A stretch of 49,186 nt of DNA from Minisyncoccota bacterium (GTDB taxonomy: Bacteria > Patescibacteriota > Minisyncoccia > UBA6257 > 02-FULL-45-10c). The notes below the pieces were generated by a model. The model ran no database searches and was not told where the DNA came from. It was given only the letters and a program-made list of their open reading frames with translations. Both the position numbers and the translations under genes were made by a program. The stretch is taken from positions 1 to 49,186 of the forward strand of contig JAQUPE010000005.1 of assembly GCA_028716745.1 (NCBI GenBank), written 5' to 3'. How positions within the stretch are numbered: the stretch's first letter is position 1; each line of letters begins with the position of its first letter. Positions 1-49,186 of this stretch are shown here, one piece after another.

Positions 1-364
1 TTTTGTCTAAAAATTTTCTGCATTGCGCCAGCCCTTCAGGATGGGAATAAACAGATTTGATTGTGGAAATTTTTCCTAGTCCTAAAAGATTTTGTTCTAT
101 CTTCAGAACAATTTCTTTTTCAATCAGAAAATTTGAACCGCCGTTTAAAATATCAAAAGTCAGATTAACAAATCCTTCAATTGAATTTTCTACGGGGACA
201 ATAATTTTCTCCGCTCGTTTGTTTTTCAGCGCATCAGCCAATGCGTAAGAAGAAAGGGGAACAAGATTTGCCTCTAAATTTTCTTCTTTGCAAAACTTTA
301 AAGCTGCTTGCTCCGAGAAGCTTCCTTCTGGCCCGAGATAGCCTATTCTAAGATTTTTGCTCAT
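1..364 (-). CDS. pheA: Prephenate dehydratase, N-terminal part (runs off the left edge)
   Basis: Catalyses decarboxylation and dehydration of prephenate to phenylpyruvate, a cytoplasmic step of phenylalanine synthesis. About 121 residues are visible from the ATG at 364. They carry the family signatures YLGPEGSFSEQAA near residue 9, VPVENSIEGFVNLTFDIL near residue 56 and SHPEGLAQCRKFL near residue 106. The start is supported by an AAGGAGG ribosome-binding site five bases upstream. There is no chorismate mutase domain ahead of it, so it is the monofunctional type. The C-terminal half and any ACT regulatory domain lie outside the window. A shikimate kinase-like gene at 25 kb suggests that part of the aromatic pathway is kept, which is unusual for a reduced genome. 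Confidence 0.93.
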   Translation of the reverse strand, partial: MSKNLRIGYLGPEGSFSEQAALKFCKEENLEANLVPLSSYALADALKNKRAEKIIVPVENSIEGFVNLTFDILNGGSNFLIEKEIVLKIEQNLLGLGKISTIKSVYSHPEGLAQCRKFLDK

Positions 365-420
365 AAATCCTCCTTTTTACCCGATTTTTAAATTTTAATG
401 TGCTGATTTTTAAACCATAA

Positions 421-450
421 AAAATCCCCGATTTTCATCGGGGATTTTTA
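421..450. terminator. Bidirectional intrinsic terminator
   Basis: A 10-bp perfect stem (421-430 with 439-448) has an 8-nt loop, with A-runs on the left and T-runs on the right. It lies between pheA and the orphan gene. Confidence 0.75.
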
Positions 451-534
451 TTTGATTTACAAATTTAAATTAGCCCGATGATTCCGGAGAAGTAAAGCTA
501 AAGCTAAAAAAGAATTGTAGGCTGTTCATATAAT

Positions 535-846
535 TTAATTTGTATTATCTTCCAAGGCCTGCTTCATAATTTCCATAAGCGCTGGCCGTTCATGTTCATC
601 TTTATACATTTCTATAAACTGCGGGTTTGCGCTGAGCAATTCCCTGAAATCTTTTCCGTGTTTTTCTGACCACATCACTTCTTCTGCCAAAGACGGCTGC
701 TCGCCTCTGCCGACAAAATATTCTGTCAGCGCCCTTTGGATGTTAATTGCATAAACTGCTGGAGAAAAATCTTTTTTCTCCTGAGAAATTTCTCTTTCCG
801 GAGAAATTCCTTTTACCGGCAACGAAAATGATTCATAGTTTCCCAT
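535..846 (-). CDS. Hypothetical protein, about 103 residues
   Basis: I do not recognise this soluble, charged protein (starts MGNYESFSLP, ends QALEDNTN). There is no signal peptide or membrane segment. The open frame extends upstream to a TTG at 882, but I prefer the ATG at 846. A promoter-like -35 TTGCTT (882-877), a 17-bp spacer and a -10 TATATT (859-854) end seven bases before that ATG, so transcription would start on it and the TTG would not be transcribed. No SD is visible. Coding potential is moderate and codon use matches the AT-rich neighbours. Confidence 0.6.
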   Translation of the reverse strand: MGNYESFSLPVKGISPEREISQEKKDFSPAVYAINIQRALTEYFVGRGEQPSLAEEVMWSEKHGKDFRELLSANPQFIEMYKDEHERPALMEIMKQALEDNTN

Positions 847-882
847 ATCAATAAATATACAGCGATTTTTTTTCAAAAGCAA
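847..882 (-). promoter_or_regulatory. Promoter of the orphan gene, apparently leaderless
   Basis: On the minus strand: TTGCTT, 17-bp spacer, TATATT, then seven bases to the ATG at 846. Confidence 0.5.
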
Positions 883-920
883 ATTAAAAAGTGTTAATTA
901 TGGAAATTATTTTTTGAAAA

Positions 921-935
921 TGCTATATTATTTTC
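921..935 (+). promoter_or_regulatory. Extended -10 promoter of the cyclophilin gene
   Basis: TGCTATATT (TG at 921-922, hexamer 924-929) ends six bases before the ATG at 936. There is no room for an SD, so a leaderless mRNA is implied. Confidence 0.5.
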
Positions 936-1586
936 ATGAAACAGACAATTTTCTATGCTTTTGCGACAGTACTTATAGTTTGCGCTTTCGGTTACCTTAT
1001 ATACGATATGCAGAAGGGGGGCTCGGCGCCGGGACAGGAAAATCAAGGCGTTTTAGAGGTCAGTAATGCGACAACTTCCAATCAAATTTTAATTGTAGAT
1101 AAAAAAATTAAACACATGGTAACAATAAAAACAAATTTAGGAGACATTCAATTTCAAACTTATGACGCCGATGCGCCAAAGACTGTTAATAACTTCGTAA
1201 CGCTGGCACAGAAGGGATTTTATGATAATTTAATCTTCCACAGAGTCATAAAAGGATTCATGATTCAGGGCGGAGACCCGAGCGGGAATGGTACCGGCGG
1301 TCCAGGATATAAATTTGAAGACGAATTAAATCCTCAAACCGATTCTTATAAGGCTGGATATAAGAAAGGGGTGGTTGCGATGGCTAATGCCGGTCCAAAT
1401 ACAAACGGATCCCAATTTTTCATAATGCTTGAGGATTATCCGTTGCCGAATGCCTATACGATTTTCGGAAAAGTGATTAAGGGACAGGATATTGTCGATA
1501 AAATAGGCAGTGTTAAGACAGATGCCAGCGATAGGCCTGTTTCTCCGGTAATAATGAAGAGCGTGATAGTTGAAGAAGTTAAATAG
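936..1586 (+). CDS. Membrane-anchored cyclophilin-type peptidyl-prolyl isomerase
   Basis: Catalyses cis-trans isomerisation of peptidyl-prolyl bonds, probably outside the membrane, where it would help fold secreted proteins. Residues about 4-24 form a hydrophobic helix that acts as an uncleaved anchor or signal. A 35-residue linker follows, and the cyclophilin fold starts near residue 60. Signatures are FHRVIKGFMIQGGDP (101-115, with the catalytic Arg103) and AMANAGPNTNGSQFF (148-162). The position of human CypA His126 is Tyr (NAYTIFGKV), a substitution seen in some bacterial members. The start at 936 is supported by an extended -10 six bases upstream. The gene converges on the Nudix gene and shares a hairpin terminator with it. 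Confidence 0.95.
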   Translation: MKQTIFYAFATVLIVCAFGYLIYDMQKGGSAPGQENQGVLEVSNATTSNQILIVDKKIKHMVTIKTNLGDIQFQTYDADAPKTVNNFVTLAQKGFYDNLIFHRVIKGFMIQGGDPSGNGTGGPGYKFEDELNPQTDSYKAGYKKGVVAMANAGPNTNGSQFFIMLEDYPLPNAYTIFGKVIKGQDIVDKIGSVKTDASDRPVSPVIMKSVIVEEVK

Positions 1587-1610
1587 TTCGGCAAAGTTAT
1601 TACAAATAAT

Positions 1611-1640
1611 ATTAAAAATCCCCGAAGGGGGATTTTTAAT
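1611..1640. terminator. Bidirectional terminator between cyclophilin and Nudix genes
   Basis: A 13-bp perfect stem (1611-1623 with 1628-1640) has a GAAG tetraloop and flanking A/T runs. It overlaps the Nudix stop codon. Confidence 0.85.
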
Positions 1641-2139
1641 TAGCTAAACCGAATTCAACAGAATCTTTGTCTTTTCCTTTTATTATTTCATCCACCATTT
1701 TTATTTCTTCTAAAATGCCGTCGATAATATCGTATTTCTTGGCTTCTTCATAAGTAACCCATGCGTAATCAATGCTGTCGTCGTCTAGTTTAACTTCGCC
1801 GGATATATAGTTTGCATAAAAACTTAATACTAAAACCGGAACGCCATCGGGCCTAATAAATGTTAAATCCAATAAATATTTAATCGGGCCTACTTCTACG
1901 TTGGTTTCTTCTTTAATTTCTCTCTTTAATGAATTGTTCAGAGCAAAATACCACTGGCCTGCGGAAGTTGAAGGCTTGGTATTTATATAATCATCTGTTT
2001 CTAGTCCTCCTCCTGGAACAGTCCATTTCCCGGGAAAAGCTTTTTTGCTTAAACTTCTTCGAGTCAATAAAAATTTATCACCATTATAAATTATTGCGGT
2101 TGAAGATACGCGATGAAGTTCTTTATCTTTTATTTCCAT
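1636..2139 (-). CDS. Nudix hydrolase with an insertion inside the Nudix box
   Basis: Nudix enzymes hydrolyse nucleoside diphosphates linked to another moiety; the substrate here cannot be told. The 167 residues contain the GGG-L-E half of the Nudix box at 43-47 and REIKEETNVEVG at 73-84. The canonical spacing between that Glu and the Arg is seven residues, but here about 25 residues lie between them, including GQWYFALNNSL. I recall a subfamily with this kind of insertion. The ATG at 2139 is chosen because a -10 TATAAA ends six bases upstream (leaderless pattern) and no SD is seen. The stop lies inside the shared terminator. tRNA-Val lies just upstream on the same strand. Confidence 0.88.
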   Translation of the reverse strand: MEIKDKELHRVSSTAIIYNGDKFLLTRRSLSKKAFPGKWTVPGGGLETDDYINTKPSTSAGQWYFALNNSLKREIKEETNVEVGPIKYLLDLTFIRPDGVPVLVLSFYANYISGEVKLDDDSIDYAWVTYEEAKKYDIIDGILEEIKMVDEIIKGKDKDSVEFGLAN

Positions 2140-2163
2140 AAGTTATTTATATTAATAAATTTG

Positions 2164-2235
2164 TGGGCGTTCAAGGGATCGAACCTTGGACCCTCTCGAT
2201 GTAAACGAGATGCTCTACCACTGAGCTAAACGCCC
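2164..2235 (-). tRNA. tRNA-Val(UAC)
   Basis: Complete cloverleaf on the minus strand: acceptor GGGCGTT/AACGCCC, D arm GCTC/GAGC, anticodon stem TCTCG/CGAGA with loop TTTACAT (anticodon TAC), T arm CAAGG/CCTTG. CCA is not encoded. Confidence 0.96.
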
Positions 2236-2280
2236 GATGTGAAAATACTATCAAGTTCGTACCTCCGAATCAAATCCTAA

Positions 2281-2323
2281 AATAAAAAATAGGAGTGATG
2301 AGCCTTGTGCCCTGCACTCCTAT
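2281..2323 (-). terminator. Terminator of the 2348-2803 gene
   Basis: On the minus strand a 9-bp stem ATAGGAGTG/CACTCCTAT (2323-2315 with 2297-2289) is followed by a T-rich tract. Confidence 0.75.
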
Positions 2324-2347
2324 GTGTTGCGTTGCCGAGTTCGGAAA

Positions 2348-2803
2348 TTACGATCCGCTCAGGCTTTCCATTACATCTTCGATCGGCGTGCCGGCTAATT
2401 CCTCCGCTTTAACCAGCATTTCCCGGACGAAGTCGCGCGTGATTCTCGCTACCTTTCCCGCGCTTCTCGCTGGCTGAAATACAAACAGCCGGATCCTTCT
2501 GGCGAATTTCTTTCTCGCCAATTCAGGTGTCCTGGCTCTCTGCATCAGTTCGTCGAGAGCCGCCTTCTTGATGGCCCGATAGTGAGCTGACGACCGGATG
2601 AACTCCAGGTCATCCTTGCGCGCCAGCGGCTTGAATTTCTTCCAGGCCACAAAGGCAAGCGGATCTCGAAGACAGACGAGTTCAGTCATGTCTTCATTGG
2701 TCAGATGGCCATCGATTTTCCTCACGATGCCGATCAGCCGCTTGTTTTTTGAGAACTTCGTTTGTTTCTTGCATCTTGTGTCTTTCTGAAGATGAGCCTT
2801 CAT
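2348..2803 (-). CDS. Hypothetical basic protein, higher-GC stand-alone gene
   Basis: 151 residues, unrecognised. It is strongly basic and helical by eye, with no membrane segment; it begins MKAHLQKDTRCKKQTKF and has Arg/Lys-rich stretches such as ARKKFARRIRLF. Arg and Leu are often coded CGC, CGG and CTG, unlike the AT-rich neighbours. It has its own consensus promoter (2967-2939), a leader of about 130 nt with two hairpins, and a private terminator. This is the arrangement of the 12.4-15.6 kb island, so I infer shared ancestry or acquisition. GGGGGGAAGG directly precedes the ATG at 2803, which is unusually close for an SD. A small nucleic-acid-binding protein is possible but unproven. Confidence 0.72.
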   Translation of the reverse strand: MKAHLQKDTRCKKQTKFSKNKRLIGIVRKIDGHLTNEDMTELVCLRDPLAFVAWKKFKPLARKDDLEFIRSSAHYRAIKKAALDELMQRARTPELARKKFARRIRLFVFQPARSAGKVARITRDFVREMLVKAEELAGTPIEDVMESLSGS

Positions 2804-2935
2804 CCTTCCCCCCTGTCCGTCTGATATTATTTTGTTAGTAAAGATCCTTTCGCCCCTCCTTTTTGGGCGATTTCATAATTCTACTACTGTTGTTTAGGAT
2901 TTATAACTGGGAAGTTATCCACTTCCCAAGGTATA
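2804..2935 (-). promoter_or_regulatory. Structured 5' leader of the 2348-2803 gene
   Basis: The leader of about 130 nt holds a hairpin with stem GGGAAGT/ACTTCCC (about 2910-2930). A second hairpin, TCGCCC/GGGCGA (about 2851-2872), presents AAGGAGG in its loop. The start codon lies about 50 nt further on. Confidence 0.4.
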
Positions 2936-2938
2936 TAC

Positions 2939-2967
2939 AAAATACCATATAAAGTGGTAATTGTCAA
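2939..2967 (-). promoter_or_regulatory. Consensus promoter of the 2348-2803 gene
   Basis: On the minus strand a perfect -35 TTGACA (2967-2962), a 17-bp spacer and -10 TATTTT (2944-2939). It lies just downstream of tRNA-Ile. Confidence 0.65.
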
Positions 2968-2976
2968 TGTTTAATG

Positions 2977-3049
2977 TGGGTGTGGTAGGATTCGAACCTA
3001 CGGCCACTAAGGTATAAGCTTAGCGCTCTAACCACTGAGCTACACACCC
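2977..3049 (-). tRNA. tRNA-Ile(UAU), the minor AUA-decoding isoacceptor
   Basis: Acceptor GGGTGTG/CACACCC, D arm GCTC/GAGC, anticodon stem CTAAG/CTTAG around loop CTTATAC, giving anticodon TAT; T arm GTAGG/CCTAC with TTCGAAT loop. Most bacteria read AUA with a CAU tRNA modified by TilS; a genomic UAU anticodon is the rarer solution. Confidence 0.94.
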
Positions 3050-3081
3050 GCCTCTAATTGGCGCCTGGAGATTATTTTAAT

Positions 3082-4911
3082 CTAAACCCCAACTTGTTTC
3101 AAATTGAAAGGTTTTAAAATTGCATTAAAGTCTTCTTGTTCCAAAGTTTCCTTTTCTGTTAATGCATTGGCAATGGCATCCAAAACTTTTTTTCTGGAAC
3201 CTATAATTTTCTGTGCAGTCTTATGGGCTAGGTCAATAAATATTTTTACTTCCGAGTCTATTTCGGCGGCAATTTTTTCGGAATAATTTTTTTCAGTGGA
3301 TATTTCTTTTCCTAGAAAAACCATTTCTTGCGTATCTCCAAAAGTCATTGGTCCCATTTTTTCGCTCATTCCGAATTGCGTTACAAGCGAGCGCGCAAGC
3401 TTTGTCGCTTCTTTCAAATCGCTGGAGGCGCCGGTGCTCATTTCTCCGAAAATTTCTTTTTCTGCAACATATCCGCCCATCAAAACAGTCAGGTCCGCCA
3501 AAAATTGCGATTTAGTAGTTAAGTGATTTTCTTCCAAAGGAAGCTTCATGGTAAATCCACCCACTCTTCCGCGGCCGATAATTGAAACTTTGTGAACCGG
3601 ATCGGAATTTTTCAAGCTGGCTGCCAAAAGCGCATGTCCGGCTTCATGATAGGCTGTAATTTCTTTTTCTTTTTTAGAAATCAATCGGCTGCGTTTTTCA
3701 GGCCCGAGAATTACTTTTTCTATTGAAAGATAAATATCATCTTGAGAAACTATTTTTTTGTTTGTTCTTGCCGCTAAAATCGCAGCTTCATTCATAAGGT
3801 TTGCCAAGTCTGCCCCGGAAAATCCCGGGGTTCTGACGGCAATTTTTCTTAAATCAACGGATTTCTCCAGCGGTTTTTCTTTGGCGTGGATTTTTAAAAT
3901 CGCTTCGCGGTCATTTAGGTCCGGCAAATCCAAAACTACTCGGCGATCGAATCTTCCCGGCCTTAACAATGCGCGGTCAAGAATATCCGGTCTATTTGTT
4001 GCGGCTATTACGATAACTCTGGAATCTCTCTCAAATCCGTCCATTTCAGTGAGGATTTGGTTGAGAGTTTGTTCTCTTTCGTCGTGTCCTCCGCCCATGC
4101 CTGTGCCGCGTTCTCGTCCGACGGCATCGATTTCATCTATAAAAAGAATAGAAGGCGCAGCTCTTTTTGCGGTTTGAAAAACATCGCGCGTTCTTGCAGC
4201 TCCGACTCCGACAAACATTTCAACAAATTCCGAAGCGGAAATATAAAAGAAGGGAACGCCGCTTTCTCCCGCTACTGCGCGGGCCAATAAAGTTTTTCCG
4301 GTTCCCGGCGCGCCCATTAAAAGAAGTCCGCGGGGAATGCGCGCTCCGATTTCCAAAAACTTTTTAGGATTTTTAAGAAAATCAACAACCTCTTCCAATT
4401 CTTGTTTGGCTTCTTTTAGTCCGGCGACATCTTTAAATGTCACGCGGTCTTTAAAAGATCCGAAAAGCTTTAAATTTGATTTTCCAAAAGAAAATGCCTG
4501 GCTGGCTCCCGCTTTTGCCTGTTTTGAAATATACCAAAACACTCCGATGATTATTATTAAAGGAAGAAGAGTCGGAATTAAAATACTCATCCAAAATTTA
4601 GAAGAGGATTCATCGGTAATTTCCATCGAAACTTTTTGCAGCTCGGAAGATTTCACGCCGTAGTTGTATAAAGTTTGGCTCAGGCTTACCTCTGCTTCTT
4701 TTTTGGCGACAACTTTTGTGCCGTCTTTTAATTCAATATTTAAATTATTTTCCTGAACAGAAATTTTCTGGACTTCTCCGCTGTTGATTTTAGTCACCAG
4801 CTGGTTAATAGTCATACTTTCCAGCTTTGCAGGAGTATTAAAAAGGAAAGAGAAAATTAATGTAATGCAAAAAAGAGTCAGCGCGGCCCAAAGAATATTT
4901 TTGTAAAGCAT
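3082..4911 (-). CDS. ftsH: ATP-dependent zinc metalloprotease FtsH
   Basis: Membrane-bound AAA+ protease that extracts and degrades membrane proteins and short-lived regulators. The 609 residues have the full family layout: TM1 about 6-25, an external domain, TM2 about 107-128, then an AAA module with Walker A GAPGTGKT (200-207), Walker B ILFIDE (255-260) and second region of homology [20 protein letters not shown] (304-323). The zinc site is HEAGH (422-426), with the third ligand Asp498 in [11 protein letters not shown]. All key residues are intact and the length is normal. The ATG at 4911 has a TATAAT 11 bases upstream and no clear SD. tRNA-Ile follows downstream; the S1 gene lies upstream on the same strand. 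Confidence 0.98.
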
Positions 4912-4982
4912 AAGATAGTTAAATTATATAACTTAAGAAAAACTTTTCCAAGCTTATTAAAGCCCAATGATTATAGCCGTTT

Positions 4983-6074
4983 TTATTTGGCTAGTTTCAG
5001 GATAATTCTTTTTTCTTCAGGCTTAACGGAGTCTATTTTGAAGTCATAAGACTTTCCAACTTCCAATTGCTTTTTCATTTCTTCGGCGCTGCCGAATTCA
5101 GAAACGTGGATTGCGCCTTGAATTTCCTGGTCTAAGGATACAAACGCGCCGAACGGATTAAATCTGGAAAGAGTTCCCTTGATTGTTTCTCCGGCTTTAT
5201 ATTTTTCCGCTACTTTGCTCCATGGATTTTCAGTCAGCGATTTAAGAGACAAGGTTACGCGTCCGTCTTTGATTTCCAAAATTTGAGCCTTTACGGTGTC
5301 GTCAATTTTAACGATATCTTTTGGATTTTCTATCAGGCGATGGCTGAGTTCGGAAATGTGAATTAGGCCTTCAATTTTCGGATTATCGGCAAAACGGACA
5401 AATGCTCCGAAGTCAGCAATTCCGGAAATGATTCCATCTATAGTGTCGCCGGCTTTGTAGTTAACCAAGAATCCTTTTATGTCTTGGCTGGCAGTTTCTT
5501 TTTCGGAAATTATCAATTTGCCGGTTCGCGGATTCAAGTCAATAATTTTTACGGTCAAATCTTGGCCGATAAATTTCTTTAATTCTTCAAGAATCTTTTC
5601 TTTAGATCCTTCGTCAACGCGAGGATAATGTTCATTTGAAAGCTGGGATACCGGCAAGAACGCCTTGATTCCATCAATAATAGAGATTAATCCGCCCGAA
5701 TTAGCGGCAGTTATTTTGGCGGCAATTTCCTCATTTTTCTCCAAAAGATCTTTTACGCCCTGCCAGGTTTTCTGCCTGCTGGCTTCAGAAAGGGAAAGCT
5801 CTATATAGCCATCCTCGTTTTCCAGGTCAACGACTTTAGCCGAGACCGGATCTCCAATTTTAAGATTTTTAATCGATTCTTTTGCGTTAGAAAGCTCATG
5901 TCCATAAATTACGCCTGTGCCGAATTTCTTCAAATCAAAATAAACGGCCCTAGGCATTTTCTTTAAAAGCGCTCCCTCAACTAAATCGCCTTCCTTTAAG
6001 GTAGGCAATAATTCAGGCGATGATTTAAGCACCTGAGCTAACGGCGAGTTGGTAGTTTTCTTAATAGCATTCAT
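4983..6074 (-). CDS. rpsA: S1 RNA-binding domain protein (bS1-like), four repeats
   Basis: Likely the ribosomal S1 equivalent, which binds mRNA on the 30S subunit. The 363 residues hold four OB-fold S1 motifs at roughly 27-95, 110-190, 207-280 and 294-363. The third and fourth are the most canonical (ISGIADFGAFVRF with GLIHISELS; SRFNPFGAFVSL with GAIHVSEFG). The E. coli protein has six repeats, so this is a shortened form like those of Gram-positive bacteria. Its presence matters here because many neighbouring genes appear to lack SD sequences. The ATG at 6074 has no SD; TATTAT/TATATT boxes lie about 15-25 nt upstream. Confidence 0.9.
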   Translation of the reverse strand: MNAIKKTTNSPLAQVLKSSPELLPTLKEGDLVEGALLKKMPRAVYFDLKKFGTGVIYGHELSNAKESIKNLKIGDPVSAKVVDLENEDGYIELSLSEASRQKTWQGVKDLLEKNEEIAAKITAANSGGLISIIDGIKAFLPVSQLSNEHYPRVDEGSKEKILEELKKFIGQDLTVKIIDLNPRTGKLIISEKETASQDIKGFLVNYKAGDTIDGIISGIADFGAFVRFADNPKIEGLIHISELSHRLIENPKDIVKIDDTVKAQILEIKDGRVTLSLKSLTENPWSKVAEKYKAGETIKGTLSRFNPFGAFVSLDQEIQGAIHVSEFGSAEEMKKQLEVGKSYDFKIDSVKPEEKRIILKLAK

Positions 6075-6226
6075 ATGTATGTAGAAATAATATAATAGAT
6101 GGGCGTTTAAAAATCAACCCCGAGCCTTTCCGGGGAGCTTGGGCGGGATAAATTTGCTTAAAAGCGGATAATTTCCCCAAAACAAATTGAATCTTTGCCC
6201 CAAATTGTTATATAATAGTAATACTT

Positions 6227-6844
6227 ATGGTAATAAATTGGTACGGAGAGGGCTGCTTTAAGATTCAAACGGGCGGCCTTACTTTATTAACGGATCCTTT
6301 CGACAGCTCCACTGGCCTTAATCCGGCTCGTGGAAAAGTTGAGATAGTTTTAAAAACTTTTACGGAGTGGCCGCTTTCAAAAGAAAAATTTGAAGAAGCA
6401 ACTGTTGTTGTTGGCGCCGGAGAATATGAAGTTCGGGGCGTGGAAATAAAAGGCTTTGATTTATCAAAAGAATCTTCCGATAAAAGTTTTAAAACAGCTT
6501 ATTTTGTTAAAGCCGAAGAAATAAATCTTTGTTTTTTGGGGCATATCGGCGAGTATCCGGAAAATGAACTTTTAGATAAATTGGAAGATGTCGATGTTGT
6601 TTTTATGCCGGCCGGAGGAAAGCCGTTTATAGATGAAGAGGCTGCGGCAAAATTTATAAAACAGCTGGAGCCGAAAATTGTTGTTGCGTCATTTATTAAA
6701 GTTCCGGGATTAAAGCGCAAGAGCGGAGATGGGAAAGATTTTGCGAAAGAATTGGGATTGAAAATTGAAAACGAAGAAAAATTAGTTTTAAAGAAAAAAG
6801 ATTTATTAGGAGGAAAAACTAAATTAGTTTCTCTTTCAATTTAA
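6227..6844 (+). CDS. MBL-fold (UlaG-like) protein with degenerate metal site
   Basis: 205 residues resembling the small metallo-beta-lactamase-fold hydrolases of the UlaG type. It has the N-terminal strands MVINWYGEGCFKIQT and TLLTDPF, a central FLGHIGEY, and VDVVFMPAGG. The usual HxHxDH motif is absent: after the DPF strand the sequence reads VEIVLKTFTEWPL, with no histidines. Only His182-type positions such as LGH remain, so metal-dependent hydrolysis is doubtful. I recall such proteins near gyrA in Parcubacteria. A TATAAT at 6211-6216 is ten bases before the ATG, leaving only a few bases of leader. Six bases separate it from the next gene, and gyrA follows in the same unit. Confidence 0.75.
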   Translation: MVINWYGEGCFKIQTGGLTLLTDPFDSSTGLNPARGKVEIVLKTFTEWPLSKEKFEEATVVVGAGEYEVRGVEIKGFDLSKESSDKSFKTAYFVKAEEINLCFLGHIGEYPENELLDKLEDVDVVFMPAGGKPFIDEEAAAKFIKQLEPKIVVASFIKVPGLKRKSGDGKDFAKELGLKIENEEKLVLKKKDLLGGKTKLVSLSI

Positions 6845-6849
6845 AAATT

Positions 6850-7200
6850 ATGAATCTGCCAATAAAGGACAAATTTTTTGAAGAAATAGGAAAAGTTGAT
6901 GAAGGCACAAGAAAAAAATGGCTGTGGGTTTTTTCTTCGCTTACTATGTTTGCGGTAGTCGGACTTTGGTTTGTTTATATAAATTATTCTATTAAAGGAG
7001 TGGGAGAAGAGAAAAAGGTTGTTGCGAAAAGCAATGAGCCGCCGTTTGCGGAGGTTATGAAAAGCGGGCTGGCTAATATTTTTGGAAAATTAAAAAGCGA
7101 TATTGCAAAAACCAGAACGATGACAATCCAGGGAGCCAGCATAAATTTTGTATTGGAAGATTTAGAAGAAATTAAGCAGGGCGGATTGCCGGATAATTAA
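6850..7200 (+). CDS. Small membrane protein upstream of gyrA
   Basis: 116 residues, unrecognised. A cytoplasmic, charged N-terminus (about 1-25) precedes one transmembrane helix (about 26-46, [20 protein letters not shown]). A basic and acidic C-terminal tail of about 70 residues would lie outside or inside depending on topology. It lies between the MBL-fold gene (5 nt before) and gyrA (stop separated from the gyrA ATG by one base), so it is almost certainly co-transcribed and translationally coupled to gyrA. No SD is visible. Confidence 0.75.
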
Positions 7201-7201
7201 A

Positions 7202-9658
7202 ATGGAGAAAAAAGAAGAAAATAATACAGCTAATCATAAAAAGCTGGAAAATAAGGAAATAACAGCTGAGCTTAAGGAGGCATATTTGGATTATGCGATG
7301 TCGGTTATCGTTCAGCGCGCCTTGCCGGATGTTCGCGATGGAATGAAACCGGTTCAAAGAAGAATTCTTTGGGCGATGTGGGACGTCGGACTGACGCATT
7401 CTGCGAAATACAGAAAATCGGCGACTGTAGTCGGAGAAGTGCTCGGAAAGTACCATCCGCATGGAGATACTGCGGTTTATGACGCGATGGCGCGTATGGC
7501 GCAGGATTTTTCGCTTCGTTACCCGCTCGTTGATGGCCAGGGAAACTTCGGCAGCATCGACGGCGATAATCCGGCGGCTATGCGTTATACAGAAGCCAGA
7601 TTATCTAAAATTTCCGAAGAGCTTTTATTTGATATAGAAAAGGAAACAGTTGATTGGATTCCTAACTATGATGCTTCCAGGGTAGAGCCTAAGGTTTTGC
7701 CGGCTAAAATACCGAATCTTTTATTGAATGGAGCGTCCGGCATCGCCGTTGGAATGGCTACAAGCATCCCGCCTCACAATTTAGGCGAAATAGTTGATGC
7801 GCTAACGCATCTTACGGAAAATCCTAAAGCCGGATCCGAAGAGTTAATGGAATTTATTAAGGGCCCAGATTTTCCAACCGGCGGAATTATGTATGACAAA
7901 AAGAGCATTGCTGAAATTTATGCTTCCGGCAGAGGAGCGATCACCGTCCGCGCTTTGGCGGAAATAAAAGAAACAGCAAAACATCACAACTATATTGAAA
8001 TTACAGAAATTCCTTATCAGGTAAATAAATCAGAATTAATTATTAAAATAGCGGAATTAATTACAGAGAAAAAAATACAGGGCATTAAAGATGTCCGCGA
8101 TGAATCCGGAAGAGAGGGGCTGAGAATAATAATTGATATTAAAAACGATGCCGCTCCGCAGAAGATTTTAAATCAGCTTTATAATTCCACCGATCTTCAG
8201 AAGAATTTTAATTTAAATATGATCGCGCTCGCCGACGGCCTTCAGCCTCAGGTGATGTCTATAAAAGATATTTTATCCGCTTTTATTGTTCATCGGAAAG
8301 AAGTTGTTAAAAGGAGAGCGGAATTTGATTTGAAGAAAGCCGAAGCGCGCGCCCATATTTTAATGGGTTTGCACAAAGCGCTTGGAGATATTGATCGCGT
8401 TATTGCTACCATCAAGAAATCAAAAGACAGGGAAGAGGCCCATAAAAATTTGGTGGCGAAATTTAAATTTTCCGATCTTCAGGCTGATGCGATTTTGGAA
8501 ATGCGATTGCAGACGCTTGCTTCGCTGGAGCGCCAAAAAATAGAAGACGAATTGAAAGCAACTAAAAAAATAATCGAGGATTTGCAGGCGCTTCTTAAGA
8601 GTCCGGTGAAAATTTTAAATGTCATTAAAGCTGAGCTGAAAGAAATGAAAGAAAAATATGGCGATGAAAGAAAAACAAAATTAATCACCTCCGGTTTGCT
8701 GGATTTTAAAGAAGAAGATTTGGTTCCGAAAGAAGAAGCAATTATTACAATGTCTCAGAGCGGATATATCAAGCGAGTGGCTCCGTCTAATTTCCGCGCG
8801 CAGAAACGCGGCGGCAAAGGACTGATAGGTTCTGAGGTCGGCGAAGAAGATTTTTTGAGCCAGTTTATTTCTGCCAATACTCACGATAATATTTTGTTCT
8901 TCACCGAGCGCGGGCGCGCTTTCCAGACTAAAGTTTATGAAATACCTGAAGGCTCGAGAATTTCAAAAGGAAAATCAATATTTAATTTCTTGGAAATTCC
9001 GGCAGAAGAAAAAATTAGCGCAGTTATTTCTTATCCGGGCGAGAAAAAAGAATTGCCAGGATTTCTTGTGGCAATTACCAAAAATGGAATTATTAAGAAA
9101 ACACCGCTTCAGGATTTCTTCAGCGTTCGCCGTTCGGGCATTATCGCTATCAAATTGAAAAAAGGTGATGCTTTGCGCTGGGTAAAGCTTTCATCCGGCA
9201 ATGACCAGGTTGTTCTATCCACTATGCAGGGACAGGCTATTAGATTTAAGGAGTCTCAAGTCAGGCCGATGGGCAGATCTGCTTCGGGAATCCGCGGAAT
9301 TAAATTGAGGAAAAATGACGAGGTTATGTCTCTTAATATAGTAGGCAAAGAACAGCAGGCGTTCAGCTTATTGACGGTAATGGCAAACGGCTTCGGCAAG
9401 AAAACCCCGCTTTCCGAATATAAAGTTCAGGGCAGAGGAGGTTCCGGCATAAAAACCGCCAAGGTTACTCCTAAAACAGGACAGGTTATCGCTTCCTATA
9501 TAATAGGAGAAGAAAAAGAAGTTTTGGCGTTGTCTGCCAAGGGCCAGATTATCAGAACTGAGCTGACAAGCATCCGTTTATCCGGCCGTGCCACGCAGGG
9601 AGTAAGAATTATGAATATGGCATCAGGGGATAAGATTATCGGAGTAGTTTGTTTGTAG
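7202..9658 (+). CDS. gyrA: DNA gyrase subunit A
   Basis: Cleaves and rejoins DNA in the gyrase A2B2 complex, introducing negative supercoils. The 818 residues contain the breakage-reunion domain with the catalytic Tyr129 in [10 protein letters not shown], and the quinolone-pocket stretch [17 protein letters not shown]. In that stretch Thr occupies the E. coli Ser83 position. The C-terminal beta-pinwheel begins near residue 510 and carries the GyrA box QKRGGKG near 534, which argues for GyrA rather than ParC. The ATG at 7202 lies one base after the preceding stop, so it is probably coupled. The gene is full length. The gyrB gene is not in this window. Confidence 0.98.
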
Positions 9659-9668
9659 GAAAAAGTTA

Positions 9669-9680
9669 TATAATTAAATT
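9669..9680 (+). promoter_or_regulatory. -10 box directly upstream of the solute-binding protein gene
   Basis: A perfect TATAAT (9669-9674) sits six bases before the ATG, with no recognisable -35. Confidence 0.45.
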
Positions 9681-10991
9681 ATGAATTTAACGCGTTCTCA
9701 GAAAATAATTCTCGGCGCTATAGCTGCCGCGGTTTTGCTTTTGTTTGGAATTTTTTCCGGCGTTATTCCCGGTCTTAAAAAAGACGTCGTGAAGGCTCCG
9801 GAAATAGAATTGAATGTCTGGGGAATCAGCGACTCTTTGGATTTTGAAACTAATTTTGCCGGCTACCGCCAATTCAGATCTAATGTTGATATAAATTACA
9901 AGCAAATTGATGCCCGTGATTATGAAGACGTTCTTCTTAATGCCTTGGCGGCAGGAACTGGTCCGGATATTTTTATGGTCCATAATACTTGGCTTCCGAA
10001 ACATTTTAATAAGTTAGTTGCGGCTAATAACGAGCAGATCACTTTGGATCAGATTAAAAGTTTATTTCCGACAGTCGTTGAACAGGATTTTGCCCCCGAT
10101 CAATTAATATATGGATTGCCGTTGTTTGTTGACACATTGGCGCTTTATTATAATCAGGATATTTTTGATGCCAGCGGCGTCGCTATAATTCCTTCAACTT
10201 GGGAAGAATTTCAAACAGCGATTCCAAAGCTCCGCCAAATTGACGGCAAGACAAATAAAATTATCCGCGCGGGCGCGGCTATTGGAGGAGATTTAAATAG
10301 CATCGGAACAGCAACGGATATTTTATATCTTTTAATGCTTCAGAACGGCACTAAGTTAGTGGATGATAATTTCACGAGAGCGAATTTTTCCGATAGGGCG
10401 AATTATGCCCCTGGTTTGGAGGCTTTGAATTTTTACACGAAGTTCGCCGATCCTCGGAGCATTTATTATACGTGGGACGGCAAGAGCGATGCCGTAGATA
10501 GTTTTGCGCAGGGAAAAACGGCTGCGATGTTTAATTACGCTTTTCAAAAAGAACGTATAAAAAATAAAAATATTCTTTTGAATTTTAATATTGCGCCGAT
10601 GCCACAGATTGACCCTAAACAAACAGCAATAAATTATGCCGACTATTGGGGATTAGTCGTTTCTAATAAGAGCGTAAATCCAAACTGGGCGTGGGATTTA
10701 ATTTTATATTTGACGACAAACGAGGCTTCTGCAGAAAATTATTTGAAACTTACCGGATATCCGCCGGCTCTTAAAACTTTGGTAGATAAATATATTAAAG
10801 ATCCTAATTTGGGAATTTTTGCCAAACAAGCGCTCAGTTCCCGTTCTTGGCCGCAGATAGACAGTGAAGCAATCGCCAATATTTTTTCCGAAATGATAAA
10901 ATCGGTCAATGAAAAGAAGCTTAGTTCCCAAGCGGCAATTGACCAGGCAGAGCTTCAAGTTACCGATTTAATGATTAAAAATCGTCCATAA
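9681..10991 (+). CDS. Extracellular solute-binding protein (ABC sugar-type, family 1)
   Basis: 436 residues with the fold signature of ABC-transporter family 1 binding proteins: GTGPDIFMVHNTWLPKHF near residue 94, YGLPLFVDTLALYYNQDIF near 150, and KTAAMFNYAFQKERI. An N-terminal helix at about 9-31 anchors or exports it; there is no lipobox Cys. Transporter permease and ATPase genes are not adjacent, so the partner and ligand are unknown. A TATAAT ends six bases before the ATG. The next gene, a pilin, has its own strong promoter overlapping the 3' intergenic space, so I do not assume one operon. Confidence 0.85.
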   Translation: MNLTRSQKIILGAIAAAVLLLFGIFSGVIPGLKKDVVKAPEIELNVWGISDSLDFETNFAGYRQFRSNVDINYKQIDARDYEDVLLNALAAGTGPDIFMVHNTWLPKHFNKLVAANNEQITLDQIKSLFPTVVEQDFAPDQLIYGLPLFVDTLALYYNQDIFDASGVAIIPSTWEEFQTAIPKLRQIDGKTNKIIRAGAAIGGDLNSIGTATDILYLLMLQNGTKLVDDNFTRANFSDRANYAPGLEALNFYTKFADPRSIYYTWDGKSDAVDSFAQGKTAAMFNYAFQKERIKNKNILLNFNIAPMPQIDPKQTAINYADYWGLVVSNKSVNPNWAWDLILYLTTNEASAENYLKLTGYPPALKTLVDKYIKDPNLGIFAKQALSSRSWPQIDSEAIANIFSEMIKSVNEKKLSSQAAIDQAELQVTDLMIKNRP

Positions 10992-10999
10992 TTATTGGG

Positions 11000-11028
11000 T
11001 TGGCAAATTATTGCCGAAAATTTATAAT
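11000..11028 (+). promoter_or_regulatory. Near-consensus promoter of the pilin trio, leaderless
   Basis: TTGGCA (11000-11005), a 17-bp spacer and a perfect TATAAT (11023-11028). The ATG is seven bases further on at 11036. An in-frame TTG at 11000 lies inside the -35 box, so it cannot be the start. Confidence 0.7.
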
Positions 11029-11035
11029 AGAAGTA

Positions 11036-11545
11036 ATGATTAATTCAAAAACCAAACTCATCCTAACCGCAATTGCCTTAATGGTATTTGTTTTTATTGG
11101 CTTTGAGGTGGCCAATGCAGCGTTTTTAGACGGTATAGTTCCTTGTGGTAAATGTTGTAAGGTGTCAGAAGCTGACCCAAATACACATGTTGTGCGATGT
11201 ACTGTGCCTTGTAGTGGTGTGCCAATAGATCAGGCTCATCCTTGTACTCTCTGTGATTTAGCTAGGCTTCTAAAAAATCTTATAGATTTTGGAATAGAAG
11301 CGGCCATGGTCTTGGCAGTCGCGTCTATTGTCTGGGGAGGAATAGTTTTGATGACAGCCGGAGGTTCGGAAAAGCAAGTTGAGCAGGGAAAAGAAGTTTT
11401 AACGATAACTATGTGGGCAGTATTAATAGTTTTGGGCTCCTGGCTGATTATGGGAACAATTCTTAATATACTTGGTGGCTCTCAGTCGATGAAGCCGTGG
11501 AATCAAATTCAGTGTACAATGACAGGCCAAGAAGTGGTAGAATAA
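11036..11545 (+). CDS. T4SS-type pilin family membrane protein (VirB2/TrbC-like), Cys-rich
   Basis: 169 residues. A signal peptide (about 1-26, ending VANA) is followed by a cysteine-rich stretch (GIVPCGKCCKVSE, VRCTVPCSG, HPCTLCDL). Two transmembrane helices (about 88-107 and 126-148) are joined by the charged turn GGSEKQVEQGKE. This two-helix layout with a short basic/acidic loop matches the VirB2/TrbC and T4SS_pilin families common in Patescibacteria. The ATG at 11036 is chosen because a strong promoter ends seven bases upstream. It is the first of three similar genes in a row. No VirB4-like ATPase or other secretion gene is in the window, so the assembled structure is unknown. Confidence 0.82.
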   Translation: MINSKTKLILTAIALMVFVFIGFEVANAAFLDGIVPCGKCCKVSEADPNTHVVRCTVPCSGVPIDQAHPCTLCDLARLLKNLIDFGIEAAMVLAVASIVWGGIVLMTAGGSEKQVEQGKEVLTITMWAVLIVLGSWLIMGTILNILGGSQSMKPWNQIQCTMTGQEVVE

Positions 11546-11557
11546 TATTTATACATT

Positions 11558-11923
11558 ATGAATAAATTTTTATCAGTGTTATTTTTAGGGGTTTTAATAA
11601 TCGTGGTTGGTTCTGGAATAGTAATTGCGGCATCCACTTCTGGCGGAGAGTCTAGCGGCTCAGGCGTTGTTGTTATTGATAACCCTATAGGGGCAAGCAC
11701 AATAGCGGAATTGCTCGATAAAATTATAAATTTTCTTATAATTATCGGCGGATCGATTTTAACTTTAATGATTATAGTCGGAGCCTTTAAGCTTTTGACT
11801 GCTAATGGCGAAGAAGAAAAGATTATTGAAGGAAGAAAGACGATATATTGGGCAATTGTCGGATATGCCATTATATTTATATCAAAGGGAATCATTCTAA
11901 TAATTCAGCAAGTCCTCAAATAG
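11558..11923 (+). CDS. T4SS-type pilin family membrane protein, second of three
   Basis: 121 residues. A signal-like helix at about 4-26 (LSVLFLGVLIIVVGSGIVIA) is followed by a Ser/Gly-rich linker. Two helices (about 55-80 and 95-117) flank the loop TANGEEEKIIEGRKT, again the VirB2-like hairpin. It starts 12 nt after the previous stop, and AT-rich -10-like boxes also lie close upstream, so it may be read from both promoters. No SD is seen. It probably encodes an alternative subunit of the same membrane or pilus assembly. Confidence 0.82.
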   Translation: MNKFLSVLFLGVLIIVVGSGIVIAASTSGGESSGSGVVVIDNPIGASTIAELLDKIINFLIIIGGSILTLMIIVGAFKLLTANGEEEKIIEGRKTIYWAIVGYAIIFISKGIILIIQQVLK

Positions 11924-11995
11924 ACATTAAAATTTTAACGTGATAAAATTTGGTTAAATCCAAAAGGTCGAGATAGTGAATATTATTCAATTATA

Positions 11996-12316
11996 ATGAA
12001 AAAGATATTATTAGCGTCATTAATTATATTGCCGATTGTGGCTATGGCGCAGGTTAATGTTCCGCAAACAAATATCAAGAGCTTGAGCGACATCGAAAGA
12101 GTCATCAATAGTATTGTTACTTGGGTGTCCGGAATCTTTTTTGCCATCGCTATTTTGTTCCTCCTTTGGGCTGCCTTCCTTTATTTGTCTTCCGGCGGCG
12201 ACGAGGACAAAGTAAAGACAGCGAAAGACAATCTTATTTACGCAATCATAGCGATTGCAGTAGCGCTGCTTGCCGGAACTGCCAGGTCAATCATAGAAAG
12301 CGTTTTGAACAGATAA
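11996..12316 (+). CDS. T4SS-type pilin family membrane protein, third of three
   Basis: 106 residues. A cleavable signal peptide (about 1-18, ending AMA) precedes the helix VSGIFFAIAILFLLWAAFLYL, the loop SSGGDEDKVKTAKDN and the helix LIYAIIAIAVALLAGTARSII. The GGDEDKVKTAKD loop is typical of the family. A 72-nt gap precedes it, and a TATTAT box lies nine bases before the ATG. A long bidirectional terminator follows the gene and ends the pilin trio. Confidence 0.85.
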   Translation: MKKILLASLIILPIVAMAQVNVPQTNIKSLSDIERVINSIVTWVSGIFFAIAILFLLWAAFLYLSSGGDEDKVKTAKDNLIYAIIAIAVALLAGTARSIIESVLNR

Positions 12317-12330
12317 TCTGTTTTATAAAA

Positions 12331-12380
12331 AAAGAGACCCCAGACGGAAGCTTTGAAAGCCTTCCGCATGGGGTCTTTTT
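12331..12380. terminator. Strong bidirectional terminator between pilin trio and SPFH operon
   Basis: AGACCCC/GGGGTCT (12335-12341 with 12370-12376) encloses CGGAAG/CTTCCG and a small CTTT/AAAG tip. T-tracts flank it on both strands. Confidence 0.85.
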
Positions 12381-12405
12381 GTATCTCGTCTCGTCTTGTA
12401 AAGAA

Positions 12406-12909
12406 CTAGTTGTCGGGCAGAGCAGAGGAAAAGGACTTGGAAGTTATGACTGGTTTTGCCTCAACCTTGATTGAGACAGTGCCAGCATCTCCGCGCAACC
12501 TGAAACAGTCGCGAGGAATTTTACCAAGCCATTTTGGGCTGCTTCCGTCCGGTACCAATACCTTCGTGCCTCCCCAGAATTCGTATTCGTGCATCCCAGG
12601 CGCGTCAAGCTTGTACTTGGCGTTGTTGGGAATAGTTATCCATCCTGACCAACAGTCGGGACGGATTTCTATGTTAAGCACTTTTCCGATTTCCGGCCAG
12701 AGGTTCTGGGCGTTGGACGATGTCGGGAAAGAAGTCCCAGAGCATATCCCTAGAATCTGGGGGATTTTCATTTTTGGCAGTGTTTTTATTACCGCGAAAA
12801 TTGTGAAAATCGCCACCAGGCCAATCAGGGTTCTCTGTATGAACTTTTTGTCCGCGAATATCCCAACCCCAGGAGTGATCTTTGCATTCCCGAGAGTTTT
12901 GTCTTCCAT
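12406..12909 (-). CDS. Membrane-anchored hypothetical protein, partner of the SPFH gene
   Basis: 167 residues, unrecognised. The N-terminus is cytoplasmic. A single transmembrane helix at about 28-44 (LIGLVAIFTIFAVIKTL) is followed by an external domain of about 115 residues. That domain has three cysteines (ICSGTS, PDCWSGW, RDCFRL) and strand-rich stretches (WITIPNNAKYKL, EYEFWGGTKVLVPDG). Its ATG at 12909 overlaps the stop of the SPFH gene (TAATG) and is preceded by AAGGAGG, so the two proteins are translationally coupled and probably act together. Codon use is higher in GC than in the flanking core genes. Confidence 0.75.
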   Translation of the reverse strand: MEDKTLGNAKITPGVGIFADKKFIQRTLIGLVAIFTIFAVIKTLPKMKIPQILGICSGTSFPTSSNAQNLWPEIGKVLNIEIRPDCWSGWITIPNNAKYKLDAPGMHEYEFWGGTKVLVPDGSSPKWLGKIPRDCFRLRGDAGTVSIKVEAKPVITSKSFSSALPDN

Positions 12910-14063
12910 TACTTTCCTCCTTCGCTGCCGAGTATGATCAGTTTTTCCGGCGCCGTACCTTCAACGCGATGATTGTGTGACACCCTGGAAACGCCGGGAA
13001 GCTGAAGTTCCACTTCAATCGAATCGAGTGCCGATTGAAATGAAATTTTCCCGCCGCTGGCTGCCACGCGCTCATTGGCCTTGTCGGTTATGGTTTTGGA
13101 AATCTGAAGTCTCGCTTCGGCTTCTTTCGCCGCTGCAATCGCCTTTTTTGTCTCTTCGGTGAATATGGGGTCGAACAATTCGAACTTCTCTATGTCTATC
13201 CCATACATTTCCTCAATGATCGAGTGTTCGTCATACTTCTCGTGCTCCTTTATGAGGAGCTCATCGATTAGATCTGAGAAATCTCCGTAGAATTCCAACC
13301 TTTCGGAGATTTTCTTGACACCGTTTTCCCATCCCTTTGCTTTGATTTCGGCTTCGGCCTTCTTTTTCTGGTCTGAGACGCCTGCCGAATCTCCGTCACA
13401 GGGTTTGCAGATCATCAGGGGATCCTTGTGCGGCGGTTTCTTCAGCCTTGCCGAACAATCAAGCAGCCGTTCGATCTCTCTCTTTTTGCTGTTAAGTTCT
13501 GTGCGAGAGAGTTGGCTTGTTATTCTTCCCATGATGCTTTTGAGCCAGAAGTTTACCTGGTCGATTGCCACCTTTTCCGAATTTTCCGGAAACTTTATAA
13601 CCTTGATGTAAACGCCACCGACTTCTTTAGTGTCGATGATGCTTAGATCCGGCCGCCATTGGTAGGCGGCGTTCAAGGTTACTGACAGATCGTCCTTGCA
13701 GATGAACGAAGAAGACACGTCGCTGGTTCTTCCCGTGTTGTCGTAGGGCATGATTGAGTCAGAGAAGGGATTTATTATGTGAGGTCCCTCCCTAAATGAC
13801 TCGGTTGTTCTGTTATCGTTTTCCAGAACAATCGCCCTTGTCTTCGCCTTTACTATTACGAGGGATTTCCCCAGGTAAAGTACGGCGATGGCAACTACCG
13901 CCAAAAGGACCGCAATGACAACGGCATTAAAAACTAACGCCGTTATGGTTGCTACAAAAATGAATTTGTAGAACCATATCATTGTCGATTCGTCCGACAG
14001 CAGGCCGACCACATTGCGGAAAACCGTTGATGTGGAAAGCAGCTTTTCAAGAATGCTTTTCAT
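12909..14063 (-). CDS. SPFH/band-7 domain membrane protein (prohibitin-like)
   Basis: 384 residues. One or two hydrophobic helices (about 30-67, VATITALVFNAVVIAVLLAV onward) precede an SPFH-like domain (VIVKAKTRAIVLENDNRTTESFREGPHIINPF). After a Cys-containing insert (CSARLKK, ICKPCDGD) there is a helical stretch with EETKKAIAAAKEAEARLQIS, as in the coiled-coil part of prohibitin/stomatin proteins. Such proteins form oligomeric rings that scaffold membrane microdomains or regulate FtsH-type proteases. SD AAAAGGAG lies seven bases before the ATG at 14063, and a TTGACT/TATTAT promoter is at 14179-14151. The assignment is to superfamily level; the function is inferred. Confidence 0.75.
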   Translation of the reverse strand: MKSILEKLLSTSTVFRNVVGLLSDESTMIWFYKFIFVATITALVFNAVVIAVLLAVVAIAVLYLGKSLVIVKAKTRAIVLENDNRTTESFREGPHIINPFSDSIMPYDNTGRTSDVSSSFICKDDLSVTLNAAYQWRPDLSIIDTKEVGGVYIKVIKFPENSEKVAIDQVNFWLKSIMGRITSQLSRTELNSKKREIERLLDCSARLKKPPHKDPLMICKPCDGDSAGVSDQKKKAEAEIKAKGWENGVKKISERLEFYGDFSDLIDELLIKEHEKYDEHSIIEEMYGIDIEKFELFDPIFTEETKKAIAAAKEAEARLQISKTITDKANERVAASGGKISFQSALDSIEVELQLPGVSRVSHNHRVEGTAPEKLIILGSEGGK

Positions 14064-14150
14064 GATTTTACTCCTTTTCCCCGTTTAAGGGGTTTTCATA
14101 TTTGTTATTGTCAATTTTTAACCCGTTTTAGCTGGGCTAAATCTACATAT

Positions 14151-14179
14151 ATAATATCACAAAATAGTGATTTAGTCAA
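14151..14179 (-). promoter_or_regulatory. Promoter of the SPFH operon
   Basis: On the minus strand TTGACT (14179-14174), a 17-bp spacer and TATTAT (14156-14151) with an extended TGA. The leader is about 80 nt. Confidence 0.7.
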
Positions 14180-14204
14180 GTAGAAAAAAGGCCTAAAAAT
14201 CAAT

Positions 14205-14230
14205 AAAAAAAACCGCCTGTGTGAGGCGGT
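14205..14230 (-). terminator. Terminator of the 14262-14660 gene
   Basis: Stem ACCGCCT/AGGCGGT (14212-14218 with 14224-14230), loop GTGTG, followed on the minus strand by eight T residues. Confidence 0.85.
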
Positions 14231-14261
14231 ACAGCGGTACTTTTGTATGGGAAACTGATCA

Positions 14262-14660
14262 TTAGAGGCAGTATTTTTTGGCAAGACACCGAGCTTCTCC
14301 GAGTCTATGATTATTCATTAAAAAATCATAGACTTTCTCCAGTATTTCTTTAAATCCAGGAGAAACTTTGTTGTTTTTAATTCCACCGCATTCTTTTAGG
14401 TGTTCATGTATCCGATAGTAAGAGATGGCCATATGATCCAATTCAAATACATAGCATTTGAATTGTTCCAGTAGGACCGCTTGGCATCTTGAAGGGCTTT
14501 CTTTGACGCTGGCAAAAAGATTTTCTATGTTTCTTTTTTCTTCCCTTCGCCAGACCCTCGTTTTTCTGTAGCCGACGACGAAGCCAATAACAGGAATCGC
14601 GAAAAGGCACAGACAGGCGATTACCATCAAAACAAAGCAAACCATTGCAATCGTGTTCAT
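14262..14660 (-). CDS. Small membrane protein, island gene
   Basis: 132 residues, unrecognised. An N-terminal hydrophobic segment (about 3-29, IAMVCFVLMVIACLCLFAIPVIGFVV) is followed by a basic stop-transfer sequence (YRKTRVWRREEKR). A helical cytoplasmic domain of about 95 residues has several cysteines. An upstream in-frame GTG exists at 14672, but the ATG at 14660 has GGAGG five bases upstream, so I use it; the GTG would overlap that SD. The gene has its own promoter, an 18-bp palindrome in its leader, and its own terminator. Topology (one N-terminal helix, basic patch, helical tail) resembles the next gene. Confidence 0.72.
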   Translation of the reverse strand: MNTIAMVCFVLMVIACLCLFAIPVIGFVVGYRKTRVWRREEKRNIENLFASVKESPSRCQAVLLEQFKCYVFELDHMAISYYRIHEHLKECGGIKNNKVSPGFKEILEKVYDFLMNNHRLGEARCLAKKYCL

Positions 14661-14686
14661 ATCGTCCTCCACAAATTTTTAAATTT

Positions 14687-14704
14687 ATAAGACATTAGTC
14701 TTAT
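14687..14704. promoter_or_regulatory. 18-bp palindrome in the leader of the 14262-14660 gene
   Basis: ATAAGAC-ATTA-GTCTTAT is a perfect dyad just downstream of the predicted transcription start. It could be an operator or a 5' mRNA hairpin. Confidence 0.45.
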
Positions 14705-14715
14705 ATGCTATTTTC

Positions 14716-14744
14716 AAAGTAATATAAATTATTAATTTAGTCAA
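14716..14744 (-). promoter_or_regulatory. Promoter of the 14262-14660 gene
   Basis: TTGACT (14744-14739), a 17-bp spacer and TACTTT (14721-14716) on the minus strand. The -35 and the bases around it match the SPFH promoter. Confidence 0.55.
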
Positions 14745-14769
14745 GCTTAGAGAAGGCCAAAAGATCAAT

Positions 14770-14795
14770 AAAAAGACCGCCTTTTAAGGGGCGGT
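14770..14795 (-). terminator. Terminator of the 14811-15254 gene
   Basis: Stem ACCGCC/GGCGGT (14776-14781 with 14790-14795) followed on the minus strand by T-rich sequence. It is nearly the same as the terminator at 14205. Confidence 0.8.
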
Positions 14796-14810
14796 ACGAG
14801 GCTGAATTTC

Positions 14811-15254
14811 TCACGTTAGGGGCAGGGATTTTAGGAATTCGCGGTGGCCTAGGTCGTTTAAGGTGTGCCTGATTCTTTTGACCATTGCTTTGAACGGCGG
14901 GAATAATTTTCCGTCTTTCTGGCGTCCGAATACCGATATCCGCGCTTTGATTTCGGTAATTGCTTCTCTGATTTCATCTTTGTCTAAATCGAATATTATT
15001 ACTTCCGATATCCGATTTATTTCTTCCAGCGCTTTGATCTGTGATTCGGAATAGTCGCCCCGCTTTGCTTCTTTGATTATTGCTTCCCCGGCAGTTTTTC
15101 GGCGCTGATCAATCAATTTCTTGAATGATATAAGCGCCATCATAATTAGCGGGGTTATAACAAGAAGTGTTAGCAGGATGGCGAAGACCTCAAGGGGAAT
15201 GTGTTTGAAGATTAAAAGCGTTTCTCCTATGGTCATTGCAAATATTTCTTTCAC
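14811..15254 (-). CDS. Small membrane protein, island gene
   Basis: 147 residues, unrecognised. A transmembrane segment at about 20-44 (LEVFAILLTLLVITPLIMMALI) is followed by the basic stretch KKLIDQRRKTAGEAIIKEAKRGD. An alpha-helical domain with heptad-like character follows (IKALEEINRISEVIIFDLDKDEIREAITEIKARI). The start is GTG at 15254, with GAGGAGG eight bases upstream. The next methionine is six codons in and lacks an SD. It ends in TGA, evidence for the standard code. It follows the 61-residue gene by 16 nt and is probably in one transcript with it. Confidence 0.72.
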   Translation of the reverse strand: MKEIFAMTIGETLLIFKHIPLEVFAILLTLLVITPLIMMALISFKKLIDQRRKTAGEAIIKEAKRGDYSESQIKALEEINRISEVIIFDLDKDEIREAITEIKARISVFGRQKDGKLFPPFKAMVKRIRHTLNDLGHREFLKSLPLT

Positions 15255-15270
15255 TGGCGTATCCTCCTCG

Positions 15271-15456
15271 TTATTCGTCTTTTTCTCTGCCGAAGCAGTC
15301 GACCTTCTTTTCTTTCTGTTCTTCTGAATACGGCGGCAGTTTTTGGAGAATGGGCGCGACCACGATAAAGTAAAGAGCGAGGCCGGCCACTATGCCGATG
15401 AAAACCAACGGATGCGCAAGGAATTCTTCTTTGAGACCCGGCGTTTCTCTTATCAT
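15271..15456 (-). CDS. Single-pass membrane mini-protein, island gene
   Basis: 61 residues: MIRETPGLKEEF, then one helix at about 14-34 (HPLVFIGIVAGLALYFIVVAP), then a charged cytoplasmic tail (SEEQKEKKVDCFGREKDE). The SD AAAGGAG lies about ten bases before the ATG at 15456. Unrecognised. Its ATG overlaps a TGA in the frame that the upstream Cys-rich ORF would have if its A-run held one more A (see that entry), so the two were probably coupled as ATGA. Confidence 0.65.
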   Translation of the reverse strand: MIRETPGLKEEFLAHPLVFIGIVAGLALYFIVVAPILQKLPPYSEEQKEKKVDCFGREKDE

Positions 15457-15601
15457 TTTTTCTTCTCTCCTTTATTTTTATCCAACAAGCCCTTCTGTTC
15501 ATAGGAATGTAGTCTTTGCATTTTCTTTTATGGAAGCTTCTGTCTTCGCAGACAGCTTGAACGCTGCATCTGTTGCATATGCAAGTTTTTTGAGCTTTCA
15601 T
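15453..15601 (-). CDS. Cys-rich mini-protein, probably frame-disrupted near its end
   Basis: The ATG at 15601 is preceded by AGGAG five bases upstream. It opens about 50 codons with six cysteines at 7, 9, 12, 18, 28 and 40 (CICNRCSVQAVC ... KC), a zinc- or cluster-binding pattern. In the raw frame it continues past the start of the 61-residue gene into an arginine-rich reading that is clearly that gene out of frame, stopping only at 15251. One extra A in the A6 run at about 15456-15461 would end it with TGA overlapping the next ATG. I therefore give the frame-corrected end. This could be a real indel, an assembly error or slippage. Confidence 0.5.
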
Positions 15602-15638
15602 TTTGGCTCCTATTGATTTGTAAATGTGAATCTGCCTT

Positions 15639-15667
15639 AATTTAACGCGGATGGAATAAAATATCAA
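15639..15667 (-). promoter_or_regulatory. Promoter of the Cys-rich/61-residue/147-residue gene group
   Basis: TTGATA (15667-15662), a 17-bp spacer and TAAATT (15644-15639) on the minus strand, with a leader of about 35 nt. Confidence 0.55.
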
Positions 15668-15692
15668 GAATAGAATATAATTAAAATAGTTG

Positions 15693-15715
15693 GGCGGGTG
15701 CCCGCCAGAGGCGGG
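15693..15715. repeat. GC-rich alternating hairpin left of tRNA-Leu
   Basis: GGCGGG-tg-CCCGCC-aga-GGCGGG. The middle arm can pair with either neighbour, giving two exclusive hairpins. Confidence 0.6.
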
Positions 15716-15731
15716 TAAAGCGAAATAGAAT

Positions 15732-15813
15732 GCTCTCGTGGCGGAATTGGCATACGCGCGTGGCTTAGGACCACGTCCCGCAAGGGTTAGAGGTTCAAAT
15801 CCTCTCGAGAGCA
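15732..15813 (+). tRNA. tRNA-Leu(UAG)
   Basis: Class II tRNA: acceptor GCTCTCG/CGAGAGC, anticodon stem around loop CTTAGGA (anticodon TAG), long variable arm CCCGCAAGGG, T arm AGAGG/CCTCT. CCA is not encoded. Confidence 0.96.
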
Positions 15814-15832
15814 CAATTTTATTTTTGGGTTT

Positions 15833-15860
15833 CACCCTACGGGTGATCACCCGTAGGGTG
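15833..15860. repeat. 28-bp perfect palindrome right of tRNA-Leu
   Basis: Two identical inverted halves meet at TGATCA. Each half is itself a small hairpin with stem CACCC/GGGTG. Confidence 0.8.
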
Positions 15861-15867
15861 GCAAGTC

Positions 15868-15887
15868 CTTGCCTACCGGCAGGCAGG
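15868..15887. repeat. REP-like 20-bp element, copy 1
   Basis: CTTGCCTACCGGCAGGCAGG forms a short hairpin (GCCT/AGGC). It matches the element at 28820-28839 in about 16 of 20 positions. Related short palindromes are scattered in Parcubacteria genomes as far as I recall. Confidence 0.5.
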
Positions 15888-15909
15888 CCACCCCGCCCAC
15901 AAAATACAC

Positions 15910-15938
15910 TTGCCATTTTGGCCTAAGTATTGTATAAC
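15910..15938 (+). promoter_or_regulatory. Promoter of the secreted-protein gene
   Basis: TTGCCA (15910-15915), a 17-bp spacer and TATAAC (15933-15938). It predicts a leader of about 50 nt carrying the SD. Confidence 0.65.
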
Positions 15939-15994
15939 AATGTTAGCTAAATTACGGCTAAAAACCGGATTTTTGAAACAAGGAGACTAACTTT

Positions 15995-16423
15995 ATGAAA
16001 AGGTTCCTGCTGTTGGCTGTGGTATTGTCTTTATCTCTTTTGTCCGTTTCGGCAAAAGAGAAAGAGATCAAAAGCATGTCGGTGCAGGGCATCGGCGAGA
16101 TGGTGGAAATTCTGAAGACCCACTGTTCCGTCATCGAAGATGGCATGCGGTCGCTGGCGGATTTGAAAAAGGGCGCCGAAAAAGCATTGGCGCTTGAAGA
16201 AACAAATGCCGAAGACAGTGACAAGCTGAACGACATTCTTGAGTACTGTGAAGCCATCGGTTCCTACTACAAGAACAAGCTGGAAGACTGCCGGGCCGAA
16301 CTCGCATTCTATGAAATGCTGAAGAACTCGGGCGAAACAGCAGTCCAATTCCAAGGAGGATTGGAAAAGAATTTGGAGATTTTCAAAAAATCCAAACTCG
16401 CTAAAGAAGCAGTGACTCCCTAA
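15995..16423 (+). CDS. Secreted helical protein, unrecognised
   Basis: 142 residues. A clear Sec signal peptide (MKRFLLLAVVLSLSLLSVSA, cleavage after residue 20) is followed by a mature protein of about 120 residues that is almost entirely helical and charged (EIKSMSVQGIGEMVEILKTHC, DLKKGAEKALALEETNAED). It has three cysteines. AAGGAG lies about nine bases before the ATG, and a consensus promoter is about 60 bases upstream. Codon use is higher in GC (GGC, CTG, GAC, ATC) than in neighbouring core genes, like the 12.4-15.6 kb island. It has its own terminator. It is probably the plus-strand member of the same acquired gene class. Confidence 0.78.
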   Translation: MKRFLLLAVVLSLSLLSVSAKEKEIKSMSVQGIGEMVEILKTHCSVIEDGMRSLADLKKGAEKALALEETNAEDSDKLNDILEYCEAIGSYYKNKLEDCRAELAFYEMLKNSGETAVQFQGGLEKNLEIFKKSKLAKEAVTP

Positions 16424-16450
16424 ATAACATAAAGCGTTTCCCAAAAATAG

Positions 16451-16490
16451 ATAACCTCCCGACCAGACCGGTCGCCGAGGTTATTTTTTA
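16451..16490 (+). terminator. Terminator of the secreted-protein gene
   Basis: ATAACCTC/GAGGTTAT (16451-16458 with 16477-16484) encloses CGACC/GGTCG. A T-rich tail follows. Confidence 0.85.
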
Positions 16491-16517
16491 TTTAATCGCA
16501 AAAATTATTCCTCTAAA

Positions 16518-16561
16518 AACCTGTATATTATAAGTTATTATTAACATATACTATACAGGTT
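16518..16561 (-). repeat. 44-bp palindromic element, copy A
   Basis: Arms begin and end AACCTGTATA/TATACAGGTT around an AT-rich loop. On the minus strand it directly follows the xerD stop (last base overlapping) and is followed by TTTTTAGAGG. Two further copies are at 30721 and 44216. In this copy the stem has two mismatches. Confidence 0.8.
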
Positions 16562-17460
16562 TATTTTCGGCGTTTGGCATGGAAGGCTTCGTGAATTTCA
16601 CGAAGCTCTTTGTTTGTTAAGTGAGTATATATTTGCGTAGTAGAAATATTGCTGTGGCCGAGAAGTTCTTGGACGGAACGCAGATCCGCGCCGTTGATTA
16701 ATAAATCGGTAGCGTATTGGTGGCGGAGCTGGTGCGGAGTGATGTGCGACGGGATGCCGGCTTTTTTGGAATAGAAATTTACCAGGCGCTGGATTGTCCG
16801 CGGAATGATTTTGCCGATAACTTTTGGCGCCTTGGCGTGCGTCAGGCTTACGAATAGCCACTCTTCAGCGTCGCCTCGCTTGTCCAAATAATTTTTAATG
16901 GATTTTTTGGCGCTGTCGGATAAAAATACCACGCGGAGCTTGTCGCCTTTTCCGCGGACCGTAATTTCGCCCCGGTCAAAATCCAAATAGCGTTTTAAAT
17001 TGCAAAGTTCCGAAACACGGAGTCCGGTGGAAAAAAATGTTTCTAAAATCGCTTTGTCGCGGAGTCCGCGGAGATCGTCGGTTTTGGGAGCGTTCAATAA
17101 TCTTTCTAGTTCGCTGTATTCAACTATTTCAATCTGGCGCCGAGTGATTTTTGGAAGCTCAATTTTATCCGGCGACATAACGTCATAGTCGTTTTTAATC
17201 AGATATTTTAAAAAGTTCCGCAAAGCAATCATATAATATGACTGTGTAATCCTTTTAATAGAGGAGTCGTTGCGTCTGGCCAAATCAATTCGGAATTTTA
17301 TGACTTTATCAACGGAAATATCTTTCGGATCTTTTATTTTTGCCGAATCAATAAAAGTTTTTAAATATCGTCCGTAATTTTCCCGTGTTTTCAGCGCGCG
17401 TCCTTTTTCTATTTCCAGATAATCCAGATATTCATCTAAAAGTTTGTTTACATCTGCCAT
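16561..17460 (-). CDS. xerD: XerC/XerD-type tyrosine recombinase
   Basis: Tyrosine recombinase, probably the one that resolves chromosome dimers at a dif-like site, or an integrase relative. The 299 residues have an N-terminal SAM-like domain (about 1-95) and a catalytic domain with all key residues: Arg148 (STGLRVSEL), Lys171 (RGKGDKLRV), His243 and Arg246 (HQLRH), His269 (LLGHSN) and Tyr278 (IYTHL). The length matches XerC/D (about 300). The ATG at 17460 is supported by an extended -10 (TGATATACT) six bases upstream and no SD. Three direct repeats lie between it and the divergent rpsO. A palindromic repeat overlaps its stop. Confidence 0.93.
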   Translation of the reverse strand: MADVNKLLDEYLDYLEIEKGRALKTRENYGRYLKTFIDSAKIKDPKDISVDKVIKFRIDLARRNDSSIKRITQSYYMIALRNFLKYLIKNDYDVMSPDKIELPKITRRQIEIVEYSELERLLNAPKTDDLRGLRDKAILETFFSTGLRVSELCNLKRYLDFDRGEITVRGKGDKLRVVFLSDSAKKSIKNYLDKRGDAEEWLFVSLTHAKAPKVIGKIIPRTIQRLVNFYSKKAGIPSHITPHQLRHQYATDLLINGADLRSVQELLGHSNISTTQIYTHLTNKELREIHEAFHAKRRK

Positions 17461-17466
17461 GAGTTA

Positions 17467-17475
17467 AGTATATCA
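17467..17475 (-). promoter_or_regulatory. Extended -10 promoter of xerD, leaderless
   Basis: TGATATACT on the minus strand (17475-17467), six bases before the ATG at 17460. Confidence 0.55.
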
Positions 17476-17500
17476 AATACTGTCGCACAATATTTGTGAT

Positions 17501-17536
17501 TTGTGAAACAATTTTGTGAAACAATGTGAAACATTG
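17501..17536. repeat. Three direct repeats of TTGTGAAACAAT type in the xerD-rpsO gap
   Basis: Units start at 17501, 17514 and about 17524. Two are exact and the third reads ATGTGAAACATT. The core TGT-GAA-ACA has dyad character, so a regulator-binding array is plausible. Confidence 0.65.
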
Positions 17537-17592
17537 CTGAAATCAGCCAAGCTATTGATTTTTAAGGCAAAGTAGTGTACTATATAAGCAAT

Positions 17593-17856
17593 ATGTTATC
17601 TACAAGACAAAAAATTAATGCAATGAAGGAAGTAAAAACCCACGAAAAAGACACGGGATCTCCCGATGTCCAGGTGGCGCTTTTGACTAAACAAATCGAG
17701 GAATTAACCTCTCACTTAAAGAAACATCGCAAAGATAATCATTCAAGGCGCGGTCTTTTGAAAATGGTAGGCAAGAGAAAAAGATTAATGGATTATTTGG
17801 TTAAACATAAACCGAAAAATTACGCCTCTTTGATAAAAAAGCTAGGACTTAAATAA
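17593..17856 (+). CDS. rpsO: 30S ribosomal protein S15
   Basis: Primary 16S rRNA-binding protein of the small subunit platform. 87 residues from MLSTRQK, with hallmark [22 protein letters not shown] and [22 protein letters not shown]. An upstream in-frame ATG at 17575 would add six residues, but TATATA at 17581-17586 looks like the -10 box, ending six bases before the ATG at 17593, so I use the latter. As in many bacteria, S15 lies just upstream of pnp, here with a NYN gene between them. Confidence 0.97.
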
Positions 17857-17881
17857 GGCGGCGGTTGTCAGTATTAGAAAT

Positions 17882-18379
17882 ATGAAATATAAGGAACAGC
17901 GTGTAGGTATTTTCGTTGACGTTCAGAATCTTTATCACTCGGCAAAAAATTTATATAAGGCCAGGGTTAACTATAAGGAATTGATGAAGTCTCTTATTTC
18001 GGAAAGGAAGCTTATCCGGGCTTTTGCGTATGTCGTTAAGAGCGATACCGCGCTCGGCGAATCTTCTTTTTTTGAAGCTTTGAAAAATTGCGGAATGGAA
18101 TTACGTTTGAAAGATTTGCAGATTTTTGCCGGTGGAACGAAGAAGGCAGATTGGGATGTAGGTATGGCTGTTGATGCCATTCGTTTGGCGGACTCTTTGG
18201 ACGCTGTTATATTGGTAACTGGCGACGGAGATTTTATTCCTCTGATAATTTATTTACAGCAGATGGGTAAAAGCGTGGAGGTGGCAGCTTTTGGAAAAAG
18301 CGCTTCCGGAAAAATGAAAGAGTTGGCGGACGAGTTCATAGATTTGGACGAAGTGCCAAAAATGATATTAAAAAAATAA
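17882..18379 (+). CDS. NYN-domain (LabA/DUF88-like) protein, putative RNase
   Basis: 165 residues of the NYN superfamily, PIN-like folds predicted to cut RNA with metal ions. The acidic residues are in place: Asp13 and Asn16 in GIFVDVQNLYHS, Asp at about 95-97 in KADWDVGMAVDA, and VTGDGDFIPLI near 115-125. The family is full length in one domain. It starts 25 nt after rpsO and precedes pnp, so the context is RNA metabolism; co-transcription with rpsO is likely. No SD is evident. Confidence 0.87.
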   Translation: MKYKEQRVGIFVDVQNLYHSAKNLYKARVNYKELMKSLISERKLIRAFAYVVKSDTALGESSFFEALKNCGMELRLKDLQIFAGGTKKADWDVGMAVDAIRLADSLDAVILVTGDGDFIPLIIYLQQMGKSVEVAAFGKSASGKMKELADEFIDLDEVPKMILKK

Positions 18380-18545
18380 TCTCGATTCCCCCGAAGGGTT
18401 CGAGTCGGCCGGAAGGCTGATAATAAGCAAGCTTTCGTGAAAAGACGGACGGCAGAGGCGGATTGTTACAATTTCATAAAAAATTTGTGGAATTATAAGA
18501 ATCTACCACTGTCCTAAAGACTATAAGCGGAAGCAAAAATAGAAT
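18380..18545 (+). promoter_or_regulatory. Structured intergenic leader upstream of pnp
   Basis: 166 nt with several potential hairpins: CTCGA/TCGAG (about 18381-18404), CGGCC-GGAA-GGCTG with a GNRA-type loop (about 18406-18419) and CTTT/AAAG. TATAAG boxes follow at about 18496 and 18523. The pnp leaders of other bacteria are autoregulated through an RNase III-cut hairpin, so a similar role is possible. Confidence 0.4.
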
Positions 18546-20660
18546 ATGGATTTAGGTCGCAAAAAATTTACCACTGAGTTCGCGGGCCGCGAGCTTTCTT
18601 TGGAGTTTTCCAAAATCGGCGAGCAAGCCGACATGGCTGTAATGGCCAAGTATGGAGAAACTATAGTTTTGGCCACGATTGTGATGGGAAGAAAAGATAA
18701 AGAAGGAATTGATTATTTCCCGCTCACGATAAATTACGAAGAAAAATTTTATGCTGCAGGAAAAATTCTTGGCAGCCGTTTTATGCGCCGCGAGGGAAAG
18801 TCGTCCGATGAGGCGATTTTGTCCGGACGCTTAATCGACAGGACCATGCGCCCGCTTTTTAATCAGGCGATGCGCAGAGATGTTCAGGTAGTTACAACAG
18901 TTTTGTCTATAGACGAAGAAAATGACCCAGATTTTGTGGCTCTTATGGCCGCATCGGTTGCAACAGCATGTTCGCAGGTTCCGTGGAACGGCCCAGTGGC
19001 CGGACTTAAGATCGCCAAAATAAAAGGAGGCGATATTTTGATGAATCCGAAAATGAGTGAACTCAAAGATAAAGAATTGGAATTTGATTCGTTCGTTTCC
19101 GGACGTAAAGATCAGATAAACATGATTGAGCTCGGCGGCTTGGATGCGCAGGAAAAAGATATCGTGAAAGCTTTTGACGATGCGCAAAAAGAAATAAACA
19201 AACTCATCGCTTTTGAGGAAAAAATAATGAAAGAGATGGGCAAGCCGAAAGCTGAAGTGAAGCTGGTTGAGCCGAACAAAGAGCTTGGAGAAAAAATCTC
19301 TGCGTTTTTGGACGGTAAGCTGGAAAAAGAAATGTATAACCCAGATAAAGTTGAAAGAGCGCTCGGGTTGGCAAAATTAAAAGAAGAATTAAAGAAGAAA
19401 TTAGCCGAAGACGGCGTTGATGAAAAAGAATGGCATGCCGCGGAAATATTTTTCGACAAATGTCTTGATGATTTGGTTCATAAAAAGATTTTGGAACAAG
19501 AGGCTCGTCCTGATGGAAGAAAATTGGACGAAGTCCGTGACTTGCACGCTGAAGTAAAATTATTTGAGCGCATTCACGGCTCGGCTTTATTTGTTCGCGG
19601 CAATACTCAGTCGTTAGCCATGACGACAATCGCTCCTCCGGGATCGGAGCAGCTGGTTGAAACAATGGAAAATTCCGGAAAAAAGAGATTCTTGCTTCAC
19701 TATAACTTCCCGCCGTTTTCAGTCGGAGAAGTTGGAGCGTTTAGGGGTCCGGGCAGAAGAGATATCGGACATGGAGCATTAGCTGAAAAAGCCTTGAAGG
19801 GCATGATTCCGTCAGCCGATGAATTTCCTTATGTTATTCGTTTAGTTTCCGAAATTTTATCTTCCAATGGTTCGTCTTCGATGGCTACGGTTTGCGCCGG
19901 ATGCTTGTCTTTGATGGATGCCGGCGTGCCGATTAAAAAGCACGTTGCCGGAATCGCGATGGGTTTGATCATGGACGAAAAAGGAAAAGAAATTAAAATT
20001 TTAACCGATATCCAAGGTCCGGAAGACCATTTCGGCGATATGGATTTTAAAATTGCCGGAACAAAAGACGGAGTTAATGCCATGCAGATGGACGTCAAAG
20101 TTTTCGGAGTGGAAGTTGCTGTTTTAGAAAAAGTTATTGCTCAGGCCCGCAAAGCCCATGCGCACATTATTGGTGTTATGGAAAAAGCTTTGCCAGAAGC
20201 GCGCAAGGAAGTTTCTAAATACGCGCCTGTAGTCTTGGTGCTGAATATTGATCCCGAAAAGATCGGGGAAGTTATCGGCCCAGGGGGAAAAGTTATCAAT
20301 GGAATTATCGCTTCTACCGGAGCTATTACTATTGATATAGAACAGACCGGAAAAGTTTCCATTGCCGGAGCCTCCAAAGAAATCGCTCAAGCTGCTTATG
20401 ATCAGGTAAAAGGAATAGTGACGGAAATAGAAATCGGCCAAATTGTTGAAGGGCCGATAGTAAGAATTTTAGACTTTGGAGCAATTGTTGAATTTGCTCC
20501 TGGTAAAGATGGCATGATCCACGTTTCCGAACTTAAAGAAGGATTTGTTAAGAAAGTTGAAGATGTGGTCAAGCTTGGAGACATCGTTAAGGCTAAAGTT
20601 ATCAAGGCTGAAAACGGGAAAATCGGATTGTCTCTGAAGGCCATGAAAAACGGAGCATAA
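18546..20660 (+). CDS. pnp: Polyribonucleotide nucleotidyltransferase (PNPase)
   Basis: Phosphorolytic 3'-5' exoribonuclease, usually trimeric. The 704 residues contain the first RNase PH domain (about 10-210, with GRKDKEGIDYFPLTINYEEKFYAAGKI), a helical linker, and the second RNase PH domain (about 310-540, with FPPFSVGEVG, SSNGSSSMATVCAGCLSLMDAGVP and DIQGPEDHFGDMDFKIAGT). A KH domain (about 555-615, IGEVIGPGGKVINGI) and a C-terminal S1 domain (about 625-700, VEGPIVRILDFGAIVEFAPGKDGMIHVSEL) follow. It is full length with all domains intact. The ATG at 18546 follows a 166-nt structured gap. Confidence 0.98.
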   Translation: MDLGRKKFTTEFAGRELSLEFSKIGEQADMAVMAKYGETIVLATIVMGRKDKEGIDYFPLTINYEEKFYAAGKILGSRFMRREGKSSDEAILSGRLIDRTMRPLFNQAMRRDVQVVTTVLSIDEENDPDFVALMAASVATACSQVPWNGPVAGLKIAKIKGGDILMNPKMSELKDKELEFDSFVSGRKDQINMIELGGLDAQEKDIVKAFDDAQKEINKLIAFEEKIMKEMGKPKAEVKLVEPNKELGEKISAFLDGKLEKEMYNPDKVERALGLAKLKEELKKKLAEDGVDEKEWHAAEIFFDKCLDDLVHKKILEQEARPDGRKLDEVRDLHAEVKLFERIHGSALFVRGNTQSLAMTTIAPPGSEQLVETMENSGKKRFLLHYNFPPFSVGEVGAFRGPGRRDIGHGALAEKALKGMIPSADEFPYVIRLVSEILSSNGSSSMATVCAGCLSLMDAGVPIKKHVAGIAMGLIMDEKGKEIKILTDIQGPEDHFGDMDFKIAGTKDGVNAMQMDVKVFGVEVAVLEKVIAQARKAHAHIIGVMEKALPEARKEVSKYAPVVLVLNIDPEKIGEVIGPGGKVINGIIASTGAITIDIEQTGKVSIAGASKEIAQAAYDQVKGIVTEIEIGQIVEGPIVRILDFGAIVEFAPGKDGMIHVSELKEGFVKKVEDVVKLGDIVKAKVIKAENGKIGLSLKAMKNGA

Positions 20661-20678
20661 AATTAAGTGAGGCTTTAG

Positions 20679-20711
20679 AAATAGCTCAGACAAGTTCTGG
20701 GCTATTTTTAT
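20679..20711 (+). terminator. Terminator of pnp
   Basis: A 12-bp stem (20679-20690 with 20696-20707, one G-T pair) with loop CAAGT, followed by T-rich sequence. Confidence 0.85.
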
Positions 20712-20774
20712 TTATGCGGATTATCCACATAATTTGATGTGTCATCGTAGATTATGGGTGTATAATAAAATCAT

Positions 20775-21878
20775 ATGGAAAACATTAACCCACAAAATTG
20801 GCCGACTCCGAATAATCAAAATAATAATGGCGACAATCGGCCGTTGCCTCCTCCGCCTCCTCCGCCGGAAATTACTTTGCGGACCATGCAGTCGGATATA
20901 GAAACAATGAAAAAGAGCGGCGGCGAATCGCCGGTTGCCCAGCCTTTTAATCCCACGGCAAGCGCATCTGCGCCTCAGCAAAAATCCACGATTGAATTAA
21001 GCGCCTTATCAAAAGAAGACGCCAGCCAGGCTGTGCCGGCTGTTGTGACCGAAGAATTGGAAGCACCAAAGAAAAAAGGAAATATTATTAAATTAGCTTT
21101 AATATTGGTTGTTTTAATCGGTATTGGAGCGCTCGGTTATTTTGTAGTTTATCCGATAGTAGGCCCGATGCTTTTTCCTAAAACCCAAGCGCCAATAGTG
21201 GTTAATAATCCTCCGGTGGTAAATCCGCCAATTACCGAACAAGTTCCGGCGACTGAACAGCCGGCAACAACTTCTCCAATTACCGAACAGCTTCCGGTTC
21301 TTCCGGTTATTAAGCCGCACCAAACCCTTTTTACTGTAGAGCCTGATGCAAAAAAGAATGTTGAATTAATAACAGTAACTTTGGCGTCTATTAAAAGCGC
21401 TCTAACTTCTGAATCAGCTATTAAGCTAACTGCGACAACTGGTTTAAAGGAAATGATTGTTTTTGGTCCGAATGGCCAGATAAATTTTAGCGAAACACTT
21501 CCTTTGTTTTTAACAGAATTTGCTTCTACTACCTTGAGCCAGTATTTTCTTGAGGACTTTACCACTTTTCTTTATTATGACAAAAGCGGCGTTTGGCCGG
21601 GAATTGTCGCTAAGGTGAAAGACAGCGCGAATGTTGCAAATGCCAAAACGGAAATTGCAAAATTGGAAACATCCGCGGCTTTATCTTCCTTCTATCTTAC
21701 AGCGCCAGGTACAGCAGACGTAGCTGGATTCAAAGACGGAGCCACAGGAGCTAGATATCTTAAATATTCCGCGACAGGAGCTTCTCTTAATTACAATTGG
21801 GTAAAAACCAATGTTTTGGTAATAAGCACCTCCTATAACGGTTTTAAGGCTGCTTTGACGAAGCTGGGGACTCAATAA
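20775..21878 (+). CDS. Membrane-anchored extracytoplasmic protein, Patescibacteria type
   Basis: 367 residues. The cytoplasmic N-terminus is Pro/Asn-rich (RPLPPPPPPPE near 22-32). One transmembrane helix at about 105-127 (IIKLALILVVLIGIGALGYFVVYPI) follows, then a Pro/Thr-rich spacer with repeated ITEQ motifs and an external alpha/beta domain (about 190-367, ending ISTSYNGFKAAL). I recall similar proteins across Parcubacteria, but none with a known function. A TATAAT ends eight bases before the ATG at 20775, and there is no SD. A private terminator follows. Confidence 0.8.
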   Translation: MENINPQNWPTPNNQNNNGDNRPLPPPPPPPEITLRTMQSDIETMKKSGGESPVAQPFNPTASASAPQQKSTIELSALSKEDASQAVPAVVTEELEAPKKKGNIIKLALILVVLIGIGALGYFVVYPIVGPMLFPKTQAPIVVNNPPVVNPPITEQVPATEQPATTSPITEQLPVLPVIKPHQTLFTVEPDAKKNVELITVTLASIKSALTSESAIKLTATTGLKEMIVFGPNGQINFSETLPLFLTEFASTTLSQYFLEDFTTFLYYDKSGVWPGIVAKVKDSANVANAKTEIAKLETSAALSSFYLTAPGTADVAGFKDGATGARYLKYSATGASLNYNWVKTNVLVISTSYNGFKAALTKLGTQ

Positions 21879-21889
21879 AGTGTTTTGTT

Positions 21890-21918
21890 AAAAAATACCC
21901 CCGCTTGGGGGTATTTTT
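21890..21918. terminator. Terminator after the membrane-anchored protein gene
   Basis: Stem AAAAAATACCCCC/GGGGGTATTTTTT (21890-21902 with 21907-21919) and loop GCTT. Confidence 0.88.
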
Positions 21919-21982
21919 TTGTGACGGCTTGTATTGATGGCGGGTTTTATAGTAGGATTTACAAATAATAAAGTTTATATGA

Positions 21983-22114
21983 ATCCCACACATAATAAAG
22001 ACTATGTTTTGGGATAAGTGCATAATATAATTAAATCAATTAATAGGTCGTTGAGTAAAAATTTATAACAAAGAATAAAAAGCCGCGCCTTTGAATCTTT
22101 GTTATGTGTGGGAT
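21983..22114 (+). promoter_or_regulatory. Inverted-repeat region covering the tig start codon
   Basis: A perfect 13-bp inverted repeat (21983-21995 with 22102-22114) brackets 132 bp. A second 10-bp stem (22065-22074 with 22096-22105) competes for the same bases. Both involve the tig initiation site. A TATAAT lies at 22026-22031. Confidence 0.5.
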
Positions 22115-23252
22115 GAAATATACTTTCAAGAAATTACCAAATTCAATAAGGGAAGCGGAGATTTCTTTTGATGACAAGGAGTTTTTGGAATATTGGCAGG
22201 AGGTTTATAACGACGAGCTTGCAAAGGTTAATCTTAAGGGTTTTAGGCCGGGAACAGCGCCTAAGGAATTAGCGGACAAGGCCGTTGATAAGGACCATAT
22301 TTTTGAGCACTCAGCTTCAAATGCGGTCCGCCATGCATTGAAACAGATTACAGAAGAAAATAAGTGGGAAATTATTGATCAGCCTAAAATTGAGGCTTTA
22401 GAAACTCCATCAGGATTAAAAGTTAAAGTTACTTTGGCTATTTTTCCGGAAGTGGTTTTGGGAAATTATAAAAAAGCAGCTAAAGAAATTTCAGCTGAGA
22501 AAAAAGAAGTTAAACTTGATGAAAGCGAAGTTGATAAGGCAATCGATTGGATTTTAAAGTCTCGCGCCCAGATTATAAGGAGCGTTCAGCCGGCTAAAAA
22601 AGGCGACGTAGTTGAAATTAAATATAAGGGTAAGCACGACAAATTTGTTCTCGGCGAGGGAAGGTTAGAAAATGGAATTGAAGATAAAATTGTCGGCCAT
22701 AAGGAAAAAGAAAAATTTGATGACATAGAGTTGGAAGCTGTTTTTGAAAGAAAAATTCCCGAATTAAACGACGAATTCGTTAAAGGAGTAGGAAATTTCC
22801 AGACAGCCGAAGATTTGAAGAAAAGCGTCAGAGACGGCCTCTTAAAAGAAAAGAAAGAAAAAGAAATTGAAAGAAAGCGCTTGAAAATACTTGAAGAGGT
22901 GGTTAAGTCTTCTAAAATTGATGTGCCTCAGATAATGGTTGAGAAAACTTTTGAAAATATGCTTGCTGGATACGGTAATTTTCTTAAGAATGTTCCTGAA
23001 AAAGAGGAAGAATTTAAAAAGGAAATTAAAAAGGAAGCGGAAAAACAAGTTATGTCAGAATTAGTTCTATATCAGATTGTGAGAGAGGAGGCGCTGGAGC
23101 CGACAGAGGAAGAGATTGAAATAGAAGAAAATAATGTTTTGAAAAATATGCCTAAGGAACAGGCATTAAAGCTTGATCATCACAGGGTTCATAGCTATTG
23201 CTATGATATGGTTAAGAACAGGAAGGTTTTTGAGTATTTGGAGTCGTTGTAA
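22113..23252 (+). CDS. tig: Trigger factor
   Basis: Ribosome-associated chaperone that shields nascent chains at the exit tunnel. It has the ribosome-binding signature GFRPGTAP near residue 42 in the N-terminal domain (about 1-115). A compact FKBP-like domain is at about 150-205 (AKKGDVVEIKYKGKHDKFVLGEG), followed by a long helical C-terminal domain (about 210-379). At 379 residues it is shorter than the E. coli protein (432), and the FKBP insert is reduced. Two ATGs, at 22104 and 22113, are in frame; MKYTFKKLPN at 22113 looks like the family start. Both lie in an inverted repeat that may control initiation. The clpP gene follows after 12 nt, the widespread tig-clpP order. Confidence 0.93.
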   Translation: MKYTFKKLPNSIREAEISFDDKEFLEYWQEVYNDELAKVNLKGFRPGTAPKELADKAVDKDHIFEHSASNAVRHALKQITEENKWEIIDQPKIEALETPSGLKVKVTLAIFPEVVLGNYKKAAKEISAEKKEVKLDESEVDKAIDWILKSRAQIIRSVQPAKKGDVVEIKYKGKHDKFVLGEGRLENGIEDKIVGHKEKEKFDDIELEAVFERKIPELNDEFVKGVGNFQTAEDLKKSVRDGLLKEKKEKEIERKRLKILEEVVKSSKIDVPQIMVEKTFENMLAGYGNFLKNVPEKEEEFKKEIKKEAEKQVMSELVLYQIVREEALEPTEEEIEIEENNVLKNMPKEQALKLDHHRVHSYCYDMVKNRKVFEYLESL

Positions 23253-23264
23253 TAAACTAAAGAC

Positions 23265-23867
23265 ATGGAAGAAGGACAATATTTAATACCGACAGTTATA
23301 GAAAAAACTCAGATGGGCGAGCGGGCTTATGATATTTATTCTCGCCTGCTTAAAGAAAGGATAATTTTTTTGGGCGGACCGATAAATGACGGAGTAGCCA
23401 ATACGGTTATTGCCCAGCTTTTGTTTTTGGAACATGAAGACCCGAAAAAAGATATCAGTTTATATATTAATTCTCCGGGCGGTTCAGTGACTGCGGGGCT
23501 CGCGATTTACGATACAATGCAGCATATAAAATGCGATGTTTCCACGATTTGCGTAGGCATGGCCGCGTCTATGGGGGCTGTTTTATTGGCTGCCGGACAA
23601 AAAGGAAAAAGATTTGCTTTGCCGAATTCTGAAATTTTGCTTCATCAAATTATGAGCGGAGTCGAAGGGCAGGCGGTTGAAATTGAAATAACGGCCAAGC
23701 ATATTTTAAGAACTAAAGATAAATTAAATCAGCTTATTGCCAAACACACGGGTCAGTCTTTTGCGAAAATAGAAAAGGACACAGACAGAGATTTTCACTT
23801 GGATCCCCAGGAAGCTAAAGACTACGGAGTGATAGATGCGGTAATGAAAGGAAAGAACGGTAAATAA
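23265..23867 (+). CDS. clpP: ATP-dependent Clp protease proteolytic subunit
   Basis: Serine peptidase forming the double-heptameric barrel that works with ClpX or ClpC. 200 residues with the catalytic triad Ser102 ([11 protein letters not shown]), His127 (EILLHQIM) and Asp176 (TDRDFHLD), and the oxyanion and head-domain motifs [17 protein letters not shown]. Normal length, all residues intact. It follows tig closely, without an SD, and is probably co-transcribed. No clpX follows in the window; tyrS is next after a terminator. Confidence 0.98.
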
Positions 23868-23871
23868 CATT

Positions 23872-23904
23872 AAAAACTCCTCTTTTTCAAAAGGGGAGTT
23901 TTTG
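23872..23904. terminator. Terminator of tig-clpP
   Basis: A 15-bp near-perfect stem (23872-23886 with about 23889-23903) with T-run. The tyrS -10 box begins three bases after it. Confidence 0.85.
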
Positions 23905-23906
23905 TT

Positions 23907-23918
23907 TATAATAAATAC
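23907..23918 (+). promoter_or_regulatory. -10 promoter box of tyrS, leaderless
   Basis: TATAAT (23907-23912) six bases before the ATG. A weak -35 TTTTCA would lie inside the upstream terminator. Confidence 0.5.
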
Positions 23919-25058
23919 ATGGAAAAAGACTTATTAACCCATAGGGTTGTTGATGTAATAGATAAGAAGCACTTGGAGGAGGTTTTGGCGAGCGGGAAGA
24001 AGCTGAGAATAAAATATGGGGCCGATCCAACGGCGCCGGATTTGCATTTAGGACACGCGGTAGCGCTTCGCAAGCTTAAGTCTTTTCAGGATTTAGGGCA
24101 CAAAATTGTTTTTATAATAGGCGATTATACTGCTCAAATAGGCGATCCATCCGGCCGTTCTAAGGCCAGGCCGATGCTTACCGAAAAAGAAGTTAAGGCC
24201 AATGCAAAGAGCTATTTTCAGCAAGTCGGAGAGATTCTTGATATTAAAAAAATAGAAGTCCGCTATAACAGCGAATGGTTTAAAAAGATGGATTTTGCTT
24301 CAATTATAAAATTAACCGGAAAATTTACGGTTCAAAGGATTTTAGAAAGAGACGATTTTACTAAAAGAATAAAAGATGGCGTTGAGGTTTATGCTCATGA
24401 AATTTTATATCCTATTATGCAAGCATACGATTCCATAATGGTAAAATCCGACATTGAACTCGGCGGGCAGGACCAGATATTTAATATGCTTGCAGGCAGA
24501 GAATTGCAGAAAAAAATGGGAGAGCAAGAGCAGGACGTTGTTACTATTCCGCTTTTAATTGGAACCGACGGGCAAAAGAAAATGTCCAAATCAATGGGCA
24601 ATTATATCGGCATTATCGAAAAGCCCGATGTGATGTTTGGTAAAGTCATGTCCGTTCCGGATGAATTGATAGGCCATTATTATGATCTTTGCACTGACGT
24701 TGAGCAGGCGATTAAAGATCCGCGAGAGGCTAAGCTGGAATTGGGCAGAATAATTGTTGAAATGTATCACGGTAAAGCCGCGGCGGAAAAAGCCAAAGAA
24801 GAATTTATCAGAGTAGTTTCGAACAAAGGAATTCCTTCGGATATTCCCAAAATGAAAGTTAAAAAGGGATTGAAACTTGCGGATTTGCTTGTTGAAACAA
24901 AGATGGCTGCGAGCAAGAGCGAAGCGCGCCGCTTGATTGAACAAAAGGGAGTAAAAATAGACGGCAAAGTTGAATCCGACCCTAATAAAATTGTAGAAAT
25001 CAAAAAGGAAATTTTGCTTCAAGTTGGCCCTAGAAAGTTTTTGAAAGTTTCGGCGTAA
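23919..25058 (+). CDS. tyrS: Tyrosyl-tRNA synthetase
   Basis: Class I synthetase charging tRNA-Tyr. 379 residues with the HIGH motif as HLGH (43-46), the KMSKS motif exact near 221-225, and a tyrosine-pocket region (YPIMQAYDSIMVKSDIELGGQDQIFN). A C-terminal S4-like RNA-binding domain starts near 315 (LADLLVETKMAASKSEARRLIEQKGVKID). The length is near the compact TyrZ/TyrS-2 group. The start is set by a TATAAT six bases upstream. The shikimate kinase-like gene follows after three bases. Confidence 0.97.
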   Translation: MEKDLLTHRVVDVIDKKHLEEVLASGKKLRIKYGADPTAPDLHLGHAVALRKLKSFQDLGHKIVFIIGDYTAQIGDPSGRSKARPMLTEKEVKANAKSYFQQVGEILDIKKIEVRYNSEWFKKMDFASIIKLTGKFTVQRILERDDFTKRIKDGVEVYAHEILYPIMQAYDSIMVKSDIELGGQDQIFNMLAGRELQKKMGEQEQDVVTIPLLIGTDGQKKMSKSMGNYIGIIEKPDVMFGKVMSVPDELIGHYYDLCTDVEQAIKDPREAKLELGRIIVEMYHGKAAAEKAKEEFIRVVSNKGIPSDIPKMKVKKGLKLADLLVETKMAASKSEARRLIEQKGVKIDGKVESDPNKIVEIKKEILLQVGPRKFLKVSA

Positions 25059-25061
25059 TTT

Positions 25062-25565
25062 ATGAAGAGCATGACTCTTATTGGTATGCCTGGGTCTGGA
25101 AAATCCACCATTGGCAAACTTTTAGCCCGAAAATTAGGCTGGGTTTTTATTGATTTAGATGATTTGATTAAGGAAAAAACAGGCAAAACTTACAGTCAGA
25201 TTTTAGAGCAAGACGGAGGCAAAAAACTTATAGAGATAGAAAATCAATTTACTTTAGATTTAAAATTTGATAAGCCGGCAGTTTTTTCTCCTGGAGGAAG
25301 TATTATTTATTCCATGCAGGCGATGGAAAAATTGAAGAAAGAAACAACTGTTGTTTATATAGAATTATTGATTAATGAAGTAAAAAAACGATTGGATGGA
25401 CGCGCTGATAAAGGCGGAATAATTGGGCTAAAAGAAAAGGGAATAGATAGGCTGTATGAAGAAAGAGCGATAATATATAAAACGATGGCGGATTTTACAG
25501 TTAAGACAGACGGTTTAAATGAGGATCAAATAGCAGACGAAATTTTGAAAGTTGTTCAGAAATAA
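25062..25565 (+). CDS. aroK: Shikimate kinase-like protein
   Basis: 167 residues of the shikimate kinase fold: Walker A GMPGSGKST (8-16), the shikimate-binding DLDDLI near 31-36, a GG(S) region SPGGSIIYSMQAM near 76-88 and a lid arginine in RLDGRADKGG near 109-118. The enzyme phosphorylates shikimate on the way to chorismate. The substrate GGG motif reads PGGS and the usual early Arg after DxD is not obvious, so a related small-molecule kinase is possible. It starts three bases after the tyrS stop, hence coupled. Tyrosine use and aromatic synthesis side by side is a suggestive pairing. A perfect palindromic terminator follows. Confidence 0.78.
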   Translation: MKSMTLIGMPGSGKSTIGKLLARKLGWVFIDLDDLIKEKTGKTYSQILEQDGGKKLIEIENQFTLDLKFDKPAVFSPGGSIIYSMQAMEKLKKETTVVYIELLINEVKKRLDGRADKGGIIGLKEKGIDRLYEERAIIYKTMADFTVKTDGLNEDQIADEILKVVQK

Positions 25566-25589
25566 AAACAACCCGCGCGGGTTGTTTTT
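25564..25589. terminator. Palindromic bidirectional terminator
   Basis: A 26-bp perfect palindrome, AAAAACAACCCGC mirrored, between aroK and the convergent hypothetical gene. Confidence 0.88.
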
Positions 25590-25596
25590 ATTTCTA

Positions 25597-26544
25597 CTAC
25601 ATAACTTTTGGCATCCCATTAGGATCATATTTTATATAAATATTTGAACATTTAGATTTTTTATAAACTTGTACTCTTCTGGCGGCCTCGTAATTTGGGT
25701 CTTCTTTTAATGCATCCAAATTAATGGAGCTATCGATTTTTTTGAGGGGGTTATCGTTAAATAAATAACACATTTCAACAAGAATTGTTTTATTGCCAGT
25801 TTTAAATTCTCCTGGTACGGGGACAACTTGCAAATCACCGGGTTCTAAATCATAGATTGTTGTTGTTGCTTGTCTTAAGGATGTTTTTGTAAAGTATATA
25901 TCAGCAAATTCAGGAATAATATTATGTAAAGATACTCTTCCGATATTTTCTATTTTTAAATCACTTTCAAAGGGGGTGATTTTAAGCGAAACATTGAATT
26001 CGGGAGAATAACTTAAGTTAATTAATTGTTTGCTTATATTATTTTGTCCATAAGCAATAAAGGCCGCAAAAATTCCAACTACAAAAACTACGGCAGTTTG
26101 AAGAAGATTAGAATCCAAAAGTTTCCAATGTTTTTTAATAAAAGTTAATATTTTTCCCTTATTAAACCAGCTGTTTTCTTCTGATATTTTAGATGGATAA
26201 AAATCTAATTGTTCTTTTGAGATGCCCAACCTGGATGTTCCATAGGCACGAGCTTCGTTCCAGGAATTTTTATCGTTTGGATTTAAATTAAATATTTTAT
26301 TCTTAAAAACAACAATTAGAGTTTTGCCCTCATCATAAATGTTAAAATAATAAGGTTTATCAGTCGCCATTGCGCTTTGAATCTTTTTAATTGTCTTTTC
26401 GAGGTCAGGAATTTCGACTATGTGTAAATGCCAGTTTATATCTTCGGGAGTTTCTTTCGGTGCAAATTTAGTTCTCAAAATCTTATAGTTTTCTAAGATT
26501 TTAGGTTTTTTTAAACTTTCCTCAATAATTACTGAGTGATACAT
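25597..26544 (-). CDS. Hypothetical protein: small conserved domain plus membrane-anchored external domain
   Basis: 315 residues. The N-terminal part (about 1-125) resembles a small family of unknown function that I recall in Patescibacteria and Firmicutes. Its features are VIIEESL at the start, WHLHIVEIP, YYFNIYDEGKTLIVVFKNKIF and GISKEQLDFYP. A transmembrane helix follows at about 148-168 (LLQTAVVFVVGIFAAFIAYG), then an external beta-rich domain of about 145 residues (VSLKITPFESDLKIENIGRVSLHNI; ends NIYIKYDPNGMPKVM). The function is unknown. The ATG at 26544 has no SD and ordinary AT-rich codon use. Confidence 0.75.
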   Translation of the reverse strand: MYHSVIIEESLKKPKILENYKILRTKFAPKETPEDINWHLHIVEIPDLEKTIKKIQSAMATDKPYYFNIYDEGKTLIVVFKNKIFNLNPNDKNSWNEARAYGTSRLGISKEQLDFYPSKISEENSWFNKGKILTFIKKHWKLLDSNLLQTAVVFVVGIFAAFIAYGQNNISKQLINLSYSPEFNVSLKITPFESDLKIENIGRVSLHNIIPEFADIYFTKTSLRQATTTIYDLEPGDLQVVPVPGEFKTGNKTILVEMCYLFNDNPLKKIDSSINLDALKEDPNYEAARRVQVYKKSKCSNIYIKYDPNGMPKVM

Positions 26545-26577
26545 GTATTAGAATGATTGTATTTTAATGCTAGTTGG

Positions 26578-26649
26578 AGCGGGTAACGGGAGTCGAACCC
26601 GTATCTCGACCTTGGCAAGGTCGCATAATAGCCGCTATACGATACCCGC
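26578..26649 (-). tRNA. tRNA-Gly(GCC)
   Basis: Acceptor GCGGGTA/TACCCGC, anticodon stem GACC/GGTC around TTGCCAA (anticodon GCC), T arm ACGGG/CCCGT. Confidence 0.96.
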
Positions 26650-26718
26650 GTGCTTATTATTTTAATATTTTAACTGCTTATCTCCTTCAAATCAAACTTT
26701 TGCTCTAACTACTAACGG

Positions 26719-26803
26719 TGCCCGAGGTCGGACTCGAACCGACATGTCTTTTAAGGACGGCAGATCTTAAGTCTGCTGCGTATACCAATTTCGCCACCCG
26801 GGC
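26719..26803 (-). tRNA. tRNA-Leu(UAA)
   Basis: Class II tRNA with long variable arm. Anticodon stem GCAGA/TCTGC around CTTAAGA (anticodon TAA); acceptor GCCCGGG/CTCGGGC with one wobble. Confidence 0.96.
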
Positions 26804-26864
26804 ATTATTTATCAACACCCCGATTATTACCGGGATAAAATTTCATCAATTAAATGAAATTTTG

Positions 26865-26936
26865 AGGCGCCGGTCGGAATTGAACCGACGTATAGCTCTT
26901 TTGCAGAGAGCTGCCTTACCACTTGGCTACGGCGCC
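26865..26936 (-). tRNA. tRNA-Cys(GCA)
   Basis: Acceptor GGCGCCG/CGGCGCC with discriminator U73, the usual Cys identity base. Anticodon loop CTGCAAA (anticodon GCA). Confidence 0.96.
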
Positions 26937-26948
26937 TTGAATTATATT

Positions 26949-27299
26949 CTATGGATTTTTCTCCTTTTTTTCAACTTCCAGAAAAATCTTTTCTACTTCT
27001 GCCGCTTTTTCAATTCCGTGGTCTATCTTAAAAACAATCTGAGGCATAGGTCTTATCTCAATTTTTCTATGCAGCATAAATTGAAGTCTGGAGCGGAATT
27101 TATTTAATACGCTTAACACTCTTTCAGATTTATTCATGGGAATAACGCTGAAATTTACAACAGCGTTTTCTAAATCGTCGTTTACTTCAACGTCCGTTAT
27201 AGTCATCAAGGCGCCGTTGAATTCCAACTCTTTAAGTATTATTTTGCTAAGTTCATCCCTTATTAAGCTGCCTACTCTTTGGTTTCTAAAAAATTTCAT
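26949..27299 (-). CDS. rbfA: Ribosome-binding factor A
   Basis: Small KH-type factor for 16S rRNA 5' end maturation and 30S assembly. 116 residues with the family start FFRNQRVGSLIRDELSKIIL, a middle MTITDVEVNDDLENAVVNFSV, and a C-terminal RLQFMLHRKIEIRPMPQIVFKID. Its ATG shares one base with the infB stop (TAATG), so it is translationally coupled to infB. This infB-rbfA order is conserved across bacteria. tRNA-Cys begins 12 bases after it on the same strand. Confidence 0.95.
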   Translation of the reverse strand: MKFFRNQRVGSLIRDELSKIILKELEFNGALMTITDVEVNDDLENAVVNFSVIPMNKSERVLSVLNKFRSRLQFMLHRKIEIRPMPQIVFKIDHGIEKAAEVEKIFLEVEKKEKNP

Positions 27300-28774
27300 T
27301 AATCTTTTTTACAAACTAAATGATATTCCGTTTCTATTTTTATTTCGCTGGATAATAAAATTCCGCATTCTTTTCCGGCTTCTACGATGAGAGTTTCCTT
27401 TTTATTGTGCTGAAGATTTACTATTTTACCTTTGCCTATAATTTGGTCTAATTTTCTTATTTCTACTAAAGAATTATTTTTTATTTCTCCTCTTATTACT
27501 TTGCCCCCGATAATTTGTTTTCCGGCTTTATTTCCAAAAACAGCCATAACCTCAAATTCTCCGATAGTTTCTTTTTCTCCAAGACCGCCGAAATGCTCAT
27601 CAATCGCTTCCAGCAATTCATAAATAATTTCGGATCTGATAACCGTTACATTGTTGTCTCTGGCCAAATTTTCGGCTGTTTTATTAATTTTATTCCTGAA
27701 GCCGATAATGATTGAGCCTGTAGAAATAGCGTCTTTTACGTCTCCATCGGAAATTTCCCCGATAGATTCGCCGAGAATATCAACCCTCTGTTTTTCTTTT
27801 AGAGGGATTTTGCGGATTGCTTCGCTCAAGGCCTCCAGGGATCCGCCGACGTCTGCTTTTAATATCAATTTAACCGCTTCCTGGCCTTCGGTTTTGATGA
27901 TTTTTTCCATGGACGTTTTCAGCTTGATAACATCAAGTTCTTTTTCCGAAAGATCTCCAGCTACAAATTCTTCGCCGATTTTTGGCAGGGACTCAAAGCC
28001 TAGAATTATTGCCGGGCTGGACGGATAGAGCTCATCAACTCTTTTCTCTAAGAAATTTTCCAGAATTCTAATTTTTCCTTTAGCGGAGGCAGTAGCTATT
28101 TTGTCTCCATTTCTTAATGCGCCATCTTCTAGAATAACGCTAACCGTAATGCCTCTTTGCTTGTCCATCGTCGATTCCAAAATTACGCCTTTTGCATTAA
28201 CAGATGGATTATAAGTCAGTTCTTCCATGTCCGCGGTCAATAAAACTAAATCAAGCAATTCTCCAATTCCTTGTCCGGATTTTGAAGAAACTTCCTGATA
28301 GCAAATATTTCCGCCAAGACCCTCCAGCAAAACATTATTTGCGAGCAGGTCATTTTTTACTTTTCTCAAATCAATGTTTGTTTTATCAACTTTGGTAATT
28401 GCCACTATAAACGGAGTATTGGATTCTTTTAAGGCCTTAATAGCTTCTTTTGTTTGCGGCTGAACGCCGTCGTCTGCTGCAACGACTAAAATACCCACAT
28501 CGGCTATATGGGCTCCGCGTACGCGCATTTTTGAAAAGGCCTCGTGGCCTGGCGTATCAATAAAAGTAATTTTCCTTGGAGGATTGATAACTTCCGGGGC
28601 ATGAAGAATTTCGTAGGCGCCTACGGATTGCGTAATACCGCCGGCTTCTTTGGCGGCAACGTTGCTTTTTCTGATGTAGTCCAACAAGCTTGTTTTTCCA
28701 TGATCAACATGGCCGACTACCACCACAATGGGCGGACGTTTCAAAGATTCATTTTTAGGATTTGGTGTAGTCAT
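27299..28774 (-). CDS. infB: Translation initiation factor IF-2, short form
   Basis: GTPase that delivers initiator tRNA to the 30S subunit. At 491 residues it lacks the long N-terminal region of typical IF-2 (E. coli 890) and begins almost at the G domain. Motifs are G1 GHVDHGKT (21-28), G2 in [12 protein letters not shown] (45-56), G3 DTPGH (73-77) and G4 TKVD (127-130). Thr replaces the usual Asn of NKxD in G4. Domains II-IV follow to residue 491, ending in the fMet-tRNA-binding C2 domain. Short IF-2 forms fit Patescibacteria. No SD is seen; a TATTTT box lies four bases before the ATG. It is coupled to rbfA. Confidence 0.96.
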
Positions 28775-28819
28775 ATATAAAATAAATTAGGAGTCATTTG
28801 GTTTATTGGCGGAATTGTC

Positions 28820-28839
28820 CCTGTCTAGCGGAAGGCAGG
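28820..28839. repeat. REP-like 20-bp element, copy 2
   Basis: CCTGTCTAGCGGAAGGCAGG, an imperfect hairpin related to 15868-15887. A separate 8-bp hairpin, GCTCGTTA/TAACGAGC, follows at about 28846-28864 before tRNA-Ser. Confidence 0.5.
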
Positions 28840-28870
28840 CGCTGTGGCTCGTTATTTTAACGAGCGAAGG

Positions 28871-28957
28871 CGGAGGCGGAAGGATTCGAACCTTCGGAGG
28901 GGTTTCCCCCTCAACACATTAGCAGTGTGCTGCTTTCGACCGCTCAGCCACGCCTCC
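28871..28957 (-). tRNA. tRNA-Ser(GCU)
   Basis: Class II tRNA. Acceptor GGAGGCG/CGCCTCC with discriminator G, anticodon loop CTGCTAA (anticodon GCT), variable arm GAGGGGGAAACCCCTC. Confidence 0.96.
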
Positions 28958-29046
28958 AATAATACTATGAATATTAACTAAAATATCGTTATTTTACAAA
29001 CTAATTTGTAAAAACACCCTATTATCTGTTATTTTTAAGTAAAGCA

Positions 29047-29520
29047 ATGGCACAAGAAAAAAAGGAAATTAAATGGACGGCCCTGGAATATGAATATTAT
29101 GAGAAGAGCGTTTCTTGGTATTGGATAAGCGGTATCATCGCTGCGGTGATTGCGCTTATTGCCATCAGGCAAAAAAACTTCCTTTTTGCAATTTTTGTAG
29201 CCATGGCCGAATTGGTGCTTATCTCATGGGCCAAGCGTGTTCCAAAAAATTTGGAATTCGCAATAAATGACGAAGGAGTGGTTATCGGGAGCATAAAATT
29301 TTTGCCTTATGGAGGATTAAGCGAGTTTTGCCTAAGGGAAAGAGCAGGAGATTTTGGAGAATTGATTTTAAAATCCAAGTCAAAGTTGCAGGGCTATACG
29401 AAGATAAGTATTTTTAACAAAGATATTCCTGAGATAGAAAAATTCCTGTCTGAAAAACTGAGAGAGTTTGAATATGAGGAAACAATTATAGACACTCTTT
29501 CAAAAATAATAAAATTTTAG
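29047..29520 (+). CDS. Two-helix membrane protein, unrecognised
   Basis: 157 residues. A cytoplasmic start (MAQEKKEIKWTALEYEYYEKS) leads into a hydrophobic hairpin (about 24-40 and 47-62). A soluble domain of about 95 residues then resembles PH-like or YcxB-like beta folds by pattern (FAINDEGVVIGSIKFLPYGGLSEFCL). I recall similar proteins in Parcubacteria without known function. A TTGTAA and TTATTT/TATTTT pair about 11-40 nt upstream is the likely promoter. tRNA-Arg follows 16 nt downstream on the same strand, then the aminotransferase. Confidence 0.78.
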   Translation: MAQEKKEIKWTALEYEYYEKSVSWYWISGIIAAVIALIAIRQKNFLFAIFVAMAELVLISWAKRVPKNLEFAINDEGVVIGSIKFLPYGGLSEFCLRERAGDFGELILKSKSKLQGYTKISIFNKDIPEIEKFLSEKLREFEYEETIIDTLSKIIKF

Positions 29521-29536
29521 TATATTAATTTATCCA

Positions 29537-29608
29537 GCCCTTGTCGTTCAACGGATAGGACGCAAGATTGCGGATCTTGCGATAGAGGTTCGACTCCTCT
29601 CGAGGGCA
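29537..29608 (+). tRNA. tRNA-Arg(GCG)
   Basis: Acceptor GCCCTTG/CGAGGGC (one wobble), D arm GTTC/GGAC, anticodon stem CAAGA/TCTTG around TTGCGGA, so anticodon GCG; T arm AGAGG/CCTCT. Bacteria normally use ACG (inosine) for CGU/CGC codons, so GCG is unusual. Confidence 0.93.
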
Positions 29609-29616
29609 CAAATTTA

Positions 29617-30699
29617 ATGAAAAAAAAGCCAAAAATTGACAGTCCGATTTTTTTTGTCGGCGTTAGAGATAACGGCATAGTTTCTTTTGGCAGCGGCCAG
29701 CCGGACCTGCCTCCGCCAAAACAGATTTTTAAAATACTTCCCGATTACAGGTCTTTTAAGTATGGGCTGACCCAGGGGCAGATTAATCTTCGCGAGGCTT
29801 TAGCCAAACAGTATCCCGGCGCTAAAGCCGAAAATTTTGTAATAACCAACGGCGCTTCCGAGGCCCTGGATTTAACTATTCGTGCTTTATCGCAGAAATT
29901 TCATGGCGGGAAAATAATGCTATTCAGGCCGTATTATTATTCTTATCCGTTTTTAGCGAAGATGTCCGGAATGACGCCGGTCATTTCTGATTTAAAAGAA
30001 GGAAAAATAGATTTAAATGATTTTAAAAAGAAAATAAAAGGATGCAGGGCGATTCTAATTAATTCTCCTTCTAATCCAACCGGTAAAATTGAATCAATAG
30101 AAACTCTTAAGGAAATAGAAAAAATAACTCAAAAGCTGGGGATTTATGTTTTGTCCGACGAGGTTTATAAGGATTTAATATATGAGAGAGAAAACTATTT
30201 GCTCCACGGACCGCGCGTGGTGACTATAAATTCGTTTTCAAAGACCTATGCAATGTGCGGATTTCGCGTTGGCTATCTCTATTCCAGCGACAAGGAATTA
30301 GTTAGGGCGGCAGTTGAGATAAAGGCCCGTACATCGATGAATACGAGCATTTTAAGCCAAGAAATGGCCTATGAGGCCACTAAAGTTCCGAGGAAGCAGA
30401 TTGATAGTCAGATAAAGACTTGGAGAGAGAGGCGGGACATGATTTACAAAGGGCTTAGGGATATGGGCTTTAGTTTGTGGAAGCCCGAAGGCGCTTTTTA
30501 TGTATTTCCAAAAATAAAAAACGCCAATCGCGTGGTTAACGATTTATTTTATAAGCATAAAGTTATTACTTATGACGGCGCTTGGTTTGGAAATCCGGAC
30601 AGAATTAGATTGAGCTATGCCCTAGATGTTAAAGATATAAAAGAGGGACTCAAAAGAATAAAAAAATACATAAAGGGAAAAGAAAGCTGGCTGAAATAA
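29617..30699 (+). CDS. PLP-dependent aminotransferase, class I/II
   Basis: 360 residues of the fold-type I aspartate aminotransferase family. It has VITNGASEALDLTIRAL (cofactor phosphate region, about 76-92) and INSPSNPTGKIE with the conserved Asn near residue 150. SDEVYKDLIY has the cofactor-ring Asp near 177. The Schiff-base Lys209 lies in SFSKTYAMCGFRVGY, and a carboxylate-binding Arg is near 328 (RIRLSYAL). The amino acid specificity cannot be told; with pheA and aroK in the region an aromatic aminotransferase is possible. It starts eight bases after tRNA-Arg, so it is probably read from the tRNA promoter, with no SD. Confidence 0.92.
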   Translation: MKKKPKIDSPIFFVGVRDNGIVSFGSGQPDLPPPKQIFKILPDYRSFKYGLTQGQINLREALAKQYPGAKAENFVITNGASEALDLTIRALSQKFHGGKIMLFRPYYYSYPFLAKMSGMTPVISDLKEGKIDLNDFKKKIKGCRAILINSPSNPTGKIESIETLKEIEKITQKLGIYVLSDEVYKDLIYERENYLLHGPRVVTINSFSKTYAMCGFRVGYLYSSDKELVRAAVEIKARTSMNTSILSQEMAYEATKVPRKQIDSQIKTWRERRDMIYKGLRDMGFSLWKPEGAFYVFPKIKNANRVVNDLFYKHKVITYDGAWFGNPDRIRLSYALDVKDIKEGLKRIKKYIKGKESWLK

Positions 30700-30720
30700 T
30701 TCTCTCTAATCTAAAATTTA

Positions 30721-30764
30721 AACCTGTATATTATATGATAATTGTAACATATGATATACAGGTT
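30721..30764 (+). repeat. 44-bp palindromic element, copy B
   Basis: A 17-bp stem with one G-T pair closes a 10-nt loop, followed by TTTTTTGAGGGG. It lies between the convergent aminotransferase and hsp20 genes and probably also serves as a terminator. Confidence 0.85.
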
Positions 30765-30786
30765 TTTTGAGGGGAATTTTGGAAAA

Positions 30787-31131
30787 TTATTTTGCTTTTG
30801 GCAGCCGCACGGTTAAAATTCCGTTTTTGATTCCAGAAGTTGCTTCCTCGGGTTTTATTTTTACCGGCAGAACGACAGATCTGGAAAATTTTCCGTAATA
30901 GCATTCCTGATAGAAAAAATCTTTTTCCGAGATGTTATTTTCTCGTTTTCTTTCTCCTGAAATAGTTATTTCATCGTCATTAACGGAAATTTTTATATTT
31001 TCCGGATTAACTCCTCCTACGGCCGACTCAATTACTATTTCTTTCGGCGTTTGGTAAACATCGATAGTCAGCATTCCTTCTTCGGAAAAATCAGATTCGA
31101 TTATTGATTTTTTAGATAAATCTTTTTCCAT
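30787..31131 (-). CDS. Small heat shock protein, Hsp20/alpha-crystallin family
   Basis: ATP-independent holdase that binds unfolding proteins. 114 residues, mostly one alpha-crystallin domain: ESAVGGVNPENIKISVNDDEITISGERK, then GKFSRSVVLPVKIKPEEATSGIKNGILTVRLPKAK, which contains the GILTVRLPK signature. The N-terminal arm is short (about 25 residues), and there is no I-x-I tail after the domain. The ATG follows the prsW stop by two bases, so it ends a valS-prsW-hsp20 operon. Confidence 0.93.
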   Translation of the reverse strand: MEKDLSKKSIIESDFSEEGMLTIDVYQTPKEIVIESAVGGVNPENIKISVNDDEITISGERKRENNISEKDFFYQECYYGKFSRSVVLPVKIKPEEATSGIKNGILTVRLPKAK

Positions 31132-31133
31132 AG

Positions 31134-31787
31134 TTAAGATAATTGTTTTAATTTTTCAAAATCATAAAGAATAAAAAATGCGTAAAAGATAAGAAAAGCG
31201 GTCGGAATAAATAACGGTTCAAATTTTAATATAAGAAGATTAAAAATTGCGTGAAGTATCGAGGCAAAGATAAGCCCATAGGCCAGAAGAACCCTTTTTT
31301 TATCAAGAATGGATCGCGCCCAATAATATCCGAGCAGTCCCGAGCTTAGGGTGTGCAAAAGGGTGGCGCCAATAAATCGCAGGGTAGTTGTTTCAAAAAC
31401 GGATGCGCCGAGCTTTGCAGCGGCTGCGACATTTTCTATTGTTGCAAAACCGAGCGCTGCCACAACCATGTAAATCATCGCATCAATCGGCTCATCAAAT
31501 TCTTTCCAGAATTTTTTAATTACTATAAAGGCTGCTCCAAACTTTAAAAATTCTTCTATTACTGCAAGTCCGAGAAAAGATATTGTTCCATAACGGGCAA
31601 TGTTTTGTTTGGATATCAGATCGTTAAAAAGCAATTGCAATCCCAAGGCTACAAATGTGCTTAAGGCGCCGGCAAGAAAGGCGAAGAAAATGACTTTTTT
31701 TGGCTCCGGATGAGGATCTTCTTTGAGATAGAAAATCAGCCAAGCGAAAGAAGGAATTAGCCCTAAAATTAAATATAAATAATTCAT
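31134..31787 (-). CDS. PrsW-family intramembrane metalloprotease
   Basis: 217 residues with about seven hydrophobic helices. The PrsW motifs are present: EEFLKFGAAF (EExxK, about 82-91), FATIENVAAAAK (FxxxE, about 118-129) and two His-containing helices, LLHTLSSGLLGY and ILHAIFNLLIL. In Bacillus, PrsW starts cleavage of an anti-sigma factor; here the substrate is unknown. It starts one base after the valS stop and two bases before hsp20, so the three genes form one unit. This links membrane proteolysis to a chaperone gene. Confidence 0.88.
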   Translation of the reverse strand: MNYLYLILGLIPSFAWLIFYLKEDPHPEPKKVIFFAFLAGALSTFVALGLQLLFNDLISKQNIARYGTISFLGLAVIEEFLKFGAAFIVIKKFWKEFDEPIDAMIYMVVAALGFATIENVAAAAKLGASVFETTTLRFIGATLLHTLSSGLLGYYWARSILDKKRVLLAYGLIFASILHAIFNLLILKFEPLFIPTAFLIFYAFFILYDFEKLKQLS

Positions 31788-31788
31788 A

Positions 31789-33807
31789 TTACCAATCTTC
31801 TATCATTATAAACTCTTTATCTTTTTCCGGCATATTCTGATAAATTTCTTCGGTGATATGGGGCATAAACGGATGAAGAAGCTTAAGGATGTCTTTGAGG
31901 ACAACTTTTGAAATTATGGCTCTTAGATTTTCGTCGGTTTTACTCATTTCTATATATTTATCGGCGAGGTCATGCCAGATAAAATCATAAAGAGTATGCA
32001 GCGCTTGTCCGAAGTCGTAAGAATCAATTTGTTCGCCGACCGATTTTTTAGTTTGCTCCAGTTTTTCCAAAAGACCGCTGTCATTCTTCAAATCCGGTTC
32101 GGATATAATTTCTTGCTGCAAAATAAATCTCGCTATATTCCATAATTTATTGGCGAATTTTTTTCCTCCCATTACTGCTGTCTCATCCCATTTAATATCC
32201 TGGTTTCCCATAGATTGCCAAATTAATCCGAAGCGCGTGGCGTCAGATCCGTATTTTTCAATCAATTCCAGCGGATCTATTCCTGTGCCAAGAGACTTGG
32301 ACATCCTGCGTCCGTCTTTGGCTAAAATCGTTCCGTGGATTATTACGTCGGTAAAAGGTTTTTCTTTTAGGAATTCAAGGCTGGAAAAAATCATTCGCGC
32401 TACCCAGAGATTTATAATGTCTCGCGCTGTGGAAAGAACCTGCGTTGGATAGAATTCTTTTAGATCTTTTGTTTTTTCCGGCCAGCCGAGCGTGGCAAAC
32501 GGCCAAAGCGCGGAAGAGAACCAGGTATCTAAGACATCATTTTCTCCCTCAATCGGAACTTTGTGTCCCCACCAAATTTGTCGGGAAATATTCCAGTCGC
32601 GGACGTTTTCAAGCCAGGCCATATAAGTTTTTTCCCAATTTTCCGGATGAAATTTTACCTCGCCGCTTTTTACGGCCTTAATCGCCAGCTTGGCGAGCTC
32701 GTCCATTTTCAAAAACCACTGCAAACTTGGCAACGGCTCAATAACGCCTTCGCAGCGATAGCATACCGCGACATTGTGCTTATAATCTTCAATTTTCTCT
32801 ATTAAACCGAGCTTATTCAGGTCTTCAACCACCTTGTCTCTGCATTCCTGTATTTTCATTCCGGCATAGGCCGGACCGGCATCTTCGGTCATTCTTCCAA
32901 TTGGTCCGATAACTTTATAAATAGGTAATTTATTTTTTTCTCCGATACGGGCATCAACTAAATCGTGTGCCGGAGTTACTTTTACTGCTCCGGTTCCAAA
33001 AGCCATATCAATTTCTTCATCGGCGATAATCGGGATTTCGCGATTTTGCAACGGCAATATTATTTTTTTGCCGATTAATTTTTTATAGCGTTCGTCTTTA
33101 GAGTTTACGGCCACAGCAGAATCTCCGAGCATTGTTTCCGGGCGAGTAGTCGCAACAATAACAAATTTATTTTTGTCGTCAGCTAAAGGATATTTTATAT
33201 ACCAAAGCTTGCTGGTCTCTTCTTTATATTCCAATTCTAAATCGGATAAGCTGGTCTGGCACTTAGTACACCAGTTTATTACTTTTTCCGCCTTATAAAG
33301 CCAGCCCTTTTTATGGTAATGATTAAACGCTTCATTAACGGCTTTCTGATAGCCCTCGTCCATTGTGAAACGGGTTCGCGACCAATCCATTGAGGCGCCG
33401 AGTTTTTTGAATTGCTTGAGAATTATGTTTCCGTGTTTTTCTTTCCATTCCCAGACTTTTTCCAGAAATTTTTCCCGTCCCAAATCTTGTTTTTTGATTC
33501 CTTGTTTTTGCAGATCCTTTTCCACGACTTTTTGCGTGGCTATGCCGGCATGGTCGGTCCCCGGAATCCAAAGAGTTTTATATCCCTGCATTCTTTTCCG
33601 GCGGACTAAAATATCTTGAATTGTAGAATTCAAAGCATGCCCCATGTGCAAGACGCCGGTTACGTTCGGCGGGGGAACAGACACGGTAAAAGTTTTTTTA
33701 CGATTGCCGGGAAGTTTATCAGGATTAAAATAGCCGGATTTTTCCCATAATTCGTAAATTCTATCTTCAACTTGTTTGGGGTCGTATGTTTTTGAAAGCT
33801 CCTTCAT
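31789..33807 (-). CDS. valS: Valyl-tRNA synthetase, compact form
   Basis: Class Ia synthetase charging tRNA-Val. 672 residues against 850-950 in most bacteria. The HIGH motif is HMGH (54-57), with PPPNVTGVLHMGHALN; the KMSKS motif is RMSKS near 500. The editing domain (about 200-340, TTRPETMLGDSAVAV) is kept. Two reductions are visible. About 40 residues normally found between the WWGHxxP motif and DVLDTWFSS are missing (WWGHKVPIEGENDVLDTWFSS). The protein also ends soon after the anticodon-binding domain without the C-terminal coiled-coil arm. The ATG at 33807 heads the valS-prsW-hsp20 operon. Confidence 0.96.
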   Translation of the reverse strand: MKELSKTYDPKQVEDRIYELWEKSGYFNPDKLPGNRKKTFTVSVPPPNVTGVLHMGHALNSTIQDILVRRKRMQGYKTLWIPGTDHAGIATQKVVEKDLQKQGIKKQDLGREKFLEKVWEWKEKHGNIILKQFKKLGASMDWSRTRFTMDEGYQKAVNEAFNHYHKKGWLYKAEKVINWCTKCQTSLSDLELEYKEETSKLWYIKYPLADDKNKFVIVATTRPETMLGDSAVAVNSKDERYKKLIGKKIILPLQNREIPIIADEEIDMAFGTGAVKVTPAHDLVDARIGEKNKLPIYKVIGPIGRMTEDAGPAYAGMKIQECRDKVVEDLNKLGLIEKIEDYKHNVAVCYRCEGVIEPLPSLQWFLKMDELAKLAIKAVKSGEVKFHPENWEKTYMAWLENVRDWNISRQIWWGHKVPIEGENDVLDTWFSSALWPFATLGWPEKTKDLKEFYPTQVLSTARDIINLWVARMIFSSLEFLKEKPFTDVIIHGTILAKDGRRMSKSLGTGIDPLELIEKYGSDATRFGLIWQSMGNQDIKWDETAVMGGKKFANKLWNIARFILQQEIISEPDLKNDSGLLEKLEQTKKSVGEQIDSYDFGQALHTLYDFIWHDLADKYIEMSKTDENLRAIISKVVLKDILKLLHPFMPHITEEIYQNMPEKDKEFIMIEDW

Positions 33808-33847
33808 ATTGCTTAATTTTATTTGATTTTGGGTTTTTTCTCAATCA

Positions 33848-33876
33848 TTGACTGTAAATCTCTTTTTATGTAGTTT
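33848..33876 (+). promoter_or_regulatory. Promoter of the ndk-like gene
   Basis: TTGACT (33848-33853), a 17-bp spacer and TAGTTT (33871-33876), with a leader of about 33 nt carrying GGGGAGG. Confidence 0.55.
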
Positions 33877-33915
33877 AATGGCAGGTTGGACATTGAAAAT
33901 CTGCGGGGAGGAACC

Positions 33916-34332
33916 GTGAAAGAAAGAACGCTTATATTTTTCAAGCCAAACATCACAAAAAACAAAGAAGAAATAAATGCCCTTATAAAGTTTTTTAAGG
34001 GCATGAGAGTTGTAAAATACGAACTGCGCCGATGCCCGATGGAAATTTTCAGGGAATTTTACGAACATGTTCCGGAGCCGTATCTTAGCCGGCACGCAAA
34101 ATTCTGCAGTTCTGGGCCGATAGGTATTGCGATACTCGAAGGCAATAACGCAATAGAAAGAGTTCGCAAGATAATTGGCTGTACCAATTCCAGCAAGGCG
34201 AGCCCGAAAACTTTCCGGGGATACTATTACCGCAAATACAGGCCGAAATACGGATACGATAATTTCATCCATGCTTCTGAAAACAAAGAGGCCGTGGATC
34301 GCGAAAAGAAGTTTTTCAAAATCTGGATTTAA
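33916..34332 (+). CDS. ndk: Divergent nucleoside diphosphate kinase
   Basis: Ndk transfers the gamma phosphate of ATP to nucleoside diphosphates through a phospho-histidine. The 138 residues align with Ndk from MKERTLIFFKPN through SGPIGIAILEGNNAIERVRKIIG to DNFIHASENKEAVDREKKFF. The phospho-acceptor His, its preceding Asn and the early Lys are kept. The usual IKPD reads FKPN, and RGDFG is replaced by RGYYYRKYRPKYG. I start at the GTG (33916) because GGGGAGG lies four bases upstream and Ndk proteins begin at this point; an ATG at 33886 would add ten residues. Consensus -35, SD and higher-GC codons class it with the acquired-looking genes. Confidence 0.8.
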   Translation: MKERTLIFFKPNITKNKEEINALIKFFKGMRVVKYELRRCPMEIFREFYEHVPEPYLSRHAKFCSSGPIGIAILEGNNAIERVRKIIGCTNSSKASPKTFRGYYYRKYRPKYGYDNFIHASENKEAVDREKKFFKIWI

Positions 34333-34348
34333 ACATAGGCAAGAAGCA

Positions 34349-34370
34349 CCCCCGATTTTGGGGGTTTTTT
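34349..34370 (+). terminator. Terminator of the ndk-like gene
   Basis: CCCCC-GATTTT-GGGGG followed by six T residues (34349-34370). Confidence 0.88.
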
Positions 34371-34381
34371 ATTTAAATATT

Positions 34382-34390
34382 TGATATAAT
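34382..34390 (+). promoter_or_regulatory. Extended -10 promoter of pilin copy 1
   Basis: TGATATAAT, a perfect extended -10. Its last two bases are the A and T of the first in-frame ATG, so that ATG cannot be the translation start. Confidence 0.65.
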
Positions 34391-34406
34391 GAAATACACA
34401 GTTGAA

Positions 34407-35939
34407 ATGATAAATTTTATAAGGTTAAAGATTAGAAATATTTTTATTAAAAAGATTCAGGGCATTAAGGCCTTTACTCTCGTTGAGTTGGTTGTTGTAA
34501 TAGGCATTCTAACTATATTAGCTACGGTAACTTTATTAGTAATAAATCCCACAGAGCTCAACAGGCAGGCTAGGGATTCTCAAAGATTATCGGATTTGCA
34601 GACTATCAATAGCGCATTGGGCTTATTCCAATCATATAATCTTACTCTGACCGGTACAGCCAACACCGTATATACATCCTTATCCAGTAATACAGCGGAT
34701 TGTTCTGATCTTGGCCTTCCTGCCTTACCAGCCGGTTGGAGCTATGCTTGCGTTACAGCAAATAATTTAAGGAAAATAGACGGCACGGGCTGGATACCTG
34801 TAGATTTTACTCAGGTCCAAACAAACTCTGGATCTCTGTTTGCGGCTTTGCCAATAGATCCTACCAATACGGCTACGGGAGATTTTTACTATACCTACGT
34901 CAAAGGATCTTGGGCGCTGTCCGCTAAAATAGAATCAACTAAATTTCTTACTAATGCTCAAAATGACGGAGGAGCCACCACTACACGATTTGAAGTTGGA
35001 GGAGGCGGGGCCATTGTCACTGATAATGCTTGGACTGTAGCAGTAGTAGCAGATCCAACTTGTTCTGACAGCACAAAAAATCAAGACGAAACAGATGTCG
35101 ATTGTGGAGGAGATGTTTGCGACGCCTGTGCTAATGGATTAGTTTGTGTAGACAATGCAGATTGCACATCAAATACTTGTACTGCCGGGGTATGTACGGC
35201 TGCGCCAATAGCATGCGGGGCGGGAGATACGACGGGGATGGTAAGTTATTGGAATGGCGATAGCACGGTAGCAGATGTAATGGGCACAAATAATGGAACT
35301 GACATGGGGGCTGTTGCATATGCTGCTGGCAAGGTTGGCAATGCATTTAATTTTAATAATACGTCAAATAACGGAGTTACAATTACAACGACTGGTTTCC
35401 CGATGGGAAATAGTTCTAGGAGTATAGAGGCCTGGGTAAATTTTAATTCTTGTACAGGAGCATTAAACCCGTTAGTTTATGGAACTGCCGGTTATAAAAC
35501 ATATTCTAGTTCGCCACAGCCTTCGTGCACATCGGGACATTTAGGATATTCTGGTTATAATTTTGAATATCATAAAACATCGCTTACATTTACTCCGGGA
35601 ACCTGGTATCACATTGTTACTACGTTTAACGGCACAACTTTGAAAGTTTACAAAGACGGATATTTAGTTGGAGAAAGCAATGTTACTGATTATGATCCAA
35701 TTAGCGGGCCGGGTAGCGCGCTTAGTGGAATGAATACTACCAGCGGGGCAGAGCATTTTTTGGGCCATGTTAATTGGTGGGGTTATTGGGATGATGGAAA
35801 AGAAGATGAAATTGCTATATACAATGAGGTTCTTTCTGACGGAGGATGCACTATCGGCGGAGATATCTGCGGAGGAGACATAGGCGATCATTACGCGAGA
35901 GGCGTTGCAGGGAATCCGTATTGTCCATATACGCCTTAA
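34407..35939 (+). CDS. Type IV pseudopilin with Cys-rich segment and LamG-like lectin domain (pilin copy 1)
   Basis: 510 residues from the ATG at 34407; the first ATG (34389) overlaps the -10 box. A class III signal is present: basic leader, then A before FTLVELVVVIGILTILATV with Phe at +1 and Glu at +5, as in prepilin-peptidase substrates. A pilin-like head of about 170 residues follows. A Cys-rich stretch (about 217-257, TDVDCGGDVCDACANG) comes next. A laminin-G/ConA-like domain lies at about 270-480 (MVSYWNGDSTVADVMGTNNGT, RSIEAWVNFN, TWYHIVTTFNGTTLKVYKDG). The C-terminal tail HYARGVAGNPYCPYTP is shared with copy 2. It is probably a surface-displayed adhesin. It ends in a hairpin that carries a tsaD remnant. 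Confidence 0.88.
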   Translation: MINFIRLKIRNIFIKKIQGIKAFTLVELVVVIGILTILATVTLLVINPTELNRQARDSQRLSDLQTINSALGLFQSYNLTLTGTANTVYTSLSSNTADCSDLGLPALPAGWSYACVTANNLRKIDGTGWIPVDFTQVQTNSGSLFAALPIDPTNTATGDFYYTYVKGSWALSAKIESTKFLTNAQNDGGATTTRFEVGGGGAIVTDNAWTVAVVADPTCSDSTKNQDETDVDCGGDVCDACANGLVCVDNADCTSNTCTAGVCTAAPIACGAGDTTGMVSYWNGDSTVADVMGTNNGTDMGAVAYAAGKVGNAFNFNNTSNNGVTITTTGFPMGNSSRSIEAWVNFNSCTGALNPLVYGTAGYKTYSSSPQPSCTSGHLGYSGYNFEYHKTSLTFTPGTWYHIVTTFNGTTLKVYKDGYLVGESNVTDYDPISGPGSALSGMNTTSGAEHFLGHVNWWGYWDDGKEDEIAIYNEVLSDGGCTIGGDICGGDIGDHYARGVAGNPYCPYTP

Positions 35940-35946
35940 TATAAAA

Positions 35947-35997
35947 TTATATTGTCAGATTAGAATCCGCCTCAAATTTCAGAGGCGGATTTTTTGA
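35947..35997 (-). pseudogene. Remnant of the tsaD 3' end downstream of pilin copy 1
   Basis: Read on the minus strand this encodes QKNPPLKFEADSNLTI plus stop. That is the same 16-residue end as the intact tsaD at 37474 except Leu for Ile. It has no start or upstream body, so it is a duplicated fragment. Confidence 0.85.
35964..35995 (+). terminator. Terminator of pilin copy 1
   Basis: AATCCGCCTC/GAGGCGGATT (35964-35973 with 35982-35991), loop AAATTTCA, then T residues. It is a copy of 37491-37522. Confidence 0.88.
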
Positions 35998-36015
35998 GTA
36001 AATCAAATTAAAACC

Positions 36016-36038
36016 CCCTAATTATTTTAGGGTTTTTT
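36016..36038 (+). terminator. Weaker hairpin upstream of pilin copy 2
   Basis: CCCTAA/TTAGGG followed by six T residues. It sits where the ndk terminator sits relative to copy 1, so it is a diverged duplicate. Confidence 0.55.
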
Positions 36039-36049
36039 ATTTAAATATT

Positions 36050-36058
36050 TGATATAAT
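36050..36058 (+). promoter_or_regulatory. Extended -10 promoter of pilin copy 2
   Basis: TGATATAAT within a 60-bp stretch nearly identical to that before copy 1. Confidence 0.65.
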
Positions 36059-36074
36059 GAAATACACAGTTGAA

Positions 36075-37466
36075 ATGATAAATTTTATAAGGCTAAAAAT
36101 AAGAATTTTCTCTAATATATCTAAACAAGTTAAAAAAAATAGGGCCTTCACCCTCGTCGAACTCGTAGTCGTCCTAGGCATCCTAGCTATATTAGCCACA
36201 GTAACTCTATTAGTAATCAACCCCACAGAGCTGAACAGACAAGCTAGAGACGCTCAAAGACTCTCAGATCTCCAAACAATAAACAGCGCCATAGGTCTAT
36301 TTCAATCATATAACTACACCCTAACCGGCACAGCTAATACCGTATATATATCTCTGCCCAGCAACCAAGCAGACTGCTCAGACCTCGGACTAGCAGCCCT
36401 CCCAGCAGGATGGTCCTATGCCTGCAAGACATCCACCAACTACAGAAAGATAGATAGCACAGGCTGGATCCCCGTAGACTTCACCCAAGTCCAAACCTCA
36501 GCAGGATCTCTATTTGCAGCTCTGCCTATAGACCCCACCAACACAGCCACAGGCGGACTCTACTATACATACGTCAAAGGCTCCTGGGCTCTATCTGCAG
36601 GCATAGAGTCAGCTAAATTCCTCGCAGACAACGCCACCAACGACGGAGGCGCAACCACCACCAGATTCGAGATTGGAGGAGGCGGAGACCTTGTAGCTAA
36701 TGGAGCGTGGACAGCGGCGGCGGTAGAGCAAACAGCATGTGGTGAGGGGGATACAGACGGGATGGTGAGTTATTGGAAATTAGATGAAACTTCCGCTGGA
36801 TCGGTTGTTGACGTAATGGGTGCAAACAATGGAACAAATAATGGGGCGACAATAAATCAGACTGGACAAGTTGAAAAGGCTTATAGTTTTGATGGCGGCA
36901 GTGATTATATTAGTACTTTTAAATTTAATTCAGTTAATTTTACTGTTAGCGCCTGGGTTAAGCCAAGTAGCTTGGGAAGCTGGATGAGAGTCGCGAGTCA
37001 ATCAGATCATAATGGAGCTTGGGTAAATTCAGATTTTAATTTAAGTATGTCACCTACAGGAGCATTGAGTACGGAAGTATTTAGCAATTGCGGCGCTTCA
37101 TCTGGGGGTTTTGATACTGAAGCTGTAATGAATACAGTTGATTGGCAGTATGTCGTTGAGACTTATGATGGTTCGACTATTAAAATTTATCGCAACGGAG
37201 TTTTTTTGCAGAGCTCTTCGTTCTTAAGCAGAACTGCTTGTGGGCAAAGATCGGTGTTAATTGGTGCAAGATGGGCTAACAATAACGAAGTTGATACCAC
37301 TCAATATTTTAATGGTTTAATAGACGAAGCAGTTATTTATAATACGGCATTAACTGGCCCGGCTGTTAGTTGTGCCATAAATGATCCCGATGCGACAATA
37401 TATGATATTTGTAAGCATTATGCGAGAGGTGTTGCAGAGAATCCGTATTGTCCGTATACGCCTTAA
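36075..37466 (+). CDS. Type IV pseudopilin with LamG-like lectin domain (pilin copy 2, mosaic)
   Basis: 463 residues from the ATG at 36075 (an in-frame ATG at 36057 overlaps the -10 box). It has the same layout as copy 1: class III signal (A before FTLVELVVVLGILAILATV), a pilin head about 85% like copy 1, and a LamG/ConA-like domain (about 225-440, MVSYWKLDETSAGSVVDVMG, FTVSAWVKPSS, WQYVVETYDGSTIKIYRNG). The tail HYARGVAENPYCPYTP is shared. The copy 1 Cys-rich stretch is absent. Bases 36146 to about 36690 use C- and A-ending codons, unlike the flanks, and 36146-36561 is almost identical to copy 3, so the gene is a mosaic. It converges on tsaD. Confidence 0.88.
   Translation: MINFIRLKIRIFSNISKQVKKNRAFTLVELVVVLGILAILATVTLLVINPTELNRQARDAQRLSDLQTINSAIGLFQSYNYTLTGTANTVYISLPSNQADCSDLGLAALPAGWSYACKTSTNYRKIDSTGWIPVDFTQVQTSAGSLFAALPIDPTNTATGGLYYTYVKGSWALSAGIESAKFLADNATNDGGATTTRFEIGGGGDLVANGAWTAAAVEQTACGEGDTDGMVSYWKLDETSAGSVVDVMGANNGTNNGATINQTGQVEKAYSFDGGSDYISTFKFNSVNFTVSAWVKPSSLGSWMRVASQSDHNGAWVNSDFNLSMSPTGALSTEVFSNCGASSGGFDTEAVMNTVDWQYVVETYDGSTIKIYRNGVFLQSSSFLSRTACGQRSVLIGARWANNNEVDTTQYFNGLIDEAVIYNTALTGPAVSCAINDPDATIYDICKHYARGVAENPYCPYTP
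36146..36561 (+). repeat. 416-bp block shared with pilin copy 3
   Basis: Matches 48771-49186 with one mismatch that I found (A/C in the sixth valine-rich codon region, near 36166). The match reaches the window edge, so its true length is unknown. Confidence 0.92.
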
Positions 37467-37473
37467 TATAAAA

Positions 37474-38508
37474 TTATATTGTAATATTAGAATCCGCCTC
37501 AAATTTCAGAGGCGGATTTTTTTGAAGCAAGTCAAAATATGCAGCGGCTGCAATCATGGCGGCGTTGTCGGTATTGAATTCAAAGCTTGGCGCAAAAAAT
37601 TTCTTGCCGGAATTTTCAATGGCGCGGCGCATTATTTCTCGCAGAGTTTTATTGGCCGAGACGCCGCCGGATAGCATTGCGGATTTAGCTTTATATTGTT
37701 TTGCCGCGCTTAAAGTTTTTTGAGTTAAAACATCAATAACTGCTTGCTGAAATGAAGCCGCAACATCATTTTTGGAAGCGTTCGGATGGTCGCGGAGATA
37801 ATATAATACGGAAGTTTTTAATCCTGAAAAACTGAAATTATAATTTTTTTGAAAATCTTTTAGAGAGCCTAAAAGGGGCCGCGGAAATTTTATGGCATTG
37901 GGATTGCCGAGCATAGCGGATTTTTCTATTTCCGGTCCTCCTGGATACGGGAGTTCAAGCATTCGCGCTACTTTATCAAAGGCTTCTCCGGCGGCATCAT
38001 CAATTGTTTCTCCTAGTTTTTTCCATTTAGTGGAGCTTTGCATGAGCAGGATCATTGTATGTCCGCCGCTGACGACGGCAGAGATAGACGGAAAAATATT
38101 TTTGAAATTTTTTTGAGGAGACAGCCAATTCGAATAAAGATGCCCCTTCATATGATTTACGCCCATAAGAGGCTTATTCGTTTTCTTTGCCAATTCTTGC
38201 GCAAAAGTTATTCCTGTCCAAAGCGCCGGCTCCAGTCCGGGGCCGACCGTAACGGCGATATAATCGATTTTTTTAATATCAAAATTTTTAGCGGTTAATT
38301 TAAGAATTTTAGGAAGGTTTTTAATATGCTCCCGCTTGGCAAGATTGGGAACTACGCCTCCGAAGGGGCGGTGGATTTTTATTTGAGAAGAAACAATATT
38401 TGATAAGACTTCAAATTTTGGCGCATTTACGCCGCCGGAACATTTTACAACGGCGATAGAAGTATCGTCGCAGCTTGTTTCTATGGCAAGAATATTAATC
38501 TTTTTCAT
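37474..38508 (-). CDS. tsaD: tRNA N6-threonylcarbamoyladenosine synthase subunit TsaD
   Basis: Catalytic subunit that attaches threonylcarbamoyl to A37 of ANN-decoding tRNAs. 344 residues in the ASKHA fold: ETSCDDTSIAV (10-20), metal ligands His119 and His123 in VNHMKGHLYS, SGGHTMILL near 139-147, GGPEIEK and SGGVSANKTLR near 276-286. Length is normal (E. coli 337). The last 15 codons (KNPPLKFEADSNITI) run through the hairpin that terminates pilin copy 2, so one sequence is both coding and a terminator. tRNA-Glu lies just upstream on the same strand. Confidence 0.96.
   Translation of the reverse strand: MKKINILAIETSCDDTSIAVVKCSGGVNAPKFEVLSNIVSSQIKIHRPFGGVVPNLAKREHIKNLPKILKLTAKNFDIKKIDYIAVTVGPGLEPALWTGITFAQELAKKTNKPLMGVNHMKGHLYSNWLSPQKNFKNIFPSISAVVSGGHTMILLMQSSTKWKKLGETIDDAAGEAFDKVARMLELPYPGGPEIEKSAMLGNPNAIKFPRPLLGSLKDFQKNYNFSFSGLKTSVLYYLRDHPNASKNDVAASFQQAVIDVLTQKTLSAAKQYKAKSAMLSGGVSANKTLREIMRRAIENSGKKFFAPSFEFNTDNAAMIAAAAYFDLLQKNPPLKFEADSNITI
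37491..37522 (+). terminator. Terminator of pilin copy 2, embedded in the tsaD 3' end
   Basis: AATCCGCCTC/GAGGCGGATT (37491-37500 with 37509-37518) and a T-run on the plus strand. Confidence 0.85.
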
Positions 38509-38525
38509 TTAAGAGTCTTGATTAG

Positions 38526-38599
38526 TAGCGCCACCGGGATTTGAACCCGGGTTACCGGAATGAAAATCCGGTGTCCTGACCAGGCTAGACGATAGCGCC
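38526..38599 (-). tRNA. tRNA-Glu(UUC)
   Basis: Anticodon stem CCGGA/TCCGG around TTTTCAT (anticodon TTC), T arm CCGGG/CCCGG. Acceptor GGCGCTA/TGGCGCT has two G-U pairs. Confidence 0.94.
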
Positions 38600-38705
38600 A
38601 TATTGATAAAAGATTATAACATTTTTTTTAAAAAGTCCAAGTCTTTTATGGCGGGCGGAAATTTTGATATTTGTTATACTTATGTAATAATTTCGTACTT
38701 GGATT

Positions 38706-40196
38706 ATGAGAAGATTTTTTGAAATGTTGCCGGGATTTCTTGCATGGGGAACTTTGATTCTTGCCGGTTTTTTGTCATGGAAAGAGCCGGTTTGGGTAGC
38801 TTTTTTTATAATTCTTTTTGACACATATTGGTTTTTCAGAACAGTCTATTTAACTATTATTTTGCGCTATTCATTTTCAAAAATGCGCCAAAATATGAAA
38901 ATTAATTGGATGGAAAAAATAGAACAGCTGGGAAGAAGCGATTGGAAAAATATCCATCATTTAATTATTTTGCCGATGTATAAAGAGCCGCATGAAGTGA
39001 TATGGGATTCTTTCAAGAGTTTGGAAAAGTGCAATTACGATAAAAGTAAATTTATTTTGGTCTTGGCGACCGAAGAAAGAGCCGGCAGCGAGCCGTTGGA
39101 AGCCGCAGAAAGAATTAAAAAAGAATTCTCCGGCCATTTTGAACAAATATTTATAACCAAGCATCCATCAGGACTGCCGGGTGAAATTCCAGGAAAAGGA
39201 TCGAATGAAACGTGGTCAATTCAGGAAATAAAGAAGGAGTTTATTGATAAGGCGAATATTCCTTATGAAAATATTTTAGTTTCTATTTTTGACGTTGATA
39301 CTCAGGTTTATCCCGAATATTTTGCTTGTCTGACATATAATTTTTTGACCTGTAAAAATCCTCAGCGATCGAGTTTTCAGCCAATCCCTGTTTTTGCAAA
39401 TAATTTTGACCAAGTTTCTCCATTTGCCAGGCTCGTTTCTTTTCAATCTACTTTTTGGCAGATGATGCGCCAGGTCCAGCCGGAACGGTTAACAACTTTT
39501 TCTTCCCATTCCATGCCATTTAAAGCGCTGGTAGAAATAGGGTATTGGCAAAAAGATATTGTTTCCGAAGATTCAAGGATTTTTTGGCAGTGTTATTTGC
39601 ACTACAATGGCAATTGGGAGGTAATTCCTCTTTTATATCCGATTTCAATGGATGCCAATGCCGCGCCTACTTTGCTTAAAAATTTGGTCAATATTTACAG
39701 GCAGCAAAGACGATGGGCGCATGGCGCGGAAAATACATCTTATATTTTAACCGGATTTTTTAAAAACAAATTTATACCAATTAAAAAGAAGCTTTATTGG
39801 GCATTTGAATTGCTGGAGGGCAATCATTCATGGGCGACCAGCTCTTTAATTATTGCGACTCTTGGCTGGCTGCCGACCTTGATAGGAAGCAATGATTTTA
39901 ATGTTACGGTTTTGTCTTATAAGCTTCCTCAGATTACAAGCACGATTATGACTATAGCGACTTTCGGTTTAATTAACTCGGCCATTTTAAGTTTGATTCT
40001 TTTATCATTCCACTTTCAAAAAATAAAAATAAAAAATTACATCCTTTATCTTTTGGAATGGATTTTAACGCCAGTTACTTTAGTTATATTCGGAGCTATC
40101 CCGGCCCTAGAGGCGCAAACGCGTTTAATGATTGGAGGAAAATATAAGTTGGGCTTCTGGGTAACTCCAAAAGATCGTTACGGTGTAAAAAGCTAA
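38706..40196 (+). CDS. Membrane glycosyltransferase, family 2 (processive type)
   Basis: 496 residues. Two N-terminal helices (about 8-50) precede a cytoplasmic GT-A domain with IILPMYKEP at the nucleotide-sugar strand, the metal-binding FDVDTQV (DxD) near 199-205, catalytic EDSR near 297-300 and the processive signature QQRRW near 337-341. At least three C-terminal helices follow (about 378-396, 415-440, 455-475). This is the cellulose/hyaluronan synthase-like plan, so it probably makes or extrudes a polysaccharide or glycolipid. TGTTATACT at 38672-38680 is an extended -10, giving a leader of about 20 nt. The glycan product is unknown; two more glycan enzymes lie at 47-48.6 kb. Confidence 0.87.
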   Translation: MRRFFEMLPGFLAWGTLILAGFLSWKEPVWVAFFIILFDTYWFFRTVYLTIILRYSFSKMRQNMKINWMEKIEQLGRSDWKNIHHLIILPMYKEPHEVIWDSFKSLEKCNYDKSKFILVLATEERAGSEPLEAAERIKKEFSGHFEQIFITKHPSGLPGEIPGKGSNETWSIQEIKKEFIDKANIPYENILVSIFDVDTQVYPEYFACLTYNFLTCKNPQRSSFQPIPVFANNFDQVSPFARLVSFQSTFWQMMRQVQPERLTTFSSHSMPFKALVEIGYWQKDIVSEDSRIFWQCYLHYNGNWEVIPLLYPISMDANAAPTLLKNLVNIYRQQRRWAHGAENTSYILTGFFKNKFIPIKKKLYWAFELLEGNHSWATSSLIIATLGWLPTLIGSNDFNVTVLSYKLPQITSTIMTIATFGLINSAILSLILLSFHFQKIKIKNYILYLLEWILTPVTLVIFGAIPALEAQTRLMIGGKYKLGFWVTPKDRYGVKS

Positions 40197-40200
40197 TATA

Positions 40201-41055
40201 TTAAATCGGCTTATAACCGTTTAAAAACTCCTTATAGGCCATTGGCTTTTTGCCATCCGGCTGTATTTGTAAAAGTTTTAAATTATTATTTTCCAGCTCC
40301 GCATCAAGAATTTTCAGGCGAATCCTTCCTTTTTTTGTTTCTATGTAAGTAAAAACTCCAGGATCGGGGTTTAACGCTTTTACCTTTCCAAATATTATTT
40401 TTGGAGAATCTTTTTTTAAATCTACCTCGCCATCTTTAGTGGAAAATTTTTGCGTGAAAGTTGCATCCGATTCGCTTTGGGTCTGAGGTTTTATTTTTCC
40501 GTTTAAATAATCCGGTAAAATTTTTACCAGTAAACCGCCCCCGAGATCTGCCAGCTTGGCGCTTAGTTCCGGATAATTTTCTCCGGCTATTTTTTGCTTA
40601 TTGCTGATTGCCAGTACCGGTCCATGATCAACTTTTTCATCAATTATAAAAATAGATACGCCGGTTTCTTCCTCTCCGTTCAAGATAGCGCTTTGTATAG
40701 GGGAAGAACCGCGATATTTGGGCAAAATAGAGGGATGGACGCCGATAGTCTTAAGATTAGGCATCTCCAATATTTCTTTGGATATTATCTTGGCATAGGC
40801 GGCAACGATAAAAACATCGGCGTTTATTTTCTTAAGATCGTCTTTTATATCGCTTAGTTTTTTAGGCTGAAGAATCTTAATATTCCAATTATTGGATATA
40901 GCAAGCTGTTTTACGGCCGGCGGAGTTATTATCTTTTTTCTTCCAACCGGTTCGTCGGGGTTGCAAACTATAGCCTCCGGCATATATCCGGCTTCAGTCA
41001 GTTTTTTTAATATGGTCGCCGCAAATTCCGGCGATCCGAAAAAGACATATTTCAT
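40201..41055 (-). CDS. fmt: Methionyl-tRNA formyltransferase, with altered catalytic Asn position
   Basis: Transfers formyl from 10-formyl-THF to initiator Met-tRNA. 284 residues: N-terminal Rossmann-like domain with VFFGSPEFAATIL, the active-site loop IGVHPSILPKYRGSSPIQSAIL near 104-125, and VDHGPVL near 144. The catalytic His and Asp are present, but the Asn of the usual I-N-V-H reads Gly (I-G-V-H). The C-terminal domain is short (E. coli 315 in total). The ATG lies one base after the def stop, so it is the last gene of a hypothetical-def-fmt operon, a common def-fmt pairing. Confidence 0.92.
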   Translation of the reverse strand: MKYVFFGSPEFAATILKKLTEAGYMPEAIVCNPDEPVGRKKIITPPAVKQLAISNNWNIKILQPKKLSDIKDDLKKINADVFIVAAYAKIISKEILEMPNLKTIGVHPSILPKYRGSSPIQSAILNGEEETGVSIFIIDEKVDHGPVLAISNKQKIAGENYPELSAKLADLGGGLLVKILPDYLNGKIKPQTQSESDATFTQKFSTKDGEVDLKKDSPKIIFGKVKALNPDPGVFTYIETKKGRIRLKILDAELENNNLKLLQIQPDGKKPMAYKEFLNGYKPI

Positions 41056-41056
41056 T

Positions 41057-41551
41057 TTATTTTTTTCTCGGTTCTTTGCGCTCTTTATAAAGTTCTATGG
41101 CTTTATCTGTAAAAATTATTCCGTTAAGATGGTCGCATTCATGCTGAAAAATTCTTCCCAGATATCCCCACGCTTTAATTTTCATTTTTTTGCCGTTTTG
41201 ATCCTGTCCGTCAATGGTGATTTTTTCCGGTCTTTCTACCGGGCCGAAAACTCCCGGCACGCTTAAGCATCCTTCCTCCATCACCGAGGTTTCTTTTGAA
41301 AAATTGGTAATTTTGGGATTAAAAAATGCATAAGTTTTATTATCCAGTCTTGCCACAAAAACTTTAATATCGAGACCTATTTGATTGGCGCTCAATCCGA
41401 CTCCTATGCCTTCTTTCATGACGGCGCGCATTGTTTTAACCAAATCTCGGATTTCTTTTTTGCTATATTTGGAAAAATCAAAATTGGACGTCTTGCGCCT
41501 TAAAAATTTTTCTTCTTTTTTATTATTTACGGTAAGAATTGGAGGATTCAT
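41057..41551 (-). CDS. def: Peptide deformylase
   Basis: Metalloenzyme removing formyl from nascent N-termini. 164 residues with all three motifs: GVGLSANQIG, EGCLSVPG (Cys metal ligand) and QHECDHLNG (HExxH-type ligands and catalytic Glu). Length is normal. Its start overlaps the end of the upstream hypothetical gene by 29 nt, and the fmt ATG follows its stop by one base, so all three genes are translationally linked. Confidence 0.97.
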   Translation of the reverse strand: MNPPILTVNNKKEEKFLRRKTSNFDFSKYSKKEIRDLVKTMRAVMKEGIGVGLSANQIGLDIKVFVARLDNKTYAFFNPKITNFSKETSVMEEGCLSVPGVFGPVERPEKITIDGQDQNGKKMKIKAWGYLGRIFQHECDHLNGIIFTDKAIELYKERKEPRKK

Positions 41552-41816
41552 CTTTTGATATTTTTAATATTTTCATAAAATACGCGCCCTTGTTGAATAC
41601 GTCTTTTCTTTCGGCAATTTTTTTTGCCAGATTGAGAAGCGAGTCTCCGCCGTATGTTTTTGCCAATTTCATATATAACGCCTTATGTTTGAAGTCTTCA
41701 AGTATTTCCGCCAGCATCAGTCCGGCTGACTGGTGGGACTGGAAAACCTTGGATTTTTTGCCCCTTTCAGCCAATGTCTTAAAGTAGTCTTTGCTTGCTT
41801 TTTCAAACTGTTCCAT
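41523..41816 (-). CDS. Hypothetical protein leading the def-fmt operon
   Basis: 97 residues, unrecognised, from the ATG at 41816 (MEQFEKASKDYFKTLAERGK). It is helical and lysine-rich with no membrane segment (GLMLAEILEDFKHKALYMKLAKTYG, LLNLAKKIAERKDVF). The open frame extends further upstream through the divergent gene, but a TATTAT box ends six bases before this ATG, which fixes the start. Overlap with def suggests coupled synthesis. Short proteins of this kind are seen near def or recombination genes in Patescibacteria as I recall, function unknown. Confidence 0.72.
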   Translation of the reverse strand: MEQFEKASKDYFKTLAERGKKSKVFQSHQSAGLMLAEILEDFKHKALYMKLAKTYGGDSLLNLAKKIAERKDVFNKGAYFMKILKISKDESSNSYRK

Positions 41817-41832
41817 ACTTGAATAATACAAT
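41817..41832. promoter_or_regulatory. 16-bp bidirectional leaderless promoter
   Basis: The whole gap between two divergent ATGs (41816 minus, 41833 plus). TATTAT on the minus strand (41828-41823) and AATAAT on the plus strand (41822-41827) occupy the same bases, ending six and five bases from their ATGs. Confidence 0.6.
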
Positions 41833-42399
41833 ATGCGCAGACGATTGTTTATAGCCGTCAATTTCCCCGAAAATATAAGGGAAAAGATCGAAAGAACAAC
41901 AGAAAACATCCCGGAAGTCCCAGGAATAAGATTTTCCAGCGAGGACAACTGGTATGTTACGGTTGTTTTTTTGGGAGAGCAAGAGGAAGAATTTATACCC
42001 GGAATAATCAATGCCATGAAAGACGCCGCGGGCGATTTTGCATCTCCCTTGGTTAAAATTACAAATATTGCCTATGGGCCGTCGGAGAAAGCGCCTCGCA
42101 TGATTTGGCTTAACGGCGATTCGGAATCTTCGGAAAAGTTATCTTTATTAAGAGATAAATTAAATGATGAATTATTTAACAATAAAATCAGGTTCAAGCA
42201 GGAAATGAGGTCTTTTAAAACCCATATTACATTGGCAAGAATACAGGGAGTTCAAGATGGGGATCTGCCTTCATTTGAAAATATAAAAGGATTTCCATTT
42301 TCTTTTCAGCCCCAATCGCTTGATTTGATGGAATCTTCCTTGTCGCATTCCGGAGCTGAATATGCGGTTTTACAAAAAGTTGATTTTAAGCAAGAATAA
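41833..42399 (+). CDS. thpR: 2H phosphoesterase, RNA 2',3'-cyclic phosphodiesterase-like (ThpR family)
   Basis: 188 residues of the LigT/ThpR 2H family, which open 2',3'-cyclic phosphates. The start MRRRLFIAVNFPENIREKI matches the family. The second signature is intact (THITLAR, His130). In the first signature the catalytic His is replaced by Tyr41: NWYVTVVFLG instead of NWHxTxxFLG. The fold is complete, so it may bind without cutting, or cut differently. The ATG is set by the compressed divergent promoter. The S41 protease follows at once. Confidence 0.85.
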   Translation: MRRRLFIAVNFPENIREKIERTTENIPEVPGIRFSSEDNWYVTVVFLGEQEEEFIPGIINAMKDAAGDFASPLVKITNIAYGPSEKAPRMIWLNGDSESSEKLSLLRDKLNDELFNNKIRFKQEMRSFKTHITLARIQGVQDGDLPSFENIKGFPFSFQPQSLDLMESSLSHSGAEYAVLQKVDFKQE

Positions 42400-42403
42400 A
42401 AAG

Positions 42404-43690
42404 ATGAAATCTTTATTGAAGAAAACAGTGGATTTTTTCTCGAAAAAAAGAAAAGAGATATTTTTGATTGTTGCCGGCATTATTTTTGTGGTTGCCATCG
42501 GATTGTCATACTATACCGGCTATAAATTAGGCTTTAGTAATCCGCAGACAATTTTAGTTAAAGGAGTAAGCAGCGAAACAGTTGATTCAAAAGATGCGCC
42601 TGAAGATATAGATTTTAGCGTTTTTTGGCAGGTGTGGCAGAAAATAAAAGATGAACATATAAAAGGCGACAAGATTGCAGATCAAGATATGCTTTACGGC
42701 GCAATGAAAGGACTGGTGGATTCGTTGGGCGATCCAAATACGATGTTTTTTAAACCGGACGATTCCAAGAAATTTGAAGAAGATGTCGAGGGAAGCTTTG
42801 GCGGAGTTGGAATGGAATTGGGAATGAAGGGAGAGGATATTGTTGTAATAGCCCCTCTGGAAGATAGTCCTGCGGCGAAGGCAGGTATTTTGGCCGGTGA
42901 TAAAATTTTGGAAGTTGATAAAAAAAGCATTTATGGAATTGATGTATACGAGGCGGTTAAAAAAATCAGGGGAGATATAGGAACAAGCGTGGAGATAACT
43001 ATTATACGCAACGGAGAACAGAAGCCGAGGGAATTTAATATCGTCAGAGAACGCATAGAGGCGCCTACGTTAAAAATGGAAATGAAAGACGGCGACATTG
43101 CTCATCTTCAATTGTTCAGTTTTAATGAAAACGCGCCGTTCTTGTTTTATAAATCTGCTTTGACTTTGGCAGTGGGAAATACAAAGGGATTAGTTTTAGA
43201 CTTGAGAAATAATCCGGGCGGATTTTTGGAAGTAGCAGTAAATCTTGCCGGATGGTTTTTGGATAAAGGAGATTTGGTAGTTACGGAGAAGTTTAGAAGC
43301 GGGAAAGAAACGCCGTTTTATGCAAATGGACTGGCCGCTTTTAAGGATTTGCCGGTAGTTATTTTGATGAATAAGGGATCGGCTTCCGCTTCTGAAATTT
43401 TAGCCGGAGCGTTAAGGGTTAAGCGCAATGTTAAGCTGATTGGCGAGAATAGCTTTGGAAAAGGCACGGTTCAGGAATTGCAGGCGTTAAAGGACGGATC
43501 AAAAATAAAAATAACTATTGCCCAGTGGCTTTTGCCTGACGGAAAAGTTATAGATGAAAAAGGAATCGTTCCGGACATAGAAGTGAAATTAACGGAGAAA
43601 GACGTGGCGGCGAAAAAAGATCCCCAGCTGGATAGGGCAATAGAAGAATTAAATAAGATTATAGAGAGTAAAAAGTCTGTTGCCGGTTAA
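42404..43690 (+). CDS. S41 C-terminal processing peptidase (CtpA-like) with PDZ domain
   Basis: 428 residues from ATG 42404; an in-frame ATG at 42362 would overlap thpR and give an odd basic extension. An N-terminal helix (about 20-42, IFLIVAGIIFVVAIGLSYYTGY) anchors it, with the rest outside. A helical cap and PDZ domain (about 110-200, SFGGVGMELGMKGEDIVVIAPLEDSPAAKAGI) come next. The protease core has GLVLDLRNNPGG, the catalytic Ser in NKGSASASEI (about 324-332) and Lys in NSFGKGTVQEL (about 353). Such enzymes trim C-termini of secreted or membrane proteins. A terminator shared with rpmA follows. Confidence 0.95.
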   Translation: MKSLLKKTVDFFSKKRKEIFLIVAGIIFVVAIGLSYYTGYKLGFSNPQTILVKGVSSETVDSKDAPEDIDFSVFWQVWQKIKDEHIKGDKIADQDMLYGAMKGLVDSLGDPNTMFFKPDDSKKFEEDVEGSFGGVGMELGMKGEDIVVIAPLEDSPAAKAGILAGDKILEVDKKSIYGIDVYEAVKKIRGDIGTSVEITIIRNGEQKPREFNIVRERIEAPTLKMEMKDGDIAHLQLFSFNENAPFLFYKSALTLAVGNTKGLVLDLRNNPGGFLEVAVNLAGWFLDKGDLVVTEKFRSGKETPFYANGLAAFKDLPVVILMNKGSASASEILAGALRVKRNVKLIGENSFGKGTVQELQALKDGSKIKITIAQWLLPDGKVIDEKGIVPDIEVKLTEKDVAAKKDPQLDRAIEELNKIIESKKSVAG

Positions 43691-43692
43691 TT

Positions 43693-43722
43693 AAAAAATA
43701 TCCCCGTAAGGGGATATTTTTT
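43693..43722. terminator. Bidirectional terminator between the S41 protease and rpmA
   Basis: A 13-bp perfect stem (43693-43705 with 43710-43722) with GTAA tetraloop. It overlaps the rpmA stop. Confidence 0.88.
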
Positions 43723-43999
43723 ATTCAGTTACTACATCAACGGTTTTTACATAGCGGACTATTCTGTCAAAGCGGGTTTTCTTGGTTGAGCGGAATTTTA
43801 CTTTTCCGTCTTTCATTGCATATATTGTGTCATCGGCTCCTATCTTAACGTTTCTTCCGGCTAAATATTTAGATCCTCTTTGGCGGATGATAATTTGGCC
43901 GGCCTTGATAGGCTGTCCGTCTTGTTTTTTTACTCCAAGCCTTTGAGCTCTGGATTCGCGCGCGTTTTTAGTAGTTCCTAGTGATTTTGTATGTGCCAT
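43721..43999 (-). CDS. rpmA: 50S ribosomal protein L27
   Basis: 92 residues. L27 lies near the peptidyl transferase centre. The start [25 protein letters not shown] differs from the usual AHKKxxGSSxNGRDS, but the rest ([42 protein letters not shown]) is typical. There is no Firmicutes-type cleavable extension. It stands alone here; rplU, the usual neighbour, is not adjacent. Confidence 0.97.
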
Positions 44000-44062
44000 A
44001 TCTGTATGTTGGGCAGTTCTTGCCTCGTTTTAATTGTTTTTAAATTATATTAAAATAAGGAA

Positions 44063-44215
44063 ATGATGTCAAACATTAGGGAATTTCTAAAAAAACGAGA
44101 AGTTATTTTATTCTTGCTCCTATTTTTAATCGGCTCCCTCAGTTTCGGACTTGGCTATCTGGCGGCGGGGGAATATAACAAATCACCAATCATTATTGAA
44201 AAATGCTCAAAATAA
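44063..44215 (+). CDS. Single-pass membrane mini-protein, 50 residues
   Basis: Starts MMSNIREFLKKREVILF and has one helix at about 14-35 (VILFLLLFLIGSLSFGLGYLAA). The external tail ends SPIIIEKCSK. AAGG lies just before the paired ATGs at 44063 and 44066. I recall similar short proteins ending PIIIEK in Parcubacteria, of unknown function. The stop is followed at once by the third palindromic element. Confidence 0.72.
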   Translation: MMSNIREFLKKREVILFLLLFLIGSLSFGLGYLAAGEYNKSPIIIEKCSK

Positions 44216-44259
44216 AACCTGTATATTATATGATAATTGTAACATATAGTATACAGGTT
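44216..44259 (+). repeat. 44-bp palindromic element, copy C
   Basis: The same 17-bp arms and 10-nt loop as copy B. The single G-T pair sits one position over. It starts directly after the stop of the mini-protein and is followed by TTTGAGGGGG. Confidence 0.85.
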
Positions 44260-44320
44260 TGAGGGGGAGGGAAAAGGAAAGAGAAAAGAGTAAAAAAGAA
44301 AAATAAAAAAGAGGGGAATT
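44260..44320. other. Polypurine tract
   Basis: About 60 bases almost free of pyrimidines on the plus strand; the first 29 are purines only. It lies between palindromic element C and a terminator. Confidence 0.7.
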
Positions 44321-44347
44321 AAAAACCTCCGCATCGCGGAGGTTTTT
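44321..44347. terminator. Bidirectional terminator
   Basis: AAAAACCTCCGC/GCGGAGGTTTTT (44321-44332 with 44336-44347). Confidence 0.88.
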
Positions 44348-44391
44348 AATTTTAGACGAAATTATTTCTTACAAAATCATTTCTTTCTAAA

Positions 44392-44790
44392 TTATTTCTT
44401 TGCTGCCGGCTGGGTTGTTTCTGGAGCTGCGGCAGATGGCTGTATTTTTCCTTCAATTGCCTGAACTATCGGGCTGTCGGACTCTATGCGAGACCAGAAC
44501 ACGATTTGTTCATCATTCAAGTACATCGGCTCTTTCGGCTTCCATACGGAGTTTGTGAATTTCTGAACTGCCAATCCGTCTTGAGTTTGCTGAATAAGGA
44601 AAATATTGGAAAGCTTCGGTCTCATGAAATTGGAAAATTCTCCGAAATAAATCTCTCCTGTGGAAAGATAAACTGCGGCATATTTCTTTTCTCCTCCGAA
44701 CATTCCCGCCTTATTTATTATTATTGCTATTATGACGGCTGCGATTATGATAACCGCTCCTAAAATAATAGAACGAACTTGTTTTGTCAT
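44392..44790 (-). CDS. Membrane-anchored small-domain protein
   Basis: 132 residues. One N-terminal helix (about 6-27, RSIILGAVIIIAAVIIAIII) precedes an external domain of about 80 residues (YAAVYLSTGEIYFGEFSNF, YLNDEQIVFWSRI). The tail is Ala/Pro-rich (PSAAAPETTQPAAKK). The YFGxF/L-type strand pattern is familiar from Patescibacteria proteins of unknown function. The leader is about 30 nt with TATAAT boxes upstream and no SD. It lies downstream of the S74 pseudopilin gene on the same strand, so it may be co-transcribed. Confidence 0.75.
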   Translation of the reverse strand: MTKQVRSIILGAVIIIAAVIIAIIINKAGMFGGEKKYAAVYLSTGEIYFGEFSNFMRPKLSNIFLIQQTQDGLAVQKFTNSVWKPKEPMYLNDEQIVFWSRIESDSPIVQAIEGKIQPSAAAPETTQPAAKK

Positions 44791-44841
44791 TTTTTTGTTT
44801 TTATTAAATCGACCTTGTTAAATTATAAATTGAATTATAAA

Positions 44842-46881
44842 TTATTTCAATTTTTCCTGACCGGACAGGTCTTCCAATGCCTTAATTCTGGATTCAAGAT
44901 TTACGATTTGTTTTTGCTGTTCTTTTACTGCCTCGGTTAAAATAGCTGTTAATCTGCCATAGCTGAAACCTGTAGCGTATCCAGGATTATCCTTATCCCA
45001 ATCAACTAGTTCCGGCAAAATTTTACCAACCTCTTCGGCGATAAATCCGATATCTTCTTTCTTGCTGTCTTTCCAATCATAACGTACGCCCTGTAATTTA
45101 TTAATTATTCCAAGTGCGCCGTCCAGCGGCCTGACATTTTCTTTCCAACGAATTGAAGAGGCATCAGCCCAGGTGTTTGTATCTTGGTTATAATATCCGC
45201 CGCCGGAAGCTTCCATCGTAAGCATGTAACTAGGATCTGTATTTCCAATTCCGACATAACCAGTTGATCCTTCTATAAATACTTTAGTGGATGCGTTGCT
45301 ATTAAAATAATAATTCATATAACCATCCGTATCTCTGCCATCGAACGTTGTTCTGACATCGTCAACTACCATGCGCATAAAGGTGCTGCCCGAAGAGTCG
45401 CCAGTTCGAAGCAATTTTATATCTCCATTAACCACCAATGTTGATGTTGGCGTTGTTGTTCCCATGCCAATACTGCCATCTGCTTTTATAACTAAGCCCA
45501 AAGTATCAGTCACTCCTCGTTGGAGCAGCCAGGTATCATCTGAATTTATCCAGGTTCGAGCCGTTGTCCCCGTTCCTCTATATAGAGCTATTCCTCCAAC
45601 ATTAGAGGGCGTTGATGTGATTTCTAATTTCCCATATACGGGAGCCGTTGTTCCAATGCCAATATTTCCGTTGGCTTTTACGGACATTCTTATTGTGTCG
45701 CTTGTTGCAAACTTTAAGTCTCCCGTTGCCGGTTCTATTCCCATTAAAATATCTCCGACTGCTGTTCCATCGACATAGTGACTTGCGTTGAGAATATAAG
45801 CTAATAATCCTGTTCTAATAGAATTATTATAAAAAGCAAATAATGGAGACTGGTTTGTTGTTCCATCAGCGGTGATATGTATTCCTTCTCCAATTGCAGA
45901 TGTTCTTAAATCTAATTTAGTAATTGGCGTAGTTGTTCCTATGCCAAGATTACCGCCAGTTATTCTCATTTTTTCTAAAGCATTTTCGACAAAAACAACC
46001 GGATAGTTAGCATTGTTACCATAAGCAACGACATTTCCGGAGCCAACCATGGCGACCATGCCTGCTTTGTTTAATCCAAATCTTGTGCTCGCAACTGCCG
46101 AGCCATATGCAGTCATTTGTCCCCAGCCAGTATCAGATTCTGCCTGTAGAACAGAAGCGCCGCCAGAGTTAGTCGATTGCATTTCAATATAATTATTTGT
46201 GGCAGCAGTATTATAGGTATGAAATTTATATCCCGGTATTGTCGTTCCAATGCCGATATTTCCATCAACAAAAACGTTTCCTGAAAAATATCCGTTTCTC
46301 CATTTATACGTTGCAATTCCAAGATCGTAGTTAGAGTTTGTTCCCGGCGTTAAGTTTGAATCAAAAGTGGCGGCGTTAACTTTTGCGGCTATAGAAACGA
46401 GTGATTTAGTGAAGGCAGCCGTGGCATTGGTAGAAGAGGCGTAGCTTATTCCTAAATCGATTTGGACGGCGTCATGCGCATATTCGGTGGCGACTTTCGT
46501 GAAATTTAATTTATCAACATAAACTTTATTATTTGTTAAAGGCTGGGCATTGCTGGATCCTCTTTTTAAATAAATTATTCCATTTGCTAAATAAATAATG
46601 GTCGGATCAACTGCCGAAGTCTGCATTCTTAAAGTCAAAGTTGTTGCAGAAGTGGAAGTGGCGATATCAATTGAGCTGGCGTCTCTTGTATATCTTTGAA
46701 TTGTTTGAGAAACAATATCTAATTGCTGTCTGACTTCTTTTGAAGCATTTTCTTTTACTTGAAATTTCTGGACGTTATTAAAAATCCCGCCCATAAATGC
46801 GCCGGTAATTCCAAGAATGGCGGTGTACATTAATATTTCTACTAAAACTACGCCCCTAACTCCTTTATTTTTAGATAACAT
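44842..46881 (-). CDS. Pseudopilin fused to tail-fibre-like repeats and an S74 intramolecular chaperone
   Basis: 679 residues. The start is prepilin-like: MLSKNKGVRG, then VVLVEILMYTAILGITGAF with Gly at -1 and Glu at +5. A pseudopilin-like region lies at about 40-150. At least five repeats then appear of the type G-N-I/L-G-I-G-T-T-x-P, common in trimeric tail fibres (about 210-560). The end carries a Peptidase_S74 chaperone domain (SSIRWKENVRPLDGAL, IGFIAEEVGKILPELV) and a coiled coil (EQQKQIVNLESRIKALEDL). In phages this domain trimerises the fibre and then cuts itself off. The product is probably a surface fibre anchored through a pilin helix. An extended -10 (TGTTATAAT) lies nine bases before the ATG. 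Confidence 0.88.
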   Translation of the reverse strand: MLSKNKGVRGVVLVEILMYTAILGITGAFMGGIFNNVQKFQVKENASKEVRQQLDIVSQTIQRYTRDASSIDIATSTSATTLTLRMQTSAVDPTIIYLANGIIYLKRGSSNAQPLTNNKVYVDKLNFTKVATEYAHDAVQIDLGISYASSTNATAAFTKSLVSIAAKVNAATFDSNLTPGTNSNYDLGIATYKWRNGYFSGNVFVDGNIGIGTTIPGYKFHTYNTAATNNYIEMQSTNSGGASVLQAESDTGWGQMTAYGSAVASTRFGLNKAGMVAMVGSGNVVAYGNNANYPVVFVENALEKMRITGGNLGIGTTTPITKLDLRTSAIGEGIHITADGTTNQSPLFAFYNNSIRTGLLAYILNASHYVDGTAVGDILMGIEPATGDLKFATSDTIRMSVKANGNIGIGTTAPVYGKLEITSTPSNVGGIALYRGTGTTARTWINSDDTWLLQRGVTDTLGLVIKADGSIGMGTTTPTSTLVVNGDIKLLRTGDSSGSTFMRMVVDDVRTTFDGRDTDGYMNYYFNSNASTKVFIEGSTGYVGIGNTDPSYMLTMEASGGGYYNQDTNTWADASSIRWKENVRPLDGALGIINKLQGVRYDWKDSKKEDIGFIAEEVGKILPELVDWDKDNPGYATGFSYGRLTAILTEAVKEQQKQIVNLESRIKALEDLSGQEKLK

Positions 46882-46935
46882 AATACCTATATTATAACAT
46901 ATTGATTTTACGAAAAAATCAGAATTGTTAAGATT

Positions 46936-47538
46936 TTAGACGCCGTGCGGGTCGGAAATTAAAATCCAAAGCGTTTTTAAGAGTATTTTTAAATCCAGTC
47001 CGATAGATTGGTTTTTAATATAATAGTCATCCAGCTCCAGCTCCTTTAAAAAGGGCAGCCCGGACGCTCCGCTGACTTGGGATAGGCCGGTGGCGCCGGC
47101 TTTTGCCAGCGGCAGGTGGCGGAAGGCCGAAGGATAGTTAAGAATTTCCTCCGGTTCGTGAGGGCGCGGCCCAACAAGAGAAAGTTCGCCTGTTAAAACA
47201 TTTAAAAGCTGGGGGAATTCATCCAGTTTCAATTTTCTTAGTATTCTGCCGACTCCGGTAACGCGGGGATCTTTTTTGATTTTGAAAAATGGTCCGTCAT
47301 TTCTTTCATTGAGGTTAATCAGGCCGTTTTTCATTTTTTGCGCTCCGGCAATCATTGAACGGAATTTGTATATGGAAATTCTTTTGCCTCTGCTGACGCG
47401 GTCAAGCACGACGAACACAGGTCCACTTGAATTCATTTTTATAGAGAGAGCAATAAGCGGCAAAAAAGGCAGGATGATTAAAAGTCCGGCAATTGCTCCG
47501 ACAATATCAATCAATCGTTTCAAAATTCGGTGAAGCAT
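46936..47538 (-). CDS. Undecaprenyl-phosphate sugar phosphotransferase (bacterial sugar transferase family)
   Basis: 200 residues, the size of the catalytic core. One N-terminal membrane segment (about 9-30, LIDIVGAIAGLLIILPFLPLIALSIKM) precedes the family motifs KRISIYKFRSM, RVTGVGRILRKLKLDEFPQLLNVL and GELSLVGPRP. These enzymes move a sugar-1-phosphate to undecaprenyl phosphate, starting surface glycan or glycoprotein-glycan synthesis. It faces the GT4 gene across a 29-bp promoter gap. Confidence 0.93.
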   Translation of the reverse strand: MLHRILKRLIDIVGAIAGLLIILPFLPLIALSIKMNSSGPVFVVLDRVSRGKRISIYKFRSMIAGAQKMKNGLINLNERNDGPFFKIKKDPRVTGVGRILRKLKLDEFPQLLNVLTGELSLVGPRPHEPEEILNYPSAFRHLPLAKAGATGLSQVSGASGLPFLKELELDDYYIKNQSIGLDLKILLKTLWILISDPHGV

Positions 47539-47567
47539 TATACAATGATTATAAATTAAAAGCTTTT

Positions 47568-48656
47568 ATGAAGGTAGCCCTACTTCACGATTATCTAAAT
47601 CAATATGGAGGCGCCGAGCGGGTGCTAGAAGTCTTCTGCGAAATTTTTCCCGACGCTCCGATTTACACGCTTTTTTATGATGAGGCAAAAACTCTCGGGC
47701 GCTTTAAGGGCAAGGTTAAGAAAACCAGTTTTTTGGACAAGAAGTTTATTTCTAAAAATCACAGAACTTTTATTCCATTGATGCCACTGGCGTCTTCGCT
47801 GATGAAAATAGGAAAAGACTATGATGTTATTTTGTCTTCAAGCGCCGGATATGGAAAGGGATTTAATTATGGCTCGGACGCCAAGCATGTTTCTTATTGC
47901 CATACGCCGCTCCGCTATGCCTGGGAGCATGAAAAATATTTTAACTGGCATCCGATCTTTAAAATTGCCGCCACGCCGGCGTTTTGGTATCTGCGTTCAT
48001 GGGATTATGGCGCCGGACAGAAGCCGGATTCATTTTTCGCCAATTCGGAATATATTGCCGGAAAAATTAAGAATTATTACAATCGCAATTCCGAAGTTTT
48101 ATATCCGCCGGTTGATTCGAAGGTTTTTTATAGAGATAAAAAAATAAAAAAGAAGGGCCTGCCCGGCCAGGGATATTTTCTGGCGGCCGGCCGGATGATG
48201 CATTATAAAAGGTTTGATATTATCGTTGAGGCCTTTAATAAGCTTGATTTGCCATTGGTAATTGTCGGCGGAGGGCCTGAGCTGGATAGGCTTAAAAAAA
48301 TGGCGATCTCGCCGAAAATTAAATTCGTTCCTTTTGTTTCCGAAAATGAATTACGGAACTTTTATAATGAAGCTGAAGCTTTTATATTTCCTCAGATAGA
48401 GGATTTTGGGCTGGTGGCGGCGGAGGCGCAGGCCTGCGGCACTCCGGTGATAGCTTTTTCGCAGGGAGGCGCCAGAGAAATAGTGGAAGACGGCGTTACA
48501 GGAATGTTTTTTGATAGCCAGACGCCGGAAGCCTTGGCCGCAGCGGTTAAAAAGTTTTTAACAATGAAATTTGATGCTAAAAAAATAGAAAAATCAGCCC
48601 AAAGATTTTCAAAAGAAAAATTCAAAAAAAGGATTTTAGAAGCTGTAAATTTTTAA
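47568..48656 (+). CDS. Glycosyltransferase family 4
   Basis: 362 residues from MKVALLHDYLNQYGGAERV; upstream in-frame ATGs lie inside the divergent gene. GT-B fold: an N-terminal acceptor domain with GGAERVLEVFCEIFP, and a C-terminal donor domain with FLAAGRMMHYKRFDIIVEAF, the nucleotide-sugar motif FPQIEDFGLVAAEAQACGTPVIAF, and GGAREIVEDGVTG. It probably adds a sugar to the lipid-linked unit begun by the neighbouring sugar transferase. A TATAAA box lies about 12 nt upstream. Confidence 0.92.
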   Translation: MKVALLHDYLNQYGGAERVLEVFCEIFPDAPIYTLFYDEAKTLGRFKGKVKKTSFLDKKFISKNHRTFIPLMPLASSLMKIGKDYDVILSSSAGYGKGFNYGSDAKHVSYCHTPLRYAWEHEKYFNWHPIFKIAATPAFWYLRSWDYGAGQKPDSFFANSEYIAGKIKNYYNRNSEVLYPPVDSKVFYRDKKIKKKGLPGQGYFLAAGRMMHYKRFDIIVEAFNKLDLPLVIVGGGPELDRLKKMAISPKIKFVPFVSENELRNFYNEAEAFIFPQIEDFGLVAAEAQACGTPVIAFSQGGAREIVEDGVTGMFFDSQTPEALAAAVKKFLTMKFDAKKIEKSAQRFSKEKFKKRILEAVNF

Positions 48657-48664
48657 TAATATTT

Positions 48665-48673
48665 TGATATAAT
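48665..48673 (+). promoter_or_regulatory. Extended -10 promoter of pilin copy 3, leaderless
   Basis: TGATATAAT ends five bases before the ATG at 48679. It is the same promoter core as pilin copies 1 and 2, but the ATG is placed differently. Confidence 0.6.
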
Positions 48674-48678
48674 AAACC

Positions 48679-49186
48679 ATGCTCCAGCTCCTCATCTTTT
48701 ATTTCCCCAGATTCTTCCGAAGCAATAGAAAAGCTTCTATTATACATGTCTCCAAATACCTCCAATCCTCCTTCACCCTCGTCGAACTCGTCGTCGTCCT
48801 AGGCATCCTAGCTATATTAGCCACAGTAACTCTATTAGTAATCAACCCCACAGAGCTGAACAGACAAGCTAGAGACGCTCAAAGACTCTCAGATCTCCAA
48901 ACAATAAACAGCGCCATAGGTCTATTTCAATCATATAACTACACCCTAACCGGCACAGCTAATACCGTATATATATCTCTGCCCAGCAACCAAGCAGACT
49001 GCTCAGACCTCGGACTAGCAGCCCTCCCAGCAGGATGGTCCTATGCCTGCAAGACATCCACCAACTACAGAAAGATAGATAGCACAGGCTGGATCCCCGT
49101 AGACTTCACCCAAGTCCAAACCTCAGCAGGATCTCTATTTGCAGCTCTGCCTATAGACCCCACCAACACAGCCACAGGCGGACTCT
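48679..49186 (+). CDS. Type IV pseudopilin, N-terminal part (pilin copy 3, runs off the right edge)
   Basis: About 169 residues are visible. A new leader (MLQLLIFYFPRFFRSNRK to YLQSS) replaces that of copies 1 and 2. The protein then equals copy 2 from FTLVELVVV to the edge, except that one valine codon differs. The Phe+1/Glu+5 pilin signal is kept. Unlike in copy 2, the C- and A-ending codon style starts at the first codon, so this copy may be closer to the source of the block. Any lectin domain lies outside the window. It follows the GT4 gene by 22 nt. Confidence 0.85.
   Translation, partial: MLQLLIFYFPRFFRSNRKASIIHVSKYLQSSFTLVELVVVLGILAILATVTLLVINPTELNRQARDAQRLSDLQTINSAIGLFQSYNYTLTGTANTVYISLPSNQADCSDLGLAALPAGWSYACKTSTNYRKIDSTGWIPVDFTQVQTSAGSLFAALPIDPTNTATGGL

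Follow-up and report, generated by a model that had tools for sequence, protein, structure and literature searches.

Near-identical heads of dispersed modular type IV pilin genes in a Paceibacterota bacterium suggest homogenisation by gene conversion

The window analysed here, a stretch of 49,186 bp that is the whole of contig C5, raises the question of why pilin genes with different beginnings and different ends carry almost the same front half. The source organism is a Paceibacterota bacterium, and its genome (660,737 bp in 15 contigs) is 98.3% complete. Judging from sequence comparison, we consider it likely that pilin heads have been homogenised by gene conversion among dispersed modular type IV pilin genes, while their leaders and tails persist.

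The initial annotation reported a nearly identical block in two pilin copies of the window, here copies 2 and 3. Positions 36146-36561 indeed equal 48771-49186 with a sole mismatch, A at 36167 and C at 48792 (BLAST of the block pair: 417 bp, 99.76%, E=0), and identity is lost abruptly to the left of 36146/48771. The match does run to the window edge as described, but this edge is simply the end of the contig; 416 bp is therefore a minimum and not a biological length. We rejected 416 bp as the block length, the end of the match being set by an assembly-graph merge at the contig end. The right boundary, which was to be mapped by extending copy 3, was read from copy 2 against the tails on contigs C1, C2 and C4, and lies at about 36689-36705.

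When such blocks were counted genome-wide, at least five near-identical heads were found rather than two, and the two-locus event proposed earlier is not supported. The five, two on C5 and the others on C8, C6 and C9, show 93-99.8% identity over the matched stretch, and additional head paralogues are found at 71-73%. All five have the left edge CTTCACC in common, in which TTC is the codon for F(+1), where the mature pilin starts. In at least five copies the leaders are unrelated, and the LamG-type tails differ wherever they can be read. Copy 2 carries its tandem neighbour's leader, copy 3 and the C6 copy have one leader end, and the C8 and C9 copies have another. The near-identical front halves thus stand beside unrelated start signals and back halves, and therefore the front half would have been copied repeatedly between genes within the genome. 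In the C6 copy, about 95% identity switches sharply to ordinary divergence at 36634/36635.

The distant copy had been taken as the donor. At site 36167, however, copy 2 groups with the C6 and C9 copies while copy 3 groups with the C8 copy, so that the donor cannot be named and the direction cannot be told. The sequence pattern suggests that the history of head sharing probably comprised more than one event.

Copy 2 itself is a mosaic, as the coordinates in the table indicate.

Features of the pilin copies in the window
Feature	Position	Strand	Remarks
Copy 1, type IV modular pilin	34389..35939	+	N_methyl head and Laminin_G_3 tail; unshared head; genome-typical codons
Promoter-like stretch with start codons and the first codons of the leader	36030..36092	+	same 63 nt as in copy 1 (34362-34424)
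Copy 2, mosaic modular pilin	36057..37466	+	469 aa; in tandem with copy 1
Shared A/C-rich head block	36146..36705	+	left edge at F(+1) codon; right edge varies with the partner compared, 36689-36705 (36634 versus C6)
Copy-2-specific tail	36706..37415	+	Laminin_G_3 at about 36891-37367; genome-typical codons
C-terminal codons and 3′ flank of copy 2	37416..37539	+	91.8% identical to 35889-36010 of copy 1
Copy 3	48679..49186	+	TATAAT precedes ATG 48679; leader differs; head shared from 48771 on; truncated at contig end
Terminal 127-mer of contig	49060..49186	+	identical to 36435-36561; assembly-graph join

The initial annotation had assigned the 5′ flank and first codons of copy 2 to copy 1 and its head to copy 3, and both assignments were borne out (63 of 63 nt and 99.8%, respectively). 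It had also been right that copy 1 encodes a similar protein with many synonymous differences, as DNA identity is 73% over 34472-34879 and protein identity is 86% over the mature-pilin stretch. Over the whole head, copies 1 and 2 share 72.7% of their DNA, and fewer than 55% of their same-residue codons are identical, the pair falling below the 0.55 listing threshold. Because the flanks are near-identical but the heads only 72.7% alike, divergence since a tandem duplication is not sufficient on its own. In order, copy 2 consists of a copy 1-like leader, the shared head, its own tail and a copy 1-like 3′ end; as the 3′ end, too, matches copy 1, the gene combines four or more segments that differ in history.

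These genes have the marks of modular pilins, namely a class III signal peptide or N_methyl domain (PF07963 over cut-off), F(+1), E(+5) and an FTLVE motif in the head, and a C-terminal PF13385, present in both copy 1 and copy 2 as well as in 9 of 9 other genes or tail fragments scanned. N_methyl pilins above the cut-off number 17 in the genome, and most shared-head genes stand alone at dispersed loci. At the end of several leaders stands a recurring peptide, SHAKGQAS (CACGCCAAAGGACAGGCAAGC), in some of them as two tandem copies. We considered CACGCCAAAGGACAGGCAAGC, which precedes three heads (C8:30015-30035, C9:25792-25812 and C11:5786-5806; also in G001 C13), as a recombination site and rejected it, as the genome has only three occurrences, all in pilin leaders, and other shared heads lack it.

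Modular pilins have been described as widespread, candidate phyla included (PMC8179133). PilB and the lectin-type PilC of S. sanguinis likewise join an N-terminal type IV pilin module to a large grafted C-terminal domain, and the extra module of PilC is a ConA-like lectin of the same superfamily as Laminin_G_3 here (PMC8179133, PMC9934059). On the other hand, the two S. sanguinis proteins are minor pilins encoded in a single pil locus, whereas in the present 0.66-Mb genome about a dozen genes, mostly dispersed, appear to exchange the pilin module.

Could short-read assembly, through repeat collapse or mis-joining, account for both the mosaic form of copy 2 and the near-identity? Contig ends of the genome have exact 127-mers in common, from which a de Bruijn assembly at k=127 is deduced, and 6 of the 30 contig ends fall within the near-identical pilin family. 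C5, C8 and C9 end inside a pilin head, whereas C1, C2 and C4 begin in the 3′ part of a head and continue into different Laminin-G tails; three further pilin genes are therefore split across these six ends. C5 stops at 49186 because the assembly graph merges near-identical pilin copies there, and the stretch 36435-36561 starts one base past 36434, the last SNP separating copies 2 and 3 from the C8 copy. Over at least 394 nt, a length above k, copies 2 and 3 do not differ, and graph simplification can erase true differences. Since the head-to-tail join of copy 2 spans a repeat longer than k, graph collapse could affect both this join and the 99.8% figure.

However, collapse cannot yield five different leader contexts before one head, and the left junctions directly follow unique sequence. 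Nor can it produce what is seen in related genomes. In G003, the e and f heads lie on one 554-kb contig and are 93-100% alike over 500 nt, then 47-73%. A pair of heads in G015 shows 98-100% identity over 500 nt and then 54-85%, mostly 54-71%. Thus misassembly, named earlier as what would refute the proposal, has been answered in part: the 5′ junctions and the resolved copies of the relatives stand, while the copy 2 join and the 99.8% remain exposed. As an explanation of the whole pattern, an artefact is improbable. Pilin-head repeats do break short-read assemblies of such genomes, four contig ends of G001 also stopping about 90-127 bases into such a head, and the pilin repertoire is therefore likely under-counted in databases. 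As for the genome bin, the left end of C12 (L046) is very GC-rich and an ORF on C11 (L192, 11-22.8 kb) is lipoprotein-like with different codon usage; C12 and C11 may be partly foreign to it.

The artefact is also at odds with the trees of heads and tails, which were built from 26 full-length genes of five genomes, genome-label changes being counted against 200 shuffles. The head tree clusters by genome: it needs 5 label changes where 4 is the minimum possible, the shuffles average 15.0, and not one of the 200 reaches so low a count. The tail tree shows 15 label changes (shuffled 15.1) and hence no clustering by genome; its support is patchy, with stars on 6 of 23 branches, and some of the tails have long branches. 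Clean orthologue pairs are available for a few genes only. Tail sisters from different genomes are C6b of G000 with C30b of G001 (tail 79%, head 62% in amino acids) and C11 with C8b of G001 (tail 67%, head 56%). C6b and C11 form a second homogenised pair within the source genome, as these paralogues are 89% alike in heads and 30% in tails. The pilin locus on C4 of the source genome and that on C11 of G001 are adjoined by the same block of neighbouring genes. Head tracts are thus more alike within than between genomes, and their flanks are not.

This is the pattern of concerted evolution in multigene families, in which paralogues of one genome likewise resemble each other more than orthologues do, over a bounded tract. 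Unlike in the general case, only one domain of a surface protein is involved, the tract is bounded by the prepilin cleavage site on one side and the module border on the other, and third-position composition is unusual and strand-asymmetric. Protein-level selection on the pilin can account for identity in amino acids but not at synonymous sites. The gene conversion or cassette exchange of the initial annotation is thus retained, on the basis of the mosaic copy 2, the five copies with unrelated leaders, the cases in relatives and the conflict of head and tail trees; its donor, its two loci and its 416 bp are not.

The course of events that we infer, including the enzymes, frequency and direction of conversion and the adhesive function, may be as follows. 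Each gene consists of a unique promoter and leader, a pilin module (the head) and a Laminin-G/ConA-lectin-like tail. Homologous recombination between paralogues, most likely RecA-dependent, would copy the head from gene to gene, so that the heads would evolve in concert within the genome while tails and positions stay put. Because the pilin module is the only long homology between paralogues, the tracts would stop where it does, namely at the cleavage site and at the module border. RecA and ComEC are present in the genome, and both may take part. In this way all subunits would continue to fit a single filament and assembly machine, although the binding modules on display differ. By likeness to S. 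sanguinis (PMC9934059), an adhesive role of the lectin-like tails is plausible.

Sharp edges at both module borders, with one head type joined to several tails, could also result if recent head copies at new places were fused, much as in exon shuffling, to existing leaders and lectin domains, with no homologous exchange between pre-existing pilins. However, positional and tail orthologues in other species also carry pilin heads, and the recipients therefore already had heads. Moreover, the tandem of copies 1 and 2 represents replacement inside an existing gene, and the tract edge of the C6 copy falls within the head. Duplication with tail grafting is accordingly hard to sustain, and we give it a small chance.

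Conversion between type IV pilin genes, in a genome with RecA, recalls the pilE/pilS system of Neisseria (PMC3547852, PMC6796969). There, silent cassettes diversify one expressed gene, whereas here a conserved head seems to be homogenised among apparently intact genes whose tails differ. Programmed antigenic variation with silent donors and one expression site is very improbable, because the exchanged part is the constant N-terminal module and not the variable part. Furthermore, every head with an assembled 5′ end has an in-frame leader, no promoterless silent cassette being seen among these heads; complete genes are open, and most are alone and dispersed. A shufflon or other invertible pilin would have inverted segments and recombinase sites next to the gene; within the window, self-BLAST listed no inverted repeat at the copies. 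As a separate observation, one pilin of G003 (L160; G003:C3, about 412488, minus strand) has an in-frame TAA about 52 codons into the mature head, the rest being open, and is possibly a pseudogene or a silent donor copy.

Returning to gene conversion among paralogues, the shared heads also differ in codon composition. Third-position A+C is 0.81 in the heads, with A at 0.38, C at 0.43, G at 0.06 and T at 0.13, and 0.48 ± 0.07 in sampled ORFs of the genome. In two-fold, Ile and AGY codons, C is used over T in 33 of 43 cases in the head versus 15 of 88 in the copy 2 tail (Fisher p = 5e-11). When the same protein was recoded with local codon usage, A+C was 0.468 ± 0.012, compared with the real 0.617. 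Among 44 modular heads of eight genomes, third-position A+C over the first 40 codons correlates with nearest-paralogue identity (rho 0.70), as a pattern only, since near-identical copies are not independent points and a p-value is not meaningful. In three of those eight genomes, short tandem pilins average 0.36.

Horizontal acquisition of an A/C-rich head spreading as a mobile unit would account for so strong an outlier in codon usage, but is the least probable explanation, as the closest outside relative is a same-genus head (72% in amino acids), the edges match domain edges and not element ends, the bias recurs in distinct heads of sister species only about 70-73% alike in DNA, making one foreign acquisition an unlikely cause, and a mobile-element, plasmid or phage origin was rejected when the shared head had no match among plasmids and viral contigs and the genome had none to reverse transcriptase (PF00078), the mark of a diversity-generating retroelement.

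The bias is strand-asymmetric and tracks homogenisation, and expression does not explain it. In the stretch of ribosomal-protein, EF-Tu and EF-G genes, third-position A+C is about 0.43-0.69, not 0.81, and the NNC share is 0.16-0.60 versus 0.77 in the head; the tail within the same gene has ordinary codons. Classic GC-biased gene conversion was rejected as well, as third-position G falls while C rises. A tie between the A/C-rich (G/T-poor) signature and recombination is a tentative suggestion that we regard as rather unlikely. A strand-specific conversion bias might yield the signature, or selection might favour a G/T-rich, unstructured template strand for efficient RecA pairing, in which case the heads would be self-maintaining recombination hot spots within coding sequence. 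RecA holds TGG-repeat and TG-rich single strands most stably (PMC3763553). The template strand of the heads is G/T-rich, and the relevance of the RecA preference to it is speculation. The composition signature poses a testable question on what drives conversion.

For a 0.66-Mb genome, sharing one repeatedly homogenised pilin core among many lectin-type tails would be an easy way to maintain a wide binding repertoire with one machine. Type IV pili are a leading candidate for host contact in Patescibacteria. Cultivated members live on other microbes (PMC12206443). Searches of the open-licence literature yielded no account of pilin modules being homogenised in Patescibacteria.

Some other features of the window were observed. 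A near-palindromic repeat of roughly 45-65 bp occurs three times (16510-16575, 30711-30774 and 44206-44266; 83-88% identity) and has a REP/MITE-like look. A perfect 38-bp palindrome at 25558-25595, at the end of ORF 25062-25565 and just before 25597-26544, is probably a bidirectional terminator. ORF 15251-15916 starts with GLPAGRQGLATL, which presumably resembles a dispersed LPAGRQG-type repeat of candidate-phyla genomes.
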